Virus record (IMG/VR): IMGVR_UViG_3300045912_000789
Location: 107,910-171,909 of that record
Direction: 5' to 3' (one strand)
DNA: 64,000 nucleotides
DNA from: a virus
Shown here: positions 1-64,000 of the stretch, in pieces
Position numbering within the stretch: position 1 is the first letter of the stretch
How the letters are laid out: every line of letters starts with the position of its first letter
The notes under the pieces: generated by a model
What the model saw: only the letters and a program-made list of their open reading frames with translations
Told to the model about the DNA's origin: nothing
The model's database searches: none
Position numbers and translations under genes: made by a program

Positions 1-417
1 GGCGCCGCCGCTCGTGCGCTCCTCGAAGGCGTGAAGGACTTGGCGCAGATCCGGTCCTCGATCTCGCAGGCGAAGCAGCGCGAGACCAGCGCCCCGAAGG
101 CCATCGGCGCCGGCGTCAGCCGGATGGTCGAGCACGGCTTCGCGCGAGGGAAGGAGCTGGAGCGCGAGCACGGCGATCTCGCCGCGGCCCACAAGCAGAT
201 CAAGGACATCCAGGAGGCGGGCATCCAGGAGCGGGCCCACCGACGAATCGAGGGCCTGACCCGCGCCTACACCGACGCCGCCAGCCGCATGGAGAAGCTG
301 GTGCAGGGCGGGCACGTGACGCCGCAGCGCGTCGACCAGCTCATGGGCGCCGTGATCAAGAAGCACAGTTCCGCGACGACTCCCGGACAGAAGCTCATCG
401 CGGCCTGCCGAGGCTGA
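1..417 (+). CDS. Structural-module protein, 5' end outside window
   Basis: The frame is open from base 1, so this is the C-terminal 138 residues of a longer protein; the in-window GTG at 31 has no convincing ribosome site and is probably not the start. The visible part is charged and alpha-helical (Lys/Glu/Arg/Gln-rich, coiled-coil-like) with no recognisable domain. The stop shares its last base with the start of the maturation protease (TGATG), so the two are translationally coupled and this is most likely another virion or head-assembly protein. Function not recognised. Confidence 0.7.
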   Translation, partial: GAAARALLEGVKDLAQIRSSISQAKQRETSAPKAIGAGVSRMVEHGFARGKELEREHGDLAAAHKQIKDIQEAGIQERAHRRIEGLTRAYTDAASRMEKLVQGGHVTPQRVDQLMGAVIKKHSSATTPGQKLIAACRG

Positions 418-2198
418 TGCACACGAAGCGCGCATACTTCGCCGGGGAGCACGACGGAGAACCCCTCGTCCAGATCGTGCGCCCCGGCGAGCAGGTCAAG
501 ACGGCGTCCTTCATGATGCCGTCCGTGCAGTCGTTCATCGATCGGCTGACACCAGATCCCCGCTACACGTACGTCCTCGTCAACGCGATGGGGTACAGCG
601 AGTTCTACGGCTCGAACTCCAACCGCGACTGGTACGGCCACAACCAGCACCTCGACTTCAACGGGCTGCTGCACTCGCCGCCGGACTTCGGCAAGGACTA
701 CGAGACCGACAAGATGCAGGGCCTGGCGTGGCCCTACGGCTTCCCCAGCTACTACGGCGCGACCGTCTACGCCCACCACAAGAACACCGATCCGCAGCAG
801 CTCGGGTTCGGAGACGTGATCTACGTCGCCCCGAATCCGATCATGAAGCGCATCGAGCTGGTCGAGCGCGTGTTCAACGAGGAGGCCCAGAAGAAGGGGC
901 ACACCTCGATCCTGGAACGAATCGCCGCCGGAGAGCGGGTCGACGTCTCGATGGGCTGCAAGGTGCCCTTCGACTTCTGTTCGATCTGCACCGACTGGGC
1001 ACTCGTCAAGAAGGCCTGGAAGACCTTCAATCCCGACGAGCATCGCCACCCCGGCATCGCGATCCTGCACTTCCACAAGACGGTCCAGCCCATCCGGGGG
1101 CTCGCGATTACCCGCAAGGACTACTGCGAGCACATGCTCCAGATCCCCGGGAAGATCCTACCCGACGGCCGCAAGGTCTTCGTCTACAACGACTTCCCCC
1201 GCTTCTTCGACATCAGCTTCGTGCTCGTCGGTGCAGATCGCACTGCGCGTGTGATGTGGCACCTCGGGTCGACGAAGCCGACGGAGGGGACGACGGCGGG
1301 TCCGTGGGCCAAGCGCGAGAACAGTATCGTGCGGCTGCTGGAGAACCTCCTCAACAAGACATCGGCGATCAACATCGCCTCGATGGAGAAGGAGATCCCC
1401 GACGGTTTCGCCCAAGCGGTGAAGCACGACAGCGACACCGCGCCCGACATCAGCGGGACCCTGACGGTGGTCCTGGACGGAGCCGAGGACCGGAAGCTGA
1501 TGGCGAAGAAGATCCTCACGGCGCTCGCCGTGTTGGGCATCGTGCCGTCCCCGAGGGAGTTCCAGACCCTCGCCCTCACCCACGTGCCGGGCGGTGACCT
1601 GATCAAGAAGGCGCTCGACGAGAAGGGGGTGGTCTTCGACACCTCGGTCGGCGGGATCGACGACACCTTCAGCGTCAGCGAGAAGCTCTACGACGCCAAG
1701 CTCACGCAGGCGTTCGCCCCGCTGATGTCCGAGCGGTCGAGCTTCGACCCCTTCCTGACCGAGCGCCTGACCAGCTTCGAGCCGAAGACGGCGTCCGCAC
1801 CTGCGATGCCGATCCGCACGGAACTCCTCGACAAGCTGGCGTCCCAGTACAACGGCTACCGGATCTCTACGCTGGAGAACGCCGGGGATCTCTTCCCGAA
1901 GAGCGCCGAGTTCCTGGGTGCCCAGACGGTCGCCAAGATGGGCGGGAAGGGGATCGGCCTGGCCGCTCTTCTCCTCGGTCTGGGGCCCGTGATATCTTTG
2001 CTTTCGTCGCACCTGCGTAGCAGGCGTGAAGAAGGGCAGCAGATCGGTACCATGGCTTCGTTCGTCGCCGACAATCCGAGCTTCGTGACCATCACGACGA
2101 TCGGCGCCGGTCTGCGAGCCGCCATGGCCATCGACAAGGCCGGAGGCCTGGTCCAAGCTGCGCGCTCTGTCGTCACGGCTGCACGAGGGGTGCTCTGA
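417..2198 (+). CDS. HK97-type capsid maturation (prohead) protease with long C-terminal extension
   Basis: 593 residues. Residues about 110-285 carry the layout of the HK97/S78 prohead protease family: a catalytic-type His in YAHHKN (H120/H121), then DVSMG with the candidate nucleophile S178, then FFDISFVLVGADRTA matching the conserved strand after the active site. Such enzymes cleave scaffold and capsid proteins in the prohead. An insertion after the Ser holds C181, C188, C191, C237 and H239, which could bind a metal; this is unusual for the family. The C-terminal 300 residues are unlike a protease: they contain K-T/L-A-S tetrapeptides (also at residues 28-31) and a hydrophobic Gly/Leu segment near nt 1942-2010, so a scaffold or internal-protein function may be fused. 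It lies upstream of the head proteins, as expected. Protease role is likely; the C-terminal role is unknown. Confidence 0.72.
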   Translation: MHTKRAYFAGEHDGEPLVQIVRPGEQVKTASFMMPSVQSFIDRLTPDPRYTYVLVNAMGYSEFYGSNSNRDWYGHNQHLDFNGLLHSPPDFGKDYETDKMQGLAWPYGFPSYYGATVYAHHKNTDPQQLGFGDVIYVAPNPIMKRIELVERVFNEEAQKKGHTSILERIAAGERVDVSMGCKVPFDFCSICTDWALVKKAWKTFNPDEHRHPGIAILHFHKTVQPIRGLAITRKDYCEHMLQIPGKILPDGRKVFVYNDFPRFFDISFVLVGADRTARVMWHLGSTKPTEGTTAGPWAKRENSIVRLLENLLNKTSAINIASMEKEIPDGFAQAVKHDSDTAPDISGTLTVVLDGAEDRKLMAKKILTALAVLGIVPSPREFQTLALTHVPGGDLIKKALDEKGVVFDTSVGGIDDTFSVSEKLYDAKLTQAFAPLMSERSSFDPFLTERLTSFEPKTASAPAMPIRTELLDKLASQYNGYRISTLENAGDLFPKSAEFLGAQTVAKMGGKGIGLAALLLGLGPVISLLSSHLRSRREEGQQIGTMASFVADNPSFVTITTIGAGLRAAMAIDKAGGLVQAARSVVTAARGVL

Positions 2199-2260
2199 TC
2201 CGCTGAGGTAGCTCCGGGCAACCGATGACGCAGGATCCCCGCCAAGAAGGAAGACACACC

Positions 2261-3349
2261 ATGGATCGCGAAACCGACATCTTCGACCTGGACGTCCAGG
2301 GAACCTCCTCGGGCGACCTGGACGTCGATCTCGCCAACGCGGGCCACGTCCTCCAGAAGCTCGCCGAGGAGGAGGGCGTCGATCTGAACGCCCTCTCGGA
2401 CGCGGACGTGGCGGACCTCGTCAGGGATCTTCTCCGCCCCGAGGGTCCGAACGCACAGACCACCCAGGAGACCCGGAAGGAAGCCAGCGCCATGAGCACC
2501 GAGACCCAGCCCCTCCCCAACGAGCCGACCTACGCCGACGTGGCGGTCGAGCTGAGCAAGATCGCCGCCGCCGAGGGCATCGATCTCTCGAAGGTCTCCC
2601 GCGAGGAGTACCACGAGGCGTTCGCCAGCCTCGCCGAGCAGATGGCCGACCCCGAGTACGGCCAGGCGAAGGAGGCCGAGGAGGCGAAGCTCGCCGAGGC
2701 CTACGCGCAGGGCCAGCGCATGGCCGACGGCTTCCTCGATCGCCTCAAGGAGGCGGAGGACGAGGCCGAGAAGAAGGAGAAGGAGCGCAAGGAGAAGGAG
2801 GGCGAGGAGGGCAAGAAGGAGGCCGCCGGCGCCGTCCGTGCCGCGCTCCACGGCGCGAAGGACAAGGCGAAGAAGATGCTCGGCAAGGGCGTCGGGCACG
2901 CCGTCCGCGCGGGCGAGAAGGTCCGCGGCGCCGCGTCCTCGGCCGCCAAGGGCGAGCGCGAGTTCCACGAGCGCCTCGGCAAGGGCATGCCCGAGGGCCT
3001 GACCCACGCCGTCGCGAAGCGCATGGAGGGCCCCGCGAAGGATCGCCTCAGCCGTGCGCGCACCGCGGTCGGTCGCGGTGCCACGGCGGCCGGCGCGGCC
3101 GGTGCCGCGGGCGCGGCGGGCGCGGGCTACGCGGCGGGGCGCTCGAAGGAGAGCCTCGACGAGGCGGCGCTCCAGATCGCGGCCGAGATGGTCCGCGAGA
3201 TGGGCTTCGATCCCTCCACCGGCGAGAAGCTCGCCGAGGCGCACGTCCCGGCCGAGCCCACCGCCGACGCGGACGGCTGGACCGAGGACGAGATCGCCGA
3301 GCGCGCGGTCGAGTTCATGAAGGAGGCGGGCTACCTCGCCCAGGAGTGA
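2261..3349 (+). CDS. Internal head or scaffold-like protein, charged with a Gly/Ala-rich helix
   Basis: 362 residues. The ATG at 2261 is chosen over the in-frame ATG at 2225 because AAGGAAG lies just upstream. The N-terminal half is acidic and contains two related helical units, one around LQKLAEEEGVDLNALSDADV and one around LSKIAAAEGIDLSKVSREEY. A strongly Lys/Glu-rich coiled-coil-like stretch follows, then a Gly/Ala-rich hydrophobic segment (nt 3079-3150) ending GYAAGRSKES. The position between protease and capsid gene and the composition suggest a scaffold, core or internal/ejected protein. No enzyme motif is seen. Confidence 0.7.
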   Translation: MDRETDIFDLDVQGTSSGDLDVDLANAGHVLQKLAEEEGVDLNALSDADVADLVRDLLRPEGPNAQTTQETRKEASAMSTETQPLPNEPTYADVAVELSKIAAAEGIDLSKVSREEYHEAFASLAEQMADPEYGQAKEAEEAKLAEAYAQGQRMADGFLDRLKEAEDEAEKKEKERKEKEGEEGKKEAAGAVRAALHGAKDKAKKMLGKGVGHAVRAGEKVRGAASSAAKGEREFHERLGKGMPEGLTHAVAKRMEGPAKDRLSRARTAVGRGATAAGAAGAAGAAGAGYAAGRSKESLDEAALQIAAEMVREMGFDPSTGEKLAEAHVPAEPTADADGWTEDEIAERAVEFMKEAGYLAQE

Positions 3350-3351
3350 TC

Positions 3352-3564
3352 GTGCGGCGCGAAGCTCATCCCGTCCTGATGCTGGAAACCTGGCTCAAGG
3401 AAGCCCAGGCAGCCCAGCGTCCGGCCGGGATGAGCGACGTCCGGCGGCGGACGCCGGTCGGGAAGGACCGCCAGGAGTACGCGCAGCCCAACCCGCCCGC
3501 AGCCACCACTGCCCCCCACACGATCTCCAACCAGAAGGCTCTCAGCCCACCACCCGTGATGTGA
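3352..3564 (+). CDS. Small unknown protein in head module
   Basis: About 70 residues from a GTG start preceded by AGGAG at 3342-3346, which is also the end of the previous gene. The protein is polar and proline-rich in its second half, with a short amphipathic N-terminal helix (LETWLKEAQAAQ). It fills the gap between two structural genes in the same direction. No family recognised; the start and reality of the gene are moderately supported. Confidence 0.5.
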   Translation: MRREAHPVLMLETWLKEAQAAQRPAGMSDVRRRTPVGKDRQEYAQPNPPAATTAPHTISNQKALSPPPVM

Positions 3565-3571
3565 GGAAACC

Positions 3572-4741
3572 ATGACGACCCTCGCCGACATCGTGAACAA
3601 CGCGCTCTCCCAGTCGGAGAGCAGCCTCAAGCTCGCTTCGGCCCGTGACGCGGCGCCGGCCGTCGAGGGAAGCTCGCTGGCCTTCCTCGACGCGGAGCTG
3701 GCCCTGCCGACCTCGACGCCGAAGCTCGCCTCGGACGACGAGGACGAGGACGATCGCCGTCCTCCGAAGAAGGACGAGAAGAAGGAGCCGGAGAAGAAGG
3801 CGTCCGTCCACGAGATCGTGGAAGACGCCGACTACGCGATGAAGCTCGCGGAGGCCCTGACGCTCGGCTCGAACATCGTCGCCGCGAAGCTCGCGTCCGA
3901 CGGCACCGCGCTCGGCGCTCCCGGACCGCAGGTCCACCAGAGCGGGATGCAGCACGCCCCCACGATCCCGAAGGCGCACTCGAAGGTCAAGGAGACGATC
4001 TCGGGTCCGGCGACCAACGCCGGCCCGAACGGCCTGCCGACCTCGAAGGCGGACTTCACGTCGCCCAACGACCAGTCGGGCCGCGCGAAGAACCACCCCG
4101 GCAAGACCGCCGCCGACGAGGCGTGGACGAAGTCGAAGACGGCCTCGATCCGCCTCATGCGCGCGAAGACGGCGCAGGCCGAGACGCTCATCGAGCTGGG
4201 CCAGATCGCGGCGGCCGAGAAGCTGCTCGACGAGGTCCGGGCCGAGCAGGCGAAGCTCGCGCAGGACCCCTCCTCGCCCCCGCCGGTCATGCCGGCCCAC
4301 AGCGAGTCGTTCAAGCTCGACACCGAGCCCGGCCCGTCCACGCACATCGGCGACAACGCCGCGCTGATCTCGCTGACGAAGAGCGAGGCGCGCGACAAGA
4401 CCACGCGCGAGGCCTCGCAGTACATCAGCGAGCCGCCCAAGAAGGACAACGCGGTCGGCGCGCACATGCTGCGGACCGACGGTCAGAAGCTGAGCCACCT
4501 CGTGCTCCCCGGCGCGCGCAAGACCGCGTCGGCGCAGCCCGCGACGGCCCCGGCTCCCACGACCCCCACCACCGAGAAGAAGGCGTCGATGGACCCCGCG
4601 GTCGGCCGCGCCTACCTCTCGAAGCTCGTCAAGACCGCCGGCGATCCCGAGGCGATGCCCCAGGAGCGCGCGAAGGCCGCCGAGGCCATCAAGGCGATCA
4701 AGGCCAAGATCGGGGTGGACCCCGAGGCTCTCCTGAGCTGA
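3572..4741 (+). CDS. Head-module protein rich in K-x-A-S motifs
   Basis: 389 residues, preceded by GAGGAAA. The tetrapeptide K-[L/T/K]-A-S occurs seven times (residues about 20, 51, 75, 106, 189, 317, 336), far more than composition predicts, together with related KLAE, KTAQ and KTAG. Between the motifs the chain is low-complexity: an acidic/basic patch near residues 55-78 and Pro/Ala linkers. The C-terminus is a short Lys/Ala helix. The arrangement resembles a scaffold or internal protein cut at many sites by a prohead protease, but no family is recognised and the processing idea is inference. Confidence 0.7.
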   Translation: MTTLADIVNNALSQSESSLKLASARDAAPAVEGSSLAFLDAELALPTSTPKLASDDEDEDDRRPPKKDEKKEPEKKASVHEIVEDADYAMKLAEALTLGSNIVAAKLASDGTALGAPGPQVHQSGMQHAPTIPKAHSKVKETISGPATNAGPNGLPTSKADFTSPNDQSGRAKNHPGKTAADEAWTKSKTASIRLMRAKTAQAETLIELGQIAAAEKLLDEVRAEQAKLAQDPSSPPPVMPAHSESFKLDTEPGPSTHIGDNAALISLTKSEARDKTTREASQYISEPPKKDNAVGAHMLRTDGQKLSHLVLPGARKTASAQPATAPAPTTPTTEKKASMDPAVGRAYLSKLVKTAGDPEAMPQERAKAAEAIKAIKAKIGVDPEALLS

Positions 4742-4766
4742 ACTTCCCGGAAGGAGACAGACGAAC

Positions 4767-5171
4767 ATGAACAACATGGAGAAGGTGGCGCACGAGGTGC
4801 CCGGCATCATGCAGGCGGCCTCGCAGCACCTCGTCAAGCTCGCCGGGAAGAACGTCGAGCTGGTGAAGCGAGCGGAGGCCGCGGAGCACGAGAACCGCGT
4901 CATGAAGCTCGCACGTCGGATGGAGATCCGCGGGCTGCACACGAACCTGTCCTTCGAGGACAAGATCGCGCAGCTCATGGAGGTCCCTCTCGACAAGCTC
5001 GCGACGATGGAGCAGGCGGTCGAGATGGCCGCCGGCGGCGTGCGGCTCGGGAAGGTCGCGGAGACCGACTCGGGCAGCAAGATCGCGTCGTCCGGCTACG
5101 AGCCGTCCGGGGGTTCCTCGGACGTCGACGAGCTGGAGGTCTTCATCGAGAGTCAGGCGGCTCTCACCTGA
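4767..5171 (+). CDS. Small helical head-module protein
   Basis: 134 residues, start preceded by AAGGAGA. Mostly helical, with several K-x-A units (VKLAG, MKLAR, DKLAT, GKVAE, SKIAS) spaced along the chain and a flexible Gly/Ser-rich segment before the acidic C-terminus. It sits between the K-x-A-S-rich protein and the decoration-like protein and shares their motif, so it is probably another internal or scaffold component. Not assigned to a family. Confidence 0.68.
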   Translation: MNNMEKVAHEVPGIMQAASQHLVKLAGKNVELVKRAEAAEHENRVMKLARRMEIRGLHTNLSFEDKIAQLMEVPLDKLATMEQAVEMAAGGVRLGKVAETDSGSKIASSGYEPSGGSSDVDELEVFIESQAALT

Positions 5172-5221
5172 GCCGGGATGACCTGAACAGCAGAGAGACC
5201 GTCAACAAGGAGATCTGAATC

Positions 5222-5704
5222 ATGGCCAGCTACGATCGCAAGTTCGAGGTCATCCAGCCCACCCTGGACCGCCTCGTCCGCAAGCCCCTGGAGGTCGCCG
5301 ACGTGCGCCTCCTCGACCCGACCGGCGCCGGTGGAGCGGTGGTCGCCCTCATCGCCGGCGAGCTGGTCCAGCTCGACTCCACCTACAAGTGGATCCGGGC
5401 CGCGACCTTCACGCAGCCGTCGTTCTTCTCGGTCGAAGACCGGGGCGACTACGGCGTCCAGGCGTCGCGCAAGCTCAGCGCGATCATGGGCGGCGGCGCC
5501 TTCGAGTGCGACACCATCGTCTACAACACCGGGCTGACCACGGTCGGCGCGGCGGTGCAGGCAGGCGTCGTCAACAACAGCCTCTCGGGCAGCGTCAACC
5601 GCGCCGGCCTCGTCGCCAGCGCCGGCGGCGTCGTCCTCGGCTACGTCACGCGCGTGGCGGCCCTGAACAACGGCCTCCTCCGCATCCTCCAGACCCTGGT
5701 CTGA
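5222..5704 (+). CDS. Probable capsid decoration or head accessory protein
   Basis: 160 residues, SD AAGGAG about 11 nt upstream. The sequence is beta-rich, with many short Gly/Val/Ala strands and few charges, ending in a hydrophobic tail (RVAALNNGLLRILQTLV). Size, beta-rich character and position immediately before the major capsid gene resemble head decoration or cement proteins. No family-specific motif is seen, so the role rests on context. Confidence 0.55.
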   Translation: MASYDRKFEVIQPTLDRLVRKPLEVADVRLLDPTGAGGAVVALIAGELVQLDSTYKWIRAATFTQPSFFSVEDRGDYGVQASRKLSAIMGGGAFECDTIVYNTGLTTVGAAVQAGVVNNSLSGSVNRAGLVASAGGVVLGYVTRVAALNNGLLRILQTLV

Positions 5705-5757
5705 TCCCCCTCATCGGACGCAGACCCTCAACGAGATCCACGAAGGAGAACCAGACC

Positions 5758-6873
5758 ATGGCCAGCCACAAGGAGATGCTCCTCAACCAGCTCTCCGACC
5801 CCGCCGCGAAGACCAAGATCGCAGCGAAGTTCGGAGGCTACATCCGCGACCGCCTGCGCGAGTCGTCGTTCGCCGAGCAGGTGCTCCCGCCGGAGAACGT
5901 CGACCGCTCGCAGTGCCAGGTCTCGACCCAGCACGACTCGCTCGTGAAGATCGAGTACCTGGAGCCGCGCTCGCGCGCGATGACGGTGACGTTCCGCGGC
6001 GAGCCCCGCGCGAACTTCATCCGCGGCGAGAAGGTCGAGGTGCCGTTCATCACCGTGATGAGCGACATGTTCCAGAAGCCGGAGCAGGAGTTCCTCGCGT
6101 ACGCCTTCCCGATCGGGAAGGTGATCGAGCAGAACGCCGTGCGCGACCTCGGCGAGGTGCAGGACCGCGAGTTCCTCATCCACATCGAGGCCGCCATCCA
6201 GGCGCTCCAGACCGAGGCGAACGGCGGCACCCCGACGGCGCTCAACGCGACTACGGTCGGCGCCGGCTCGGTCGTCGAGTTCTCGGCGACGAAGGGCGAG
6301 CTGGCGCGCATCGCGGCCAGCAACACGGCGGTCTCGCTGCCGATCCAGCGGCCGGACATCATCCGGCTCATCAAGCTGCTCGACGGCAACCGCCTGGAGA
6401 GCAACCTCATCCTGATCACGACGGTCGACTGGGACGACATCCTGGCGTGGACCGTCGAGGACCAGGGCGACAAGCTCCAGTCCGAGACGGCGGTGCAGGG
6501 GTGGAAGTACAACCTCCTCCTCGGCAAGCGCTACGTCCGGACGATCAAGACGGACATCCTCCGTCCCGGCAACGTGTACTGCTTCACGAGCTCGGACTTC
6601 CTCGGGAAGTTCTACGTGCTCAACAACGTGAAGTTCTACATCGACAAGTACATCAACATGCTGAAGTTCGTCGCCTGGAAGGACATCGGCATGTCGATCA
6701 TCAACATCGCGTCGGTCCGCAAGCTGGAGCTGTACTCCGGCGACGCGAACCCGACGACGAACGCGGACGGCATCCTCGGCTCGGTCACCCCGGTGGCGGA
6801 GGAGGATCTCGGCCGGCCGAACAACCGGGCGGGCAACCGCCAGTTCTTCCCGCAGGTGGTCAGCATCGGCTGA
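5758..6873 (+). CDS. Major capsid protein
   Basis: 371 residues from an ATG preceded by AAGGAGAA. The N-terminal 50 residues are helical and charged, followed by a long alpha/beta region (RAMTVTFRGEPRANFIRGEK, then KPEQEFLAYAFPIGKVIEQ) that suits an HK97-fold coat protein with N-arm, E-loop and spine helix. It sits at the expected place after protease, scaffold-like and decoration-like genes, and a hairpin follows it, which could set up a highly expressed transcript. The chain contains KIAA in its N-arm but no K-x-A-S. The call is by context and character rather than a diagnostic motif. Confidence 0.72.
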   Translation: MASHKEMLLNQLSDPAAKTKIAAKFGGYIRDRLRESSFAEQVLPPENVDRSQCQVSTQHDSLVKIEYLEPRSRAMTVTFRGEPRANFIRGEKVEVPFITVMSDMFQKPEQEFLAYAFPIGKVIEQNAVRDLGEVQDREFLIHIEAAIQALQTEANGGTPTALNATTVGAGSVVEFSATKGELARIAASNTAVSLPIQRPDIIRLIKLLDGNRLESNLILITTVDWDDILAWTVEDQGDKLQSETAVQGWKYNLLLGKRYVRTIKTDILRPGNVYCFTSSDFLGKFYVLNNVKFYIDKYINMLKFVAWKDIGMSIINIASVRKLELYSGDANPTTNADGILGSVTPVAEEDLGRPNNRAGNRQFFPQVVSIG

Positions 6874-6913
6874 TCGCCCCGCGGAAGGCTCCCGACTGGA
6901 CCCAGCCACCGGA

Positions 6914-6938
6914 GGGGCATCGGCACTGCCGGTGCCCC
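6914..6938 (+). terminator. Hairpin after capsid gene (terminator or attenuator)
   Basis: GGGGCA and TGCCCC pair, continued by CGGC/GCCG after one T-G wobble, with a 3-nt loop and TTCTGT after the stem. The gap between the capsid gene and the next start is only 90 bp, so partial termination to raise capsid output is plausible. Confidence 0.6.
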
Positions 6939-6963
6939 TTCTGTGCATCAAGGAGATCGAACC

Positions 6964-7809
6964 ATGGACAGCTCGCAGAACACGCTCCCCCGGCAGCTCC
7001 ACCTCCTCGGGGCCGGCCATCACCCGTCCACCAAGACCGTGCGCCGGTCGCATCGCTTCGCCGAGAAGTCGTTCCTGATCGGCTCGCTGCCGATCCGGCC
7101 GAACCGGCGGGTTCCGGTGACCGTCGAGTTCATCGTCGGCCATCTCGACGAGATCATCGACCGCGTGAAGCGCGGGACGCTGCTCGTGCAGCACTCCGCC
7201 GACACGTTCGTCGATCCCGACGAGCTGCGCGCCATCGCGGCCGTCTACCGCGGCGAGACGCCGCCCGGGCCCATCGTGAAGCTCGCGCCGGACGACGAGC
7301 CGGACGACGACGTCATCGACAACCCCGAGGACGACGGCAACCACGAGGACCCCTCGCAGGTCGAGGAGCCCACGGACGAGCCGGCGGCCGAGGAGCCCAA
7401 CCCCGCCGAGGAGGCGTTCGGCGAGGACGCTCCCGAGGCCCAGGAGCCCGCCGAGGAGCCCATGGACGCCCCGGAGGCCCCGGAGGAGCCCACGGAGTCC
7501 TACGACGCCCCGGAGGCCGACTACGACGCCCCCGGGGACCTCCACGAGCCCGAGCCGGCCATGGAGGGCATGGACGAGCCCGACATGGGCGGGGAGGCGC
7601 TGGAGGCCGCCCCGAAGCTCGCCGAGGAGGCTCCCGTCGACGAGGCCGTCGAGCCCGCCGTCGAGCAGCGCTGGCTGCCCGAGGGCTTCGAGAAGCTCGG
7701 CAAGAAGAAGCTGCTCGCGCTCTGCAAGGAGCGCGACATCACGGTGGAGGGCTCGCGGGTCGACGCCGACCAGCTCGTCCGCCTCCTCACCTCCTGGAAG
7801 AACGGCTGA
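6964..7809 (+). CDS. Virion-module protein with acidic Pro/Glu linker and SAP-like C-terminus
   Basis: 281 residues; ATG 6964 is chosen because AAGGAGA lies 9 nt upstream. Residues 1-100 are a small mixed alpha/beta domain. Residues about 105-225 are a very acidic Asp/Glu/Pro/Ala linker with loose repeats such as EEPTDEPAAEEP. The last 50 residues (LPEGFEKLGKKKLLALCKER) look like a helix-extended-loop-helix (HeH/SAP) module, a fold often used for nucleic-acid binding in phage proteins. It lies between capsid and neck genes; possibly a head completion protein. Function inferred only. Confidence 0.62.
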   Translation: MDSSQNTLPRQLHLLGAGHHPSTKTVRRSHRFAEKSFLIGSLPIRPNRRVPVTVEFIVGHLDEIIDRVKRGTLLVQHSADTFVDPDELRAIAAVYRGETPPGPIVKLAPDDEPDDDVIDNPEDDGNHEDPSQVEEPTDEPAAEEPNPAEEAFGEDAPEAQEPAEEPMDAPEAPEEPTESYDAPEADYDAPGDLHEPEPAMEGMDEPDMGGEALEAAPKLAEEAPVDEAVEPAVEQRWLPEGFEKLGKKKLLALCKERDITVEGSRVDADQLVRLLTSWKNG

Positions 7810-7827
7810 TCACGTCGAGGGTGAAGG

Positions 7828-8340
7828 ATGGCTTCCCAGCTACAGGGTCTTGGTCAGCCGGCGAACATGCAGACGCTGGAGGCTCACATCCAGAGCGTCC
7901 GGTTGTTCATGCGTGACTTCGCCCAGCTCAACCTGCTGATCCGTGGCGAGGAGTCGTCCGACAGGATGATCGCGTGGGCGACCATGGACTTCCTGTCGAA
8001 CTTCAACGGCACCCCGCCGTTCAGCACCTTCAACCTCGACGATCTCCTCTTCTCGTACAACCTCCAGCACTTCGCGGTGCGCGGGACCGTGATCTCGCTC
8101 CTCCAGAGCCTGATGATGATCTACGCGCGCAACCACCTGCCCTTCTCGGATGGTGGCCTGAGCGTGAACTTCAACGACAAGGCGCCCCTCATCCAGTCGA
8201 TGCTCCAGCTCTTCCAGGCCGCGTACGAGCAGGACAAGCGCCAGATCAAGACGGCCATCAACGTCGCTGGTATCATGGACGCCGGCCCGAGTGGCGTGCA
8301 CAGCGACTACTACGCCCTGAGTGCGATCGGATTCTACTGA
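7828..8340 (+). CDS. Head-tail region structural protein, unknown
   Basis: 170 residues. Largely helical with aromatic-rich segments (MDFLSNFNGTPPFSTFNLDD) and a Tyr/Phe-ended C-terminus. It is followed after 9 bp by the next gene on the same strand. Position after the capsid gene suggests a neck, connector or completion protein; no motif confirms this. Confidence 0.6.
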   Translation: MASQLQGLGQPANMQTLEAHIQSVRLFMRDFAQLNLLIRGEESSDRMIAWATMDFLSNFNGTPPFSTFNLDDLLFSYNLQHFAVRGTVISLLQSLMMIYARNHLPFSDGGLSVNFNDKAPLIQSMLQLFQAAYEQDKRQIKTAINVAGIMDAGPSGVHSDYYALSAIGFY

Positions 8341-8349
8341 GGAGGCAGC

Positions 8350-8829
8350 ATGGCCTACGAAGTCTGCGTCGGAGACAAGTACCGGATCGAGGATCGCCTC
8401 AACGGCGGCGCGCGCCTCGGGCCGTTCCCCAGCAGCGGGCTGCCCATCGGCGGCCTGACCCTGATCTTCGCCGTCCCCGCGGTGACGGTGACCTTCACCG
8501 GTGCGCTCGGGGAGGTGCGGACCTGGGCCCAGATCCTCGCCGACCTGGTCGCCCAGGCTCCGACGGTGACGTCGAAGACGCGTCCGGCGAACAACGGCCC
8601 AGCGGGCTCGGGCAGCGCTCCCGGAGTCGTCCCGAGCAACCAGGTCGAGCTGAGGCTCTACCTGGACACCGGCATCACCATCGACAAGGACGGCACGGCC
8701 AACACGCTGCTGCGGATCCCCACGGCCGCCGACACCGTCTACCCCGTCGCCGTCGCGCAGACCAAGATCGTGGGCTTCACCCAGGGCCTGGCGCCGACCG
8801 CGTACGCCGTCCTCATCAACCTGAGCTGA
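8350..8829 (+). CDS. Head-tail region structural protein, beta-rich
   Basis: 159 residues, preceded by GAGGAGG. Beta-strand-rich, with a Gly/Ser/Pro/Asn loop (GPAGSGSAPGVVPS) in the middle and a hydrophobic C-terminal strand. The composition is that of a virion surface or connector protein. No family recognised. Confidence 0.6.
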   Translation: MAYEVCVGDKYRIEDRLNGGARLGPFPSSGLPIGGLTLIFAVPAVTVTFTGALGEVRTWAQILADLVAQAPTVTSKTRPANNGPAGSGSAPGVVPSNQVELRLYLDTGITIDKDGTANTLLRIPTAADTVYPVAVAQTKIVGFTQGLAPTAYAVLINLS

Positions 8830-8842
8830 ACAAGGACTGGTC

Positions 8843-10597
8843 ATGAGCCACTACGCAGAACTGGACCAGGAGATCGTCGCTCTCGGAAACGGGGCGACTT
8901 CGGGCATCTCGCGCGCCGACGCGACGGTGTTCGTCCACGCGCTGCGCAAGCTCGCCGCGCAGGGCGCGCCGGCACCGGATGCCGACCTCGCCGAGCACGC
9001 GACCGAGGTCGCGATGGGCGAGGAGGCTTCGCCCGCCGAGGCCGCGATGCACACGCAGGCCGGGGTGCCGGACGAGAGCGGCCACCTCGAAGGCGAGTTC
9101 GCCGTCCCGCTCGACCAGGTCGTCATGACCCTCGCGCAGATCGTCTCGAACAGCATGCGGCAGCACACCGCGTACTCGTTCTACGGCGAGATGATGCGAG
9201 ATCTCGGGCGCGGCGAGCTGGCCGAGCTGTTCGACGAGCAGGGCAAGGACGAGATGAAGGAGATGAAGTACTTCCTTCGTCGGATGTCCGTGCTCCACCC
9301 GGGCGGCGTGCCGATCCCGGTGGCGCCGACGCCGGAGCCCAGCGCCGACGTCTCGGTCGCACTGCGCTACCTCATCGCCGGCGAGCAGCAGGCGATCGTC
9401 CTGTTCAAGACGCTGCACTCGATGCTCGGGGACAACCCGATGAAGTACACCATCGAGCAGACGATGACAGACGCCCAGGAGCACCTCGATCGTCTCTGGC
9501 AGTACATGCCGGCGACCGAGGCTCCGAAGCAGGCCGGCGCCAAGATCGCGAGCGTCATCACGCGCATGAAGCTCGCGGCGCGCACCGGGGCAGAGACCGC
9601 GCTCGGTCAGGCACTCCAGCAGGGCGTCGAGAAGCCCACGGCGAGCAAGCAGGCGTCGCCCCAGTGGCCCTCGCCGAGCCCCGGGGCGATCCCCGTGGGG
9701 CAGCCCGGCACTGAGCCGCTCAGCACGGTCATCGGTCGCGAGGCGCTGCTCCAGCAGGCGCAGCTCATGAACGAGAACCAGGACCTGCGTGCGCGCATGG
9801 ACCAGGCCGCTCAGCAGCAGCTCATGGCGCAGCAGCAGCTCGAAAGCCTCGGCGCGGAGAACGAGAACCTCCAGATGCAGGCCATGCAGGCCAGCGATCA
9901 GGCGCAGATGGCGACCGAGCAGGCGCAGCTCTCCAGCGAGCAGGCGGCGGCGCAGGCGGACGCGAAGATGCGGCTCGCGATCCGCGTGCAGCAGCTCCGC
10001 CAGAACCTCGCCGACATCGTCTCGGCCGACCCCGTCCAGGAGGAGGGTGTCGGCTTCGGCGAGCAGGCCGGCCCCGGCAGCGTCGCGACGTCGTCGCAGC
10101 AGAACCAGATGGCCCAGCAGGCCGCCGCCATGGACCCCACCGGCGGCACCGGCGGAGCCCCCACCCAGGAGGCCGCCGAGGAACAGCAGCAGGCCGCCAA
10201 CGCGCAGCAGGAGGCTCAGCAGCAGACCGCCCAGGCCCAGCAGAAGACCAAGGCGGACAGCTCGAAGCCGAAGGGCAAGGGCGGCACGACGGTCTCCGTG
10301 AAGACCTCGGGCATGCCCTCGCTCGTCAAGAAGCCGCTCGTCGAGGCGGGTCACGCGATCGGCGAGGGCATCGGGCAGCACCTCGAACAGGCCGGCAGCG
10401 ACGCCATGCGCGGCGGGCTGAAGACGCTCAAGGAGCGCGTCCGCGCCTACGGCAAGGACCCGAAGGTCGTCGGCGGGGCTGCGCTCGCCGCCGGCGGCTA
10501 CGTCGGCGCGAAGGCGCACGGCATCAAGAAGCAGCACGAGCGCGACCGAACCCAGAAGGACATCCTGAAGGCCGTCCAGTCGATGGCGAACCGCTGA
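8843..10597 (+). CDS. Virion-module protein with degenerate bacterioferritin-like domain
   Basis: 584 residues. Residues about 97-222 align with the four-helix bundle of E. coli bacterioferritin recalled from memory; the first 45 residues align without a gap and share DEMK plus Asn, Tyr, Met, Gly and Leu landmarks. Of the six di-iron ligands, the counterparts of E51, E94 and H130 remain (E137, E181, H214), while E18, H54 and E127 are Ser104, Glu140 and Ala211. Iron oxidation is therefore doubtful; a structural use is more likely. Residues 250-470 are a Gln/Ala-rich coiled coil, then Lys-rich and Gly/Ala-rich segments (GGAALAAGGYVGAKAHG). K-I-A-S occurs at 234. The context is structural; the protein may be internal or ejected. 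Confidence 0.68.
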   Translation: MSHYAELDQEIVALGNGATSGISRADATVFVHALRKLAAQGAPAPDADLAEHATEVAMGEEASPAEAAMHTQAGVPDESGHLEGEFAVPLDQVVMTLAQIVSNSMRQHTAYSFYGEMMRDLGRGELAELFDEQGKDEMKEMKYFLRRMSVLHPGGVPIPVAPTPEPSADVSVALRYLIAGEQQAIVLFKTLHSMLGDNPMKYTIEQTMTDAQEHLDRLWQYMPATEAPKQAGAKIASVITRMKLAARTGAETALGQALQQGVEKPTASKQASPQWPSPSPGAIPVGQPGTEPLSTVIGREALLQQAQLMNENQDLRARMDQAAQQQLMAQQQLESLGAENENLQMQAMQASDQAQMATEQAQLSSEQAAAQADAKMRLAIRVQQLRQNLADIVSADPVQEEGVGFGEQAGPGSVATSSQQNQMAQQAAAMDPTGGTGGAPTQEAAEEQQQAANAQQEAQQQTAQAQQKTKADSSKPKGKGGTTVSVKTSGMPSLVKKPLVEAGHAIGEGIGQHLEQAGSDAMRGGLKTLKERVRAYGKDPKVVGGAALAAGGYVGAKAHGIKKQHERDRTQKDILKAVQSMANR

Positions 10598-10608
10598 AGG
10601 AGACGATC

Positions 10609-12420
10609 ATGAGCCACGTCAACGATCTGGAGGACTTCGTCAACGATCTCTCCGCCCCGGTGAAGATCGCGGAGACGGACCTCGACAACCTCAGCCTCCC
10701 CGAGCTGGAGGCCCTCATGGGTCTCGATCTCACGGAGGACAACGAGAAGGTCGCGTACCTCAACGCCTGCGTGAAGAGCGCGTACGGCGACGACCGGTAC
10801 GGGTCCTGGCTCGATCAGTTCGCCGGCTCGCCGCTGCACGCGAAGGCCCTCCAGCTCTGCGAGGAGGAGCTGGGTCTGGAGCAGGAGCGGCTCCAGCGTC
10901 GGATCGAGCGGCAGGAGCAGAACCAGGGCGACGACGACATCTGGACGCGGCAGGACATGCTGCGACTCCAGAAGGACATGCTCATGCTGGAGCTGCACAA
11001 GTCGAAGGCCGGTCCCGGAGGCGGCAAGGACCCGACGATGCAGCCCCAGGCCGGCGCGGGGCCCGCGGCCGAGGCGCCCCCGAAGCCGGGCAAGACCACC
11101 CCGCCCAAGGAGGGCAAGACCGCCTCGGACGTCCAGACGGTCGGCCAGATCAACAACGGAGACCCGGCCCAGCCGTCGTGGCCTCGCGCCTCGCTCGGCG
11201 TGGACGCGGCGGGTCGGCGGGCGACCCCCGAGGAGGAAGCCGCCCAGGGGCGCGCCGACACCCACGTGCAGCACCGTGATCCCGTCACGAAGTCGGCGGG
11301 CGCGGCGACGCAGCTCGGCGAGGCCGTGATGAAGCGCATCGATCGCGCGCCGGGCGCCGTCCAGCGCGGGGTCGGGATGCTCCACAACGTCGGCGCTCGG
11401 CTGGGCGCGAAGTCCACCGAGAGCGCGGTCGGGCGCGGCATCATGGCGGCCGGCGGGGCTGCGGCGGGAGCAGGTGCGCTCGGTGCCGGGGCACTCGCCT
11501 CGCGCAAGAAGGAGTCCAGCGATCTCACAACTTCGGAGCGCGAGGACCTCAAGAAGAAGCAGTTCGCGCTGCCGGAGAAGAGGAAGTACCCGATCCCCGA
11601 CGAGGCCCATGCCCGCAACGCGCTCGCTCGCGCGGCACAGTTCGCTTCGCCCGAGGAGCAGAAGCGCATCCGGGCGGCCGTCGATCGGAAGTTCCCCGGC
11701 ATCCAGCTCACCAGCGCCAGCAAGCCGGCGAAGCCCACGGTCGGTCTGCACCACGTGCCCGACAGCAAGAAGGAGTCCTCGCTCCTCGCGGCCGTGGGGG
11801 GCCACCGCGGCCTCCCTTTCGGCGATGAGGGCAAGATCGCGAGCGTCATGAGCACGCTCGCGATGGATGCCGGGTCGCAGGCGAAGCACCTCGCGCGCAT
11901 GGGGTCCTACGCCCGCAACGTGCAGAAGGTCCCGCACGCCGTGGTCGCCGCTCGCAACGCGGAGATGCGTGCGTTCACCCCGAAGGCGCTCCCGACGGCC
12001 GCCGCGGCAGCCACCCACACCCCGCCCCCGGTCGCAGTGACGGTGGCCAAGAAGAAGACCCCCACGCAGGCGATCGACCCGATGGCGCTGTCGCGTCATC
12101 TCGCCCAGACCAACCCCCAGCAGGCCATCCAGGCCGGGCGGCAGTTCGGGGCGCCGGTGGTCGGCAACGCGGCGGTGCTCGATCAGCTCTCGCAGATGAG
12201 TTTCGGCAAGCTCAGCGTGAGCAAGAGCTGGATCACTCGCGTCATCCGGCGGGCGAAGGCCACCAAGCTGCGGGTTCGGGACTCCGCTCAGAAGCATGAG
12301 GCAGCGTGGTGGGATCACCGCGTGAAGGGGACCGAACTCACGGACGCGGCCAAGAAGCGCGGCTTGGCTGCTGACGAGCTAGCCGACAAGTTCAAGAGCA
12401 TGAAGGGAGCCATGAGCTGA
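10609..12420 (+). CDS. Large virion-module protein, unknown, with Gly/Ala helix
   Basis: 603 residues, SD AAGGAGA. The N-terminal 140 residues are helical and charged (EEELGLEQERLQRRIERQEQ). A Pro/Lys/Gly linker with K-T-A-S follows, then a Gly/Ala-rich hydrophobic helix at nt 11443-11505 ending ALASRKKE, a second K-I-A-S (GKIASVM), and a basic C-terminus. Architecture matches the other K-x-A-S and Gly/Ala-helix proteins of this module. Likely internal/ejected or minor head protein; not assigned to a family. Confidence 0.66.
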   Translation: MSHVNDLEDFVNDLSAPVKIAETDLDNLSLPELEALMGLDLTEDNEKVAYLNACVKSAYGDDRYGSWLDQFAGSPLHAKALQLCEEELGLEQERLQRRIERQEQNQGDDDIWTRQDMLRLQKDMLMLELHKSKAGPGGGKDPTMQPQAGAGPAAEAPPKPGKTTPPKEGKTASDVQTVGQINNGDPAQPSWPRASLGVDAAGRRATPEEEAAQGRADTHVQHRDPVTKSAGAATQLGEAVMKRIDRAPGAVQRGVGMLHNVGARLGAKSTESAVGRGIMAAGGAAAGAGALGAGALASRKKESSDLTTSEREDLKKKQFALPEKRKYPIPDEAHARNALARAAQFASPEEQKRIRAAVDRKFPGIQLTSASKPAKPTVGLHHVPDSKKESSLLAAVGGHRGLPFGDEGKIASVMSTLAMDAGSQAKHLARMGSYARNVQKVPHAVVAARNAEMRAFTPKALPTAAAAATHTPPPVAVTVAKKKTPTQAIDPMALSRHLAQTNPQQAIQAGRQFGAPVVGNAAVLDQLSQMSFGKLSVSKSWITRVIRRAKATKLRVRDSAQKHEAAWWDHRVKGTELTDAAKKRGLAADELADKFKSMKGAMS

Positions 12421-13331
12421 TGCTGCCCATCGAACGGCTCCGGGTGCGAAGCCTGGACGTGGACTCGAACGAGGTCACGTGGGGGATCGCAGGATCTTCC
12501 ATGGAGGACGCGCTCGACTACACGTTCCAGGTCTTCCGCTCGGAGTCGCCCGAGGGCCCGTTCGAGCCGATCACGCAGACGTTCGAGGACCGCTACATCT
12601 TCGTCGACCGGCGTCTCCCCGCCGGCGACAAGTTCCGCCAGATCTGGTACCGGCTGCGCGTCACGAAGAAGGGTGGCCAGACGCCGGTCTTCGAGGACTT
12701 CGGCCCGGTCTGCCGACAGGCCGAGCCCGATCTCGTCGCGAACTACATCCGCCGCATGGAGCTGACGCTGTTCACGCAGGCGACGGCGCGGCTCTGCTGG
12801 CTGTTCAAGCGGCGGACGTTCGGAGCCCGCTGCCCGTCGTGCTGGGATCCGGTGAGCGGCAAGAAGGCTCGGGCGAACTGCCTGACCTGCTACCAGACCG
12901 GCTTCCTCCGAGGCTACCTCAACCCCATCGAGGTCTGGATCCAGATCGATCCGGCCGCGAAGGCCCAGCAGAACCAGGGCCAGCAGGCCGCTCAGCACAC
13001 CGCGACCACCGCCCGAACGTCGTTCTACCCGAACATCGTGCCGGGCGACGTGATCGTCGAGGCCGAGAACAAGCGCTGGCGCGTCGACAAGGTCACCCAG
13101 TCGGAGCGCCTTCGTACCCCGATCAAGCAGGAGCTGGTGCTCCTTCAGATCAACGACACCGACATCGAGTACAAGCTCCCGATCAACCTGGACGAGGCGC
13201 TGCGCGACATCCAGCCGTCGCCGCCTCGGATGTTCACGAACCCCACGGACATCCAGTCGTCGATCGACGAGCGTACCCCCGACGTCTTCGCGAACTACCG
13301 CACGTACCCGCGCGGTCCCCTGGAGGAGTGA
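12420..13331 (+). CDS. Virion protein with Fn3-like N-terminus and CxxC zinc ribbon
   Basis: 303 residues; its ATG overlaps the previous stop (TGATG). Residues 1-90 have the strand pattern of a fibronectin type III-like domain (VTWG, then YTFQVFRSESPEGPFEPI, then WYRLRV). Residues about 135-165 hold two CxxC pairs (CPSC and CLTC followed by YQTGF), a probable zinc ribbon. The rest is beta-rich. Proteins with a similar ribbon are found in the neck/head-tail region of some myoviruses, which fits this location. Assigned as a structural connector candidate; the exact role is unknown. Confidence 0.62.
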   Translation: MLPIERLRVRSLDVDSNEVTWGIAGSSMEDALDYTFQVFRSESPEGPFEPITQTFEDRYIFVDRRLPAGDKFRQIWYRLRVTKKGGQTPVFEDFGPVCRQAEPDLVANYIRRMELTLFTQATARLCWLFKRRTFGARCPSCWDPVSGKKARANCLTCYQTGFLRGYLNPIEVWIQIDPAAKAQQNQGQQAAQHTATTARTSFYPNIVPGDVIVEAENKRWRVDKVTQSERLRTPIKQELVLLQINDTDIEYKLPINLDEALRDIQPSPPRMFTNPTDIQSSIDERTPDVFANYRTYPRGPLEE

Positions 13332-13921
13332 TGCGATCCGAAGCACCGAGCGAGAAGAGCTACCACCGCGCCATCCACCGGCGCGACGTCGCCGAGGGCG
13401 CGGCCAAGGGCGGGCTCGTCGGGGCGGTCGCCGGGGCCGGCCTGAAGCGCCTGGGCCACAAGGCGGGCCCGCTCGCCGGCGCGGCCCTGGGAACCCTCGT
13501 GGGCGGGGGAGCTGGGCATCTGAAGGGCAGGGAGCGTACGCTTCGGGACACGACCACCCAGGAGCGTCAGCACATGCGCACCGAAGCACGAACGAAGAAG
13601 AGCAGCGTCGAGGACGCCTTCATGCAGGGCTTCGAGGACGGGATGGCGAAGGAGGCCGTCCTGCCCGCGCTCGCGGCGGTCGGTGCACGCGTCGCGCCCA
13701 TGCTCGCGCGGGCGACGCCGATGCTGGCGAACCTCGGGCGCTCGCTCGTGGGCGGCGGCATGCGTGCGGCGAACGCCGTGGGCATGGGCCAGATGGCGAC
13801 CGATCTCGTCCGCAAGGGCGTCCGCTCGTCGCCGAACTTCATGCGCAACGCCGGCATCGCCGGCATCGGTGCGGGCGCGGCCGGGCTCGCCGGCGCCGGG
13901 TACATGGCAGGACGAAGCTGA
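13331..13921 (+). CDS. Glycine-zipper membrane-active virion protein candidate
   Basis: 196 residues, coupled to both neighbours by TGATG overlaps. Two long Gly/Ala hydrophobic segments are visible: residues about 24-62, with repeated G-x3-G spacing like a glycine-zipper hairpin, and the extreme C-terminus ending GAGYMAGRS. Between them is an acidic motif FMQGFEDGMAKEA. Small zipper proteins in a structural operon may form part of a DNA-translocation channel or an ejected protein, but that is inference. Confidence 0.6.
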   Translation: MRSEAPSEKSYHRAIHRRDVAEGAAKGGLVGAVAGAGLKRLGHKAGPLAGAALGTLVGGGAGHLKGRERTLRDTTTQERQHMRTEARTKKSSVEDAFMQGFEDGMAKEAVLPALAAVGARVAPMLARATPMLANLGRSLVGGGMRAANAVGMGQMATDLVRKGVRSSPNFMRNAGIAGIGAGAAGLAGAGYMAGRS

Positions 13922-14478
13922 TGGATCCGGTCTTCGACACGTTCGGGGAGAAGGTCGCGGCGCTCACCCCCATGGTGCGCCCCGGCCTCCTCGAACGTTC
14001 GCAGTTCAAGCTGATGCGGACCCGGGCGCCGAGCGCGCCCCGGGCTCCGATGCCCGGCACCTTCGGGATCTCGACGAAGACCGCCGTCGGGGTCGACGAC
14101 ATCAGCACTGTCGTCCACGAGGATCCACTGCCCTCGACGCACAAGGGCCTCGCTCGGAAGAAGACGGCCATGGTCCACCCGTCGATGCAGGCGCCGTCCG
14201 AGACGATGACCCGCGAGAAGTGGAAGCAGACGTTCAAGGACGTCCCGATCTCCATCCTCGCCGGCGGCGTGGGCTACGGCATCGGCCGGACGCTCGCCGA
14301 GGTGATCGGCGAGAAGACCGTCGGCAAGATCATGGTCGAGGGTGGTGGCACGCTGAACGCCACGATGCGACCTGGGTGGGTGAAGGCCATGCCGTTCGTG
14401 ACGGCAGCCCTCACTGCCGGCGGCGCGTACGCCGGCAGCCGGCTCCGCGAGGGGCTGAAGAAGCGGAGGGAGGGGTGA
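13921..14478 (+). CDS. Small virion-module protein with two hydrophobic Gly-rich segments
   Basis: 185 residues. The N-terminal half is polar and proline-rich with K-x-A units (EKVAAL, TKTAVG, KKTAMV). The C-terminal half has two Gly/Ala hydrophobic segments (ISILAGGVGYGIGRTLAEVI and TAALTAGGAYAGSRL) and a basic tail. Overlaps at both ends indicate one operon. Not recognised. Confidence 0.6.
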   Translation: MDPVFDTFGEKVAALTPMVRPGLLERSQFKLMRTRAPSAPRAPMPGTFGISTKTAVGVDDISTVVHEDPLPSTHKGLARKKTAMVHPSMQAPSETMTREKWKQTFKDVPISILAGGVGYGIGRTLAEVIGEKTVGKIMVEGGGTLNATMRPGWVKAMPFVTAALTAGGAYAGSRLREGLKKRREG

Positions 14479-15299
14479 GCGCGACGACCCCCACGACTCC
14501 CGAAGGACCGCTCGTCGGACGAGGCGTCTTCGCTCCGTCTTTCGAGGTCGTGCGCCATGTGATCTCGTTCCTGAAGTGGCGCTTCTCGAAGTTGCCGCAG
14601 GGTGCCTACCGCTACGATGCCGACGCGGAGGGGCCCGAGCAGAAGAACAGCGAGATCTACATCGGCGCGGACACACCGTACCGTCCGGAGTCGATGGGCA
14701 AGCGCCCCGCGATCACGGTGCTGCGCTCGCAGCTCGTGGGGGCCGGCGTCGGACTGGGCGACCTCGCTTTCGTGGATCTCGCGACCGGGGCCAAGGTCCG
14801 CATGGACATGTACCCCACGAACATCATGATCAACGTGCTCAGCACGGAGCCGGTCGAGGCCGAGGGGATCGCCTGGTTCATCCTCCGCGAGATCTCGGCG
14901 TTCCGCGACGAGATCTGCAAGGAGTCGAAGGGCCTGATCCTCTACATGGGGACCAGGCCGATGGTGTCCCCGCCGTCGCCGGCGGGATCGCTCGTCGACT
15001 CCCCCGAGGTGGAATGGACGGCCGTCGTGCTGTCCTACCCCTGCTACATCCAGGAGCAGGTCACGATGCTGCCGCTCAACCGGCCGATCGTGCAGGGAAT
15101 CGACGTCACCGCAACCACCAGCCCTCCGGCCGCTCCCGTCGAGCCGGCGGTTCAACTACAGGGGACGGCGGTACTTCAGCCGCCCCAGACGGGCTCGGAC
15201 CGCGCTGCTGCAACGGGTGCTGGCGCGGATCTTCCACAGACGGGCCAAGACGAGGCACAATACAGCGAGCCTCTGACGGTCAAGATCCAGACCCGCTAA
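14475..15299 (+). CDS. Probable neck or tail-terminator protein
   Basis: 274 residues from a GTG that overlaps the previous stop by 4 nt (GTGA); this start removes the long out-of-register extension upstream. The first 200 residues are a mixed alpha/beta domain (HVISFLKWRFSKLPQGAYRY near the start), and the last 60 are a Pro/Ala/Thr/Gln-rich tail. The place directly before the sheath gene is where tail-terminator or neck proteins usually sit in myovirus operons. Role inferred from order only. Confidence 0.6.
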   Translation: MSATTPTTPEGPLVGRGVFAPSFEVVRHVISFLKWRFSKLPQGAYRYDADAEGPEQKNSEIYIGADTPYRPESMGKRPAITVLRSQLVGAGVGLGDLAFVDLATGAKVRMDMYPTNIMINVLSTEPVEAEGIAWFILREISAFRDEICKESKGLILYMGTRPMVSPPSPAGSLVDSPEVEWTAVVLSYPCYIQEQVTMLPLNRPIVQGIDVTATTSPPAAPVEPAVQLQGTAVLQPPQTGSDRAAATGAGADLPQTGQDEAQYSEPLTVKIQTR

Positions 15300-15311
15300 G
15301 GAGAACAGCAC

Positions 15312-18300
15312 ATGGCCAGCCCCACCATCGAGAGGCCCAGCGTCCAGGTCATCCAGGAGTTCCGGACCGTCAGCCCGACCATCCTCGTCCCCACGATGCC
15401 CGCGTGCGTCATGGGTCCGTGCGTCCAGGTCGTGGAGGCGGTGCAGGACGACGGGAGCCTGAACCCCGAGGCCCGCATCGCGCTCCCCGCGCGCATCCCC
15501 TTCGCCTTCGTGTCGTCGCCGTTCGAGTACGCGGCCATCGGCACCGACGCGCTGGAGGTCAGCGTCAACAACGCCGCGGCGGAGCAGGTCGTGTTCCCGA
15601 CCGGCCCGAACCTCACGGTCGATCAGGTCGCCGACGCGATCAACGAGGAGGCCATCCCCGGCCTCCTCGCGGTGGTGGAGACGAGCGGCACGCAGAAGCG
15701 CGTCGTCATCTACACGACCGTGACCGGCGAGAACGCCTCGCTGGAGATCGGCGCGGGCACCCACGCCGACGTCATCGCGGCCTTCGGGATCACCCGTGGG
15801 TACCGGAACGTCGGTGCGTCCGGCTACAACAACTACTGGGCGCTACGCCTGGGCAAGCCGGACTACCCCGATCCGCGCGACATCATCGACGAGGTCACGA
15901 TCGACTTCGACACCGTCCGCCTGTTCATCAACGACGGGTCGGGCACGGTGCGCGAGGCGCTGCGCACCGAGTCGTTCCTCGACGGCGCGACGGCGGCGGT
16001 GACCGTCCAGGACGACGGCGACGGGGACAACCTCTCGCCGTACCTGAACTTCGCCGGCGCGGTCTTCCACGACAAGCCGGCGCAGCTCGTCGGCACGGTC
16101 GACTGGACGACCCTCACCTACCCCGGCGACTTCGGCGTGCTCACGCTGGAGATCATCATCAACGGCGTGACCGTGGTGGTGACCTTCGCCAACCCGGCCG
16201 ACGCCACCGCGGCGGCGCTGGCCATCAACACCGCGCTCGGCGTCAACGGCACCTGCGTGCTGAACGGCTCGAACCAGCCGGTCATCACGTCGGCGATCAC
16301 CGGCGCCGGTTCGTCGGTCGAGATCGGCGCCGCCGGCACCATCAACGAGGCGACCATCGGCCTGGCGGTGGGCTCGTACGCGGCGGGCCGCCCGAGCCGT
16401 GCCCGTGCGCAGGGCATCACCGACCTCACGGCGGTGGTCTACGCGTCGGACGTGCAGGGCCGCGTGCTCCGCATGAGCGTCGACGGCGAGCAGTTCCAGC
16501 AGCTCGTGATGCCGGTGACCGTCGTCTCCGCGGCGACGCTCGTCTCGGCGATCAACGCGCTCTGGGGCAACATCGCGAGCCTCAACGGCGCGAACCGGCT
16601 TGTGCTCCGCAGCCTGGCCACCTTCGGTGGTCGGGAGTCGGAGATCCGGGTCGACAAGACCGCGTCGGACGCCACGCTCCTCACGGCCATCGGCCTCACC
16701 GGCGTCAGCGCGCCGTTCCAGACCGTGAGCGTCGTCTACGGCAACGCTTTCTCGCCGCTCGTCGGCGACGAGGTGTGGGTCAACGGCGTGCGCGTCGGCG
16801 AGATCACGGAGGTGCCGGCGACCCCGGACAACCGCCTCCGCCTCAGCGCCGAGCAGCTCCTGACCTACACCGGGTCGTCCTGGATGATCGTGGCGAAGGG
16901 CCTCGACAACAGCGCGGCCACGGCGACGCGGCCCTCCAGCGATCTCCGGGTCGACGTGACCTCGGGGGCGGTGCGGACGAAGCACAACCTCTTCCGCGAG
17001 TCGAACGGCACGCCGACGAACGTCGGGCCGCTCGCGACGTACCTGGCGTACAACGCGCTCCGCAAGGACGTGTCGCCCGCCGGCACGGACTTCAACCTCC
17101 TCCGCTTCGGCACCACGACCGATCTGGAGGCCGCGCTCGCACCGCTCGACACGCAGAACCCGCTCGGGCTCGGGATGTACTTCGCCCTCCTCAACGCCCC
17201 CGGCGTCGAGGTGACGGGCCTGGGCGTCGACGAGACCAGCGACACCGAGCCCGAGGGCTCGCTGGCGAGCTACGTGCGCGCCTTCGAGTACCTGGAGTCG
17301 AAGGACGTCTACGGCATCGCGCCGCTCACGCACGCGAACGCCGTGGGCCAGGTCGGCCAGGTGCACGTCGACGAGCTGTCCAAGCCGGAGAACGGCCTGG
17401 AGCGCATCGTCATCCTCAACCCCTCGCGCCCGACGCGGAAGGCGGACACCCTCGTGGCCTCGGCCGCGACGGCGAACGTCGCCGGCCCGCCGACGAACGT
17501 CGTGAACACCGGCATCGCCGATCTCCAGGCGAAGCTGGCGGCGCTCGGCAAGCCCGGGCCCACCTACGTCGAGGCGGACGGCGTCTACCTCAAGTTCGAG
17601 GACGACGAGAACCTCTACCTCATCGAGTCGGTGAGCGGTCCGAACGCGACCGTCAACGACGGCCCGCTGAGCGCGAGCAACACGCTGTTCAAGGACGGCG
17701 GGGGCTCGCCCCTCTTCACCACGGCGATCGTCGATCGCCCGGTGTCGGTCTTCATCCTCGGCGGCAGCCTCGGCAGCCGCACGGACGAGGCCGACGCCTA
17801 TGCCGCCATCGCCCGCGGCTACCTCGACCGCCGCGTCATCTGCACGGCGCCCGACACCGCGAAGGCGTCGATCGACGGGCTGGAGACCCAGCTCGCCGGC
17901 TACTACCTCGCGGCGGCGCTCGCCGGCAAGATGTCGGCGGTCTCGCCGAGCCAGCCGCTCACGAACGAGACGCTCGCGGGCTTCACCGGGGTCATCGGGT
18001 CGCAGGACCGCTACTCCGAGATGCAGCTCAAGATCCTCTCGGGCGGTGGGCTCTGGGTCTTCTACCAGGAGGCCGACGGGCAGCCGGTGAAGACCCGCCA
18101 CCAGCTCACGACCGACATGACGTCGATCGAGAAGCGAGAGACCAGCATCACGCGGGCGCTCGACTTCACGGCGAAGTTCATCCGGGCGGGGCTCAAGAAC
18201 TTCATCGGGCGCTTCAACATCACCCAGAACGTCCAGGACGCGATCTCGATCGTCATCGACGGCCTCGCCGCGTTCCTGATCCGTCAGGGCGTGCTGAAGA

Positions 18301-18416
18301 GCTTCGAGGTCAACGCCATCCGGCAGTCGGCCTCCGCGCCCGACACGCTGGAGATCGACGTCACCGTCGGGGTGCTCTACCCGCTCAACTACATCAAGAT
18401 CACCCTGGTGATCTGA
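15312..18416 (+). CDS. Contractile tail sheath protein
   Basis: 1034 residues, SD AAGGAGAA. The C-terminal 150 residues follow the sheath family pattern: a helix around FTAKFIRAGLKNFIGRFN, a helix with FLIRQGVLKSFEV, and a final strand pair ending GVLYPLNYIKITLVI that would make the inter-subunit mesh. The N-terminus (SPTIERPSVQVIQEF) also fits a sheath arm. The protein is about twice the size of typical sheaths; the middle (residues 200-600) is beta-rich and probably holds surface-exposed insert domains. The tube gene follows two genes later, as in other contractile tails. The presence of a sheath sets the virion type as myovirus. Confidence 0.88.
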   Translation: MASPTIERPSVQVIQEFRTVSPTILVPTMPACVMGPCVQVVEAVQDDGSLNPEARIALPARIPFAFVSSPFEYAAIGTDALEVSVNNAAAEQVVFPTGPNLTVDQVADAINEEAIPGLLAVVETSGTQKRVVIYTTVTGENASLEIGAGTHADVIAAFGITRGYRNVGASGYNNYWALRLGKPDYPDPRDIIDEVTIDFDTVRLFINDGSGTVREALRTESFLDGATAAVTVQDDGDGDNLSPYLNFAGAVFHDKPAQLVGTVDWTTLTYPGDFGVLTLEIIINGVTVVVTFANPADATAAALAINTALGVNGTCVLNGSNQPVITSAITGAGSSVEIGAAGTINEATIGLAVGSYAAGRPSRARAQGITDLTAVVYASDVQGRVLRMSVDGEQFQQLVMPVTVVSAATLVSAINALWGNIASLNGANRLVLRSLATFGGRESEIRVDKTASDATLLTAIGLTGVSAPFQTVSVVYGNAFSPLVGDEVWVNGVRVGEITEVPATPDNRLRLSAEQLLTYTGSSWMIVAKGLDNSAATATRPSSDLRVDVTSGAVRTKHNLFRESNGTPTNVGPLATYLAYNALRKDVSPAGTDFNLLRFGTTTDLEAALAPLDTQNPLGLGMYFALLNAPGVEVTGLGVDETSDTEPEGSLASYVRAFEYLESKDVYGIAPLTHANAVGQVGQVHVDELSKPENGLERIVILNPSRPTRKADTLVASAATANVAGPPTNVVNTGIADLQAKLAALGKPGPTYVEADGVYLKFEDDENLYLIESVSGPNATVNDGPLSASNTLFKDGGGSPLFTTAIVDRPVSVFILGGSLGSRTDEADAYAAIARGYLDRRVICTAPDTAKASIDGLETQLAGYYLAAALAGKMSAVSPSQPLTNETLAGFTGVIGSQDRYSEMQLKILSGGGLWVFYQEADGQPVKTRHQLTTDMTSIEKRETSITRALDFTAKFIRAGLKNFIGRFNITQNVQDAISIVIDGLAAFLIRQGVLKSFEVNAIRQSASAPDTLEIDVTVGVLYPLNYIKITLVI

Positions 18417-18424
18417 GGTACGCC

Positions 18425-18724
18425 ATGCCCGAGTTCCGCTACGACAACGTCGCGCGCGCCTTCGACGAGGAGCTGGAGAAGGAGATGCTCCAGCACTCGT
18501 CAGAGAAGGCGGCGAAGCACCAGCCGGAGCCCGAGTCGGGCATCCAGCGCATCGCCAAGGGCAAGACCCCGCTCGACGAGGTCAAGGCCATCATCGACGC
18601 CTCGCGCTCCAAGAGCGCCGCGCAAGAGGTCGCGGAGCATCGGGTTCGCGGGAAGCTCGCCGCTCTCCGCGACGGGCCGCGGGAGCAGGTCGAGCAGTTC
18701 ATCAACCTCGCGAAGAACGGCTGA
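18425..18724 (+). CDS. Small charged protein between sheath and tube
   Basis: 99 residues, ATG 9 bp after the sheath stop. Highly charged and helical (FDEELEKEMLQHSSEKAAKH near the start). The gap of 25 bp to the tube gene marks it as part of the tail operon. Function not recognised; possibly a tail assembly factor. Confidence 0.62.
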   Translation: MPEFRYDNVARAFDEELEKEMLQHSSEKAAKHQPEPESGIQRIAKGKTPLDEVKAIIDASRSKSAAQEVAEHRVRGKLAALRDGPREQVEQFINLAKNG

Positions 18725-18749
18725 CAGGTAGCCGGAACAGGAGATCAGC

Positions 18750-19457
18750 ATGGCCAGCTACGACAACTGGAAGCCGTACGAGGGCTACGTCCAGAGCGGG
18801 GGCGAAGGCCCCGGGATGGTGGACGGGCAGTTCCTCAGCGGCGCGTTCATGGGCATCTTCGCCGGTCCGCCGCGTCTCGCGTCGGTCGGCGGCGCGCTCA
18901 CGCTCGGGGCGGCGCTCTCCTCGCCGGCGACGGCGAGCCAGATCGTCTACCCGGTCGGCATCACGCAGAACATGAACCTCAGCCACAACCGGCAGTTCAG
19001 CCGGATCTTCGAGCTGGGGTCGGAGCGCAGCTACTTCATCTCGGGCCGCACCATCGGTCAGCTCGGGCTGTCGCGCGTGCTCTACCACGGGCCGAGCATC
19101 CTCCGGACGCTCTACGCCTACTACCAGGACCTCGTGCCGAACACGCTGGTGCCGAGCGTGTTCCCGAACGTCGGCGCCGGCGCGATGCCGAACCCGCACG
19201 ACGTCGTGATCCCGCCGGGCTACGAGAACTTCTACGCCAACCTGGCGTCGGACCTGTTCTCGCAGCCGATCGGTCTGCTCGTGGTGCTCAAGGACTCGAA
19301 CCTCGACACCTACGGCGCGTTCTACCTGGAGTCCTGCTACATCCCGAACCACACGTTCGCGACGGATGCGCAGGGCGTGATCATCCAGGAGTCGGTCGCG
19401 GTGCAGTTCGAGCTGCTGATCCCCATCGCGACGCGGAGCATCGAGCTGATCACCTGA
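18750..19457 (+). CDS. Tail tube protein
   Basis: 235 residues, SD CAGGAGA. Beta-rich with a flexible N-terminus (MASYDNWKPYEGYVQSGG) and a final strand (AVQFELLIPIATRSIELI), as expected for a tube protein of the gp19-like fold. It is the last gene of the rightward structural operon and comes shortly after the sheath, the usual order. A strong terminator follows. Family call is by context and character. Confidence 0.72.
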   Translation: MASYDNWKPYEGYVQSGGEGPGMVDGQFLSGAFMGIFAGPPRLASVGGALTLGAALSSPATASQIVYPVGITQNMNLSHNRQFSRIFELGSERSYFISGRTIGQLGLSRVLYHGPSILRTLYAYYQDLVPNTLVPSVFPNVGAGAMPNPHDVVIPPGYENFYANLASDLFSQPIGLLVVLKDSNLDTYGAFYLESCYIPNHTFATDAQGVIIQESVAVQFELLIPIATRSIELIT

Positions 19458-19478
19458 ACGGGTGCAAGAGAACGAACC

Positions 19479-19510
19479 AGAGCCCCGGGCGCTTCGGCAC
19501 CCGGGGCTCT
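19479..19510. terminator. Strong UUCG-loop terminator ending the structural operon
   Basis: Perfect 11-bp stem AGAGCCCCGGG/CCCGGGGCTCT, with an inner C(TTCG)G tetraloop. It lies between convergent genes and may work in both directions. Confidence 0.85.
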
Positions 19511-19559
19511 CGTCGTTCTAGGGGCATGACCACCCCTTACGAGGTGGGCCTGCCCGTCG

Positions 19560-19970
19560 TCAGGACTCCAGCTCGGCGATCCGCTTCTTCAGCTCCCGCT
19601 CCGACAGCTCGGAGAGCTTGCCGTCCTGCTTCTCGGCGAGGATCTGGAGGAGCTTCTCCTTCTCCTTCTTGTTCTCCGCGCGCCGCTTCGCGTCGGCCTC
19701 GTCGGCGAGCTTGACCTCGATGACGCGCTTGACGGTCTCCAGCGCCATCTCCAGCCGGACGTGGGCCGGGGTCTTGGCCGTCGACACGAAGCTCTCCTCG
19801 GTCGCGTCCTTGAACGCCTTGTTGGCGCTCTTCGCGATCGCGTCGAGGTTGAAGCTGTCGTTCGAGCGCAGCGGGACATCCCAGAGCTGTTCGACGTTCA
19901 GCTCTCCCTTCGCCGAGGCGAAGCGGAGCTTGTTGCGGGTGGCGTACTCGAAGAGGTTGATGTTGCTCAC
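19560..19970 (-). CDS. Conserved phage protein of unknown function
   Basis: 136 residues; ATG preceded by GGAGACAG on the minus strand. The N-terminus (NLFEYATRNKLRFASAKGEL) followed by VEQLWDVPL has the look of a small protein family common in large phages; the second half is a Lys/Glu-rich coiled coil (RRAENKKEKEKLLQILAEKQ). It lies downstream of the DUF2135-type gene with a 25-bp gap, so the two are probably co-transcribed. The molecular role is not known to me. Confidence 0.72.
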   Translation of the reverse strand: MSNINLFEYATRNKLRFASAKGELNVEQLWDVPLRSNDSFNLDAIAKSANKAFKDATEESFVSTAKTPAHVRLEMALETVKRVIEVKLADEADAKRRAENKKEKEKLLQILAEKQDGKLSELSERELKKRIAELES

Positions 19971-19995
19971 GATCTGTCTCCTTGTGTGTTGATGA

Positions 19996-22080
19996 TCAGG
20001 TGCCGACGTGGACGTTGAAGATGCGCTGCTTCTTGCCCTGCTGGGCGCGGACGAGGAACGTGTCCTTCTTGGTCGACGAGAAGCCCAGGCCGGCCAGATG
20101 CCCGTCCGTGGGTCGGCACTTGGTCTTGTCGCCGATGATCTCGAACACCTTCCGGTGCTCTTCGAGCCGCGGGTGGAGGAACTCGTTGTAGAACCCGCGC
20201 ATGTCTTCGTCGCTCTTCGCCCCCTCCAGGACGAAGAAGGTGTGCTTGTTCCCCACGGCGTTGTCGCCCCAGTAGTTCGGGCTGAGCATCACCGTGTTGA
20301 CCTTCACGTACCGCTCGGTCGTCAGGCCCCACTTCTCCTGCGAGATGTTGGCGGACGTGATGCCGGGATCGCCGGCCTCGACGCGCTCCACGACGCCGTT
20401 CTTCAGGTACAGCGTCACGACCGCGACGTCCTGTCGATTGCGGACCTGCTTGTTGTATGAGTAGTGCGTGAGCTTCCCCGCGTTCTCCACCTCGATGACG
20501 AACCCGGGGTTGTTGCTCTCGCGCTGGTTGTAGTTGTTCACGACGACCCGGTACGCGCCATCCGGCGGCTTGGCGGACCACACCACGTTCTCGACCGGCT
20601 CTCTCGTCTGGCCGCTGCCAGCGTTCATGTCGACGTCGAGCACGCCGCCGGTCCAGCCGCGCTTGTTCCCGAAGAAGATGTGCTCGTGCAGGCCTCGCAC
20701 CCCGCGACCCGCCGGCTCGTGGATGTGGATGTCCAGGTCGTCGTAGTTGAACCACGACAGCGAGACACGAAGGAGCGCGCTGTCGACCTTGCCGCCGGCC
20801 TTCTTCACGCGCTCCTTGATCGAGTCGGCGACGTTGCCACCGTAGGACCACGCGAAGTCGTTGCTCCAGCGGAAGAGCTGCTTGGGCTCCGGGTGCACCG
20901 GCGCCGTCAGAGCCATGAGGTTGCCGAGGTGCCGACCGGTGAAGAAGACCTCCATCGCCTGCGTCTCGGGGAGGACGCGGGTCATGAAGTCCTCGATCGA
21001 GATGTCCTCGGCGCGCTCCTCGTCCTTCGCGCTGCTCTGCTTCGTCTGGGCATGCTTCATGAGCACGTCGCCGATGCCGCCCTTCATCAGAGGCCGGGCG
21101 GCGCCGTCGACCCACAGCACGTCCTTCACCGACACGTCGCTCATGACGGCGAACCGGCGCTCCAGAGCGGGCTCCAGGCCCAGCGTCTCGATCGTTTCCA
21201 TCGCCTTCTTCACCATGCCGGGCGTGATGAGGGCGGTGGTCCGCTTGTAGTTCTGCGGGGCGACCTTCGTCTCGAAGCTGCGCACCGCACGCTCGATGTC
21301 CTGGCCCTCGGAGAGATCCTGGACGAGGGTGCCGATGACGGTGTTGCGGAACCGAGCAGCCGGGCTACCTGCGTTCGACCAGACGAAGAGGGAACGCTCG
21401 GCCGGCGAGAGATCGGTCGCCTGGTAGCGTCGCTGCATCTTCTGGAACTCGACGACCGCTCGCTTGTGCTCCTCGCCGCGGTAGAGGCTGTTGCTCTCGA
21501 TGAGCGAGAGCACCGTCTCGACGGCACCGTAGGAGAGCTCGACGAGCCCTCGCTCGAAGACCTGGACCGTCGTCCGGTAGTTGCCGCGATCGGTGTCTGG
21601 CAGGGCGGAGCGGAAGCCACGGGGGATCTCGCCCGTGTAGAAGTGATCCCAGGTCAGCGCCTTCTGCGACTCCTTGTCGAGCGAGCGGGTCTGCTGCGCT
21701 CCGAACTGCGTCTCGTTCTTCCCGACTCGGAAGATGTCGCGGATGCCTGCCGAGATCACGGCCTGCCGAAGCTCAGTCGCGACGATGCTGTACGGACCAG
21801 GCGCGCTCTCCGCGGCGCGGTCCCAGATGGTGATCACCTTCCCGTTCGAGATGGTGATCACGCTGCCGGCTCGGCGGATGAACTGCTTGCAGCACGAGCA
21901 GTCGTGCTCGGTGCGCTTCTTGAAGATCGGGTTGGTTCCTTCGGGGAAAGAGCTGAGGTACTTCGACCAGAGATCGTCCCCGTCCAGGTTGGCGACGAAG
22001 ACGGCGTTGATCTCGCCGTCCTTCGTGATGCGCTGGAAAGTGTCGGCGACGACGCGGGCGAACGCGGGGAAGTGGTTCAT
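19996..22080 (-). CDS. Large protein with C-terminal YfaP/DUF2135-like domain
   Basis: 694 residues. The start MNHFPAF is chosen for AGAAGGACC just upstream; a longer reading would run through a terminator. Residues about 435-530 show the YfaP/DUF2135 pattern: SLSWFNYDDLDIHIHEPAGR, GGVLDVDMNAGSG, EPVENVVW, and PDGAYRVVVNNYNQRE. This beta-sandwich occurs in TerY-type, von Willebrand-linked and phage proteins and is thought to bind ligands or partners. The N-terminal 400 residues are unrecognised; they include a C-x-CC motif at residues 61-64. A TATCAG promoter motif lies 46 bp upstream. Confidence 0.75.
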   Translation of the reverse strand: MNHFPAFARVVADTFQRITKDGEINAVFVANLDGDDLWSKYLSSFPEGTNPIFKKRTEHDCSCCKQFIRRAGSVITISNGKVITIWDRAAESAPGPYSIVATELRQAVISAGIRDIFRVGKNETQFGAQQTRSLDKESQKALTWDHFYTGEIPRGFRSALPDTDRGNYRTTVQVFERGLVELSYGAVETVLSLIESNSLYRGEEHKRAVVEFQKMQRRYQATDLSPAERSLFVWSNAGSPAARFRNTVIGTLVQDLSEGQDIERAVRSFETKVAPQNYKRTTALITPGMVKKAMETIETLGLEPALERRFAVMSDVSVKDVLWVDGAARPLMKGGIGDVLMKHAQTKQSSAKDEERAEDISIEDFMTRVLPETQAMEVFFTGRHLGNLMALTAPVHPEPKQLFRWSNDFAWSYGGNVADSIKERVKKAGGKVDSALLRVSLSWFNYDDLDIHIHEPAGRGVRGLHEHIFFGNKRGWTGGVLDVDMNAGSGQTREPVENVVWSAKPPDGAYRVVVNNYNQRESNNPGFVIEVENAGKLTHYSYNKQVRNRQDVAVVTLYLKNGVVERVEAGDPGITSANISQEKWGLTTERYVKVNTVMLSPNYWGDNAVGNKHTFFVLEGAKSDEDMRGFYNEFLHPRLEEHRKVFEIIGDKTKCRPTDGHLAGLGFSSTKKDTFLVRAQQGKKQRIFNVHVGT

Positions 22081-22125
22081 GTGGGTCCTTCTGTGTTCGG
22101 TGTGTTCGGTGGAACCTTTACATGA

Positions 22126-22134
22126 GCTGATAGG
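22126..22134 (-). promoter_or_regulatory. CCTATCAGC promoter-like motif
   Basis: One copy of the recurrent phage motif, 46 bp upstream of the DUF2135-type gene start and pointing at it. Confidence 0.5.
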
Positions 22135-22169
22135 AGAGATCGTGAATGACTCCGCGCCGATCACTGGAC

Positions 22170-22206
22170 AAACGAAAGCCCCGGGACGACGTCGCCGTCC
22201 CGGGGC
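22170..22206 (-). terminator. Terminator of the small RHH gene
   Basis: 11-bp perfect stem (GCCCCGGGACG/CGTCCCGGGGC) with a 7-nt loop. Read on the minus strand it is followed by TTTCGTTTG. Confidence 0.85.
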
Positions 22207-22247
22207 CTGCGCCTTACTGGCAGAGGCAGTAGCGCACGTCTGAGGCG

Positions 22248-22448
22248 CTACGCCGCGGCCCTCTTCGAGGACCGACTCGCCTTGGTCCTCTCGCGCTTCT
22301 CCTTCCTGCGCCACTTCCGCAGGGACGCCAGCCGGTTGTAGCCCGCCTCGATGAGGCGGTCGGTTGCCTCGGGGATGGTCAGACCCTCGCGGTTGGCCAG
22401 CTCGGCGACGTGGATGGTGGCTTCGTTCGAGACGCGGACGGTCTGCAT
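22248..22448 (-). CDS. Small ribbon-helix-helix-like DNA-binding protein
   Basis: 66 residues; ATG preceded by AGGAGA. Residues 1-45 fit a ribbon-helix-helix fold: a short strand MQTVRVSNEAT, a helix HVAELANREGL, a turn, and a helix PEATDRLIEAGYNRLASL. The tail is Lys/Arg-rich. RLASLRK resembles RLATLDK in the histone H1-like protein at 60568, so the two may share an ancestral domain. It has its own terminator. Likely a DNA-binding regulator or nucleoid protein; target unknown. Confidence 0.65.
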   Translation of the reverse strand: MQTVRVSNEATIHVAELANREGLTIPEATDRLIEAGYNRLASLRKWRRKEKRERTKASRSSKRAAA

Positions 22449-22524
22449 ACGGATTCTCCTGTGCCTGGGTGCGGTGTGGGCTGTCGCCCGGTGTGGTCCG
22501 CGCAGGAGCAGGCCGCATGCCAGC

Positions 22525-22572
22525 AAAAAGAACACGGCCAGAGGAGACCCGCGAGGGCCTCCCCGGACCGTG
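22525..22572 (-). terminator. Terminator of the AhpD-like gene
   Basis: On the minus strand, CACGG...CCGTG closes a long imperfect stem with an inner GGGGAG/CTCCTC pairing; TTCTTTTTG follows. Confidence 0.75.
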
Positions 22573-22577
22573 GAGGA

Positions 22578-23141
22578 TCAGCGGACGTAGCCGCGCTCGG
22601 CGATCATCTTGCCGGCGCGCAGCAGGCCCTCGTCCGAGCCGACGTCGGGGTTCAGGCCGGTGACGTACCGGTTGAACATCGAGAAGGCCGAGGCGATCAG
22701 CGCGGCGTCGTGGACCTCCTGGTCGGTCAGGCCCTCCGGGCGCTCGACGAGCGCGTGGTTGCCGATGTTGTAGGCGATCGACATCAGGCTGACGTCGCGC
22801 TTGCTCATCGGGAAGCTCATGGTCGCCAGCTCCTCGATCGGCCTGGCGTTCACGAACCCGCCGAGGAAACTGCTCGCCGCCCCGAAGGCGAAGAAGACGT
22901 CCTCGAAGCCCACCTTGCCGTCGAGCGCGACGAGCACGGCGGCGTGCGACTTCGCGCAGAACTCGCAGCCGTTGAACATCGAGACCGTGACCGCGATCAG
23001 CTCGCGCTCACGGCGGCTGAGCGAACCGGGCTCGACCATGAGGAACTGCGCCAGCTCGCGCAGGCGCCGGCCGGACTCCGGGTAGGTCTCCAGGAGACCG
23101 ATGATGCCGGGGAGGTTGTCGTTGATGTGGATCTTGCTCAT
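22578..23141 (-). CDS. AhpD-like (carboxymuconolactone decarboxylase family) peroxidase-related protein
   Basis: 187 residues; the start MSKIHIND is chosen for GAGGAGA 3-9 nt upstream. The AhpD active-site arrangement is intact: E47, C59, C62 and H66 reproduce the Glu-x11-Cys-x2-Cys-x3-His spacing of the AhpD proton-relay/disulfide centre (motif NGCEFCAKSH). AhpD itself reduces AhpC; this longer single-domain form matches the peroxidase-related enzyme branch. It would act in the cytoplasm against peroxides or disulfide stress. The gene stands alone between its own promoter motif and terminator, typical of an acquired accessory gene. Family call is firm; the substrate is unknown. Confidence 0.82.
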   Translation of the reverse strand: MSKIHINDNLPGIIGLLETYPESGRRLRELAQFLMVEPGSLSRRERELIAVTVSMFNGCEFCAKSHAAVLVALDGKVGFEDVFFAFGAASSFLGGFVNARPIEELATMSFPMSKRDVSLMSIAYNIGNHALVERPEGLTDQEVHDAALIASAFSMFNRYVTGLNPDVGSDEGLLRAGKMIAERGYVR

Positions 23142-23180
23142 GTGTTCTCCTCGGACGATCGTTGGTGATCGCCTCTTCAC

Positions 23181-23199
23181 ATGCTCATAGGGGCAAACG
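23181..23199 (-). promoter_or_regulatory. CGTTTGCCCCTATGAGCAT promoter-like motif
   Basis: One of the best copies of the recurrent phage motif, 40 bp upstream of the AhpD-like gene and just behind the terminator of the preceding minus-strand gene. Confidence 0.55.
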
Positions 23200-23208
23200 A
23201 AGGGCGGT

Positions 23209-23238
23209 TGCCTGGGGAGGCCGCAGCCTCCCCAGGCA
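23209..23238 (-). terminator. Terminator of the gene at 23244-23907
   Basis: Perfect 13-bp stem TGCCTGGGGAGGC/GCCTCCCCAGGCA with a 4-nt loop; on the minus strand CTTCGTTTG follows. Confidence 0.88.
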
Positions 23239-23243
23239 CCTGG

Positions 23244-23907
23244 TCAGCAGCCGAAGCGGCCGGTGCGGTTGTACTCGTTGTAGTGAGTCGGGTGGCCCAC
23301 GCCGTTCCGCTTCGCCTGCTCGATGGTGTCGACGTGCACGCGGAGCGGCGCCTTCGTGCGCATCACGCAGGCGCGCCGCGCGAGGCCCTCGATGGGCTGC
23401 GTGGGATCGTGGACGACCTCGCAGGGGCCGAGGATCTCCACGTGCCGGGAGACGAGCACCGCGCTCTTCTCCCAGTCGCCGTACTCGACGCTGGAGCGGT
23501 CCATGCGCAGGAGACGCGCGTCGCTGATCTTGCCGCTCTCCGGGATCTCGTAGATCTCGATCAGCGGCCAGTAGTTCTTGATCTCGCGGAGCTTCGAGTT
23601 CTCCTGGACCGTCTGCCCGCTCACCGCGATGGCGCGGTGCGCGGACGGCAGGACGATCACCTCGGTCTCGTACAGCTCGGGCAGCTTGGGCCGGGGCCAC
23701 GCCGCGAAGAGCTTGTCGAGCAGCGCGAGCCGGTCGCCGTAGCTCAGCTCGCGGTTCCCGTTGAGCTTCCGGATCTCGGCGTCGAGCTGGGGACCGGAGA
23801 GGACGATCTCGGTCTTCGTATCGGGCTTCACCAACGACGCGCCCTTCTTGGCGCGGCTTGCTGGTCTTCGTCTTGGTCGTGCGGGACACGGTCTGGGTCG
23901 TGGTCAT
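23244..23907 (-). CDS. Unknown protein with an apparent frameshift near its N-terminus
   Basis: The body (196 residues from a TTG at 23834) is a soluble mixed alpha/beta protein of no recognised family. The only good ribosome site, GAGGAGA, lies before an ATG at 23907 in another frame (MTTTQTVSRTTKTKTSK). Skipping one base around 23850-23857 joins that basic leader smoothly to RAKKGASLVKPDTKTE and the body. So either translation starts at TTG 23834, where AAGAAGG could serve as a weak site, or the gene contains a +1 shift or a one-base consensus error. Promoter motif upstream and terminator downstream define it as a single-gene unit. Confidence 0.55.
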
Positions 23908-23948
23908 GTTGCTCTCCTCGTTCGACGAGTCCATCTCGCCGATCAAGA

Positions 23949-23958
23949 GCTGATAGGG
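23949..23958 (-). promoter_or_regulatory. CCCTATCAGC promoter-like motif
   Basis: Recurrent phage motif 42 bp upstream of the ATG at 23907, supporting that ATG as the true start of the gene. Confidence 0.5.
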
Positions 23959-24002
23959 ATCCGCTTTCCCAGTTCGCGGCCTCTGGGCTATACTCGCGGG
24001 CG

Positions 24003-25793
24003 ATGGCTGCCCACAAGCTCCAAGGCCGGATGAAGCTCTACGGGTTCGAGATCTCGATCGAGAACGCGAAGGGCTCCGTGCGTCGGTGGTACGACCCTCA
24101 CGGCAAGGAGAAGGGCCACACCAAGATGCACTTCGACTACGGGTACATCCGTGGGACGAAGGGCACCGACGGTGATCACGTCGACGTCTACGTCGGGCCA
24201 AACCCGGAGTCCGATCGAGTCTTCATCGTGAACCAGATGAAGAAGCCACCGGTCGACACCGACGGCGCGTGGACGCGCTTCGACGAGCAGAAGGTGATGC
24301 TGGCGTTCAAGGACGCCGCCGCGGCCAAGGCCGCCTACCTCAAGCAGTACGACGATCCGCGCTTCTTCGGCGGGATGAAGGAGATGTCCGTGGACGACTT
24401 CAAGACGAAGGTCATGGCTCGCGAGAACCACGGCAAGAAAATCGCGCAGGACGCCGCCCGGCTTGGACGGCTCTACGCGGAGCTGAACCTGGCACGCCTC
24501 GCCGGCGACGAGCCCATCGTGATGCCGAAGCTCGCCAAGAGCGAGCTGCTGGGAGAGGGGACGCCTGGTATCAGCACGCTGCCGGCGATCACCAACTACG
24601 CTCAGGCCACGATGTCGAAGCAGGAGCGCAAGGAGGCCGACCGCGAGATGAAGACGTCGGGTCTCTCCCACACCCACGAGACGACCCGCGGGCTTTCCAG
24701 GAAGGCGATCACCGAAGGCAAGCGCGTCGAGGCCGAGCACACCGACGACCCCAACACGGCGCGCCAGATCGCGATCGATCATCTCCACGAAGACCCGCAA
24801 TACTACGAGAAGCTGAAGAAGGTGGAGAAGCACGCGGCCGACGACCGGGTGAGCCGCATCGCCGATCGGGTCGACGACGTCGGTCTGGCGATGCTCGGGG
24901 CTCCGAGCGCAGCGTACCTGACCGGCAGCGTGCTGAAGCGGCTGCCCAGCGCGAAGGCGCGCGCAGCGGGCGTCGGTCTCCAGCACGGGGTGGAGAAGCT
25001 CCGCGCCGGTGTCCACCACGGCGTCGAGGCCGCCGGGCTCGCGCTCGTCTCGCCGACCGTCTCGCATGCCATCGCGAGGAAGATCGACGAGAAGACGAAG
25101 AAGGCCAACGGCGACATGGCCCAGTACTTCATGGACCACCCGGAGAAGCTCAAGGAGAAGCAGGAGCGAGACCGGGCGAAGAAGGCCGAGCTGGAGAAGA
25201 TCGCCCAGAGCATCTTCTCCGACTACGAGTACAAGACCGAGAGCGAGAAGACCGCGATCATCGCGATGCTCGGTCGGATGGGCGGGCTCGCCAGCCGGGC
25301 GGGCAAGGCGGTGTCCGGTGGGGCTCGGGCGGCGACCGCCGCGGCGGGGCAGGCCGCCGGACGCGCCAGCTCGGGGCTCAGCTCGGCCGTCGCCCGCGCC
25401 GGCGACAAGCTCAAGGGCGGGTTCATCGCCGGCGAGCGCGGCGTCAGCCAGGCCGTCGGGGAGCGTGCAGCGCGCATGGCGCGGACCCCCGGCTCGGCCA
25501 TCTCGAAGGTCCCGGCGGTGACCCCGCCAGCCAGCGTGGCCAAGGGGGGCGTCCCGACCCCCGTCCCGACCACCACGGCGGCTCCTGCGGCCTCCGCAGC
25601 GGCTCCGAGGGGGTCGGGGAAGTGGAACCCCCTGAGCGCTCGAAACCTCGTCCTGGCCGGCGGTGGCGCCGCGCTGGGGCTCGGGGCGTACGGTGGCTAC
25701 AAGGGGATCCAGACGGCCTCGAACCTGCTCCAGACGCACCACGAGGCGCCGCTGGCGCCCCCGGGGTTCGCCGGTACCGGGCGGGTGTTCTAG
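24003..25793 (+). CDS. Polyvalent virion-type protein: InPase-like plus DUF5661-like domains
   Basis: 596 residues. Residues about 5-145 match the inorganic-pyrophosphatase-like domain known from phage polyvalent proteins: YGYIRGTKGTDGDHVDVYVG, then VFIVNQMK, FDEQKVMLAF, and a final FKTKV. Residues about 240-280 (EAEHTDDPNTARQIAIDHLH, then EDPQYYEKLKK) match the DUF5661-like helical unit. The last 200 residues are Ala/Gly/Pro-rich with a hydrophobic segment (LVLAGGGAALGLGAYGGY) like those of the head-module proteins. Polyvalent proteins are usually packaged and injected with the DNA; here that is inferred. There is no SD; a TATACT sits 8 bp before the ATG, so the mRNA may be leaderless. The stop is TAG. 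Confidence 0.8.
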   Translation: MAAHKLQGRMKLYGFEISIENAKGSVRRWYDPHGKEKGHTKMHFDYGYIRGTKGTDGDHVDVYVGPNPESDRVFIVNQMKKPPVDTDGAWTRFDEQKVMLAFKDAAAAKAAYLKQYDDPRFFGGMKEMSVDDFKTKVMARENHGKKIAQDAARLGRLYAELNLARLAGDEPIVMPKLAKSELLGEGTPGISTLPAITNYAQATMSKQERKEADREMKTSGLSHTHETTRGLSRKAITEGKRVEAEHTDDPNTARQIAIDHLHEDPQYYEKLKKVEKHAADDRVSRIADRVDDVGLAMLGAPSAAYLTGSVLKRLPSAKARAAGVGLQHGVEKLRAGVHHGVEAAGLALVSPTVSHAIARKIDEKTKKANGDMAQYFMDHPEKLKEKQERDRAKKAELEKIAQSIFSDYEYKTESEKTAIIAMLGRMGGLASRAGKAVSGGARAATAAAGQAAGRASSGLSSAVARAGDKLKGGFIAGERGVSQAVGERAARMARTPGSAISKVPAVTPPASVAKGGVPTPVPTTTAAPAASAAAPRGSGKWNPLSARNLVLAGGGAALGLGAYGGYKGIQTASNLLQTHHEAPLAPPGFAGTGRVF

Positions 25794-25841
25794 GCGGGGC
25801 GGGGCGGCCCCGAACGGGACGAGGGCCTCCACGCCTCGCTG

Positions 25842-26171
25842 CTATAGCTGAACCGGTCGGCGAAGCTCGGGCAGCCCCAGCTCCTCATCCGTGATCGGAT
25901 CTCCCAGCTCGTACCTCTCGATGAAGAGATTGACGAGCGGAGTCCACTGACCGGCTATCGTGGTGGTAGGCGAGATCACTCCGATGACGCCGAGTATGTC
26001 GGAGAGAGCGATCGACGCGTCTACACGTTCGGACTCGTTCTCCTTCGAGAAGATGTAGTTCGAGCCCCACAGGCCGGATGCTGTAGCAACCAAGAAAACG
26101 AGATGATCGCGGAACCCCGCCTGGCGCAGGTACTCGGCCTGCACCAGACGGGGCTCGAACTGATCACTCAC
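25842..26171 (-). CDS. Unknown small protein, last gene of a leftward operon
   Basis: 109 residues. Contains a moderately hydrophobic stretch (RDHLVFLVATASGLWGSNYI) that could be buried core rather than a membrane segment, and a Pro/Glu-rich C-terminus. Its start overlaps the end of the next upstream gene by 4 nt. No family recognised. Confidence 0.6.
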   Translation of the reverse strand: MSDQFEPRLVQAEYLRQAGFRDHLVFLVATASGLWGSNYIFSKENESERVDASIALSDILGVIGVISPTTTIAGQWTPLVNLFIERYELGDPITDEELGLPELRRPVQL

Positions 26172-26395
26172 CAGCGCTCCATCCAGCGGAGGAGGGACTG
26201 GTCGGCGATGAGCGCAGCGCGAGTCGCGAGCGCCTCGGCGGTTCCGGCTTCGATGAGGCCGCCCGGCTTGCCACTGCTCGGGCGGACCTGCAACAGCAGA
26301 ACCAGGGCGGTGTCGTAGCAGCGCTCCCAGTGGGCGCGCGCCTCGAACCGCTTGCTCTCGTCGAGGGCCTCGACCCTCTTCTTCACGGTCGTCAT
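26168..26395 (-). CDS. Unknown small helical protein
   Basis: 75 residues. The start at 26395 (MTTVKKRVEAL) is chosen because it overlaps the upstream stop as ATGA; the longer open frame is antisense-like filler. Mostly helical (FEARAHWERCYDTALVLLLQ). Member of the overlapping leftward gene chain. Not recognised. Confidence 0.58.
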   Translation of the reverse strand: MTTVKKRVEALDESKRFEARAHWERCYDTALVLLLQVRPSSGKPGGLIEAGTAEALATRAALIADQSLLRWMERW

Positions 26396-26871
26396 GCGTA
26401 CTCGTGGGGCTCGGTCAGCGACTCGTAGAGCCGCCGAAGCGTGGTGTTCCAGGTGATCGATTCGCGGATGCGCGTCAGGAACGCCTGGATGCCCGAGCGG
26501 TAGAGCGAGTAGGCGCCGTCGTGGCAGTAGACCGCCTCGATGTAGCCCTTCTCGCGGTTCACGTTGGTGATCGCCCAGCCCTTGTTCAGGATGAAGTAGG
26601 CCGTGGGGCGGTCGGGATCCTGCCGCCCGTAGGGCTGCCAGCTCGCCGGCTTCTCGCCGGTGATCCACTTGGACTTCGTCATGAGATCGAAGGCCTCCTG
26701 GATGCCGAGCTTGTGGACGATGTCGAAGCACTGGAAGTCGTGGATGTACGTCCCGTGCTCGTTGAACATGATCTCTCGTGCCATCGGTGTCCTCGTCGGT
26801 TCGGTGTGGTGGATGGGGCACTCGCACTCGTGGTGCGCGCACCCGCAGGCATTGCAGGCTCCGTACGCCAT
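26392..26871 (-). CDS. Unknown protein with N-terminal Cys/His cluster
   Basis: 159 residues from an ATG that overlaps the upstream stop (TGATG). The N-terminus packs four Cys and several His in 20 residues (GACNACGCAHHECECPIHH), a probable zinc site. The rest is a compact alpha/beta domain. An internal ATG at 26782 has GAGGA just upstream and would yield a shorter form without the Cys cluster. Function unknown. Confidence 0.6.
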   Translation of the reverse strand: MAYGACNACGCAHHECECPIHHTEPTRTPMAREIMFNEHGTYIHDFQCFDIVHKLGIQEAFDLMTKSKWITGEKPASWQPYGRQDPDRPTAYFILNKGWAITNVNREKGYIEAVYCHDGAYSLYRSGIQAFLTRIRESITWNTTLRRLYESLTEPHEYA

Positions 26872-27209
26872 CACGCCTCCACGACCGGCCCGTTGCGCCG
26901 GGCCAGCAGGTGCCGGATGAGAACGCCGTTGAGGGCGATCTCGTCGTGGGTCTCCCGCGCGACGCGCGAGATGCCGCCCATCTGGATGGCGGCGACGAAG
27001 TCGGCCATCTGGCCGCGCTTCACGCGCTCGCGCAGGCCCTCGATGGCGTGCGCCAGCTCGACGTTCCGGAGCAGCAGCTCCGCCTGCTCGTCGATCAGCT
27101 TCGTCACACTGGGGTCGCGGGCGAACTGCTTGCGCAGCTCCATCAGGTTCTTCACGGACATCTGGGTCATGTCCGCGAGCTGTGCCGGGTCGATGTCGTT
27201 GATGGTCAT
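26871..27209 (-). CDS. Unknown helical protein, first gene of a leftward operon
   Basis: 112 residues, ATG preceded by AGGAGACAG. Helical and charged throughout (LIDEQAELLLRNVELAHAIE), possibly a coiled-coil oligomer. A GGCTATAAG motif lies 19 bp upstream. Not recognised. Confidence 0.62.
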   Translation of the reverse strand: MTINDIDPAQLADMTQMSVKNLMELRKQFARDPSVTKLIDEQAELLLRNVELAHAIEGLRERVKRGQMADFVAAIQMGGISRVARETHDEIALNGVLIRHLLARRNGPVVEA

Positions 27210-27227
27210 ATCTGTCTCCTCCTACTA

Positions 27228-27236
27228 CTTATAGCC
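27228..27236 (-). promoter_or_regulatory. GGCTATAAG promoter-like motif
   Basis: Recurrent motif in its TATAAG form, immediately upstream of the ribosome site of the 112-residue gene. Confidence 0.45.
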
Positions 27237-27238
27237 GA

Positions 27239-27790
27239 TCAGACGATGATCTTGTCACCGAAATCCTGCTTCTCGAAGACCCCGTTCGACTTCTCGTCTT
27301 CGATCGCATCGGCGAGAGACCTACCGTCCTCCAGGAGGATCTCCTCGTTCTCCTCCTGCTCGCGCTTCTTCCTCAGCTTCTCCTGCTCTCGGATTCGACG
27401 ATCACGCTCCTCCTTCGGAACCGACGGTCGGGTGAAAGTCAGCAGCAGCTCGTTCTTCTCGCTGTCGGTGATGTCTCCGGGCAGCTTCGCCACGAGCTGC
27501 TGGAGGATGGCGTGCTGACGCTCGTCGTAGTGCTCGGGCCGACGCTGGGCGTCGAAGTAGATCTCCCTGATGTCCTGCGCGTACAGGTCGAGGAGGTTGG
27601 TGGGGCGGGTCTTGGTCGTGTCCGCAGTCGACTCGAACGCGCCGGCGTACTCCAGGAAGCTCTTGCCGGCCGCCTCCTGTGGCGCCGCTATGAGGGTGCG
27701 CAGAGCCTCGATCGGCTGGTGCCGAGGGAGGTGCTCCCGCATGAAGTCCTCGGGGGCGTGCGACGGCTCCGGAGCGGTGGTCTTACGCAT
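27239..27790 (-). CDS. Unknown charged coiled-coil protein
   Basis: 183 residues; the start MRKTTAPEP at 27790 overlaps the upstream gene end by 8 nt. The second half has a strongly charged coiled coil (EERDRRIREQEKLRKKREQE) and an acidic C-terminus ending DFGDKIIV. No family recognised. Confidence 0.6.
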   Translation of the reverse strand: MRKTTAPEPSHAPEDFMREHLPRHQPIEALRTLIAAPQEAAGKSFLEYAGAFESTADTTKTRPTNLLDLYAQDIREIYFDAQRRPEHYDERQHAILQQLVAKLPGDITDSEKNELLLTFTRPSVPKEERDRRIREQEKLRKKREQEENEEILLEDGRSLADAIEDEKSNGVFEKQDFGDKIIV

Positions 27791-28472
27791 CGTCGACAGG
27801 GTAGCGCTCCATCGCTTCCGCCGGCAACGCGACCATGGAATCGCCGTTGTAGTTCTTCCAGAGCTTCGATCGATCCGCCCAGGCATCGCCGGGGCCCAGG
27901 CCCTGGCGCCACCGAGCGACCGTGAGGCCCGACTCTTCGAGGACGTGTTCGATCGCGTAGTAGTAGAGCAGCATCTCGATGGGCAGCAGACCGAAGGTGT
28001 CCTCCTCAGCCGTCCACACCCACTGCTTGTCCTTCTCCTCGGTGGCCACCGCGATGCGGTTGGCGGCTGCCGCGGCAGCCCCGGGGCTCAGGACGCCACC
28101 GCTGCGGCCGATGTGGCCCGTGATGCGGGCGTGTGCGAACGTCGCGACGATGACCGGGCCGTTGACGAGGAAGAGATCGGCCGAGGGGAACTCGGTGTTG
28201 TCCCGCATCCAGTGCCGTCTCGTCTTCAGGTGGTTCCGGTTCTTGAACATGTCGAAGATCGCACGCGATCTTTCCTTGTTCCAGTCCGGGGCCACGACCT
28301 GGATGATCTCCTTCGGCTCTCGAAGGCACCACATGCCGATCGTTCGGGCCCATCGTGGGCTCAGCGGTCGGGCGTGGCCGGTGAACCGGATGCGTTCTGC
28401 GGGATCGAGCCCGCGCTTCTTCAGCTCAGGGGACGGGCACATCAGCCAGTCCCACCACGGGATCACGTTCAT
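27783..28472 (-). CDS. Unknown 229-residue protein
   Basis: ATG 28472 is chosen for GGAGA 5 nt upstream; an in-frame ATG at 28490 is possible. Rich in Trp, Arg and Pro in the first half (NVIPWWDWLMCPSPELKK), with an Ala-rich helix (GAAAAAANRIAVATEEKDK) and a Tyr-rich helix (MLLYYYAIEHVLEESG). It overlaps the upstream regulator-like gene by 4 nt and ends in TAA. Not recognised. Confidence 0.6.
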   Translation of the reverse strand: MNVIPWWDWLMCPSPELKKRGLDPAERIRFTGHARPLSPRWARTIGMWCLREPKEIIQVVAPDWNKERSRAIFDMFKNRNHLKTRRHWMRDNTEFPSADLFLVNGPVIVATFAHARITGHIGRSGGVLSPGAAAAAANRIAVATEEKDKQWVWTAEEDTFGLLPIEMLLYYYAIEHVLEESGLTVARWRQGLGPGDAWADRSKLWKNYNGDSMVALPAEAMERYPVDDA

Positions 28473-29140
28473 GTCTTCTCCGATCTGCATCGAGTCGAGC
28501 AGTACTTCCCATACGCCGGATCGCACACGCGGGCACAGACCGCGCAGGGAACGCCCACGCGCTGGAGGTGCGCGGTCTCGACGGCGATGGCCATCTCGAC
28601 GTCGCGCTCGCGCAGGCCGAAGGCCTTGGCCAGGGCGTCCGGCGCGGTACCCTGCTCGAAGTGGAGGAAGAACAGCGCGCGGGCGAGCTGGTCGTAGTCG
28701 AGAGCGGTGCGCAGCACGTACTCCGGGAGATCCCACTGCCCCTTGAGCTGGCTTTGAGCGGCCTGGATCTCCGGGACGTAGCCGTCACCGAAGGCGTCCA
28801 CGGCCCAGGCGTCGGCCTCCCTGCGCCGCTCCCAGCCCTTCTTCCGCCTGATCCCCCGGGTCTTCCTCCACTCCATGACGGCGGTCACCGAGACGTTCGC
28901 TGCGCGCGCCAGCGCCTCGTCTGGCATCCCGGCGACAGCCTCCTCGTACCACCCGTCGAGATCCTTGAAGCTCTCGGTGTGGGTCTTCGGACGCGTCGGC
29001 TTGGGCTTCGAGGGCTTCCGCTTCGGACCACGGGCCAGCTCGCGCACCGAAGGCATCTTGAGCGCGGAGCGCTCGGCCTCGGTGATGATGCTGTCCAGCC
29101 GAGCCCGTACCGACCCCGGCAGGGTCGTGTCCTTCGGCAT
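28469..29140 (-). CDS. Probable DNA-binding regulator: helix-turn-helix plus C-terminal Cys cluster
   Basis: 223 residues, ATG preceded by AAGGAG. A basic Lys/Pro/Arg region (residues 35-55) is followed by a clear helix-turn-helix (DEALARAANVSVTAVMEWRK), a second helical region (DALAKAFGLRERDVEMAIAV) also HTH-like, and a C-terminal zinc-finger-like cluster (CAVCARVC...YCSTRC). The gene faces a divergent promoter region containing three copies of a 15-bp repeat, one of which overlaps its own start. That makes autoregulation and control of the 29349 operon likely, as inference. Confidence 0.65.
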   Translation of the reverse strand: MPKDTTLPGSVRARLDSIITEAERSALKMPSVRELARGPKRKPSKPKPTRPKTHTESFKDLDGWYEEAVAGMPDEALARAANVSVTAVMEWRKTRGIRRKKGWERRREADAWAVDAFGDGYVPEIQAAQSQLKGQWDLPEYVLRTALDYDQLARALFFLHFEQGTAPDALAKAFGLRERDVEMAIAVETAHLQRVGVPCAVCARVCDPAYGKYCSTRCRSEKT

Positions 29141-29153
29141 ACTAACTCCTTAC
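29139..29153. repeat. Operator-like repeat copy A (ATACTAACTCCTTAC)
   Basis: Copy of the 15-bp motif RTACTAACTMCTNAC overlapping the ribosome site and start of the 28469-29140 regulator-like gene. Confidence 0.6.
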
Positions 29154-29213
29154 TCCTTGATGAGTTCGGGGACGATGGTGTATGTATTCTCTTCTAGGTG
29201 GGTCCGGCGTCAA

Positions 29214-29228
29214 GTACTAACTACTCAC
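29214..29228. repeat. Operator-like repeat copy B (GTACTAACTACTCAC)
   Basis: Same 15-bp motif as copy A in the same orientation, in the middle of the divergent intergenic region. Confidence 0.6.
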
Positions 29229-29308
29229 TCCTCACGCCCCACCTCTACCCCCTCCTTACCCTTCACCGATCGCTCTGGAGCTTCTTGTTCCTAGAATCCT
29301 TCAATCAT

Positions 29309-29323
29309 GTTAGTAGTTAGTAT
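29309..29323. repeat. Operator-like repeat copy C, inverted
   Basis: Reverse complement reads ATACTAACTACTAAC, so it is inverted relative to A and B. It lies 26 bp upstream of the 29349 start, with AAAGGAG between them. The rest of the 208-bp region has no gene; TATTCT and several C/T-rich stretches are present. Confidence 0.6.
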
Positions 29324-29348
29324 GCTCTGAGAGAAAGGAGACCGACCC

Positions 29349-29972
29349 ATGGGTGGTTCTACGATTGGCGGGGTCTTCAGGGCCAGGGGCGTCCTCAGCG
29401 CCGAGGCCCAGAAGCTCGTCCGCATGCACTGCGAGAGGGGGAACGCCCAGGCGATGATCGAGGCCGTCGCCGAGTTCCTGGTCTCCGACGGGATCGCTCG
29501 GGGACGGATCCCACCGAACGCCGGAGAGAAGAGGAAGGATCTCCTCGATCGCGCCGAGCAGGCCATGTACAAGGAAGCCGAGGAGTACCACTCGAAGGGA
29601 GGGGTCCTCGTCGCGAAGGGCTACGTCTCGATCACCGGGCTGGTCGCCGAGATGGCGAAGCACTGGCTTCGAGAGTTCTCGCCCCTGATCCCCACGGAGG
29701 TCAGCCTGAAGGGGACCCTCTCGGATCCGGAGGTCCAGGATCGACTGACCGTCGTCGCTCTGAAGCTGTCCGAGATCCTCGACGAGTACCGCGAGACGGT
29801 CGAGCACGAGAACGAGGCGGGGGAGGTGGTCTCGGAACAGAAGACCGGTACGCTCATGATCCCCCACGACAAGATCGAAGGCTTCTGCCGGCGAGCGGCG
29901 ATCGAGATGTTCCGTGCGTTCGAGGAGCCCAACAAGACCAACCACGAGATCATCCACAAGGAGAAGCGATGA
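29349..29972 (+). CDS. Unknown protein, first gene of a rightward pair
   Basis: 207 residues, SD AAAGGAG. Helical with no recognised motif; contains HCERGNAQAMIEAVAEFLVS near the start and a conserved-looking GFCRRAAIEMFRAFEEPN at the end. It overlaps the exonuclease gene by 4 nt, suggesting a joint function or coupled translation. Under likely control of the three-copy operator upstream. Confidence 0.62.
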   Translation: MGGSTIGGVFRARGVLSAEAQKLVRMHCERGNAQAMIEAVAEFLVSDGIARGRIPPNAGEKRKDLLDRAEQAMYKEAEEYHSKGGVLVAKGYVSITGLVAEMAKHWLREFSPLIPTEVSLKGTLSDPEVQDRLTVVALKLSEILDEYRETVEHENEAGEVVSEQKTGTLMIPHDKIEGFCRRAAIEMFRAFEEPNKTNHEIIHKEKR

Positions 29973-30556
29973 CGTACAGCGACCTCTACTGGAACACGAC
30001 GCCGTTCCTCAGCATCGACACCGAGACCACGGGCTTCGGACGCGACGACCGCATCTGCGAGATTGCCATCGTCGTGGCTCAAGGAACGCGGGTGCTCGAC
30101 GTGTTCCACACCCTCGTGGATCCCGAGCGGTGGATCTCCGAGGGCGCACAGGCTGTGCATGGCATCAAGAACGAGGACGTCGAGGGCAAGCCGAAGTTCC
30201 ACGAGATCAAGGACAAGGTGCTCAGCTACCTCCGGCGGGACATGCCGTGGGTGGCGCATCAGCTCAGCTTCGACGCCCGCATGCTCTCCTACGTGATCCC
30301 GCCGGAGGAGTGGCCGCACGGGGTGCCCACGCTGTGCTCGATGGAGTACGCGAAGAAGCACCACCCCTCGCTGAAGCTGCGCCGCGGCCACAAGCTGCTC
30401 GACGTCGCCGGCGCGCTCCAGATCAACTACGACCCCGCGGCAGCGCACAACGCCCTCAACGACGCCGAGATCCTCGCCCGCATCGTCCCCGAGATGATGC
30501 GCGACCGTCTGATCTCGCAGCATTACACGAAGCTCAGCCACGAGTGGCTGAAGTAG
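29969..30556 (+). CDS. DnaQ-like DEDDh 3'-5' exonuclease
   Basis: 195 residues. All three Exo motifs of the DEDDh family are visible: Exo I LSIDTETTGF (D17, E19), Exo II HQLSFDARML, and Exo III AHNALNDAEIL with His and Asp. Such enzymes proofread DNA or trim nucleic acid ends; a free-standing phage copy may serve the replisome or degrade host nucleic acid. ATG overlaps the upstream stop (ATGA). The stop is TAG, and a hairpin follows. Confidence 0.88.
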   Translation: MTYSDLYWNTTPFLSIDTETTGFGRDDRICEIAIVVAQGTRVLDVFHTLVDPERWISEGAQAVHGIKNEDVEGKPKFHEIKDKVLSYLRRDMPWVAHQLSFDARMLSYVIPPEEWPHGVPTLCSMEYAKKHHPSLKLRRGHKLLDVAGALQINYDPAAAHNALNDAEILARIVPEMMRDRLISQHYTKLSHEWLK

Positions 30557-30574
30557 AGCAAGAGATCGAGCTGA

Positions 30575-30594
30575 CGGGGCCCTCGCAGGCCCCG
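30575..30594. terminator. Hairpin between convergent genes
   Basis: CGGGGCC/GGCCCCG stem with 6-nt loop; no clear U-tract on the plus strand. Likely a shared terminator. Confidence 0.55.
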
Positions 30595-30601
30595 CAGTCG
30601 A

Positions 30602-30871
30602 TCAGTTCAGGAACGGAACGTCCTCGTAGGCGTCGAGCGCCTCGCGCAGCGCCTTCAGGTTCTCGTAGGTCGGCTGGGCCTGGAGGATCATGAACGCGGC
30701 CACGCACGAGGAGTGGCTGTCGACCCGATCCGGCCCAGGCACGGCCTCCATCACCGCCTTCATGCGGTTCACCTGCTCGACGCAGAGCACGACGAACGGG
30801 TTCGGCGCGGACTTACCGGCCTCTGCCTCCACCAGCTCAGCCAGTGTCGGGGTTCGCTTCGTCCTCGGCAT
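30602..30871 (-). CDS. Unknown small helical protein
   Basis: 89 residues. Starts with a basic Thr/Lys/Arg segment, then helices (VVLCVEQVNRMKAVMEAV, ENLKALREALDAYEDV). Its start lies 35 bp inside the end of the upstream gene. Not recognised. Confidence 0.55.
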   Translation of the reverse strand: MPRTKRTPTLAELVEAEAGKSAPNPFVVLCVEQVNRMKAVMEAVPGPDRVDSHSSCVAAFMILQAQPTYENLKALREALDAYEDVPFLN

Positions 30872-31109
30872 AGAGCTTCCTCGACTCCATGAAGTACCAC
30901 CCCCAGACGTCCTCGTTCCAGTAGCGCTTCTCCAGCCGGCGTCGCTTCAGGTACTTCTCCTCGTCCTTCTGGAAGGACTTGAAGAGGTCCACTAGTTCGC
31001 GATCGCCCGCCTTGTATGCCTGCTGGACGAGCTTCTTGTAGCTCGCGACCCGAGCCTCCGATGCAGCGATGAACTTGGAGAGCTGCTTTCCCCAGTCGAC
31101 TTCTGTCAC
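30837..31109 (-). CDS. Unknown small charged helical protein
   Basis: 90 residues; helical and Lys/Glu/Tyr/Trp-rich (RRRLEKRYWNEDVWGWYF). Overlaps both neighbours. No family recognised. Confidence 0.55.
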   Translation of the reverse strand: MTEVDWGKQLSKFIAASEARVASYKKLVQQAYKAGDRELVDLFKSFQKDEEKYLKRRRLEKRYWNEDVWGWYFMESRKLYAEDEANPDTG

Positions 31110-31357
31110 TTCGAGATCTCACCGGTGTCGAGGTCGACGTAGCCGACGAAGCGGTACCTCCAGCCGAGCCCGTGCTCGGTGTCCTTCGGGTACTGCTCCG
31201 GCGGCTCGTTGAACGTGCAGCCCTCGCCGACGTGGAGGAACTGCATGTGCCCCATGTTCGCGCTGTCGAGCGCCTGGTTCTGGTAGGCGGCCCAGCGAGT
31301 GCCCTCGCGAGACCGCGACTTCATGATCTCCAGGACCTCGGGGTCGGGCTTGTCCAT
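31106..31357 (-). CDS. Unknown small protein
   Basis: 83 residues, ATG overlapping the end of the upstream gene by 1 nt. Aromatic-rich small domain (GLGWRYRFVGYVDLDTGE at the end). No family recognised. Confidence 0.58.
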   Translation of the reverse strand: MDKPDPEVLEIMKSRSREGTRWAAYQNQALDSANMGHMQFLHVGEGCTFNEPPEQYPKDTEHGLGWRYRFVGYVDLDTGEISK

Positions 31358-32076
31358 CAGCGCTTCCCCTTGAAGATGTCGTGCGCCGGATCGACGACGT
31401 TGTCGCGGTTGATGTAGTGGGGATCGACCGGCCGGAACATCACCTCCTCCATCCCGAGCAGCGCCGCGGTGTGGACGGTCGCCTCCTCGAAGCTGAAGGG
31501 TCGGCCGAGGTTCTCGCCGTTCGAGTAGAGATCGGGAGCGAGGTCATAGATGTACGGCGCGAGCAGCTTGTTCGTGTCGTAGCCGACGAACGGAGCCTTC
31601 GCCTCGTCCAGGATCAGCGGCCACTCCTGGTTCGACTCGCGGAAGGTGATCTTGCGGAGCACGCGCTCCGGCATCCACGCCGCGCTGTCGGGGTACAGCC
31701 CGTGGGGGAAGGCGTGGCAGTACAGCATGGGCTTGCGGTACTTCGACGGCGCGAAGCCGTGCTGGTCGAGCTTGGTGATCGCGTGGTCGATGCCACGGAG
31801 ACCCGGCTCGGTCTGGACGAGCATCATCAGCTCGTGCTGCCACTGGCTGATGATGAAGCGGACCTGCCAGAGCCGCGGGACGAGGCGGCGGGTGTTGCGG
31901 ACGTAGGGCGGGACCTCGGTGAGGTAGGCGAGATCGCCCGGCTTGAACGTCGTCTGCGGAGCGTGCTCCATCATGGCGACGAGCATCTCCTCGTCGGCGA
32001 GGGTGAGCGAGCGGGGATCGATGATGGTGATGGGGAGATCGGCATTCCTCCCCGTGTTCGGCAGGAAGATCGTCAT
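31357..32076 (-). CDS. Unknown 239-residue protein
   Basis: First gene of a four-gene leftward operon; SD TTGGAGG. Soluble alpha/beta composition with many Tyr, Pro and Trp residues; no motif recognised. Its promoter motif overlaps back-to-back with that of the rightward gene at 32124, which suggests both are switched on together. Confidence 0.62.
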   Translation of the reverse strand: MTIFLPNTGRNADLPITIIDPRSLTLADEEMLVAMMEHAPQTTFKPGDLAYLTEVPPYVRNTRRLVPRLWQVRFIISQWQHELMMLVQTEPGLRGIDHAITKLDQHGFAPSKYRKPMLYCHAFPHGLYPDSAAWMPERVLRKITFRESNQEWPLILDEAKAPFVGYDTNKLLAPYIYDLAPDLYSNGENLGRPFSFEEATVHTAALLGMEEVMFRPVDPHYINRDNVVDPAHDIFKGKR

Positions 32077-32087
32077 GGTGCCTCCAA

Positions 32088-32109
32088 GGTCTTATAGCCG
32101 CGTATCAGC
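32088..32109. promoter_or_regulatory. Divergent pair of TAT(A/C)AG promoter-like motifs
   Basis: On the minus strand GGCTATAAG, and on the plus strand GCGTATCAGCG, lie within about 20 bp. Each is followed by TTGGAGG(CACC) and the start of a gene. Confidence 0.5.
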
Positions 32110-32123
32110 GTTTGGAGGCACCT

Positions 32124-32516
32124 ATGTCGAGCGATCATCTCACGGTGAGCAAGGACGGAGAGGTCTTCGTCCTCCGCTCGTCCGACATCGACGTCAAGCA
32201 GGCCATCTTCTCCTGGGGCAGCTTCGGAACGGGCTTGCGCATCAAGGAGCACCCGGAGTACTACGGGCAGGATGTCGATCCCCGTAGCCCTCCTCCCGGC
32301 ACCGTTCTGCGCGGTGAGGCGGCCCAGAAGTGGGCCACCGAGAACACCGACGATCATCTCTGGGAGTGGAGGCTGACGCGCGAGAGCGTCGAGGACCTGA
32401 TGGGCATGATCGCCGGGTCTCTGGCGCCCGAGAGCCCGTACAGGATGGCGGTCGAAGAGGTCAAGGCGAGCGAGCACATCATCGAGGTGCTCAAGAAGGC
32501 AACGGAGGACACGTGA
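32124..32516 (+). CDS. Unknown 130-residue protein
   Basis: ATG 32124 is chosen for GGAGG at 32114-32118 rather than the upstream in-frame ATG. Small soluble protein with an alpha-helical second half (LTRESVEDLMGMIAGSLAPE). First gene of a rightward run of three overlapping genes. Not recognised. Confidence 0.62.
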   Translation: MSSDHLTVSKDGEVFVLRSSDIDVKQAIFSWGSFGTGLRIKEHPEYYGQDVDPRSPPPGTVLRGEAAQKWATENTDDHLWEWRLTRESVEDLMGMIAGSLAPESPYRMAVEEVKASEHIIEVLKKATEDT

Positions 32517-32836
32517 GCAAGGACATGCGCAAGAAGTGCCTGAAGTGCGATCAGGCGGAGCTGTACGCGAAGGTGGTGATCACGAAGATGGTCCCGCTCG
32601 CCGACCGCAACGGCACCCTCAAGATCGGCGGCCAGAAGCTCGGCCAGGCGGATCTGAAGTTCGCCTGGGACAACATCGGCGGCGAGAACGGGGTCGAGCA
32701 GAAGATCCGCGGGCCGATCATCTGCGGCAACTGCGAGACCGAGCACTTCTACGTCGTCGGCGACAAGAACCCGCTGCGTGTGGGCAGCACGCAGGAGGCG
32801 CGCGAACTCGGGTACGAGGAGCTGCGCACGAAGTGA
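32513..32836 (+). CDS. Small zinc-ribbon protein
   Basis: 107 residues from a GTG overlapping the previous stop (GTGA). Two CxxC pairs, KKCLKCDQAE near the N-terminus and IICGNCETEH near the C-terminus, form a probable zinc ribbon. The family is not recognised; a nucleic-acid binding or transcription-related role is possible. Confidence 0.62.
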   Translation: MSKDMRKKCLKCDQAELYAKVVITKMVPLADRNGTLKIGGQKLGQADLKFAWDNIGGENGVEQKIRGPIICGNCETEHFYVVGDKNPLRVGSTQEARELGYEELRTK

Positions 32837-33855
32837 GCGACTTCTTCCACACGAGGGGCAAGCCTCCCAAGGGCATCAGCTTCAGCCCGGGCATGACCGA
32901 GGCTCAGAAGCTGGCCCACGTGATGCGCGTCCTGGAAGCCTCCGGGTGGAAGATGTTCCATCCGATGGCGGAGCACGTGATCTTGAGCGTGGCGCTCAGG
33001 AAGGACACGTTCATCCAGGCGGACGTCGCCGACGTCATCGAACCGCATCCGCTGTGGGGCCAGGCCGCCAAGGACTACTTCAACAAGATCGTGACCCAGG
33101 GCTCCGAGATGAAGTCCTGGACCCAGGGCGCAATCGCTCCGGTCATGAACAAGCTCAAGAGGAAGGGCGTGCTGCTGAGCCTCGGCACCACGAAAGAGCG
33201 CCGCTCGCAGGGCGGATACACTACCCTCTGGAAGCTGAATCCCGAGCACAGGCAACGAATCACCGAAGAACGCAAGGAGGAGAAGATGGCAGCGAAGAAG
33301 AAGACCGAGCAGAAGAGCGACGACCCCCGCGCCTGGCACAAGAAGGCGATGTCGGTCTTCATGGAGCAGGTGGGCGACGGCAAGGGCCTCGACGGCTACA
33401 CGTTCGCCGAGATCCGCAAGATCATGGGCCTCGCCGACCCGAAGGAGCCCGGCTACAACGAGGTCGCCCTGGCGATCACGGAGCTGCGCAATGAGGGCTT
33501 CCTCGCCCACAAGTTCGCGCACCCCTCGCTGAAGGAGGACTTCTTCGAGGGCGATCCGCTCACCGACATCCCGAACATCCAGAAGCGCGAGAACGAGCAG
33601 AAGCTCAAGCAGCTCGTCTTCTTCGTGCACCCGGCGGCGCTCGCGCTCGGCGACGACGTGCTCGCAGCGGTCGAGGCGGGGGAGTACCCCGAGGACCACG
33701 AGTACGACACGAACTCGACGGTCTTCGATCGTGACCAGGTCTACGCCTGGTTCGACGGCCTCGGCGAGATCATCGACCTCTACGTGACCGACGAGGAGCA
33801 GAAGGCCACCAGCGCCAAGCTCATCGCGGCCCTGATGCCGGCCAAGTCGGAGTGA
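32833..33855 (+). CDS. Unknown 340-residue protein with an internal ribosome site
   Basis: GTG start overlapping the previous stop. The first 150 residues and the last 180 look like separate helical domains, each with winged-helix-like sections (YTTLWKLNPEHRQR; YTFAEIRKIMGL). Between them AAGGAGGAGA stands just before an in-frame ATG at 33286 (MAAKKKTEQK), so a second, C-terminal protein of about 189 residues may also be made. Function unknown; DNA-binding is a guess. Confidence 0.58.
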   Translation: MSDFFHTRGKPPKGISFSPGMTEAQKLAHVMRVLEASGWKMFHPMAEHVILSVALRKDTFIQADVADVIEPHPLWGQAAKDYFNKIVTQGSEMKSWTQGAIAPVMNKLKRKGVLLSLGTTKERRSQGGYTTLWKLNPEHRQRITEERKEEKMAAKKKTEQKSDDPRAWHKKAMSVFMEQVGDGKGLDGYTFAEIRKIMGLADPKEPGYNEVALAITELRNEGFLAHKFAHPSLKEDFFEGDPLTDIPNIQKRENEQKLKQLVFFVHPAALALGDDVLAAVEAGEYPEDHEYDTNSTVFDRDQVYAWFDGLGEIIDLYVTDEEQKATSAKLIAALMPAKSE

Positions 33856-33885
33856 TCACCAACCGAGTCTCGCTCGGTAACGCAT

Positions 33886-33931
33886 GCGGGCTGCATGAGA
33901 GTGATCTCTCGTGACAGCCCGCGCGTGTTTT
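33886..33931 (+). terminator. Terminator before the NDK remnant
   Basis: GCGGGCTG/CAGCCCGC stem with an inner GAGA/TCTC helix, followed by GCGTGTTTT. Confidence 0.75.
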
Positions 33932-33955
33932 GGGCACAAAGGAGAAGCTCAAGTG

Positions 33956-34483
33956 ATGCAGACGACCCTGGCGCTCATCAAGCCCGACGCCATGAAGAAC
34001 GGGCACATGATCGACATCCTGAAGTTCGCGACCGACTACGGTCTCGTCATCGCCGACATGATGAAGGGCACGTGGAACCGGACGCTGCTCGCGCAGTTCT
34101 ACGTCGAGCATTAGGAGCGCGACTTCTTCGTCGACCTGCTCGACTTCATGTCGTCCGGGCCGATGGTCGCGATGACCCTCGTCGGCGACAACGCGGTCGA
34201 GAGGTGGCGCTTCCTCATGGGCGCGACCGACCCGAAGAAGGCCGCCCCCGGTACCATCCGGAACCTCTGGGGCTCGAAGACCGGTCCGATCATGTGGAAC
34301 TGCGTCCACGGATCGGACAGCCAGGACAGCGCCACCCGCGAGATCGAGATCATCCGTATCGCCACGATGCCTCGAAGAGAGCGCTACGGCCGGATCAGCG
34401 GGTTCGGGGACGAGGCGATGCACCTCCTCAAGAAGCAAGAGGAGATCCGCACGAGGGAACGTGATCGAACTCCGGAAGGGTGA
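33956..34483 (+). pseudogene. ndk: Nucleoside diphosphate kinase interrupted by an in-frame amber codon
   Basis: Read through, the frame is a full NDK: TLALIKPDAMKNGH at the start, YVEH-stop-ERDFF, SSGPMVAMTLVGDNAVERWR, GATDPKK, PGTIRN, and the catalytic-His motif NCVHGSDS. NDK balances NTP and dNTP pools. The TAG at 34112-34114 replaces a residue that is often Lys (AAG to TAG is one base). It falls before the active site, so the 52-residue product would be inactive. Downstream codons show no further damage, implying a recent mutation, a sequence error, or readthrough. TAG ends at least five other genes here, so it is not globally reassigned. The 3' end overlaps the macro-domain gene. Confidence 0.85.
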
Positions 34484-34895
34484 CCTCTTCTCCTCGGGCG
34501 CTGACGCTCTGGTGAACCCGGTGAACTGTGTCGGCGTCTCGGGGAAGGGTCTGGCGAAGGAGTTCGCCAAGCGCTTCAAGGCAGGCGATCGAATGTACCG
34601 CAACGCCTGCATGAGCGGCGAGCTGACCATCGGCTCGGTCGTGATCTGGCGTGGCGAGCCGAGCGTCATCTACCTGCCGACGAAGGACCACTGGCGGAAC
34701 CCGTCGACCATCAGCTACGTGAAGCGTGGGCTCGCCGCTCTGCGGCCGGAGCTGATGGTCGGCGCCTTCGCCAGCGTGGCCATCCCGGCGCTCGGATGCG
34801 GCAACGGCGGACTCCTCTGGGAAGACGTCAGGCCGCTCATCGAGAAGGCGCTGGGTGATCTCGACATCCGGGTGCTTCTCTACGAGCCGGTGTAG
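34461..34895 (+). CDS. DarG-type macro domain (ADP-ribose hydrolase-like)
   Basis: 144 residues, GTG start. Family landmarks are all present: KGDLFSSGADALVNPVNCVG, GKGLAKEF, LPTKDHWR with K75 at the catalytic-type Lys of DarG, and ALGCGNGGLLWEDV. DarG-like macro domains remove ADP-ribose from thymidine in DNA and so reverse DarT toxins, which block phage replication. A phage copy could protect its genome against DarTG defence; cellular ADP-ribose-1-phosphate clean-up is the alternative. No DarT partner is adjacent, which favours a counter-defence or metabolic role over a toxin-antitoxin pair. The stop is TAG. Confidence 0.85.
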   Translation: MIELRKGDLFSSGADALVNPVNCVGVSGKGLAKEFAKRFKAGDRMYRNACMSGELTIGSVVIWRGEPSVIYLPTKDHWRNPSTISYVKRGLAALRPELMVGAFASVAIPALGCGNGGLLWEDVRPLIEKALGDLDIRVLLYEPV

Positions 34896-34904
34896 ACTCG
34901 GAGC

Positions 34905-35273
34905 ATGGCCAACGTCACGCTCACCCGCCCGCAGTACGACGCTCTCCGCACCGCCGCGCTCGCCGGCGATACCGCGGAGGTGTCGCGCATCCTCGACATC
35001 GTCGACAAGGCGAACTCGATCAAGCGCTACTTCCTCTACATCCGCTGGCAGGACGTCGGCGGGACTCCGCCGCCCCGCATCGAGCTGGGCAAGGGGTGGC
35101 CCCAGAACCGGACCTACAAGCTGGAGATGGACCGCCCGATCGCCCGCGAGGACGTGAACAGCGTCCTCTCGCAGAAGGCACAGAACCCCACGGCCGTGAT
35201 GGTCACCCCGGATCGCGCCGGCAACGTGGGGTGGACGCTCATCAACGACTACAACTTCTCGATCGGAACATGA
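34905..35273 (+). CDS. Unknown 122-residue protein
   Basis: An ATG 10 bp after the macro-domain stop. Helical start (QYDALRTAALAGDTAEVSRI) followed by beta strands; no motif recognised. Its stop overlaps the next ATG (ATGA). Confidence 0.6.
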   Translation: MANVTLTRPQYDALRTAALAGDTAEVSRILDIVDKANSIKRYFLYIRWQDVGGTPPPRIELGKGWPQNRTYKLEMDRPIAREDVNSVLSQKAQNPTAVMVTPDRAGNVGWTLINDYNFSIGT

Positions 35274-35560
35274 ACATCATCTCGGAAGCTCTACGCAACT
35301 TGGTGACCTGGACGCAGGCCCCCGACCCCGACACGCTCGCGCCGCTGCTCGCGGCGATGACCGATGGCGATCTTATGCTCGCCATGACCCACATGAAGAA
35401 CGACCCCGCGGGCCGGATCGCCTGGGCCGAGTACGGCCGGCGTCATGGCTACGTCGATTTCCAGATCAGCGCCGTCGTGTCGGAGGGCCGACTGACCGTC
35501 CGCTTCGAGGGCGACGCCAAGCCCGTCCATCACGGCGCGATCTTCGAGGTGAAGGCGTGA
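35270..35560 (+). CDS. Unknown 96-residue protein
   Basis: Start overlaps the previous stop by 4 nt and its stop overlaps the next GTG. An N-terminal helix (IISEALRNLVTWTQAPDP) precedes a small beta domain (SEGRLTVRFEGDAKPV). Not recognised. Confidence 0.6.
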   Translation: MNIISEALRNLVTWTQAPDPDTLAPLLAAMTDGDLMLAMTHMKNDPAGRIAWAEYGRRHGYVDFQISAVVSEGRLTVRFEGDAKPVHHGAIFEVKA

Positions 35561-36033
35561 CGCAGAACATCGGAGGTGCTCTGCTGCGTGTGCTGGGGGC
35601 GGCGGAGCGCGGCAAGGACGAACCGAACCCGGCGTCGACCTCGGACGCGTTCGACATCATCGACGCGATCCTCTCCTCGAAGGAGTTCCGGTCCAGGTGC
35701 CACGCCCTCTCGAACCTCTCCTCCGAGGTTTCGGTCCAGGCACGCAAGGAGACCTGCCGCTCGCTGCTCATCCTCATGACGAGCAAGCGAGACCCGCTCG
35801 AAGAGCCGCCCACGAAGGACGGCAAGACGGACTTCACCGTCTACGTCAACACGACGCAGGAGTACTGCTCGCTCGCGGCCCCGCGCCCGAACACCAGGTG
35901 GTCGGCGCACATCGAGGCGAAGTACAAGAAGTCGGCGGCTCCGGAGTGGGTGCGCGTCTCGCCGCATCTAGCGGAGATGATCAGCGCGTTCGAGGCCCTC
36001 TTCGGGATCCGTGGAAGCCTGCTGGTCGGGTGA
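35557..36033 (+). CDS. Unknown 158-residue protein
   Basis: GTG start overlapping the previous stop (GTGA). Helical N-terminus and an aromatic C-terminal part (FTVYVNTTQEYCSLAA). Last gene of the chain that begins at the macro domain. No family recognised. Confidence 0.6.
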   Translation: MTQNIGGALLRVLGAAERGKDEPNPASTSDAFDIIDAILSSKEFRSRCHALSNLSSEVSVQARKETCRSLLILMTSKRDPLEEPPTKDGKTDFTVYVNTTQEYCSLAAPRPNTRWSAHIEAKYKKSAAPEWVRVSPHLAEMISAFEALFGIRGSLLVG

Positions 36034-36040
36034 TCGAATC

Positions 36041-36050
36041 ACCTATCAGC
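36041..36050 (+). promoter_or_regulatory. ACCTATCAGC promoter-like motif
   Basis: Recurrent phage motif, 21 bp upstream of the 36071 start. Confidence 0.5.
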
Positions 36051-36070
36051 AGACACACGGAGGTGCTCAT

Positions 36071-36688
36071 ATGAGCAACGAACACACGAACACCGAATCG
36101 AACCCCAGCAACGACCAGCAGAACCGGCGGCACCGGAAGCGGAATCGCCGGCCCCGCACGATGCGGTGGTTCCACGAGAGCAACGTGGGCCCCGACCACG
36201 GCATCGCGAACACGGTCGCGAAGTTCTTCATCAGCACCAGCGACAACCCCGAGATCTTCCTCGTGCTGATGAACCGCGAGGACGTCATCCGCGAGGACGG
36301 CACCGTCGGGCTCAAGCCCATCTACGCCGGTGACATCGAGCGGAACGCGGTCCCGATCTCGATGATCGACCTCGACCAGCTCTACAACACGCTCGTGACG
36401 ATGAAGTCGCGGCTGGAGCGGATGAAGGACGATTATCGTGCCCGGGGCAGCCGCACGGCCGTCGAGGCCGGCGTGGCGATCGAGAAGGCGGTCCTGGAGG
36501 CCTTCAACGAGAAGCCCCTCCAGCCGAAGCGTTCGCAGCAGCCCGTGCAGCCGCTGACGCATCGGATGGCCATCCCGAAGAAGCTGGTCGCCGGCGTGCA
36601 GCAGCACGCGCCGGCGCCGCCCGAGCCCATGCAGCAGCCCTCGCCGAGCCCCACCACGGACCTCGCGAGCATGCTGCCGGGCTGGTAG
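36071..36688 (+). CDS. Unknown 205-residue protein with disordered ends
   Basis: ATG 36071 follows GGAGG. The N-terminal 30 residues are Asn/Gln/Arg-rich (NRRHRKRNRRPRTMRW), the middle 110 form an alpha/beta core (IFLVLMNREDVIREDGTVGL), and the C-terminus is Pro/Gln-rich, ending SMLPGW. A single-gene unit between a promoter motif and a terminator. Stop is TAG. Not recognised. Confidence 0.6.
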   Translation: MSNEHTNTESNPSNDQQNRRHRKRNRRPRTMRWFHESNVGPDHGIANTVAKFFISTSDNPEIFLVLMNREDVIREDGTVGLKPIYAGDIERNAVPISMIDLDQLYNTLVTMKSRLERMKDDYRARGSRTAVEAGVAIEKAVLEAFNEKPLQPKRSQQPVQPLTHRMAIPKKLVAGVQQHAPAPPEPMQQPSPSPTTDLASMLPGW

Positions 36689-36709
36689 CCTGTACCCTCA
36701 ACCCTCTCC

Positions 36710-36738
36710 GGCGGGCGCCCTTGCGCCCGCCTTCCTTT
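36710..36738 (+). terminator. Terminator
   Basis: Perfect 9-bp stem GGCGGGCGC/GCGCCCGCC, 4-nt loop, then TTCCTTT. Confidence 0.9.
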
Positions 36739-36743
36739 GCCCC

Positions 36744-37238
36744 ATGAACGTCTTCTTCAACTGGCAGCGCATCAGGGAGATCACGGATCTCTACCTGCTG
36801 AAGGCTTCTTCGTCTCTGCGCGAAGGGCTCTTCTTCTTTCCCCACGCGTTCGGCTTCATGGCCAGCGTGGACGAGGAACAGAACGGGCTGCACGTCGCAG
36901 TCCCGCCCAAGATGGTTCGAGATCGTGCGATGTTCGACGGCTTCGTTCGCTACGTCGCGCACAGTCTTCCTCCGCAGGGACGGATCGAGGCCGCAGGCTT
37001 CCTGGTCCTCCTTCCGCGAGAACTTGCAGCGGAGATCGTAGAGGTCGGTCCTTCGGTCCCCGACGTGAAGCACGACCTCGTGTCGATCTTCCACGTCGAA
37101 CACGTGTTCGACGGCGTCCACACCTGGGTGCTCGATCGCCCCGACGGAGAGTGGAAGCTGGTCGCGACGGGTACGCGCAGCACAATCCCGCCGTGTCTCC
37201 CCACGAGGGCGTACGGCAACACCGTGGGGCAGGCATGA
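36744..37238 (+). CDS. Unknown 164-residue protein
   Basis: ATG lies directly behind the terminator with no clear SD, so the transcript start is uncertain. Alpha/beta protein with aromatic-rich N-terminus (LREGLFFFPHAFGFMASVDE). Its stop overlaps the dCTP deaminase start (ATGA). Not recognised. Confidence 0.58.
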   Translation: MNVFFNWQRIREITDLYLLKASSSLREGLFFFPHAFGFMASVDEEQNGLHVAVPPKMVRDRAMFDGFVRYVAHSLPPQGRIEAAGFLVLLPRELAAEIVEVGPSVPDVKHDLVSIFHVEHVFDGVHTWVLDRPDGEWKLVATGTRSTIPPCLPTRAYGNTVGQA

Positions 37239-37834
37239 ATCTGAGCGATACGACGATCAAGTGGCGGTGGCAGGACCTCTTCCCCGCAGGGCACGGAGAG
37301 AACGACTCGATCGACAAGGACGTGCAGATCCAACCCTCGACGGTGGATCTCCGGCTCGGTCGGGTCTTCTACGTCCGCAAGGATCCGATGCTCACGCCCG
37401 GGATGATCGACCCCCGCACCTCGGACTCGACGAAGTACTTCGAGCGCATCGAGATGGAGGAGGGTAAGCCGATCATCATGTACCCCGGCCTGGCGGGGTT
37501 CATGCTCGGGCAGACGATGGAGTACGTCTCGATCCCTCCGGACCTCGTCGGCTTCGTCGATGGGCGCAGCAGCTACGGTCGCTGGGGCCTGCGCATCCAC
37601 AGCACTGCGGGCCTCATCGACGCGGGGTTCCGAGGGATCATCACCCTGGAGATCTCGCTGGACGGACAGCACCTGATGGAGCTGCATCCCGGCGAACGGA
37701 TCTGCCAGATCCGCTTCGAGAAGCTGGACCAGCCGTCCCGGCGCCCGTACGGGCACGAGACGCGCCGGTCGAAGTACCAGAACCAGACCGGGACTACCCC
37801 GAGTCTGTCGAACAAGGACGGAGAACACACATGA
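37235..37834 (+). CDS. dcd: dCTP deaminase
   Basis: 199 residues. Family motifs: QIQPSTVDLRLG, GRSSYGRWGLRIHSTAGLID, AGFRGIITLEIS with catalytic-type Glu139, and PGERICQIRFEKL. The enzyme deaminates dCTP to dUTP (some also hydrolyse it to dUMP), feeding thymidylate synthesis. ThyX is encoded two genes downstream, forming a coherent dTMP route. The gene is coupled by 4-nt overlaps to both neighbours. Whether it is bifunctional with dUTPase cannot be told from sequence by eye. Confidence 0.87.
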   Translation: MNLSDTTIKWRWQDLFPAGHGENDSIDKDVQIQPSTVDLRLGRVFYVRKDPMLTPGMIDPRTSDSTKYFERIEMEEGKPIIMYPGLAGFMLGQTMEYVSIPPDLVGFVDGRSSYGRWGLRIHSTAGLIDAGFRGIITLEISLDGQHLMELHPGERICQIRFEKLDQPSRRPYGHETRRSKYQNQTGTTPSLSNKDGEHT

Positions 37835-38394
37835 GCGATGCGAACGAAGGGAAGCCCGTGTACGTCGACGAGGTCACCAAGCTCAAGAACGAGCTGGCGG
37901 GCAAGCAGGCGGCGATCAACGAGTTCCTCCGAGGTCTCCAGGACAAGGACATGGAGATCAAGAGGCTCATCGAGCAGCGCGGCAGACGAGACGATTGCAT
38001 CGAGAACCTGGAGAAGCTCACCCGCAACCAGAAGCGAACCGAGGCGGAGCTGCTGCGGCGCGAGCGCCTGGCCCATCTGCTCGTCGACCAGGTGACGCAG
38101 CTTCTGTACGAGCTGCACGAGGAGCTGTCCGGCGAGGAGTACCAGAAGATCGAGAAGATCAAGGCCCTCACCGCCCGCATGCAGCGCCTCATCATGCCCA
38201 CCGCGCAGATCAACCTGCTCGACTTCTCGATGCAGCTCCGCGCCTGGACCAAGGACGACGAGGAGTTCAAGAAGCGCCTCGCGGACATGGGCTTCAGCGA
38301 GTGGGAGACGATCACTGCGGACCTCAGCAAGTCCTTCCACCTCGAACCCGAACCGGACCCCCAGCAGACCCTCAACTTCACCGGCACGAGATGA
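37831..38394 (+). CDS. Coiled-coil protein between dcd and thyX
   Basis: 187 residues. Residues 12-110 are a heptad-rich coiled coil (VTKLKNELAGKQAAINEFLR and on). The C-terminus ends QQTLNFTGTR, which fits the loose sliding-clamp-binding pattern Q-x2-L-x-F. This could dock the protein to a DNA clamp; unproven. Coupled by 4-nt overlaps to dcd and thyX, so it may help organise dTTP synthesis or replication. Confidence 0.62.
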   Translation: MSDANEGKPVYVDEVTKLKNELAGKQAAINEFLRGLQDKDMEIKRLIEQRGRRDDCIENLEKLTRNQKRTEAELLRRERLAHLLVDQVTQLLYELHEELSGEEYQKIEKIKALTARMQRLIMPTAQINLLDFSMQLRAWTKDDEEFKKRLADMGFSEWETITADLSKSFHLEPEPDPQQTLNFTGTR

Positions 38395-39749
38395 ACATCT
38401 ACATCCGAGACGATCTTCCTCCGGAGAGCTTGGCCATGCTCCAGGCTCTCTACTCCCGCTCGCCGGCCTCGGTCGTCGAGCACATCAAGAAGGTCGAAGC
38501 GGTCGGCGCCGATCGCTTCATGAAGAACTACTACGTGGGCTACGGCCACCGCAGCATCGGCGACTGCGGGAGCACCACGCTCTTCGTCGAGGGCGTCTCC
38601 ATGCTCGCGGCGAAGGCGATCCAGGATTGGCCGCTCTACCGCGGTCAGGAGGCCTCGACCCGCTACATGGACTTCTCCACCGTCAAGATCGAGGATCCGG
38701 TCGGTACGCTGGGCAGCCGTGAGATCCAGGACGCGTGGATGACCTTCTACCACGCGGCCCCGGACGCCGTACGTCAGCACCTGCTGGAGAAGTACCCCCG
38801 CCAGCCCGACGAGAAGGAGGACGTCTACGAGCGTGCGATCAACGCCCGCAAGTTCGACATCCTTCGCGCGTTCCTGCCCGCCGGGGCCACCACGAACCTC
38901 TCGTGGCACGTGGACCTGCGCCAGGCGGACGACCACCTGAAGTGGCTCACCGAGCACCCGGATCCGACGATTCGCCAGCTCTCGTACAAGATCCAGGACG
39001 CGCTCGACGAGAAGTACCCGTCGAGCTTCATCGAGCCCGAGGAGCCCGACGAGAAGAAGCGCCTCGCGCGAGAGCAGGCGAACGAGGCAGCGCGCGCGTG
39101 GCGGGGTCAGATGGCCGACCGCTACACCTACTTCGACGACGACATCCATCTCGCGCACGACCCGAAGCCTCGGCCGGTCTCGGTGCAGACGTCGATCCAC
39201 GACTACCACCTCCACGAGGTCGCGGATCTTCTCGCGTCGCGTCCGCGGCGCGCCGAGCTGCCGCCGTGGATGTCGAAGTACGGGACGCTCCGGTCGAGCT
39301 TCCTCCTCGACTTCGGCTCGTTCCGGGATCTCCAGCGCCACCGCAACGGCGTCGTCCGGATGCCGCTGCTCACCACGCGCTGGGGCTTCCACGCGTGGTA
39401 CCTCTCCGAGCTACCCGAGGCGCTCGTCAAGGAGGCGAAGCGTCTGGTCGAGGTCCAGAAGACCCGGCTGCGTGCACTCGATCTCTCGGGGGTCCCGAAG
39501 GTCGTCCAGCAGTACTACTGCGCGATGGGCTTCATGGTGGCCTGCGAGGTGACCCAGCCGCTGCCGGCGTGGGTCTACCGAGTCGAGCTGCGCACGAGCC
39601 CCAGCGTGCACCCCACGCTGCGGTCGGTGACGCAGGAGGAGGCGCGCCAGTTCAAGGAGCGCTTCCCCAAGATCGCACTGCACGCGGACATGAGCCCGGA
39701 CACCTGGGACACCCGCCGCGGGAAGCAGACGATCATCGAGAAGGCGTGA
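38391..39749 (+). CDS. thyX: Double-length ThyX-type (flavin-dependent) thymidylate synthase
   Basis: 452 residues, about twice a normal ThyX. The N-terminal half carries YGHRSIGDCGSTTLFVEGVS and QEASTRYMDF (residues 86-95), matching the ThyX substrate/flavin segment but with WPLYRG instead of RHR just before it. The C-terminal half (from about residue 280) repeats the fold and supplies an RHR at about 316-318 (LQRHRNGVVR). It looks like a fused tandem in which each half keeps part of the active site. ThyX makes dTMP from dUMP using folate and NADPH. Downstream of dcd; followed by the tmRNA gene. Confidence 0.82.
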   Translation: MNIYIRDDLPPESLAMLQALYSRSPASVVEHIKKVEAVGADRFMKNYYVGYGHRSIGDCGSTTLFVEGVSMLAAKAIQDWPLYRGQEASTRYMDFSTVKIEDPVGTLGSREIQDAWMTFYHAAPDAVRQHLLEKYPRQPDEKEDVYERAINARKFDILRAFLPAGATTNLSWHVDLRQADDHLKWLTEHPDPTIRQLSYKIQDALDEKYPSSFIEPEEPDEKKRLAREQANEAARAWRGQMADRYTYFDDDIHLAHDPKPRPVSVQTSIHDYHLHEVADLLASRPRRAELPPWMSKYGTLRSSFLLDFGSFRDLQRHRNGVVRMPLLTTRWGFHAWYLSELPEALVKEAKRLVEVQKTRLRALDLSGVPKVVQQYYCAMGFMVACEVTQPLPAWVYRVELRTSPSVHPTLRSVTQEEARQFKERFPKIALHADMSPDTWDTRRGKQTIIEKA

Positions 39750-39765
39750 ACCAGCACGCCCAAGG

Positions 39766-39775
39766 TGCTATAAGC
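39766..39775 (+). promoter_or_regulatory. TGCTATAAGC motif upstream of tmRNA
   Basis: TATAAG form of the recurrent motif, 35 bp before the mature tmRNA 5' end. A hairpin (39781-39806, AGCGCG/CGCGCT plus GAGA/TCTC) lies between the two and could guide 5' processing. Confidence 0.5.
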
Positions 39776-39809
39776 ATGTGAGCGCGTGAGACTGGTCTCT
39801 CGCGCTTCT

Positions 39810-40215
39810 GGGCCTGTAACGGTTTCGACGTGGTGATCGACGACTGTGTAGCGTGCCGGGGTTGATCGGTGGGCCCCGTTATCAAGCCGATCGTCTGTAG
39901 CTGCGAACGACAACAGCTACGCTCCGGCCGCTCTCGCGGCCTGAGCCGTTCGGGTGAGGAGGCCGGCGGCCTCACCCGGGCGTCATTCAGCCGGAGCAAC
40001 CTGCGCGGCGCACTCGGTGCGCAGGCCAAGGCAGTAGACCCGAGCGCTGGTGGAGGGCACACGAATCACCGTGCGCCCCTCCGCGAGCCTGATCGAGGCA
40101 TGAGACGCGGGCGCCCTACGGGGCCAAGGTTCTCGGAATCCTCAAGTATCGATCTACGCACGTAGACGCACAGAAGAAGGCATCACGGACCCGGGTTCGA
40201 CTCCCGGCGGGTCCA
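39810..40215 (+). ncRNA. ssrA: tmRNA (transfer-messenger RNA)
   Basis: About 406 nt and complete. The 5' GGGCCTG (39810-39816) pairs with CGGGTCC (40208-40214) as the acceptor stem; GGTTTCGACGTGG follows the 5' end as in other tmRNAs. The T arm is CCGGG-TTCGACT-CCCGG (40191-40207), and the discriminator is A40215; the genome continues TCA, so CCA must be added after transcription. The tag frame starts at the resume codon GCG 39903 and ends at TGA 39942-39944: ANDNSYAPAALAA, with the typical AND start and ALAA degron end. tmRNA with SmpB rescues stalled ribosomes and marks proteins for ClpXP. It fills the 664-bp gap between coding genes. Confidence 0.95.
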
Positions 40216-40284
40216 TCAACGAAGGGAGGGTAGGATCATGCGCTCCGCCGGCTAAACCCGGCGATCACAACGCCCATCCCGCGA

Positions 40285-40325
40285 GGGGCCCACCGGCGCA
40301 GCCGGCTCGGGCCCTTCGTCTTTCG
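40285..40325 (+). terminator. tmRNA terminator
   Basis: GGGGCCC/GGGCCC outer stem with inner CCGGC/GCCGG, followed by TTCGTCTTTCG. A smaller hairpin (CGCCGG/CCGGCG, about 40242-40262) lies between it and the RNA. Confidence 0.8.
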
Positions 40326-40326
40326 T

Positions 40327-40335
40327 CCTATCAGA
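40327..40335 (+). promoter_or_regulatory. TCCTATCAG promoter-like motif
   Basis: Recurrent motif directly behind the tmRNA terminator (TCTTTCGTCCTATCAG), 79 bp before the next gene. Confidence 0.5.
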
Positions 40336-40413
40336 TCGTGGAGGGGGACCGCGCACAGCTCTCCTCGGAGCCCAGCTCCCTGGTGCGCGGTCTCCCTCTG
40401 CTGAAAGGACGCC

Positions 40414-40725
40414 ATGAAGTACAACAATGTAGCGATCATCCCGGAGCCCGGGCTGGATGGGATGTCGTACCCGGTGCGCCGGATCGGCCTGGCACTGGGC
40501 TTCGGCAGCAAGGGAGGCAACCTCTCCCACCACATCAACGGGAAGTACAAGAAGATCTTCCGGAAGGACCTGCACTACACCGTGCGGTCGCACCGCATGA
40601 TCTACATGCCGATCGGCCCGCTCCTCACGCTGCTCGGGCTCGTCTCTCACGACGAGCCGAAGTACGCTGCGGCTGTCCTTCGCTTCCTCCCGAAGCTGCT
40701 CGCCTACCACAAGGAGATCGCGTGA
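40414..40725 (+). CDS. Unknown 103-residue protein
   Basis: SD GAAAGGA. Basic alpha/beta protein (GFGSKGGNLSHHINGKYKKI) with a helical C-terminus. The pattern could suit a small DNA-binding domain but nothing is diagnostic. Coupled to the next gene (GTGA). Confidence 0.6.
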   Translation: MKYNNVAIIPEPGLDGMSYPVRRIGLALGFGSKGGNLSHHINGKYKKIFRKDLHYTVRSHRMIYMPIGPLLTLLGLVSHDEPKYAAAVLRFLPKLLAYHKEIA

Positions 40726-41642
40726 ACGTCACCTACATCGCCCGGAACGGCAAGGCCGGGTTCAAGTCCTCGGGCACCGGCCCGCTCCCCCCGCCGATCG
40801 GCGGACGCCACATCGACAAGACCCTCTGGCTGGTGTCGCAGCTCGAAATGCCCTCGGGCTTCGGCAGCATCCAGAACTGCCACGACAAGGCCGTGATGTC
40901 GGCCGGCATGCTGCACCACATCGCGGTGGTGCCGAAGCAGATGACCCAGGGCTCGCTGTGGAAGCTCCTGATGCGCATGCGCAGCAGCAACAGCGAGGCC
41001 GTCGTCGCTCTCTACGATCGCCTGGAGAAGAAGAAGAACTGGCAGATCGGTCGGGACGGCGTTCTGCGCGACATGAAGACCGGGGCCGCCGTCACCGGCC
41101 GCGCCATCATGAACGAGATCACGCAGAGCGACGATGCCGTGGTTCCTCCGCCCGGGGAGCCGGGTCACGCGGTCGCGAAGGAGTGGGCGCAGATGTTCGC
41201 TGCGGCGTTCGCCGACTCCTCCACCTACGCCATCCAGGAGGCGTTCGCGGCCGAGTGGATGCTCCAGAGCTACATGGCCGAGGAGACCGTGGGGTACGTC
41301 CGGGCGACCGGCGAGAAGGGCATCACCAGCGCCATCGCGGCCCACCGCACGGACCTCGTGCCGTACGCGGATCTCACGATGGCGGTCTACCACTCCTTCA
41401 GCGCGAACGCGCCGTCGGTGGCGAAGCAGTGCCTCGTCGAGATGAACTCGAAGACCGGTCTGAAGCCGTTCGAGTGGTGCCAGGCGCTGGTCAAGAAGCT
41501 CGGCACGCGGAAGTACAAGAACTGGGCCGATCGCGAGGACAACACCTCGCGCTACGACCGCACGCGCCTGGCTGCCCACCGCTCGGGCATCTGGGATCCC
41601 GCCACCGTGATCGCCGTCATGCCGGAGAACTTCCGTGGCTGA
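40722..41642 (+). CDS. 306-residue protein, possibly lysozyme-like fold
   Basis: GTG start overlapping the previous stop. Residues about 45-85 (MPSGFGSIQNCHDKAVMSAG, then MLHHIAVVPKQMTQGSLWKL) recall phage muramidase-like domains in which a Glu/Asp-containing loop is followed by a conserved S-x-G-x-x-H segment, but the key catalytic residue is unclear. The remainder is helical. The role as a wall enzyme is a weak inference. Confidence 0.5.
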   Translation: MNVTYIARNGKAGFKSSGTGPLPPPIGGRHIDKTLWLVSQLEMPSGFGSIQNCHDKAVMSAGMLHHIAVVPKQMTQGSLWKLLMRMRSSNSEAVVALYDRLEKKKNWQIGRDGVLRDMKTGAAVTGRAIMNEITQSDDAVVPPPGEPGHAVAKEWAQMFAAAFADSSTYAIQEAFAAEWMLQSYMAEETVGYVRATGEKGITSAIAAHRTDLVPYADLTMAVYHSFSANAPSVAKQCLVEMNSKTGLKPFEWCQALVKKLGTRKYKNWADREDNTSRYDRTRLAAHRSGIWDPATVIAVMPENFRG

Positions 41643-41856
41643 GACGGCGGACTTCCCCGGCTGCGTCGTGGTCGGAGATCACGGCAAGACCCTGATGATC
41701 AAGGTGCCGCTCAACAAGGACGGCACCAAGACGAAGACCGTGTCGATCCCCAAGTCGCAGATCGACGACGACAGCGAAGTCTACGACGCCGACAAGAACA
41801 GCACCGGCAAGCTCATCATCCCGATGTGGCTGGCCGAGGATAGAGGACTGATCTGA
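41635..41856 (+). CDS. Unknown 73-residue protein
   Basis: GTG start 8 bp inside the previous gene. Small beta-rich domain with Lys/Thr-rich strands (TKTKTVSIPKSQIDDDSEVY). Overlaps the following gene by 1 nt. Not recognised. Confidence 0.55.
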   Translation: MAETADFPGCVVVGDHGKTLMIKVPLNKDGTKTKTVSIPKSQIDDDSEVYDADKNSTGKLIIPMWLAEDRGLI

Positions 41857-42461
41857 TGAGGACCGAGAGGATCTACCTGGCGTCGAGCTGGCGCAACATC
41901 TACCAGCCTGACCTGATCACCATGCTCCGCAGCAACGGGTTCGAGGTCTACGACTTCCGCAACCCGCAGACCGGCGGCCCCCAGGGCTACCGCACGCCCG
42001 CGCAGGGCTTCTCCTGGCGTCAGGTCGACGCGGACTGGGGCCGCAGTCGGGAGAACCTGCTCCACCGCTACCGCGAGATGCTGAAGCATCCCGTGGCGCA
42101 GGAGGGCTTCGAGTCCGACTTCAACGCCATGAAGTGGGCGGACACCTGCGTGATCGCTTTGCCCTCGGGTCGCAGCGCGCACCTGGAGTGCGGCTGGATG
42201 GCCGGTGCCGGCAAGAAGATCGTCGTCTACATGCCGCCGGCGACGCAGATCTGCGTGGAGTGCCGGGGCAGCAACTGGGTCGCCGGCAACGACTTCATGC
42301 GCAACGACCAGTGCAAGCCCTGCGAGGGCACCGGTCACCAGCTCCTCTGGAACTTCGAGCCCGAGCTGATGTACATGATCGGAGACAGCAACCCCGACAA
42401 CGTGCTCGCGTTCAGCCACGACGAGATGCTGAGGCTGCTCCGCGGCACGGAGGCAACATGA
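41856..42461 (+). CDS. Nucleoside 2-deoxyribosyltransferase-like protein with DnaJ-type zinc-finger insert
   Basis: 201 residues. The fold markers of nucleoside 2-deoxyribosyltransferases are visible: RIYLASSWRN at the N-terminus and CVIALPSGRSAHLECGWMAG with candidate nucleophile E111, followed by GKKIVVYM. Such enzymes swap bases on deoxyribonucleosides or hydrolyse dNMPs. Unusually, a zinc finger (C133-x2-C136 and C153-x2-C156-EGTG, the CxxCxGxG style of DnaJ) is inserted before the C-terminal helix. It fits the dNTP-pool functions nearby. Family likely; substrate unknown. Confidence 0.68.
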   Translation: MRTERIYLASSWRNIYQPDLITMLRSNGFEVYDFRNPQTGGPQGYRTPAQGFSWRQVDADWGRSRENLLHRYREMLKHPVAQEGFESDFNAMKWADTCVIALPSGRSAHLECGWMAGAGKKIVVYMPPATQICVECRGSNWVAGNDFMRNDQCKPCEGTGHQLLWNFEPELMYMIGDSNPDNVLAFSHDEMLRLLRGTEAT

Positions 42462-42847
42462 AGACGATCAAGGAGTACTCGCCCTACATCGTGGAGGCGT
42501 GGGCGGTCTGGGAGGTGATGCGCAAGCTCGGCTTCAAGGCCGACGACATCTACTGGATCTTCGGCAACACGCTGAACGCGAATCCGGCCCCCGGCATGGC
42601 TCTCAACATCGTGCTGCGTACGCAGGGCAAGGAGCTGTCCGTGACCTGCTCGATGCGCCTCACCGACGACGAGGCGAAGAAGTTGGAGGAGGACTCGCGA
42701 GAGTTCCAGGAGACGCTGAACGCCGGCAAGTTCGACGAGGCCGACCTCACCGAGCACCTCCACAAGTCGTACGTCTGGACGAACAAGGAGCGCTTCCTGC
42801 TCGTCCTCAAGGCGAAGGGGTTCGAGTACCCCTTCAAGCTGAACTGA
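42458..42847 (+). CDS. Unknown 129-residue protein
   Basis: Overlaps the previous gene by 4 nt. Alpha/beta, with a helix of acidic residues (DDEAKKLEEDSREFQETL) in the middle. No motif recognised. Confidence 0.6.
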   Translation: MKTIKEYSPYIVEAWAVWEVMRKLGFKADDIYWIFGNTLNANPAPGMALNIVLRTQGKELSVTCSMRLTDDEAKKLEEDSREFQETLNAGKFDEADLTEHLHKSYVWTNKERFLLVLKAKGFEYPFKLN

Positions 42848-42849
42848 TC

Positions 42850-43254
42850 ATGGGCAACCCCCGTGATCTCTGGCGTCCGAAGTACCCCGAGCGCGAGGGC
42901 GGTCAGTGCGCCGGCTGCCCGTTCGGGAAGGACAACGACAAGCAGTTCGGTACGATCCTGAGCCACATCAGGAAGAAGGCTGGCGACGATACGCCGATCA
43001 CGAAGGTGGACATCGCTGCCGCGCGCATCCAGGTGCAGATGGAGCGCGAGACCATGGGCGGCGACTTCATCTGCCACGCGACGGCGTACGGGCCGGGCAC
43101 TGAACTGAACGATCAGTCCGAGTTCAGGCAGTGCCCCGGCGCGTCGGAGTACTACCGGAACCTGCCGGTTCCCTCCTATCAGCGTAAGGAGGACCATGGC
43201 AGACGATCAGGTGGTGAAGTACCTCGACGAAGACGACTTCGTTCGGGCTCCTGA
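42850..43254 (+). CDS. Cys-rich unknown protein with run-on C-terminus
   Basis: 134 residues as read. Four Cys in two clusters (GGQCAGCPFG, FICHATAY, FRQCPGAS) suggest a metal or Fe-S site. The last 20 residues (RRSGGEVPRRRRLRSGS) overlap the next gene by 59 bp, pass through a promoter motif and look non-native. In a neighbouring frame a TAA at 43184-43186 falls just before the next ribosome site, so a one-base indel near the 3' end may have changed the true end. Confidence 0.55.
   Translation: MGNPRDLWRPKYPEREGGQCAGCPFGKDNDKQFGTILSHIRKKAGDDTPITKVDIAAARIQVQMERETMGGDFICHATAYGPGTELNDQSEFRQCPGASEYYRNLPVPSYQRKEDHGRRSGGEVPRRRRLRSGS
43175..43183 (+). promoter_or_regulatory. TCCTATCAG promoter-like motif
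   Basis: Recurrent motif 13 bp before the 43196 start, followed by AAGGAGG. Confidence 0.45.
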
Positions 43255-43600
43255 GCCATTCAATCACATCGTTGCCAGCCCCGTCTTCAGCCCCGTCTGG
43301 GGGCGGGGCTGGCTCGGGTACACCGTCGTCGGAGACCAGATCGATCTCTGGTTCGTGTACGGTGATCGTAGCGGCGCCAGGCTGCTCGACTACCTCAACC
43401 TGATGACGTACAACGATCGCCAGAACAGTCAGCTCTGGATGATCCTGGTGGGGGCGAAGTCGTGGGACGACGGGTACCACGACGAGGTTCGTCATCAGAC
43501 GCTGACGTTTTTGCTGAACCCGCCCGAGGACAGTGTAGTGTTCCGGGTACCGGCTGGGCTGACACAGGCCCTGAAGGACATCGAACGTGACCACCGATGA
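43196..43600 (+). CDS. Unknown 134-residue protein
   Basis: SD AAGGAGG, 4-5 nt before the ATG. Aromatic-rich alpha/beta protein (VWGRGWLGYTVVGDQIDLWF). Ends 14 bp inside the RecD2 N-terminal gene. Not recognised. Confidence 0.6.
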   Translation: MADDQVVKYLDEDDFVRAPEPFNHIVASPVFSPVWGRGWLGYTVVGDQIDLWFVYGDRSGARLLDYLNLMTYNDRQNSQLWMILVGAKSWDDGYHDEVRHQTLTFLLNPPEDSVVFRVPAGLTQALKDIERDHR

Positions 43601-44732
43601 GATCGATCTGGGCGGCAGAGACAAGGCCTCGTCCGAGGCTGCGGCTCTCGACGCCGACAAGCTGATCACCGTCAAGGGCGAGATCATCGACCTCTCCAAG
43701 AAGTTCTGGAGGGAAGGCTGGGGCTTCGGCAAGGTGAAGCCCCGTGGCGCGGATCCCATCCGCATCACCGGCATTCTCCAGGGCTTCCAGGTCGGACAGC
43801 TCGTGTCGATCGTGGGCAAGTACCACGAGGGCCGGTATGGGGTGGAGCTGCGCGTCGAGACCATCGTCGTCGAGGATCCCACGGACCAGCGCGGCATCCG
43901 CCAGTGGCTCATCGACCGCATCCCACAGATCGGTCCGAAGCGGGCCGAAGAGGTGGCGCGGCGGTTCGGTGACAAGATCTGGGAGGTGCTCGACACCACG
44001 CCGTACTTCCTGACTGAGGTGGATGGCATCACCGCTGGGCGCGTCGACGAGATCGTCCGTGCCTGGAACGAGCACAAGAAGGAGCGCGAGAAGTACGTGC
44101 CCTTCTACGACCTCGGGCTCAGCCATCGGGAGGCGAAGGCCGCTGCCAAGGCCGAGGTCTCCGTGGAGGAGATCGTGGCCGACCCGTTTGTGCTCTACCT
44201 GCGGGTGCCCGGCATCAGCTTCGCGCGCAACGACATCATCGCGGCGCGCGCGAACAGCGCTCGCACGGCCCCGAGCCGGCTTGCTGCCGCGGCCATCCAG
44301 GTCGTGAAGGATGCGGCCTACGACGGCCACACCGGCGTCGACGAGGAGTACATCGTCGAGCATGCTGCGGCGCTCGCCGGGATCCCCCACTCGAAGGCGC
44401 GGGAAGGGCTCGGCTCGGCCATTCGAGGAGAGTTCTTGTCGGTCAGCGAGGAGGACGGCATGATCATGCTGCCGAAGTACTCGAAGGCCGAGGCTGGTAT
44501 CGCAGCCAAGATCGAACACCTACTGAACCCCGAAGAGGCACATGGACACGATCACCCTCGACCCCACGCAGGAGGAGGCAGTCAAGATGATGCTCACGCA
44601 GAAGGTGGGCATCGTGACGGGCGGGCCGGGGACTGGGAAGAGCACGATCCTTCACAGCTTCCTGGACCGTTCGACGGCGAAGCACGTGGCGCTGGTGGCG
44701 CCGACTGGGAAGGCAGCGAAGAGGATCGCTGA
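43587..44732 (+). CDS. RecD2-type helicase, N-terminal part (OB, HhH and HTH domains)
   Basis: 381 residues as read, GTG start. Residues 25-95 are the OB-like start of RecD2 (WGFGKVKP, VGQLVSIVGKYHEGRYGVEL). Then come helix-hairpin-helix repeats (RIPQIGPKRAEEVARRFGDK) and the wedge/HTH region (VEEIVADPFVLYL to LPKYSKAEAGIAAKIEHLL). The last 60 residues are translated in the wrong register over the helicase gene and look like filler. In normal RecD2 this part continues straight into the ATPase domain, here found one frame away. So the enzyme is either made as two polypeptides or joined by a frameshift near 44530. Confidence 0.8.
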   Translation: MTTDEIDLGGRDKASSEAAALDADKLITVKGEIIDLSKKFWREGWGFGKVKPRGADPIRITGILQGFQVGQLVSIVGKYHEGRYGVELRVETIVVEDPTDQRGIRQWLIDRIPQIGPKRAEEVARRFGDKIWEVLDTTPYFLTEVDGITAGRVDEIVRAWNEHKKEREKYVPFYDLGLSHREAKAAAKAEVSVEEIVADPFVLYLRVPGISFARNDIIAARANSARTAPSRLAAAAIQVVKDAAYDGHTGVDEEYIVEHAAALAGIPHSKAREGLGSAIRGEFLSVSEEDGMIMLPKYSKAEAGIAAKIEHLLNPEEAHGHDHPRPHAGGGSQDDAHAEGGHRDGRAGDWEEHDPSQLPGPFDGEARGAGGADWEGSEEDR

Positions 44733-45759
44733 GGTCACCCAGTACGAAGCGATGACGGTGCATCGCCTCCTCGGGGCGAAGCCGTCGGAAGGCGACGAAG
44801 GCTGGCACTTCGAGTTCGGTCCTCACAACCTCCTCACGCACGATGTGATCGTGTGCGACGAGGCGTCGATGCTGGACGCGGAGACCTGCCACTACCTGCT
44901 CCAGGCGGTGGACACGCACCGCACCCGCGTCTTCTTCATCGGGGACGCCAACCAGCTCCCCAGCGTCGGGCCGGGGCAGGTGTTCGCCGACCTGATCAAC
45001 AGCGGACGGATCCCGGTGAAGCGTCTGACGCACGTTCATCGTGCTGCGGCGAAGAGCTGGGTCTGCCGCAACGCGCCGTTCATCCTCAACGGAGACATCG
45101 ACATCATCACGAGCTGCGACGATTTCCGGTTCTACAACATCGACGACCCGGAACGAATCGCGCGTGTGGTGGTGGAACTGGTCACCGAGAAGATGCCGTC
45201 CGCGGGCGTGAAGAACATCCAGGTCCTCACGCTACAGAACGCGGGGCAGATCGGAGTGGAGTCGCTCAACAAGTACCTCCAGTCCAAGATCAACCCGGTC
45301 GCCGGGCGTCACGAGGAGTTCATCGCCGTGCGCGCCAGCAAGGGCACGGTCTACGAGCTTCGAGTGAACGACCTGGTGATGGCCACCGAGAACGACTACC
45401 ATCGCTTCGTGTTCAACGGTGAGATCGGTACCGTTCTCGAAGTGGACCCCTCGACGAAGAAGATGGAGGTCGCCTTCGACGGCCGCATCGTGGAGTTCGA
45501 CGCGGAGTCGGTGAAGACGCTGCGGCTGGCGTACGCGCTGACCGTGCATAAGTCGCAGGGATCGGAGTGGGACTGGGTCGTCGTGGTCTGCCACGGATCG
45601 CACGACTACATGTGGAGCCAGCAGCTCCTCTACACGGCGGTCACGCGGGCGAAGAAGGGCGTGGTCATCATCGGCGATCACGCCGGTCTGGGCGCGGCAC
45701 TGGTCAACGACGAGCCGCGGCGGCGCATGACGACGCTCGCGAGGAGGTTGGGAACATGA
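44542..45759 (+). CDS. RecD2-type helicase, C-terminal ATPase part
   Basis: 405 residues. Contains Q-motif-like LDPTQEEAV, Walker A GGPGTGKS (residues 27-34), motif Ia PTGKAAKRI, Walker B VIVCDEASM, motif III GDANQLPSVGPG, motif V LTVHKSQGSEWD and motif VI YTAVTRAKKG. This is a complete SF1B 5'-3' DNA helicase motor. The ATG at 44542 has AGAGG 3-7 nt upstream, so independent initiation is possible. It overlaps the N-terminal ORF by 191 bp in the +1 frame. Likely works in replication restart or recombination. Confidence 0.85.
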   Translation: MDTITLDPTQEEAVKMMLTQKVGIVTGGPGTGKSTILHSFLDRSTAKHVALVAPTGKAAKRIAEVTQYEAMTVHRLLGAKPSEGDEGWHFEFGPHNLLTHDVIVCDEASMLDAETCHYLLQAVDTHRTRVFFIGDANQLPSVGPGQVFADLINSGRIPVKRLTHVHRAAAKSWVCRNAPFILNGDIDIITSCDDFRFYNIDDPERIARVVVELVTEKMPSAGVKNIQVLTLQNAGQIGVESLNKYLQSKINPVAGRHEEFIAVRASKGTVYELRVNDLVMATENDYHRFVFNGEIGTVLEVDPSTKKMEVAFDGRIVEFDAESVKTLRLAYALTVHKSQGSEWDWVVVVCHGSHDYMWSQQLLYTAVTRAKKGVVIIGDHAGLGAALVNDEPRRRMTTLARRLGT

Positions 45760-46004
45760 TGGACCTGCTCCTCGTCGTGATCCTCGTGATCATCGCCGTG
45801 TACGTGTACTTCAACTATGACATCAACCGGGGTCCAGAGGTTCACGATCCACTGGACCCATTCCCGGCACCAGAGGAACCGCATGCGAGTGATCATCGCG
45901 GGGAGCCGCTCCATCAAGGAGATGGACGTGCTCAAGGAAGCGATCCGGCTGTCGAACTACGAGATCACCGAGGTGGTGAGCGGCGGCGCCGGAGGAGTGG
46001 ATAG
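45756..46004 (+). CDS. Small single-pass membrane protein
   Basis: 82 residues; ATG overlaps the helicase stop. Residues 3-19 form a hydrophobic segment (DLLLVVILVIIAVYVYFNY) with a short N-terminus, then a Pro/Asp/Glu tail. The last 40 residues overlap the SLOG gene by 122 bp, and their Gly/Arg/His-rich character suggests only the first half is under selection. Could be a holin-like or membrane-anchored factor; not assigned. Confidence 0.5.
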   Translation: MMDLLLVVILVIIAVYVYFNYDINRGPEVHDPLDPFPAPEEPHASDHRGEPLHQGDGRAQGSDPAVELRDHRGGERRRRRSG

Positions 46005-46242
46005 TCTCGGGGAGGAGTGGGCCCTGAACAACCGCATCCCCTGCAAGGCCTTCCCCGTGGAGGGCTTCGAGTGGGAGCGGAGAAAGAAGGCCGGCCTCGA
46101 TCGGAACGTGCGCATGGCGCACTACGCCGACGCGCTGATCGCGGTCTGGGACGGAGTCTCGTCCGGCACCAAGCACATGATCGACACGATGCGTGCGCTG
46201 GGTAAGCTGGTCTACGTGTACGTCTACGACCCCAACCGATAG
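45883..46242 (+). CDS. SLOG-superfamily (DUF2493-like) nucleotide-binding protein
   Basis: 119 residues. The Rossmannoid start MRVIIAGSRSIKEMDVL, the loop VSGGAGGVDSLGEEWALNN, the middle AGLDRNVRMAHYADALIAVW and DGVSSGTKHMID match the YspA/DUF2493 branch of SLOG proteins. SLOG domains bind or process nucleotides, NAD derivatives or ADP-ribose and often occur in phage and defence contexts. Start is inside the membrane-protein gene. Ligand unknown. Stop is TAG. Confidence 0.75.
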   Translation: MRVIIAGSRSIKEMDVLKEAIRLSNYEITEVVSGGAGGVDSLGEEWALNNRIPCKAFPVEGFEWERRKKAGLDRNVRMAHYADALIAVWDGVSSGTKHMIDTMRALGKLVYVYVYDPNR

Positions 46243-46251
46243 GAGAACGAC

Positions 46252-46653
46252 ATGGGTGACCATCGACAGTTCGTCGAACCTTCCACGATCGCCGAGGCCA
46301 TCAGCCGCAAGCGGACGCTGGAGCGCGACATCTGGAACATCGAGCGCCAGCTCGCCGAGCCCCTGCGCGAGCAGGAGGGGAAGCCGCTGGACAAGAAGCA
46401 GTACCGTTCCTGGCGCTCGAAGGCCCACAGCAGCCTCGCCTTCAAGAAGGCGGAGCAGGCCTTCCTGAAGGACTGGATCACCGAGCGTCGACGGTCCATC
46501 GAGGCCAACAAGCTGGGGATCTTCGACCCGAACGATCCCAGAGAGCTGCTCGTGAAGACGCGGGTGGCGCTCAAGAAGGCCCTAGCCGGAGACGATCTGG
46601 AGCTGGGCCAGCTCTACAACATGATCGATCAGTTCCTCCAGCACGCAGCCTGA
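46252..46653 (+). CDS. Unknown charged helical protein
   Basis: 133 residues, SD TAGGAGAA. Almost entirely charged helices (ISRKRTLERDIWNIERQLAE). No family recognised; a coiled-coil structural or adaptor protein is possible. Confidence 0.62.
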   Translation: MGDHRQFVEPSTIAEAISRKRTLERDIWNIERQLAEPLREQEGKPLDKKQYRSWRSKAHSSLAFKKAEQAFLKDWITERRRSIEANKLGIFDPNDPRELLVKTRVALKKALAGDDLELGQLYNMIDQFLQHAA

Positions 46654-46679
46654 CCGAACCGAACCAAACGAGGAGAGAC

Positions 46680-47006
46680 GTGGACGCCATCACCAGATTC
46701 AACCTGCGGGGGATCGCCCGCCACACCAAGGGGCTCGTGAAGCACCTCCTGGGGCTGACGCGCCCCATCACCCAGGAGGAGCTGGAGCGCTCGACCGCGG
46801 CGTGGCATCAGCCGCCGGACCCCGGGCACCCGATCGAGCTGTGCCAGTGCGTCGACAAGATGGCGCCTCCGGACATGCACAACGAGGGCTGCCCCTGGGC
46901 CGCGGCGATGTGCAGGACGTGCCACGGCGACGGGTACTGCCCGAACTGCATGGGAGACGGCACGGAGCCGAAGGCTCCGTCGCCCGATCTCGTGGAGGTA
47001 CCCTGA
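46680..47006 (+). CDS. Small protein with DnaJ-type zinc finger
   Basis: 108 residues, GTG start after GGAGAG. C-terminal CRTCHGDGYCPNCMGDG contains two perfect CxxCxGxG motifs (C78/C81, C87/C90), the zinc-finger signature of DnaJ, without a J domain. Extra Cys at 55, 57 and 71 could bind a second metal. Likely a protein-binding zinc finger; partner unknown. Confidence 0.65.
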   Translation: MDAITRFNLRGIARHTKGLVKHLLGLTRPITQEELERSTAAWHQPPDPGHPIELCQCVDKMAPPDMHNEGCPWAAAMCRTCHGDGYCPNCMGDGTEPKAPSPDLVEVP

Positions 47007-47494
47007 TGAAGGAGGCCCTTCAGTACCTGCGAGGACTGAGGGGCCACCTGTACCAGGTGCCCCTGATCGCCTTCGTAGGTCACGTCTGTCGAACCTGGTA
47101 CGCCGACGAGAACACGACGTGTGCGGTCATGGAGATCCTGCGCAGCGAGCGCATGTTCCAACCGGTGCACACGAAGCCCACCGGCTTCGACCTGATGGTG
47201 AGCAAGATCGCCGGGTACCTCGGGCTGGTGGGGTTCGAGGTCGCCCCGGCGGGACAGGACAAGGAGGGCCGCACCATCCGCGATCCCGGCATGTTGGATG
47301 GGGTGGCGTTCGTGGTGGCCTTCCCGGTGGAGAAGCCGCCGAAGACGGACGAGTTCGGGAAGCCGGTGAAGTCCGCGGTCGAGAAGCTCGACTGGAGAAC
47401 GGCTGATCCCGAGCTGGCCAAGACGATCGAAGCCATGGGCATCCCAGTGCTCGTGGTGTACCGAACTGGCGAGACCCAGTGGATCTCGCAATGA
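47006..47494 (+). CDS. Unknown 162-residue protein
   Basis: ATG overlaps the previous stop (TGATG). Alpha/beta, with a central strand pair (GMLDGVAFVVAFPVEKPPKT) and C-terminal strand VLVVYRTGETQWIS. No motif recognised. Confidence 0.6.
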   Translation: MKEALQYLRGLRGHLYQVPLIAFVGHVCRTWYADENTTCAVMEILRSERMFQPVHTKPTGFDLMVSKIAGYLGLVGFEVAPAGQDKEGRTIRDPGMLDGVAFVVAFPVEKPPKTDEFGKPVKSAVEKLDWRTADPELAKTIEAMGIPVLVVYRTGETQWISQ

Positions 47495-47505
47495 GGAGAG
47501 ACACG

Positions 47506-48306
47506 ATGACCCTGATCCCGATCGACGAGTTCAAGAAGCTGAAGCGCGACGACATGTTCGTGAAGCTCGCGGCCAGCGCCCCCGACCTGGTGAAGGGGAA
47601 GACCCGCGCCAAGAAGGAGGAGCTGGTCGAGATCTACGAGACCCTGCTCAAGCAGACCGAGCTGAGCAACGAGGTGATCGACGAGGTCATCGCGGAGGAG
47701 AAGGACATCCACACGCAGGCGGCCGAGGAGGCGTTCAGGACGCACACCGAGACGGGTCGCTTCCCGTCGGACGAGCCCAACCTCGCGAACACCCCGCTGC
47801 GCACGGAGGAGGCGAAGGAGCTGCGGGACGCATTTGCGGAGCCCCTGGCCATCCCCGCGGACTTCACCGAGATCGAGAGCCGCATCGCGGCGTCGATGAT
47901 GCCGGTCGAGCCGTCCGAGCAGGAGAAGCGGATGGCCCAGGCCATGGGGCTCGGCGGGCTTGCTCAGGCGTCCATGGACGCCTACGACCGCGAGAAGCCC
48001 TACGGCGGTGGGATCCCGAAGAACACCGCGGTGCTCTCCGATCACGAGCACGTCGTGGGGGTTACGGGCGACCGCTCCATGGTCACCGACATGCCCGTGG
48101 GCGTCGTGGTCAGCCGCAAGGCGCAGGTCGAGCGCGAGCTGGCGAAGCTGAAGCACCCCCAGCTCGTCCTGATCGCCACGTACAAGCACGTGCCGAAGAA
48201 CGGGAACCGTCGGCAGCGCAAGCTGGCGGAGAGCCTGCTGAAGCGGGTGCGGAAGTTCCTGCCCAAGGGCATCACGATCGACGAGGCGATGGCGGTGCTC
48301 CCGTGA
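47506..48306 (+). CDS. Unknown 266-residue protein
   Basis: ATG 47506 is preferred for GAGGAGAG; ATG 47491 is in frame upstream. The first 150 residues are acidic and helical (RAKKEELVEIYETLLKQTEL). The second part is alpha/beta with a basic helix (NGNRRQRKLAESLLKRVRKF) near the end. Not recognised. Confidence 0.6.
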   Translation: MTLIPIDEFKKLKRDDMFVKLAASAPDLVKGKTRAKKEELVEIYETLLKQTELSNEVIDEVIAEEKDIHTQAAEEAFRTHTETGRFPSDEPNLANTPLRTEEAKELRDAFAEPLAIPADFTEIESRIAASMMPVEPSEQEKRMAQAMGLGGLAQASMDAYDREKPYGGGIPKNTAVLSDHEHVVGVTGDRSMVTDMPVGVVVSRKAQVERELAKLKHPQLVLIATYKHVPKNGNRRQRKLAESLLKRVRKFLPKGITIDEAMAVLP

Positions 48307-48485
48307 GCATCGAGCGGATGAAGAAGCTGATGGCGGATCTGGAGAAGATCAACCGTCAGCGCCACTTCGACATGGCCCCGGCGGTTTCGCCTCCGGGGCC
48401 TACGTCTCCCAGGGCCAGGCGGCCTTGGGAGACCGGCCCGATCACTACCGACTACCTACCTGTATCGAACCGGAGCACTTCATGA
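48303..48485 (+). CDS. Doubtful small ORF overlapping two hairpins
   Basis: 60 codons from a GTG that overlaps the previous stop. Residues 1-24 (MSIERMKKLMADLEKINRQR) look like a real amphipathic helix; the rest is Pro/Arg/Thr-rich and is encoded by two long perfect hairpins, which is atypical for a protein. Possibly a truncated gene whose 3' part is a regulatory RNA. Confidence 0.35.
   Translation: MSIERMKKLMADLEKINRQRHFDMAPAVSPPGPTSPRARRPWETGPITTDYLPVSNRSTS
48374..48433 (+). promoter_or_regulatory. Tandem perfect hairpins upstream of the 48482 gene
   Basis: Hairpin 1: GGCCCCGG/CCGGGGCC (48374-48400). Hairpin 2: a 13-bp stem GTCTCCCAGGGCC/GGCCTTGGGAGAC (one G-U) with loop AGGC (48404-48433). 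No U-tract follows, so a terminator is less likely than an RNA structure affecting processing or translation. Confidence 0.55.
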
Positions 48486-49012
48486 GAGACAGCATCCCCG
48501 TCAGCCAGAAGCACGGCGTCAACCCGTCCGTGCAGATCTGCTTCTACTGCAAGAAGGCGATCGGAGTCGCCCTCTTCGGGAAGCTCCACGCCGGCAAGGT
48601 GAAGGAGATGTTCGGCGAGGAGTTCGCGAAGAGCGCTCCCCGTGCGGCCGACCCCAACGACATCGAGGCGCCTCGCGAGGTGGTGCTGGATCTGGAGCCC
48701 TGCGAGGGCTGCACGGTCTTCTACCCCCACTCCAAGCACGGGGTCTTCCTGATCGAGTGCGACGAGCGTGACGTCGAGGTTCGGGAGCACGGTCGGAGGG
48801 TCCTGAAGAGGATCCCGCAGCCGACCGGGAACTTCGTCGTCATGAAGGACGAGGCGATCAAGCGCATCTTCCAGCCGGGGAAGCTGGTCGAGGACGTCCT
48901 GAAGAAGCGGATCGCGCAGATGGACCGCGAGACCTGGGCGATGCTGGGCCTGAACGACGCTCCGGAGAAGCTGATCGAGCCCGAGGGCGGGACCGGACCG
49001 AGCCCGGACTGA
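48482..49012 (+). CDS. Unknown protein with two CxxC motifs
   Basis: 176 residues; only a weak SD (CGGAG). CFYCKKAIGVALFGK near the N-terminus and PCEGCTVFY at about residue 78 could jointly bind zinc. The C-terminal half is helical. Single gene between hairpins and a terminator. Family not recognised. Confidence 0.6.
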   Translation: MRDSIPVSQKHGVNPSVQICFYCKKAIGVALFGKLHAGKVKEMFGEEFAKSAPRAADPNDIEAPREVVLDLEPCEGCTVFYPHSKHGVFLIECDERDVEVREHGRRVLKRIPQPTGNFVVMKDEAIKRIFQPGKLVEDVLKKRIAQMDRETWAMLGLNDAPEKLIEPEGGTGPSPD

Positions 49013-49017
49013 CGGCA

Positions 49018-49046
49018 GGGGCTCCCCGGGTGACCGGGCGAGCCCC
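49018..49046 (+). terminator. Terminator
   Basis: GGGGCTC/GAGCCCC stem with inner CCCGG/CCGGG, then TGATCGTTTG. A further short hairpin GCCTG/CAGGC lies at 49056-49070. Confidence 0.85.
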
Positions 49047-49080
49047 TGATCGTTTGCCTGTCAAACAGGCCCCGGAATCC

Positions 49081-49089
49081 CCTATGAGC
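49081..49089 (+). promoter_or_regulatory. CCTATGAGC promoter-like motif
   Basis: Recurrent motif (ATCCCCTATGAGCAGG), 20 bp upstream of the lipoprotein gene. Confidence 0.52.
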
Positions 49090-49108
49090 AGGTACAAGGA
49101 GAAAGATC

Positions 49109-50227
49109 ATGCGAACCATCACCATCATGTTCATGCTCACGCTACTGATCGGCTGCGGTGAGCAGTCGGTCGTTCCCATGACCGACGCCGGCGTGATCGG
49201 CGACGGTTCCGTCCAGGAGGATGCCGATGCGGCAGAGGAAGCTGACGCGGGAGATCGAGACAGCTCGACGCCGGACGCGGGGACGCCTGACAGCGGAACT
49301 CGTTCGGATGCCGGCCGCGACAGCGGCACGGACAGCGGCATGCCGGATGCCGGCACGCCGGACTCCAGCACGCCTGGAGACGCGGGGACCGACAGCTCGG
49401 TTCCCGACGCCGGCACTGACGCGGCGGTAGACGCCGGCCCGCCGCGCCCCGTGGGTGCTGCGGTCGACGTCTCTGGCTCGCGTTGCGCGCTGGACAGCGC
49501 TGGCTCGGTGTGGTGCTGGGGCCGTTGGACGCCCGTCGAGGACGTGCGCCTGATGGGTGCCGGCTTCGATAGCGTCTCGGGCTCCTGCGCGCTCCGCGGC
49601 AGCGAGGTCTGGTGCGCCGAGTTCACCACCGAGACCATGGTCCCGGTGATCGAGGGCTCGGCAACGCTGGAGGTCGATACGATCTCCGAGTACAGCGACC
49701 TGGCCCGCGGCTGCGGCCATCGCCTGACCCCGGAGGGCTGGGGCGAGGCGGTGTGCTGGACCGACGGTGGCAGCGTCGCCCGCGAGGGCGGCACCGGGGC
49801 CACCCTCGTGGCGGTCTCGGCGACCAGCCCGCGCGAGGTCTCCGCCATCGGCGGCTCGTGGGAGGCGTACGATGTCAACCCGCCGAGCACGTGCCGCAGC
49901 GATGGCACCCGAGCGTCGTGCGTGCGAGACACCGGCGGGTCGTACGACGCGGCGCGGCCCGCGGGTGACCACTACACCTTGGGCTTCGGCATGAGCTGCG
50001 CGCACAACGCAGGCATGACGACGTGCTCGACCGCCATCGCGGGTCTCTCGACGGCCTACGTCGACGACGGGACCTTCCACGACCAGTCGGTCTCCTGGCC
50101 GATCGGAACGTGGTCGACGGTCGGCGGCGTGCCGCGCTACCACGAGGCGCGCGGCATCTGCATCAGCGGGAACACCCTGCGGTGCTACGAGGACAGCGGC
50201 GCGCTGGCGTACACTGTGAACTGGTGA
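49109..50227 (+). CDS. Myxobacterial-type lipoprotein with Asp/Ala/Gly/Pro linker and RCC1-like repeats
   Basis: 372 residues. Signal peptide MRTITIMFMLTLLIGCG has a lipobox LIGC, so Cys16 would be lipidated after signal peptidase II. Residues about 25-115 are a degenerate linker of DAG, PDSG and PDAG units. After it come repeats with Cys pairs (RCALDSAGSVWCWG, SCALRGSEVWCAEF and later C-x(8-9)-C units) like RCC1-type repeats of secreted proteins. This architecture is typical of Myxococcota lipoproteins. A phage-made lipoprotein often blocks receptors or DNA entry by rival phages (lysogenic conversion or superinfection exclusion); here that is inferred. It has its own promoter motif and terminator. 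Confidence 0.8.
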   Translation: MRTITIMFMLTLLIGCGEQSVVPMTDAGVIGDGSVQEDADAAEEADAGDRDSSTPDAGTPDSGTRSDAGRDSGTDSGMPDAGTPDSSTPGDAGTDSSVPDAGTDAAVDAGPPRPVGAAVDVSGSRCALDSAGSVWCWGRWTPVEDVRLMGAGFDSVSGSCALRGSEVWCAEFTTETMVPVIEGSATLEVDTISEYSDLARGCGHRLTPEGWGEAVCWTDGGSVAREGGTGATLVAVSATSPREVSAIGGSWEAYDVNPPSTCRSDGTRASCVRDTGGSYDAARPAGDHYTLGFGMSCAHNAGMTTCSTAIAGLSTAYVDDGTFHDQSVSWPIGTWSTVGGVPRYHEARGICISGNTLRCYEDSGALAYTVNW

Positions 50228-50233
50228 TCCATC

Positions 50234-50263
50234 GGGGCTCCCGGCTTCGGCCGGTTGAGCCCC
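50234..50263 (+). terminator. UUCG-loop terminator of the lipoprotein gene
   Basis: GGGGCTC-CCGGC-TTCG-GCCGG-TT-GAGCCCC, followed by GATCTCTTG. Confidence 0.85.
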
Positions 50264-50274
50264 GATCTCTTGCT

Positions 50275-50283
50275 CCTATCAGC
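50275..50283 (+). promoter_or_regulatory. CCTATCAGC promoter-like motif
   Basis: Recurrent motif (CTTGCTCCTATCAGC) behind the terminator and 16 bp before the 50299 start. Confidence 0.52.
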
Positions 50284-50298
50284 CTGTGGAGGCTCTGC

Positions 50299-50811
50299 AT
50301 GAAGGAAGAAGATGCCGCCAGGATCTTCAAGGCGGCCAGTTCCATCGGCTGGATGTTCGAGATCGATCTGCTGGGGGACGAGTCTATCGTCCCCCTTCCC
50401 GGTCCTGGGGGTGAGGGGGACTATCGCCTCTCGGATTCCGAGCACATCGTTCACGAGCTGGCACACGTGGTTCTCTACGGGCTAGATCTCTACCCCGCGG
50501 ACACCGCGATGATCCGGCTGAGCGACTACTGCCGGGAGCTGCCCGAGCAGGAGCAGCGGGTCAACGAGCTGGAGACTTTCTCGGTAACGGCCGAGGTGAT
50601 GCGGCAACTCGGTGTCGAGATCGAGGATGGCGTGTACACCGACTCGATGGAGATCGCGATCCACGGAATCGAGGTGCCGGAGGGCTACGACTACCCCGAG
50701 CGTCGGCGGCAGGCGTGGATCATGGAGCAGTTCAGAACGTTCCATCAGACCGAGCGCGGACGGGCCGCGGTCGAGAAGCTGATGGGTCTGATGAGGAGCG
50801 CAGGAGCATGA
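50299..50811 (+). CDS. HExxH metalloprotease-like protein A
   Basis: 170 residues, SD GTGGAGG. The zinc-protease signature HELAH occurs at residues 52-56 (SEHIVHELAHVVLYG), and NELETF at about 89-94 offers a third-ligand Glu. Small single-domain HExxH proteins in phages include ImmA/IrrE-like repressor-cleaving factors, but no HTH domain is visible here. A second HELAH protein is encoded at 62518. Substrate unknown. Confidence 0.68.
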   Translation: MKEEDAARIFKAASSIGWMFEIDLLGDESIVPLPGPGGEGDYRLSDSEHIVHELAHVVLYGLDLYPADTAMIRLSDYCRELPEQEQRVNELETFSVTAEVMRQLGVEIEDGVYTDSMEIAIHGIEVPEGYDYPERRRQAWIMEQFRTFHQTERGRAAVEKLMGLMRSAGA

Positions 50812-50960
50812 CGAAGGAGGAGCTGAAGAAGAAGATCGAGGAGGCGCTGGTGCCGTGTGCGGCCTGCTGCCTGGACGACGAACGAGACCACAAGAGGGTG
50901 GTCGATGCGCTGGTGCGCGCGCTGCACCCTCTCGTAGAAGGGAAAGAGCAGGCACGATGA
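50808..50960 (+). CDS. Small Cys-containing protein
   Basis: 50 residues, too short for a family call. Overlaps the HExxH gene by 4 nt and the next gene by 4 nt. Contains VPCAACCLDDERDHKRVVDA with three Cys and a His, a possible metal site. Confidence 0.55.
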   Translation: MTKEELKKKIEEALVPCAACCLDDERDHKRVVDALVRALHPLVEGKEQAR

Positions 50961-51508
50961 ACATCAACGAGTGGGCGACCCACGTTCACCAGCTCGCCGT
51001 CGAGAAGGGCTGGTGGGAGAAGCAGATCAAGGAGGGCAAGGTCGATCCCGAGCTGGTGAAGGAGAAGGTCCCGGAGAAGCTGAACCTCATCCATGATGAG
51101 ATCTCTGAGGGCTCGGGCGAGGCCCGGCAGGATCTGTGGGACACCTACTGGAACCTGCGGGACGGCCGCATCACCCTCGGCGAGATCAAGAAGTACGTGG
51201 ACGATGCCTGGGAGGGCGACGGGAACGCCCAGGTCGAGATCATGCGGCTCATCCACCAGGCGGGCATGGACGCGAAGGCGCTGCCTGCGCCCATCTCGAC
51301 CATGGACCGCAGCGTGTTCTTCACGCAGCTCGTCCACCACATCAACCTGCGGTACAAGCCGGAGGGGTTCGGGATCGAGGTGATCGACGGCGTCATCCGG
51401 AGCCTCGATCTCCTCGAAGCGCTTGGCTACAACACCGAGGCGCTCATGGCAATGAAGCACACCTACAACAAGACCCGGCCGCATCGGCACGGCAACAAGA
51501 GGTTCTGA
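50957..51508 (+). CDS. MazG-like nucleotide pyrophosphohydrolase
   Basis: 183 residues. The MazG metal-binding helices are visible: KLNLIHDEISEGSGEARQ in the first half and GIEVIDGVIRSLDLLEALG in the second, followed by the family's C-terminal KHTYNKTRPHRHGNKRF. A 60-residue insertion separates the helices. MazG-type enzymes hydrolyse NTPs or dNTPs, and some phage forms act on alarmones or abnormal nucleotides. Joined by overlaps to its neighbours. Confidence 0.75.
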   Translation: MNINEWATHVHQLAVEKGWWEKQIKEGKVDPELVKEKVPEKLNLIHDEISEGSGEARQDLWDTYWNLRDGRITLGEIKKYVDDAWEGDGNAQVEIMRLIHQAGMDAKALPAPISTMDRSVFFTQLVHHINLRYKPEGFGIEVIDGVIRSLDLLEALGYNTEALMAMKHTYNKTRPHRHGNKRF

Positions 51509-52164
51509 TGATCTACGTGAACTTCGATCTGGAGACGACGGGACCGTCTCCGGACAAGAACGCCATCCTTCAGATCGGTGCAGTCGCCCACGACTCGTCG
51601 AGCTGGGCGGAGATCGGGCACTTCAGTGGCAACATCGCCATCCCGCCGAACCGCGAGTGGGACCCCGAGACTCGCACGTGGTGGGAGACCGACGAAGAGG
51701 CCGGCAAGGACAAGCTGGAGCTGGTGATGCAGAGCCCGTGGTCCACCGGCTGGGCCATGAAGGCCTTCTTCGACTGGCTGATCTACCTGCCGAACTGCCA
51801 GCTCACGACGACGTCGGACCGGCGCATCGCGTTCGTCGCCAATCCGATCGCCTACGACATGCCCTTCCTTCGGTCGTACATGCGCGAGTACGTCGGCGCG
51901 ACGTGGGAAGAGTGGGCTCAGGCGAACAAGGCCGGGCTCGGGGGCATCGACCTGCCCACCCTGGCGATGTGCGTCATGGGCGCCGACACCCGAGACGACA
52001 TCCCGGCCTATCCCGACGCTCGTCGTCGGATGTGGCCTGAGCGGTGGTCCCCCAAGGGCCTGCCGCACACGCACGTCGCGATCGACGATGCCCGTCACCA
52101 GGCCTTCGCCTTCATCTCGATGATGCGTGAGCTGGAGGAGATCCGTTCGAGGAGGATGTTCTGA
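51508..52164 (+). CDS. DEDD-family exonuclease (RNase T/Orn-like)
   Basis: 218 residues, ATG overlapping the previous stop (TGATG). Exo I VNFDLETTGPSPDKNAILQI (D7, E9), Exo II FVANPIAYDMPFLRS, Exo III THVAIDDARHQAFAF. Differs from the DnaQ-like enzyme at 29969 in spacing and has a Trp-rich insertion (EWDPETRTWWETDE), so the two are not recent duplicates. RNA or DNA 3' end trimming is likely; substrate unknown. Confidence 0.8.
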   Translation: MIYVNFDLETTGPSPDKNAILQIGAVAHDSSSWAEIGHFSGNIAIPPNREWDPETRTWWETDEEAGKDKLELVMQSPWSTGWAMKAFFDWLIYLPNCQLTTTSDRRIAFVANPIAYDMPFLRSYMREYVGATWEEWAQANKAGLGGIDLPTLAMCVMGADTRDDIPAYPDARRRMWPERWSPKGLPHTHVAIDDARHQAFAFISMMRELEEIRSRRMF

Positions 52165-52421
52165 TGGCTCGCGTCCCCAAGATCACGGTGGACCCCGAGA
52201 TGAGTCGCCGCTGGGAGGAGGACGCACGGCGCGGTCGGATCCCCCGACCGGAACCCAGGCCGAAGAAGACCACGCCCTGGCAGCGGTGGAAGACGCCGAT
52301 TCTCTTCCTGCTCGCTTCGTTGTTCTTCGAGGTGGGCTGGGTGCTCAGCTCCTGGCACCACGCCCAGCCTTCGACGTACACGATCTGTCCGGAGTGCCTT
52401 CCCTGCCAGGAGACCCCGTGA
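52164..52421 (+). CDS. Small single-pass membrane protein
   Basis: 85 residues. A basic/proline-rich cytoplasmic part (RIPRPEPRPKKTTPWQRWK) precedes one transmembrane helix (TPILFLLASLFFEVGWVLS) and a short tail with CPECLPCQ. Topology would be N-in. Could be an inner-membrane lysis or exclusion factor, but its location among nucleases gives no clue. Confidence 0.58.
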   Translation: MARVPKITVDPEMSRRWEEDARRGRIPRPEPRPKKTTPWQRWKTPILFLLASLFFEVGWVLSSWHHAQPSTYTICPECLPCQETP

Positions 52422-53026
52422 TCATCATCGGCGCAGACGAGAGTGGAACCGGGGCGTGGGCGGGTCCCTTCACCGTCTGCGCCGTAGCGGTCTTCGAGCA
52501 GCATCAACAGCGTCTCGTGGACCTCGGCGCGAAGGACTCGAAGTCGCTGTCGGACAAGAAGCGGCGCAGCATCATGGATGCGCTGATCGATGAAGTGCTG
52601 GTGGGCAAGGTGGAGATCGGTACGGCAGCCGGTATCCACAAGCTGGGGAAGCAGGCGGTGTGGAGGGTGGCGATGACGAACGCCATCCTTCATGTCTCGA
52701 AGATCGTGGGCCGAGCTCACATCGTCGTGGACGGGGTCCGCGATCCCGGGCTCGAACGTGCGCTCAGGGTTCACGGGGTCGCCGGGCTCACCTTCATGCC
52801 GAAGGCCGACGCGAAGGTGCCCGCGGTGAGCGCCGCCAGCATCATCGCGAAGACCGTCCGAAACGACATGATGATCGCGCTGCACGAAGAGTACCCCGAG
52901 TACAACTGGAAGGTGAATGCGGGGTACGGATCGGAAGAGCACGATGTGGCGCTGAAGAAGTACGGGAAGACGATCCACCACCGGCCGTGGAAGAACCTGA
53001 TCGACATCCCGATGCGCCGTTCGTGA
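52418..53026 (+). CDS. rnhB: Ribonuclease HII
   Basis: 202 residues, GTG start. Motifs of RNase HII: GADESGTGAWAGP with the D-E-S-G active site (D7, E8), DSKSLSDKKR, IVVDGVRDPG, and DAKVPAVSAASIIAKTVRND, then GYGSEEH. It cleaves RNA in RNA-DNA hybrids and at single embedded ribonucleotides, for primer removal or ribonucleotide repair. Part of the replication/repair cluster with the exonuclease just upstream. Confidence 0.92.
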   Translation: MIIIGADESGTGAWAGPFTVCAVAVFEQHQQRLVDLGAKDSKSLSDKKRRSIMDALIDEVLVGKVEIGTAAGIHKLGKQAVWRVAMTNAILHVSKIVGRAHIVVDGVRDPGLERALRVHGVAGLTFMPKADAKVPAVSAASIIAKTVRNDMMIALHEEYPEYNWKVNAGYGSEEHDVALKKYGKTIHHRPWKNLIDIPMRRS

Positions 53027-53036
53027 TCTGGACAAG

Positions 53037-53108
53037 ACGTGCTGGGTAGCGTACGAAGGTGAGCACATCTTCGATGCCCACCAGGGCGTCCGCGCGTTCC
53101 CAGCACGT
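53037..53108 (+). ncRNA. Possible structured RNA or 5' leader
   Basis: A perfect 10-bp inverted repeat ACGTGCTGGG/CCCAGCACGT encloses 52 nt that themselves form GGTGAGCA/TGCCCACC (one mismatch). The 111-bp gap has no gene. It precedes the secreted hydrolase-like gene, so it could be a leader regulating it or a small RNA. Confidence 0.4.
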
Positions 53109-53137
53109 AAGTGCTGAGATCGAAAGGAGAATGGAAG

Positions 53138-53815
53138 ATGAACAAGATGATCAAGTGGCTCGTCCTCATCGGAGGCATCCTGACCTTCAGCCCGGATGCC
53201 GCGCTCGCGCAGGAGGAGCCGGCCATCGAGTGGACCGACTCGACACGACTCGCACTGGGCCAGTGCCTCGTCGGTGAGGCAGGCTGGAGGAACCGCACCG
53301 AGCATGCGATCATGGCGCACCTCCTGGAGCGCCGGTGGCGCAACGTGCGGCGAAGCCGGCCGTCGTACACGTTCGAGCAGATGGTGCGGCGGTACTGCGC
53401 GGTGCATCGGGTCCGCGAGCCCTCGGAGCGACAGCGGTGGGTGCGCGCGCTGCCGTGGGGTGAGCTGACCGAAGATCCTGGCATGGGCGACAGCACGAAC
53501 TGGCGCAACTACATCCCCGCGTGGGACTTCGTCCGGGAGACGGTCGCGCTGTTCGAGGCCGACACGCTTCCCGATCCGATGCCCTCGGCCGAGCACTGGG
53601 GCGGCCACATGGATGGGGTTCCGGTCGGCGGTGTCCTCCTCGCGCGCGTGGTGAGCAGCGTGATGGACGCCGGCGAGCGGGTGAGCCTCCACAACTACTT
53701 CTACCGAATCGACCCGGAGATCGCCCGGAGGTACCGCGCAGCGCGCCGAGCAGTGGAAGCCGGCCGCGAAGGCACCATCCCGGCGGAGATCGCGGCAGGC
53801 CGCGGTCGAACCTGA
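53138..53815 (+). CDS. Secreted SleB/CwlJ-like cell-wall hydrolase candidate
   Basis: 225 residues; ATG 53138 follows AAAGGAGA by 7 nt. Signal peptide MNKMIKWLVLIGGILTFSPD with AALA-Q cleavage near residue 24. The mature N-terminus LGQCLVGEAGWRNRTEHAIM followed by AHLLERRW resembles the SleB/CwlJ (Hydrolase_2) core, where the Glu in GEA is catalytic (E47). Such enzymes cut peptidoglycan. As a Sec-exported enzyme it could be the phage endolysin or remodel the envelope. Single gene ahead of a strong terminator. Similarity is moderate. Confidence 0.6.
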   Translation: MNKMIKWLVLIGGILTFSPDAALAQEEPAIEWTDSTRLALGQCLVGEAGWRNRTEHAIMAHLLERRWRNVRRSRPSYTFEQMVRRYCAVHRVREPSERQRWVRALPWGELTEDPGMGDSTNWRNYIPAWDFVRETVALFEADTLPDPMPSAEHWGGHMDGVPVGGVLLARVVSSVMDAGERVSLHNYFYRIDPEIARRYRAARRAVEAGREGTIPAEIAAGRGRT

Positions 53816-53837
53816 CCTCAACCGGAGCGGAACGAGA

Positions 53838-53873
53838 GGGGCGGTGCTGCTGAGCGCCGCCCCTTTTCGTTTG
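53838..53873 (+). terminator. Terminator
   Basis: GGGGCGG/CCGCCCC stem followed by TTTTCGTTTG; the sequence continues GCTAGAGTGATCAC, so a start site may lie right behind it. Confidence 0.9.
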
Positions 53874-53886
53874 CTAGAGTGATCAC

Positions 53887-54687
53887 GTGGCCAAGAACGA
53901 GAGCATCAGGCACGACTACAAGGCGGAGCGGGATCTCTGCTCTCTCCTGTCGGAACGAGCGCTCGAACAGGGGTGGAGGGTCTTCCCCGAGACCGGATCT
54001 CACGACCTGCTCCTCGTCGCTGGCGAGGACGTGAAGACGATGAACGCCCGCCCCGGCGATCAGATCGGCGTGCAGGCGAAGCTCCACGCGAACATCGAGG
54101 TGCTGGCGCAGGCGATGCCAGACCCGTGGGCGGAGACCGGCCCCCACTTCCACGCCGTACTCGTTCCTGTGGCGGTGCGCGAGTTCACGTCTGTGGCGGG
54201 TCGATGTGGCATCCTCGTGATGGAGGCCACCAAGCGGATCTACGATCACGGGGCGAGGAAGTGGGTGCGCGTGAGGGGAATCGATCACGAGCTGCGGTAC
54301 CTGCTTCCCAGCATGCGCCACTACTACGACGAGATGACGTGGCATCCCGAGGTCGAGATCCTCGTGCCCGCCGGAGTGAAGAGTCCGCGACGCGTCACGC
54401 CCTGGAAGATCGATGCCGTGCGACTGTGCCTGGAGGCGGAGAAGAAGGGCTTCCTCACCACAGCCGACTTCGGCCATGCCCGGGTGTCCATGACGGTCTG
54501 GCGGCAGAAGGGCTGGATCGAGCCCACAGGAGAGAAGATCGGCCGCAGCAAGAAATACCGACTGGTGGACAGCGCCAACCCGCCTCATCTGCGATGGCCG
54601 GAGATCGCCGAGCGTCTCAGGGCTGACGACGACGAAGACGAGAAGCTCAGCCGACGCCAACAGCGACGTATCGGAGTGATCTCCTGA
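53887..54687 (+). CDS. PD-(D/E)XK nuclease-like protein with winged-helix C-terminus
   Basis: 266 residues from a GTG with no SD. The N-terminal part has E14, D40 in ETGSHDLLLV, and Q63-A-K65 in IGVQAKLHANIEVLAQ, the arrangement of a PD-(D/E)XK nuclease core in its Q-x-K variant. Residues 170-235 resemble a winged helix (KKGFLTTADFGHARVSMTVW). Could be a DNA repair, resolvase-like or restriction-type enzyme. Fold assignment by eye only. Confidence 0.55.
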   Translation: MAKNESIRHDYKAERDLCSLLSERALEQGWRVFPETGSHDLLLVAGEDVKTMNARPGDQIGVQAKLHANIEVLAQAMPDPWAETGPHFHAVLVPVAVREFTSVAGRCGILVMEATKRIYDHGARKWVRVRGIDHELRYLLPSMRHYYDEMTWHPEVEILVPAGVKSPRRVTPWKIDAVRLCLEAEKKGFLTTADFGHARVSMTVWRQKGWIEPTGEKIGRSKKYRLVDSANPPHLRWPEIAERLRADDDEDEKLSRRQQRRIGVIS

Positions 54688-54690
54688 TCC

Positions 54691-54699
54691 GCTATCAGC
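54691..54699 (+). promoter_or_regulatory. GCTATCAGC promoter-like motif
   Basis: Recurrent motif 16 bp before the 54715 start, followed by GTGAGGAG. Confidence 0.5.
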
Positions 54700-54714
54700 G
54701 GGTGAGGAGACGCC

Positions 54715-55506
54715 ATGCTGATCCCGTCGTTCTTGTTCAGCCCACAGCAGCGCCGGCAGATGAGGGAGGCCGAGGAGCGCGCGAACCGAGATCGCTTCGA
54801 GCGCAACAAGCACCGCGCCGAGGCGTGGGACATGTGGAAGACGAAGCCCCCGCGCAAGATCCACGAGCCTCTCGTCATCATCGGCGAGACCTACAACATC
54901 GATCACAAGCTCTTCGACGTGAAGTCGACGAGCGCGGTGCTGGACTCGGATCCCGCGACCTTCCAGGAGCGCGATGGCCAGTACCGCTACTACCACCTGC
55001 GCACGCGGCCCTTCATGCCGCTCACCGTGCCGATCTACCCCGAGCGCGACAGCCAGCCCCAGGTGTTCTTCACCAGCCCGGTCGTCATCCCGTCGCTCCT
55101 CTTCAAGGATCGCTTCGACGGATGGAAGCCGTGGATGGGCATGTCCCCGGCGGAGATCATGTCGCAGCGTGGCGGCATCAAGTACTGCCGTGGCAACGCG
55201 GTGGTCGGCGGCCTCGGGCTGGGGTGGTTCCTCAGCGAGGTCGTGAAGCTCGGCAAGTGCGACAAGATCACGCTGGTCGAGAAGGAGCCCGCCCTGCTCG
55301 ATTGGTACGGCACCGAGCTGTGCAAGAAGCTGGGTGTCGAGGTGATCTGCGACGACATCTGGAACGTCGTCGGCAAGCAGCCGGCCGGCACTCGCTACGC
55401 CATCGACATCTGGCCCGACTGGTTCGACGCGAGGTACGATGGCCGCCTCCGCGAGGCACGCGCAGCAGGACACGAGATCTGGGCCTGGGGCTCAGCCAGA
55501 GGATGA
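54715..55506 (+). CDS. SAM-dependent methyltransferase or spermidine-synthase-like fold protein
   Basis: 263 residues. After an Arg/Glu-rich N-terminus, residues about 155-240 form a class I Rossmann core: VVGGLGLGWFLSEVVKLG (motif I), then KITLVEKEPALLDWYG with the acidic residue after strand 2, CDDIWNV, and AIDIWPDWF (motif IV-like). Spermidine synthases and related methyltransferases share this pattern. No substrate clue. Single gene behind a promoter motif. Confidence 0.6.
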   Translation: MLIPSFLFSPQQRRQMREAEERANRDRFERNKHRAEAWDMWKTKPPRKIHEPLVIIGETYNIDHKLFDVKSTSAVLDSDPATFQERDGQYRYYHLRTRPFMPLTVPIYPERDSQPQVFFTSPVVIPSLLFKDRFDGWKPWMGMSPAEIMSQRGGIKYCRGNAVVGGLGLGWFLSEVVKLGKCDKITLVEKEPALLDWYGTELCKKLGVEVICDDIWNVVGKQPAGTRYAIDIWPDWFDARYDGRLREARAAGHEIWAWGSARG

Positions 55507-55537
55507 ACACCGAACCGAACCGAACGAGGAGAAGACG

Positions 55538-56065
55538 ATGGACTACGACGACTACATGCAGCTCCGCCAGGAGTACCTCAACGGCCGGAAGACGGACGGC
55601 AACGAGGGCAAGCTCCTGAAGCTCAAGCCCGAGGAGTACACCGCGGAGCAGAACGAGGAGATCAAGCGAACGCGCGTCGCGCTGAAGCACTCGATGTGGG
55701 CGGCCAAGGAGGCCCGGAAGGGCTGGCTCACGCTCCTGAACGATCCGGTCGCGAACCCGGCGACGCCCATCACCGTCGCGCGGATCGTGCAGAAGCAGCG
55801 GGTCGAGCGCGGCCAGGCGCGCCATTCGGTGCGCGACAACGAGGTCGCCTACCGCATGGCGGTGGAGGTGCCCTTCCTCATGAAGCAGAAGCTGAGGAGC
55901 CAGGCCAAGCGGCCCTCGTTCCTGCCGTTCGAGCCGGGCATGGAGGTGAAGATGTTCGGCCGGAATCCCTTCACCGGCCTGCCGATCGGCGGCATCACCG
56001 AGCACCGTCACCAGACCGACAAGAAGCCCGTCACCAGCCTGCGCGAGAGCCTGCGGAGGTCGTGA
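55538..56065 (+). CDS. Unknown 175-residue protein
   Basis: SD GAGGAG. Helical, Lys/Glu-rich (YTAEQNEEIKRTRVALKHSM) with a Gly/Pro-rich C-terminus that includes FGRNPFTGLPIGG. Stop overlaps the next ATG. Not recognised. Confidence 0.6.
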   Translation: MDYDDYMQLRQEYLNGRKTDGNEGKLLKLKPEEYTAEQNEEIKRTRVALKHSMWAAKEARKGWLTLLNDPVANPATPITVARIVQKQRVERGQARHSVRDNEVAYRMAVEVPFLMKQKLRSQAKRPSFLPFEPGMEVKMFGRNPFTGLPIGGITEHRHQTDKKPVTSLRESLRRS

Positions 56066-56826
56066 TGCGCATCAACCCCGACGACGTCTACCTCCTCGCG
56101 CCCAGCTACCACGTGGAGATGGACGAGTCGCCGATCCTCATCGCGCGGCTCGACTTCGGTTTCTTCACGGCGATCGACAAGTACGCCGAGGAGATCGTTC
56201 CGTTCATGCGGACCATGTCGAAGAAGGACATGCCGCTCGCCAGCGTGGACGTGCACGGGACGTTCGGTAGCGGCTTCGCCGACGCCAACCACCTCGTCTT
56301 CCCCGACGAGCACGACCTGGAGAGCATCCGCATTCACCCGATCGTGCTCAACAGGTCGGTCCGGGACAGGTGGTGGCGTGACGGGATGACCCTGGAGGAG
56401 GCGCTCGATACCGAGCCTGGGGTCATCTTCGGCGCGGACCTGTTCTCGGTGTTCCCCGATGGCCTGCCGGACGGGGAGTTCGACGACGGCGAGGGCCTCA
56501 TCCGAACCGAGATCGACCTCGTGCGCTTCTTCCTGTGGTCGGGCGCCGAGGACTTCCGGATCGGATGGACCTCGGTGGTGAAGCACACCGACATCTCGAT
56601 GGAGACGCTGACCTTCGAGTATCCTCACCTCAAGGCGCTCTACTACGGGAGATCGTACGAGACGCACCAGAAGAAGCTCAAGGAGTACAAGACGATCCTC
56701 ACGGCGCGTGGCGACGGCACGTGGATCCGCGCCGCTGAGGAGATCCCTCCCTGTTCGGTCGACAGCATCGTCGCCGAGCTGAAGGAGATGGGCGAGACGG
56801 TCGCCGTCGAGCCCTGGAAGCCCTGA
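56065..56826 (+). CDS. Unknown 253-residue protein
   Basis: TGATG overlap with the upstream gene; in-frame GTG 56062 is an alternative start. Alpha/beta protein rich in Asp/Glu and aromatics (LDFGFFTAIDKYAEEIVPFM). No family recognised. Confidence 0.6.
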   Translation: MRINPDDVYLLAPSYHVEMDESPILIARLDFGFFTAIDKYAEEIVPFMRTMSKKDMPLASVDVHGTFGSGFADANHLVFPDEHDLESIRIHPIVLNRSVRDRWWRDGMTLEEALDTEPGVIFGADLFSVFPDGLPDGEFDDGEGLIRTEIDLVRFFLWSGAEDFRIGWTSVVKHTDISMETLTFEYPHLKALYYGRSYETHQKKLKEYKTILTARGDGTWIRAAEEIPPCSVDSIVAELKEMGETVAVEPWKP

Positions 56827-56945
56827 TGTTCCACCTCTGTCCCGACGAGATCTTCGCTTTCATGCTCGCCCTCCCGATCATCCGGAAGGCGTACCTGTGG
56901 GCGAAGGACCTGATCATCAACCGCAAGAAGAAGGAGAGCCCGTGA
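56826..56945 (+). CDS. Tiny hydrophobic/basic protein
   Basis: 39 residues, overlapping both neighbours by 1-4 nt in the style of this operon. Contains FAFMLALPIIRKAYLWAKDL and a Lys/Arg tail, consistent with a short membrane-associated helix. Too short for a family call. Confidence 0.5.
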   Translation: MFHLCPDEIFAFMLALPIIRKAYLWAKDLIINRKKKESP

Positions 56946-57340
56946 ACAACCACCGCACCAACGGACGACCGCCGCTCGACTGGCAGCCGGTCGGCGTCTA
57001 CACCGGACCGGACCCCGTCGTCCCCGAGAAGGCCCCCGACCACGTGAAGGCCAAGGCCCGCCGGCACGCCGCCGTCCAGGTGTCGATCGCCAGCGCCGGC
57101 TTCGATCACAAGGAGGGCATCGACCGGGTGAAGTTCAGCTACCGCCTCGGCTGGCTCGACAACGAGAACTTCCAGCCGGCGTCGAACATCCCCGACGAGC
57201 GGGTGACCGAGTTCATCGAGGCCCTCCAGAAGGTGGCGGCCAACGCGAAGATCGCGCACAGCAACGCGCTCAAGAAGGCCAAGGGCCAGCTCGCCTCCAG
57301 CATCGGCGAGCAGATGAAGGCCGGCGGAGCCCGTCGGTGA
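56942..57340 (+). CDS. Unknown 132-residue protein
   Basis: GTG start overlapping the tiny ORF. The middle (HAAVQVSIASAGFDHKEGID) and helical C-terminus form a small domain. Its stop overlaps the (p)ppGpp hydrolase start. Not recognised. Confidence 0.6.
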   Translation: MNNHRTNGRPPLDWQPVGVYTGPDPVVPEKAPDHVKAKARRHAAVQVSIASAGFDHKEGIDRVKFSYRLGWLDNENFQPASNIPDERVTEFIEALQKVAANAKIAHSNALKKAKGQLASSIGEQMKAGGARR

Positions 57341-57888
57341 GGCTGGTCTTCGAGGCCGCGATGTTCGCCACCGTCCACCACGACAAGCCCAACAGGGGGA
57401 AGGCTCGTCGTGGTGGGCGCGGGGTTCCGTACGCGCATCACGTCTTCGACGTGGCCGGTCGTGTTGTTGCGGCCGGCCTTCACGACGAGGAAGTCCTCTG
57501 CGCGGCCATCCTTCACGACATCGTCGAGGACACGCACGCCACGATCGACGACGTCCACACGCTCTTCGGGCCTCGGGTGGCCACCTACGTCGGACAGCTC
57601 ACGCTGCCGGTGGAGATCCACCAGGACATCCCGAAGAAGCTCCAGCACCAGATGCGCATGATGTTCGAGATGGACTGGGAGTGCCGTGCGGTGAAGATCG
57701 CCGATAAGTCCTCGAACGTCTTCGACCTGACCCACGACCCGCCGGGGTGGGGCATCAAGGCCATCCAGGGCTACGCTCGCGACGCCAAGGGTGTCGTGGA
57801 CGTGGTCCGGATGCTGCCGGATCAGCCGGCGTACATCGTGCGTCTGATCGACCAGTTCGATCAGGCGTACCTCAAGACGATCAGGTGA
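57337..57888 (+). CDS. MESH1/SpoT-type HD hydrolase, probable (p)ppGpp hydrolase
   Basis: 183 residues, GTG start. The HD signature of the RelA/SpoT hydrolase domain is complete: H35 in YAHHVFDV, H60-D61 in LCAAILHDIVEDT, E64-D65, and D123 with N127 in VKIADKSSNVFDL; VATYVGQLT occupies the usual spacer. There is no synthetase or TGS domain, so it is a stand-alone small alarmone hydrolase (SAH/MESH1 type). It would remove the 3' diphosphate from (p)ppGpp in the cytoplasm, countering the stringent response; NADPH phosphatase activity, known for some MESH1 enzymes, is the alternative. Confidence 0.85.
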   Translation: MRLVFEAAMFATVHHDKPNRGKARRGGRGVPYAHHVFDVAGRVVAAGLHDEEVLCAAILHDIVEDTHATIDDVHTLFGPRVATYVGQLTLPVEIHQDIPKKLQHQMRMMFEMDWECRAVKIADKSSNVFDLTHDPPGWGIKAIQGYARDAKGVVDVVRMLPDQPAYIVRLIDQFDQAYLKTIR

Positions 57889-57892
57889 GGAC

Positions 57893-57908
57893 GGGCCCTT
57901 CGGGGCCC
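57893..57908 (+). terminator. Short UUCG hairpin after the HD hydrolase gene
   Basis: GGGCCC-TTCG-GGGCCC; no U-tract, so it may only attenuate or stabilise the upstream mRNA. Confidence 0.6.
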
Positions 57909-57926
57909 TCCACCACATCAGGTTGC

Positions 57927-58289
57927 ATGGACGAGTTCAGCCCCGAGGCCATCCAGATCGCCTATCTAGCCAACGCGTACATCGAGCTGTTCACCGGGCT
58001 GCACGGGAACTACGCCGGCTGGATCAGAGCGGTGGGTCGTCCTCTCACGAATCTCTTCTTGTCTGACGTCGAGATCGAGGAACTCCTCGAAGGAGGAACT
58101 TGGTCTTCGCGAGGAGGACGTGCTCGCGCGCTCTTCCTGTGGGCGGGTGTCGATGTCCCCACGTGGAAGAACGGGGTGATCGTCACCAAGCAGCGGAACA
58201 CGGTCAGACGCGACACCTTCAACGCGGAGGTCCTGGGCTGGCACGCGCTGGCCCTTCAGTACGCCTATGAACACCCCGAACAGTGGTGA
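57927..58289 (+). CDS. Unknown 120-residue protein
   Basis: No clear SD. Helical N-terminus (EAIQIAYLANAYIELFTGLH) and aromatic-rich C-terminus. Overlaps the next gene by 23 bp. Not recognised. Confidence 0.58.
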   Translation: MDEFSPEAIQIAYLANAYIELFTGLHGNYAGWIRAVGRPLTNLFLSDVEIEELLEGGTWSSRGGRARALFLWAGVDVPTWKNGVIVTKQRNTVRRDTFNAEVLGWHALALQYAYEHPEQW

Positions 58290-58709
58290 TCCGTTCGAGC
58301 CGTTCGACATCCACGTCGAGCGCTTCGTCGAGATGATCACCGAGCACATCACCAAGACCTACGGACCGCCCGATCAGACGTGGCTGGAGCAGGCCGAGAA
58401 GGCCAACGAGGGACGGGAGAAGAACGATCGACCCACCTGGGGCTTCGACGAGTACAAGGCGGCGGTGTTCCGGCCCTCCCTCAAGGGGATCGGAATGCGG
58501 GGCTTCGGCAAGAAGAAGTCGGACTTCCCCGAGACGAGGCAGTTCGCCTTCAACGAAGCGAAGCGCCTGATGTCGTGGTACGGCATCGAACGCTCGGATC
58601 TTCTGAGCAGCGAGCCGGCGCAGTTCGCCACGGACAAGTTCACGTCGTGGCCGTACTACGCCGCGGCTCTGGCGCTCGTGGTAGAACGAGCGAGGAGAAC
58701 CCCACATGA
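58267..58709 (+). CDS. Unknown protein without a stop in its own frame at the gene boundary
   Basis: The frame beginning at ATG 58267 encodes a plausible protein for about 140 residues (ending around SWPYYAAALALVV) and then runs on through the next gene in the wrong register to 59322. In the other two frames stops fall exactly at the junction: TAG 58682-58684, and TGA 58707-58709, the latter overlapping the next ATG as ATGA. A one-base indel near 58650-58690 would restore a normal end; the right boundary given assumes the ATGA overlap. No family recognised. Confidence 0.45.
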
Positions 58710-58960
58710 AGTGCATGTCGTGCCAGACGGTCGAGCTGAACGCGACCAACACCAAGATCTTCAACAAGATCCTCTTGTGTACGCAGTGCCACGCCCTCGC
58801 GGAGAAGGCCGAGAGGGAGATCGTGCAGCAGATCGAGCGTGCCAAGGAGATGTCGCGCAACTGGCTGACGCAGCACATCCTCCAGGGCGGGCTGCTCCGA
58901 GGAGGAAGCGGCGCGCAGATCGAGCTACAGGGGTTGCCGGGAACCAAGGACCCCGGATGA
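58706..58960 (+). CDS. Small zinc-finger-like protein
   Basis: 84 residues, SD GAGGAGA. MKCMSCQTVELNATNT and LLCTQCHALAEKAE provide two CxxC pairs and a His, a small zinc ribbon, followed by a helix. Its stop overlaps the next ATG (ATGA). Function unknown. Confidence 0.65.
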   Translation: MKCMSCQTVELNATNTKIFNKILLCTQCHALAEKAEREIVQQIERAKEMSRNWLTQHILQGGLLRGGSGAQIELQGLPGTKDPG

Positions 58961-59322
58961 CCGACCAGCTCCTCAACGTCATGCGCCAGGGGAAGCGCAT
59001 CGCGTGGACGTCGCTCTGGCTCGTGGACGAGATGGACGGGCACCGCCTGGTGGCTATCCCTCGCCTTCGTCTCTCGCAGGAGACCACGCTGGAGCTGACC
59101 TCGCGCATCCCCTACGCCACTGTGTTCGGTGATGCGACGATGCAGGTCCTGGACGATCCGCCGAGGACGTTCTTCGTCGTCCACGCGACGTTCGATCTCT
59201 ATCGTACCGGCGAGCCCGACATCTTGGGGTTCGCTGCGATCGTGCAAGCTCCTGGGGTGCCGCTGCCGAATCCTTCGCTCGTCATCTCCAGGACCGCCAA
59301 GATGCTGAGAGGAGATACGTGA
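58957..59322 (+). CDS. Unknown 121-residue protein
   Basis: Start overlaps the previous stop. Beta-rich alpha/beta domain (WTSLWLVDEMDGHRLVAIPR). The same frame is open far upstream because of the run-on of the 58267 gene, but the ATG at 58957 is the natural start. Not recognised. Confidence 0.6.
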   Translation: MTDQLLNVMRQGKRIAWTSLWLVDEMDGHRLVAIPRLRLSQETTLELTSRIPYATVFGDATMQVLDDPPRTFFVVHATFDLYRTGEPDILGFAAIVQAPGVPLPNPSLVISRTAKMLRGDT

Positions 59323-59537
59323 TGGACAAGGCCGAGTTCAGGAAGAAGCTCAACGCGCTGGTCACCGAGGCGCTCGACGAGCAGTTCGACGACGAGGAGG
59401 ACAACAGCTTCTCCGACTTCTGGGAGGCGGTTCGCGACAAGGTCGACAGTGCGGCGGACGACGAGGACATCGACGACGCCGAAGACGAGGACGATGTCGA
59501 GGACCCCGACGAGCTGAGCGAGCTGGACGTGGAGTGA
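59322..59537 (+). CDS. Very acidic small protein
   Basis: 71 residues, SD GAGAGGAG; GTG 59319 is an alternative start. The last 40 residues are mostly Asp/Glu (DDEDIDDAEDEDDVEDPDEL). Acidic phage proteins of this size often mimic DNA or bind basic host proteins, but nothing specific is visible. Confidence 0.6.
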   Translation: MDKAEFRKKLNALVTEALDEQFDDEEDNSFSDFWEAVRDKVDSAADDEDIDDAEDEDDVEDPDELSELDVE

Positions 59538-60109
59538 TGTACCGAGACGACTACATCGCCCATGCGATCTACGAGCGAGCCCGGGCCTGGACCCGGGCTT
59601 CGTTCTTCGTGGCGAAGCTGATCGAGGCCCAGCCGGTGTACTTCCAGAACGGCGTCGTGATCGAGAGCCCGCTGAAGAACATCAGCCTCCTGATCTGCGA
59701 CGTCGAGCCGAAGCACACCGAAGTGCTGACGTACAGCCTGAAGACGTTCGAGCCGGGGCACCCCAGGGACGCCATCCACGGCTGGATGTGGGTGGGCAGT
59801 TCGATCGACGCCGGGAAGTCGGGCATCACGCTCGAAGACCACACCAAGGAGATCCAGCTCCATCTCAACCGATTCCGCCGGCGTGAAGAGCTGATGCGGC
59901 ACGGCCTCGCCCGACAGCCGTGGCGCGTGGCTCCGCTGTTCAAGCCGGACATCGAGACCATCGCTCGGGAGAGCGGGGTGGCATCGGGAGCGGTGCGTTC
60001 GTTCTTCGACGGCAAGCCCGTGAGCAGCGATGCGCGGGACAAGATCTTGAAGACGGTGGGGATGATCCCCGAAGAGCTGGAGGGCAAGCTGTGGGAATCC
60101 GGAAGCTGA
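59537..60109 (+). CDS. Protein with C-terminal LacI-like helix-turn-helix
   Basis: 190 residues, TGATG overlap. The first 130 residues are an unrecognised alpha/beta domain. The C-terminus (IETIARESGVASGAVRSFFD, then ARDKILKTVGM) follows the LacI/XRE-type HTH pattern with hinge-like helix. A domain order with HTH at the end suggests a phage regulator sensing through the N-terminal domain; inference. Confidence 0.6.
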   Translation: MYRDDYIAHAIYERARAWTRASFFVAKLIEAQPVYFQNGVVIESPLKNISLLICDVEPKHTEVLTYSLKTFEPGHPRDAIHGWMWVGSSIDAGKSGITLEDHTKEIQLHLNRFRRREELMRHGLARQPWRVAPLFKPDIETIARESGVASGAVRSFFDGKPVSSDARDKILKTVGMIPEELEGKLWESGS

Positions 60110-60453
60110 CCGCCGACGAGGAGGCGGTGAAGAAGCACTTCCTCGCCCAGATGGACACCCGCATCGACAAGCTGCGATCGGCAGCGCTCTGGGACCTTCA
60201 CTACGGCCCTCACAACGCGGAGTACTACGCCGACGCCCACGAGCTGGAGAACTGGCCGGGCTATGTGAAGGCGATCGAAGAGCTGGAGGAGTGGGCCGAT
60301 GCCCACCTGAGCCAGGTCTTCTACAACACCGAGACGGGCGAGATCACCTCGACCGAGCCCGACGAGGAGATCGAGGACTGGACCAGGTACGACCGAAAGG
60401 CCCTGTATCTGATCGTTTTCCGAGAGCTGGTCAGCTACGGGGGCATGTCCTGA
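60091..60453 (+). CDS. Unknown 120-residue protein
   Basis: GTG start 19 bp inside the previous gene. Acidic helical protein (ELENWPGYVKAIEELEEWAD). Last gene of the run before a promoter region. Not recognised. Confidence 0.58.
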   Translation: MGIRKLTADEEAVKKHFLAQMDTRIDKLRSAALWDLHYGPHNAEYYADAHELENWPGYVKAIEELEEWADAHLSQVFYNTETGEITSTEPDEEIEDWTRYDRKALYLIVFRELVSYGGMS

Positions 60454-60463
60454 CCGATCTGGC

Positions 60464-60493
60464 TTGACACCGCTACCCACGTGTGTCTCTACT
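60464..60493 (+). promoter_or_regulatory. Sigma70-like promoter upstream of the H1-like gene
   Basis: TTGACA at 60464-60469 and TCTACT at 60488-60493, 18 bp apart. A TATGAG motif (60506-60511) and a hairpin (ATCGGGG.../...CCCCGAT, about 60511-60533) follow, so the H1-like gene may have two start sites. Confidence 0.5.
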
Positions 60494-60567
60494 ACGCGAT
60501 CCCGCTATGAGATCGGGGGCAGGGTGCCCCGATCGATCGAAGACCCAACAGAACGAGGAAAGAGAAG

Positions 60568-60858
60568 ATGGCCAAGAAGGAGATCACCAAGGAGCAGGCG
60601 GACAAGTTCATCTCCGCCTACGCGAAGAAGCACGAGGTGTCGGAGGCGAAGGCCAAGGAGATGATCCTCCACACCGGCATCTCGCGCCTCGCGACCCTCG
60701 ACAAGGCCGCCAAGAAGAAGGGCGGCGGAGGCGGGGGCAAGAAGGCCGCGCCGAAGAAGGCCGCCAAGAAGGCGGCGAAGAAGGCCAAGAAGGCGCCGCG
60801 CAAGCCGAAGGCCGCGGCCTCGGCCGCGCCGACGAAGGTGAGCGAGGGCGAGGAGTGA
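60568..60858 (+). CDS. Histone H1-like Lys/Ala-rich DNA-binding protein with RHH-like head
   Basis: 96 residues, SD GAGGAAAG. Residues 1-50 look like a small helical DNA-binding domain (EVSEAKAKEMILHTGISRLA, then TLDKAAKKK) resembling the RHH protein at 22248. A run of six Gly is the hinge, and residues 57-90 are K/A/P repeats such as KKAAKKAAKKAKKAPRKPK, as in bacterial H1-like proteins (HctA/Hc1 and AlgP tails). It would coat or bridge DNA, either compacting phage DNA or displacing host nucleoid proteins. Has its own promoter and terminator. Confidence 0.78.
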   Translation: MAKKEITKEQADKFISAYAKKHEVSEAKAKEMILHTGISRLATLDKAAKKKGGGGGGKKAAPKKAAKKAAKKAKKAPRKPKAAASAAPTKVSEGEE

Positions 60859-60902
60859 TCTTCGGCAGGGCCTGAACACCCTGCGCCTCGGCACGAGGAA
60901 GA

Positions 60903-60933
60903 GGGCGGAGAGCGATCTCCGCCCTTTTCTTTT
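60903..60933 (+). terminator. Strong terminator of the H1-like gene
   Basis: Perfect 9-bp stem GGGCGGAGA/TCTCCGCCC with GCGA loop, then TTTTCTTTT. Confidence 0.95.
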
Positions 60934-60935
60934 GC

Positions 60936-60944
60936 CCTATCAGC
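60936..60944 (+). promoter_or_regulatory. CCTATCAGC promoter-like motif
   Basis: CTTTTGCCCTATCAGC directly behind the terminator U-tract and 14 bp before the 60958 start. Confidence 0.55.
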
Positions 60945-60957
60945 AGGTGGAGGTCCC

Positions 60958-61209
60958 ATGGCACAGAAGGACGAGATCAGAGCGAAGATGATGATGGAGC
61001 TGAGCAAGGTCGCTCCGAACGTGAAGGAGAGGCTCCCGCACGTGGTCGACGAGTGCGTGAACATCGTGAGCGACGCCGCCGCGCTGGGGCTCGGGGCGTA
61101 CGGCCGTGCTTACATCGAGGCGATGAGCGACCTGCTGTCCATGGAGCTGAAGATCGTGCAGATCGACAGCTACAAGATCGGTGGCTCGAACGGGCCGAGG
61201 ATGACGTGA
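60958..61209 (+). CDS. Unknown 83-residue protein preceding DNA ligase
   Basis: SD GGTGGAGG. Helical (MMMELSKVAPNVKERLPHVV, then VDECVNIVSDAAAL) with a Gly-containing turn. Overlaps the ligase start (GTGA), so may be a partner of ligase. Not recognised. Confidence 0.6.
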   Translation: MAQKDEIRAKMMMELSKVAPNVKERLPHVVDECVNIVSDAAALGLGAYGRAYIEAMSDLLSMELKIVQIDSYKIGGSNGPRMT

Positions 61210-62321
61210 ACCACGAGAAGCTCTACAAGCGCACCGCCACCGGCGCGGTTCAGGTCTGGTGGCAGGAACGCGTGGGCGAGCGCTACCGCACGCACAGCGG
61301 TCAGGTGGACGGGCAGATCGTCACCAGCGAGTGGACGGTCGCCAAGCCGAAGAACGTCGGACGCTCGAACGAGACGTCTCCCGAGGATCAGGCGAAGGCC
61401 GAGGTCGCCTCGAACTACACCCGCAAGAAGAAGGACGGCTACAGCGAGACGGTCGAGGCCGCGAAGGACAGCGTGCGGTTCTCGCCGATGCTGGCGAAGG
61501 ACTTCGACGACTACGAAGCGAAGATCGACTGGAGGGCTGGTGTGTGGTGCCAGCCGAAGCTCGACGGCATTCGCTGCATCGCCAACGCCCAGGGGCTGTG
61601 GTCGCGCAAGGGTGATCGCATCGTGAGCTGCCCGCACATCGAGGAAGCGCTGGCGCCGTTCTTCGAGACGATGCCCGGCCTCATCCTCGACGGCGAACTG
61701 TACAACCACAAGCTCAAGGACAACTTCAACGAGATCACCAGCCTGGTGAAGACGCTGAAGCCGTCGGACGAGCACCTCAAGGAGACCCGCCGGGTCGTCC
61801 AGTACCACATCTACGACTCGCCCTCGCAGGAGGGCTACAGCGATCGCGCTGGCCGCTTCATCGACATCGTGGAGGCCGTGGGCTTCCCGCTCGTCCAGGT
61901 CCCCACGGTGGTGTGCGGGGCAGGACGCTCGGACCTCGATCACTTCTACGAGGTCTGGCTCGACGAGGGCTACGAGGGCCAGATGATCCGGCTGCCCGGG
62001 CCCTACGAGATGAAGCGGTCGAGGCTCCTGCTGAAGCGCAAGGAGTTCGTCGACAGCGAGTTCGAGGTGCTCGACATCCTCGAAGGTGAAGGCAACGCGT
62101 CGGGTGGTGCGAAGATCGCCTGGCTGCGCCTCGACACCAACCCCAACGAGAAGTTCAAGGCGGACGTCGTCGGGACCAAGGCCGAGCGGGTCGAGATCCT
62201 GAAGAACAAGCACAAGCTGATCGGCAAGATGGCGACCGTGAAGTACTTCAAGCAGCGCACGCCGGCGGGCAAGCCCCGCTTCGGCAAGATCAAGCTCATC
62301 CACGAGACGGAGAAGTGGTGA
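61206..62321 (+). CDS. ATP-dependent DNA ligase with N-terminal WGR-like domain
   Basis: 371 residues, GTG start. Residues 1-80 resemble a WGR-like domain (VQVWWQERVGERYRTHSGQV, then NVGRSNETSPEDQAKAEVAS). The nucleotidyltransferase domain follows: motif I CQPKLDGIR with K118 as the AMP-accepting lysine, motif III LILDGELYNH, motif IV YEGQMIR, motif V LLLKRKEF, and a C-terminal OB fold (KADVVGTKAERVEI, then GKMATVKYF). It seals nicks with ATP during replication and repair. Compact size suits a phage ligase. Confidence 0.9.
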   Translation: MNHEKLYKRTATGAVQVWWQERVGERYRTHSGQVDGQIVTSEWTVAKPKNVGRSNETSPEDQAKAEVASNYTRKKKDGYSETVEAAKDSVRFSPMLAKDFDDYEAKIDWRAGVWCQPKLDGIRCIANAQGLWSRKGDRIVSCPHIEEALAPFFETMPGLILDGELYNHKLKDNFNEITSLVKTLKPSDEHLKETRRVVQYHIYDSPSQEGYSDRAGRFIDIVEAVGFPLVQVPTVVCGAGRSDLDHFYEVWLDEGYEGQMIRLPGPYEMKRSRLLLKRKEFVDSEFEVLDILEGEGNASGGAKIAWLRLDTNPNEKFKADVVGTKAERVEILKNKHKLIGKMATVKYFKQRTPAGKPRFGKIKLIHETEKW

Positions 62322-62518
62322 TGTTCGGACGCGGAGACGACGACAGCGGCGCGAGCTGGTGGATCAGCTCCAAGAAGGATTCCCGCTGGAACGCGAACGG
62401 CCGGTGCGGCCGTAGCCTCTTCTCGATCGAGGCTGCGGCGCGCGAGGAGATCGAGAAGAAGACCAAGACCCTCGGCGAGCCTCCCGACGACCTGGAGATG
62501 GGAGGCATGAAGGACTGA
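62321..62518 (+). CDS. Unknown small protein
   Basis: 65 residues, TGATG overlap with ligase and 1-nt overlap with the next gene. Contains SWWISSKKDSRWNANGRCGR and a helical acidic tail. Not recognised. Confidence 0.55.
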   Translation: MFGRGDDDSGASWWISSKKDSRWNANGRCGRSLFSIEAAAREEIEKKTKTLGEPPDDLEMGGMKD

Positions 62519-63069
62519 TGGCGGCGCGAGACGTCGTCATCGAGGCAGCCCTGAGCTACCGGATGAACGTCGTCCTGGTCGCAGAGGGCAGAGAGATCCC
62601 GTCGGGCTTCCGCGTGGGCCCGGCGGGTGGGGCCGGCATCCGGTACTCCGACAACAGCCTGGCGGTCGAGCCCACCGCTCGTCCCGACGACATCCTGCAC
62701 GAGCTGGCCCACCTGGTGGTGGGTCGACCGAGCACCTGGCTGTCCGAGGGCTTCGTCCTGATGCCGTTCGAGTGGGAGCTGGCGAAGCACCTCTCTCGGC
62801 GGATGGGGCAGGAGCGGGCCGGCTTTATGAAGGGCGTCAAGGCGTACCAGGACTGCACCGAGATCGGACGCTTCCAGATGTCGATGGAAGAGTTCGGCCC
62901 GAACGTCCGGCGCATGAAGTGGTGGAGACGCGGGGTGGAACGCGCGAAGCGTCTCGGCCTGCTCTACACCGACGGAACACCGACGTTCCTCTGCGCCCAG
63001 TGGAAAGGCTCGGGAGTGCCGCAGAGGGCGCGCGGATGGGATCCCGGGTACGACCCGCTGTTCCCGTGA
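62518..63069 (+). CDS. HExxH metalloprotease-like protein B
   Basis: 183 residues. HELAH at residues 61-65 (DDILHELAHLVVGRPSTW) gives the zinc-protease core; PFEWELAKHL shortly after supplies Glu85 or Glu87 as a possible third ligand. The C-terminus is basic and aromatic. It resembles the protein at 50299 in this core but not overall. Substrate unknown. Confidence 0.65.
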   Translation: MAARDVVIEAALSYRMNVVLVAEGREIPSGFRVGPAGGAGIRYSDNSLAVEPTARPDDILHELAHLVVGRPSTWLSEGFVLMPFEWELAKHLSRRMGQERAGFMKGVKAYQDCTEIGRFQMSMEEFGPNVRRMKWWRRGVERAKRLGLLYTDGTPTFLCAQWKGSGVPQRARGWDPGYDPLFP

Positions 63070-63117
63070 AGATCTCGCCTATGAGCTGATGGGCTGGGGA
63101 TTTCCCACAGGAGAGAC

Positions 63118-63528
63118 ATGGACCAGAAGGACACGATCGCCATCACCAAGTCGACCAAGAAGGTCGTCGACAACCTCATCAAGGGCTTCGAGAAGGAGCA
63201 CAAGCGCCTCCAGAAGCTGGAGGAGAAGAACCAGAAGAAGATCGACGGCCTGGACGCCAAGATCGACGATCTGGACAACCAGCTCCAGGCGGAGACCGAC
63301 GAGAAGAAGCGCACGAAGCTCCAGACGCAGCGCGACAAGCTCGGCAAGGAGCGCGACGACCTGCCGAGCTACGAGGACGTGCTCAGCAGGGTCGGCGAGG
63401 CCGGCGACGACGCCGACTACAGCGTCCTGGGCCGGCTGAGCCAGATCTCCTCGGACCTCGACGAGCTGCTCCGCAAGGGCGGCCAGTACGAGGAGTTCTT
63501 CAAGGAGCGCAAGGACGTCGAGGGCTGA
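63118..63528 (+). CDS. Coiled-coil protein
   Basis: 136 residues, SD AGGAGAG. Residues 20-85 are a long charged coiled coil (KEHKRLQKLEEKNQKKIDGL and on), followed by a helical C-terminus. TATGAG (63080-63085) lies 32 bp upstream. Structural or scaffold-type role; no family recognised. Confidence 0.65.
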   Translation: MDQKDTIAITKSTKKVVDNLIKGFEKEHKRLQKLEEKNQKKIDGLDAKIDDLDNQLQAETDEKKRTKLQTQRDKLGKERDDLPSYEDVLSRVGEAGDDADYSVLGRLSQISSDLDELLRKGGQYEEFFKERKDVEG

Positions 63529-63534
63529 TCGGGA

Positions 63535-63554
63535 GGCGGGGCTTCGGCCCCGCC
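63535..63554 (+). terminator. UUCG-loop terminator
   Basis: Perfect GGCGGGGC-TTCG-GCCCCGCC hairpin; CACCCACTATCTTTG follows. Confidence 0.85.
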
Positions 63555-63592
63555 CACCCACTATCTTTGCTGCCAAAACTCGATCGTTTCCA

Positions 63593-63601
63593 CCTATGAG
63601 C
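63593..63601 (+). promoter_or_regulatory. CCTATGAGC promoter-like motif
   Basis: GATCGTTTCCACCTATGAGC, 18 bp before the 63619 start. Confidence 0.55.
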
Positions 63602-63618
63602 AGTAGAAGGAGGATCCG

Positions 63619-63822
63619 ATGAACCACACGTACCGGGTCGAGATCGTCAATGGCCAGCACCTCTCCGGACGGGTGGGGCAGAAGCTGGAGGAGGCGATGC
63701 GTCTCGTGGCCGACGAGATGAACGCTGCCAACACCGCCACCAGCCGGGTTCGAGTGATCGACGAGATGGCCAACGAGGTCGTCTTCAACGTCGAGCGCAA
63801 GGACGGGGAGTGGGTGACATGA
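63619..63822 (+). CDS. Unknown 67-residue protein
   Basis: SD AAGGAGG. Small alpha/beta domain (HTYRVEIVNGQHLSGRVGQK, one helix, two strands). Single-gene unit between a promoter motif and a terminator. Not recognised. Confidence 0.6.
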   Translation: MNHTYRVEIVNGQHLSGRVGQKLEEAMRLVADEMNAANTATSRVRVIDEMANEVVFNVERKDGEWVT

Positions 63823-63828
63823 ACGCTT

Positions 63829-63858
63829 GCGCCCGGCCTCTACGGAGGCTGAGGGCGC
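63829..63858 (+). terminator. Terminator
   Basis: GCGCCC/GGGCGC with inner GCCTC/GGAGGC, followed by GATCGTTTG. Confidence 0.75.
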
Positions 63859-63862
63859 GATC

Positions 63863-63878
63863 GTTTGTCCCTATAAGA
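63863..63878 (+). promoter_or_regulatory. TTTGTCCCTATAAGAC promoter-like motif
   Basis: Near-consensus copy of the recurrent motif behind the terminator; 44 bp before the 63922 start, the longest leader of this type near the window end. Confidence 0.55.
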
Positions 63879-63921
63879 CTGTGGAGAGGACCTCCACAAC
63901 ACCGAACTGAAGGAGAACACC

Positions 63922-64000
63922 ATGGCAAAGGCAAAGACGATCACGGTTGGCGACGACGGCGAGATCCGCCCGGCGGTCGTCCGACAGGCACACCCCACGA
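63922..64000 (+). CDS. Unknown protein, 3' end outside window
   Basis: SD AAGGAGAA before ATG 63922. Only 26 residues are visible (MAKAKTITVGDDGEIRPAVV and on). The frame stays open to the window edge. No call possible. Confidence 0.6.
   Translation, partial: MAKAKTITVGDDGEIRPAVVRQAHPT

Follow-up and report, generated by a model that had tools for sequence, protein, structure and literature searches.

This locus raises the question of whether a phage encodes a complete and working tmRNA (ssrA), and what such an RNA would do in infection. The window analyzed here was a 64-kb stretch (bases 107,910-171,909), the last part of the 171,909-base IMG/VR virus record G000, which was linear and may be incomplete. 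The record encoded a major head protein, a tail sheath, and a terminase large subunit, bearing out the earlier assignment of this DNA to a phage, together with GyrB, a family A DNA polymerase, and a beta-beta' fusion RNA polymerase; the record represents a large uncultured contractile-tailed phage. The megablast comparison of 20 kb with known phages gave no match, and judged by this search the phage group has no close relatives at the DNA level among the known phages covered. In the RNA polymerase, which was of the multi-subunit type, beta and beta' were fused into a single chain of 2076 aa, Rpb2 domain 6 preceding the Rpb1 domains (record 89735-95965; L006 11735-17965), and RNAP-bearing Caudovirales (PMC7481178) provided a point of comparison for it.

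Structure of the tmRNA gene

ARAGORN identified a tmRNA at 39810-40215 on the plus strand, with tag ANDNSYAPAALAA and stop TGA (coding part: gene positions 94-135), as the sole RNA gene that it found in the 64-kb window. Rfam model RF00023 matched 39810-40218 over its full length (model 1-374 of 374) with 119.9 bits (E 2.8e-46) against a curated cut-off of 47 bits, and no other Rfam family, riboswitches included, was above threshold in the window. The first-pass annotation had described a complete tmRNA with acceptor stem, T arm, and 13-codon tag, to be checked with the Rfam model: the structure was accepted by that model, and ARAGORN, RF00023, and the sequence agreed on the description. The fold was better than those of 100/100 shuffles (z -3.3). 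The gene was composed of the following parts:

39810..40215 (+): complete one-piece tmRNA (ssrA) gene, 406 nt up to discriminator A (ARAGORN, RF00023, covariation in relatives)
39810..39816 (+): acceptor stem 5' strand GGGCCUG (RF00023, sequence)
39903..39944 (+): tag reading frame, 13 codons ANDNSYAPAALAA plus TGA (ARAGORN, sequence, same frame in relatives)
39903-39905 (+): resume codon GCG, with A at -4 (39899) and U at -5
40191..40207 (+): T arm CCGGG-UUCGACU-CCCGG (RF00023, sequence)
40208..40214 (+): acceptor stem 3' strand CGGGUCC, with discriminator A at 40215 (RF00023, sequence)
40216..40218 (+): genomic TCA 3' of discriminator A (sequence)

The features of an alanine tRNA-like domain were thus present: besides the T arm and discriminator A, the acceptor stem carried G3-U70, formed by G39812 and U40212, a wobble that serves as the alanine identity element in both tRNA-Ala and tmRNA. 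An internal tag frame with resume codon, stop, and A at -4 was likewise present; in E. coli tmRNA, U-5 and A-4 before the resume codon set the frame. The molecule also carried the conserved GGUUUCGAC, and in the region of the expected pseudoknot ring the nested helices covaried (nested pairs only being scored).

The TCA in place of CCA at the 3' end, singled out in the first-pass annotation, was real but ordinary, because the related tmRNA genes had TCA, AAT, CTA, ACC, TCC, or TTA at this site and encoded CCA in no case, and 22 of the 30 Myxococcota-like tmRNA genes collected also lacked an encoded CCA (present in the other 8). CCA addition by a host enzyme is the standard route, and the mature CCA of the window tmRNA is presumably added post-transcriptionally.

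Gene neighborhood and flanking signals

The tmRNA started 61 bases beyond the stop codon of a ThyX-like gene, and its surroundings were as follows:

37235..37834 (+): dCTP deaminase-like gene (Pfam DCD, 1.1e-34)
38436..39749 (+): ThyX-like gene, 437 aa, directly upstream of the tmRNA (Pfam Thy1, 1.1e-12; 51-52% identity in L304/L305)
39766..39774 (+): weak extended -10-like element TGCTATAAG, between the ThyX stop and the tmRNA (by eye; promoter scan negative; not conserved in relatives)
40281..40317 (+): G+C-rich hairpin 3' of the tmRNA, a possible terminator with no strict T-run (fold; terminator scan negative)
40341..40398 (+): strong inverted repeat before the next gene, 16-nt arms, 94% complementary (fold -45.7 kcal/mol, z -5.4)
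40722..41642 (+): gene downstream of the tmRNA, 306 aa, no PHROG (33-35% identity and order kept in G003/G002)
41856..42461 (+): nucleoside deoxyribosyltransferase-like gene (phrog_12607, 8.1e-44)

The earlier statement that the tmRNA lies among phage metabolic genes was right, since the dCTP deaminase, ThyX-like, and nucleoside deoxyribosyltransferase genes surrounded it. The promoter and terminator scans around the tmRNA found nothing, and the inverted repeat at 40341-40398 had no further copies in the window beyond chance. The window additionally encoded a protein with an Rv2179c-like 3'-5' exoribonuclease domain (51508-52164; Pfam 2.7e-10), an RNase with a possible part in mRNA decay during infection.

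No tRNA gene was found in the whole 172-kb record, so the tmRNA was not the passenger of a tRNA array. The first-pass annotation had advised looking for smpB elsewhere in the genome: the PF01668 search, in which the controls were recovered, detected no SmpB in G000 or six relatives, and host SmpB would therefore be needed.

Related phages

Relatives were found via a conserved protein encoded at 19996-22080 on the minus strand (phrog_1735; 694 aa), which had no Pfam match, occurred in 511 known phage records at <60% identity, and was a useful marker for locating related large phages. Three relatives had a tmRNA above the Rfam cut-off, namely G003 (IMGVR_UViG_3300009093_000036; 195 kb), G002 (IMGVR_UViG_3300049792_000048; 196 kb), and G001 (392 kb), and so did the more distant relative G016. 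G003 and G002 displayed the flanking gene order of the window, with flanking proteins mostly at 33-52% amino acid identity and about 400-430 bases between the ThyX homologue and the tmRNA; a search of the viral contigs for close relatives of the two flanking proteins (38436-39749 and 40722-41642) gave none. The related phages G005, G007, G008, and G013 had no detectable tmRNA, and it is therefore dispensable for the wider phage group. ThyX-tmRNA adjacency was rejected as a general rule: ThyX occurred in only 5 of the 35 other tmRNA-related virus records, about 3 kb away at least where measured. The G001 phage had about 43 tRNA matches, and its tmRNA (L306 9642-10042, minus strand) had a 26-codon tag frame ANNVVSLFGNVVANDNGTAEPLPLAA with a second AND start inside.

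Phylogeny of the tmRNA lineage

The window tmRNA shared 64-71% RNA identity with the tmRNAs of G003 and G002, and pattern searches added further lineage members: G452 (249 kb) and the short contigs L080, L113, and L301, whose tmRNAs were near-identical. In the maximum-likelihood tree, the window, G003, G002, L080, and G452 were grouped (99/95) apart from 48 bacterial tmRNAs. The G001 tmRNA fell outside this five-phage group (97/91), a placement that was unsure because of its long branch, and its sequence possibly joins the lineage. The phage lineage was not nested among the bacterial tmRNAs sampled, a set that was picked by sequence pattern and may therefore have missed a bacterial parent. The best identity to a bacterial tmRNA was about 56%, with no close bacterial parent found.

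Three other phage tmRNAs (L292, L296, and L297) fell within Myxococcota branches of the tree and were therefore separate acquisitions. The comparison with myxobacterial ssrA genes proposed in the first-pass annotation showed the link to be only suggestive: the lineage was not nested in the Myxococcota sampled, and the tmRNA DNA search of 379 Myxococcota genomes returned only 62-75-base matches at the 3' end. The window also encoded an Asp/Ala/Gly-rich lipoprotein-like protein (49109-50227) with a signal ending LLIGCGE and long Asp/Ala/Gly repeats, a style common in Myxococcota. Together with the origin of most pattern hits, this sequence hints at a Myxococcota host. On contig 146 of the Myxococcota genome G412 (L318, L321), the intact tmRNA gene and a displaced 3' piece of such a gene were separated by about 23 kb, an arrangement that likely reflects an island integrated at ssrA.

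Covariation and tag sequences

The covariation analysis used five aligned clade sequences, of which two were nearly identical. Compensatory change was found in 27 pairs, compared with 12.0 on average across 500 shuffles, the fairer control though one that ignores relatedness, and with 1-9 when partners were slid. The paired cells amounted to 93% vs 38-45% in the slid alignments, which flatter the structure because it was derived from that same alignment. G3-U70 was GU in 5/5 aligned clade sequences, and every member of the supported lineage had U-5/A-4 ahead of its resume codon.

The lineage tags were ANDNSYAPAALAA, ANDSSYAQPVLANAA (twice), ANDNSYASAAIAA, and ANDSSYDQLAQAA, all of which shared the frame of the window tag and had an Ala-Ala end. 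The G003/G002 tag ANDSSYAQPVLANAA had a 6-nt insertion with the frame kept, and it ended with ANAA, not LAA, which made delivery to ClpXP less sure for these two phages; the ARAGORN tag ATPSPFSRTRPEPSAGRVA for G002 was a misreading of the aligned frame. The phage tags had 13-15 codons vs mostly 10-12 in bacteria (13 in L318-L320), and the window tag was unlike every bacterial tag in the comparison set. The kept helices, the invariant G3-U70, and the tag changing in frame argued for a working messenger part plus a working tRNA part. The sequence of the window gene points to a working tmRNA rather than an attachment-site remnant or a decoy.

Proposed function and alternative explanations

Judged from sequence features, the gene very probably encodes a functional phage tmRNA that performs ordinary trans-translation with host SmpB, AlaRS, and ClpXP. 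We infer that the RNA is expressed and charged, that it uses host SmpB, that tagged products undergo proteolysis, and that the phage benefits, as follows. The tmRNA would be transcribed during infection, trimmed by RNase P at the 5' end and by 3' exonucleases, supplied with CCA by a host enzyme, and charged with alanine by host AlaRS via G3-U70; host EF-Tu and SmpB would then bring it into ribosomes stalled on broken mRNAs. The ribosome would switch to the phage-encoded tag frame and append A-ANDNSYAPAALAA, the Ala-Ala end of which would target the tagged protein to ClpXP-type proteases; the ribosome would be recycled for phage translation. The gain would probably lie in freeing ribosomes stalled on broken mRNAs in infection, keeping them available while host mRNA breaks down.

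Three explanations would leave the RNA without this role. If the phage or an ancestor had integrated in a host tmRNA gene, the sequence could have been kept as attP or via imprecise excision, with no infection role; tmRNA genes are indeed common integration targets (PMC3203893; PMC3029335), and a displaced tmRNA 3' end was found in one bacterial relative (L321). The window, however, contained the gene in full, including the tag and the extra helices, instead of a 3' fragment, and no tyrosine integrase was detected in G000-G003 by the PF00589 search, which covered this integrase type only; on these grounds the remnant was rejected, and with the covariation, the conserved place in diverged phages, and the lineage not nested in sampled bacterial tmRNAs also against it, it is very improbable. 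A decoy tmRNA would agree with the fact that a full tmRNA also binds SmpB and that the phage has no SmpB gene, but the tag frame, resume signals, and messenger-part helices were conserved although needless for a decoy; this reading was discarded and is highly unlikely. The patchy presence among wider relatives would fit a recent accidental pick-up of a bacterial gene drifting without selection, against which stood the same position in phages at about 50% protein identity, the gene's own phage lineage, and above all the compensatory changes, which contradicted drift and made this origin barely credible.

Another explanation accepts the same machinery and assigns it a different purpose: the tag would mark host or defence-related broken products for degradation, or the phage tmRNA would replace a host tmRNA cleaved or inhibited in infection, such as by toxin endonucleases that cut tmRNA (PMC5408214). 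The tag was unlike the bacterial tags compared, longer than most, and variable between phages, and selective host-protein degradation was proposed for another phage (PMC9004378). Trans-translation, however, selects by ribosome stalling and not by the owner of the mRNA, for which reason the tag-specific purpose is treated as a rival; it is rather unlikely. A bolder form, in which an old large-phage tmRNA lineage with its own changing, longer tags (ANDNSYAPAALAA, ANDSSYAQPVLANAA, ANDNSYASAAIAA, and ANDSSYDQLAQAA), kept even without tRNAs, would alter the fate of tagged proteins rather than top up host rescue, is quite improbable.

Comparison with known phage tmRNAs

The first-pass annotation had called phage tmRNAs rare; they are uncommon but well documented, with 402 of 18,146 phage genomes carrying one in 2021 (PMC9004378). 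Because ssrA-carrying phages had also been listed in 2014 (PMC4131195), the window gene belongs to an already known kind. What it adds is a diverged, structurally constrained tmRNA lineage common to several large uncultured phages; the added interest lies in a supported lineage with its own changing tags, which offer natural variants for testing the effect on proteolysis, and in a tmRNA retained in a tRNA-free record. This one case of a tmRNA without any tRNA gene separates ribosome rescue from codon supplementation as the reason for phage translation RNAs.

Full-length bacterial RNase P RNA (RF00010) was observed in two other viral contigs: L297 (94 kb; 10235-10577, minus strand, 262 bits) and L302 (102.5 kb; 1630-1970, plus strand, 259 bits). 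In each it lay inside a large tRNA array also holding a tmRNA (tags ANDNATAFGLAA and ANDNATAYGLAA, respectively), and a phage that supplies RNase P RNA on top of tRNAs and a tmRNA would be a more unusual case than the window tmRNA itself.

The window gene resembled the bacterial one-piece tmRNA (RF00023) in its acceptor and T arm, its G3-U70 pair, a tag frame that begins with AND and finishes with AA, and a putative multi-helix ring, but differed in length (406 nt vs about 331-374 nt in the bacterial set) and in its 13-codon tag. The tmRNAs of mycobacteriophages Bxz1, Cali, Catera, and Wildcat and of Bacillus phage G (PMC4131195; PMC7474061) were likewise complete tmRNAs in large phages, but of another phage lineage and host; ET08, which has ssrA (PMC4131195), carries about 30 tRNAs (PMC3029335) vs none in the window's record. 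The ssrA of methylophage Melnitz also lies near thyX, and its authors propose machinery maintenance/rescue or host-protein degradation (PMC9004378); it is a two-piece permuted tmRNA of alphaproteobacterial type placed under a glutamine riboswitch, whereas the tmRNA described here was one-piece, with no Rfam riboswitch in the window. The G003/G002 tmRNAs shared with the window both the place after ThyX and the lineage, and differed in the tag ANDSSYAQPVLANAA with its 6-nt in-frame insertion.
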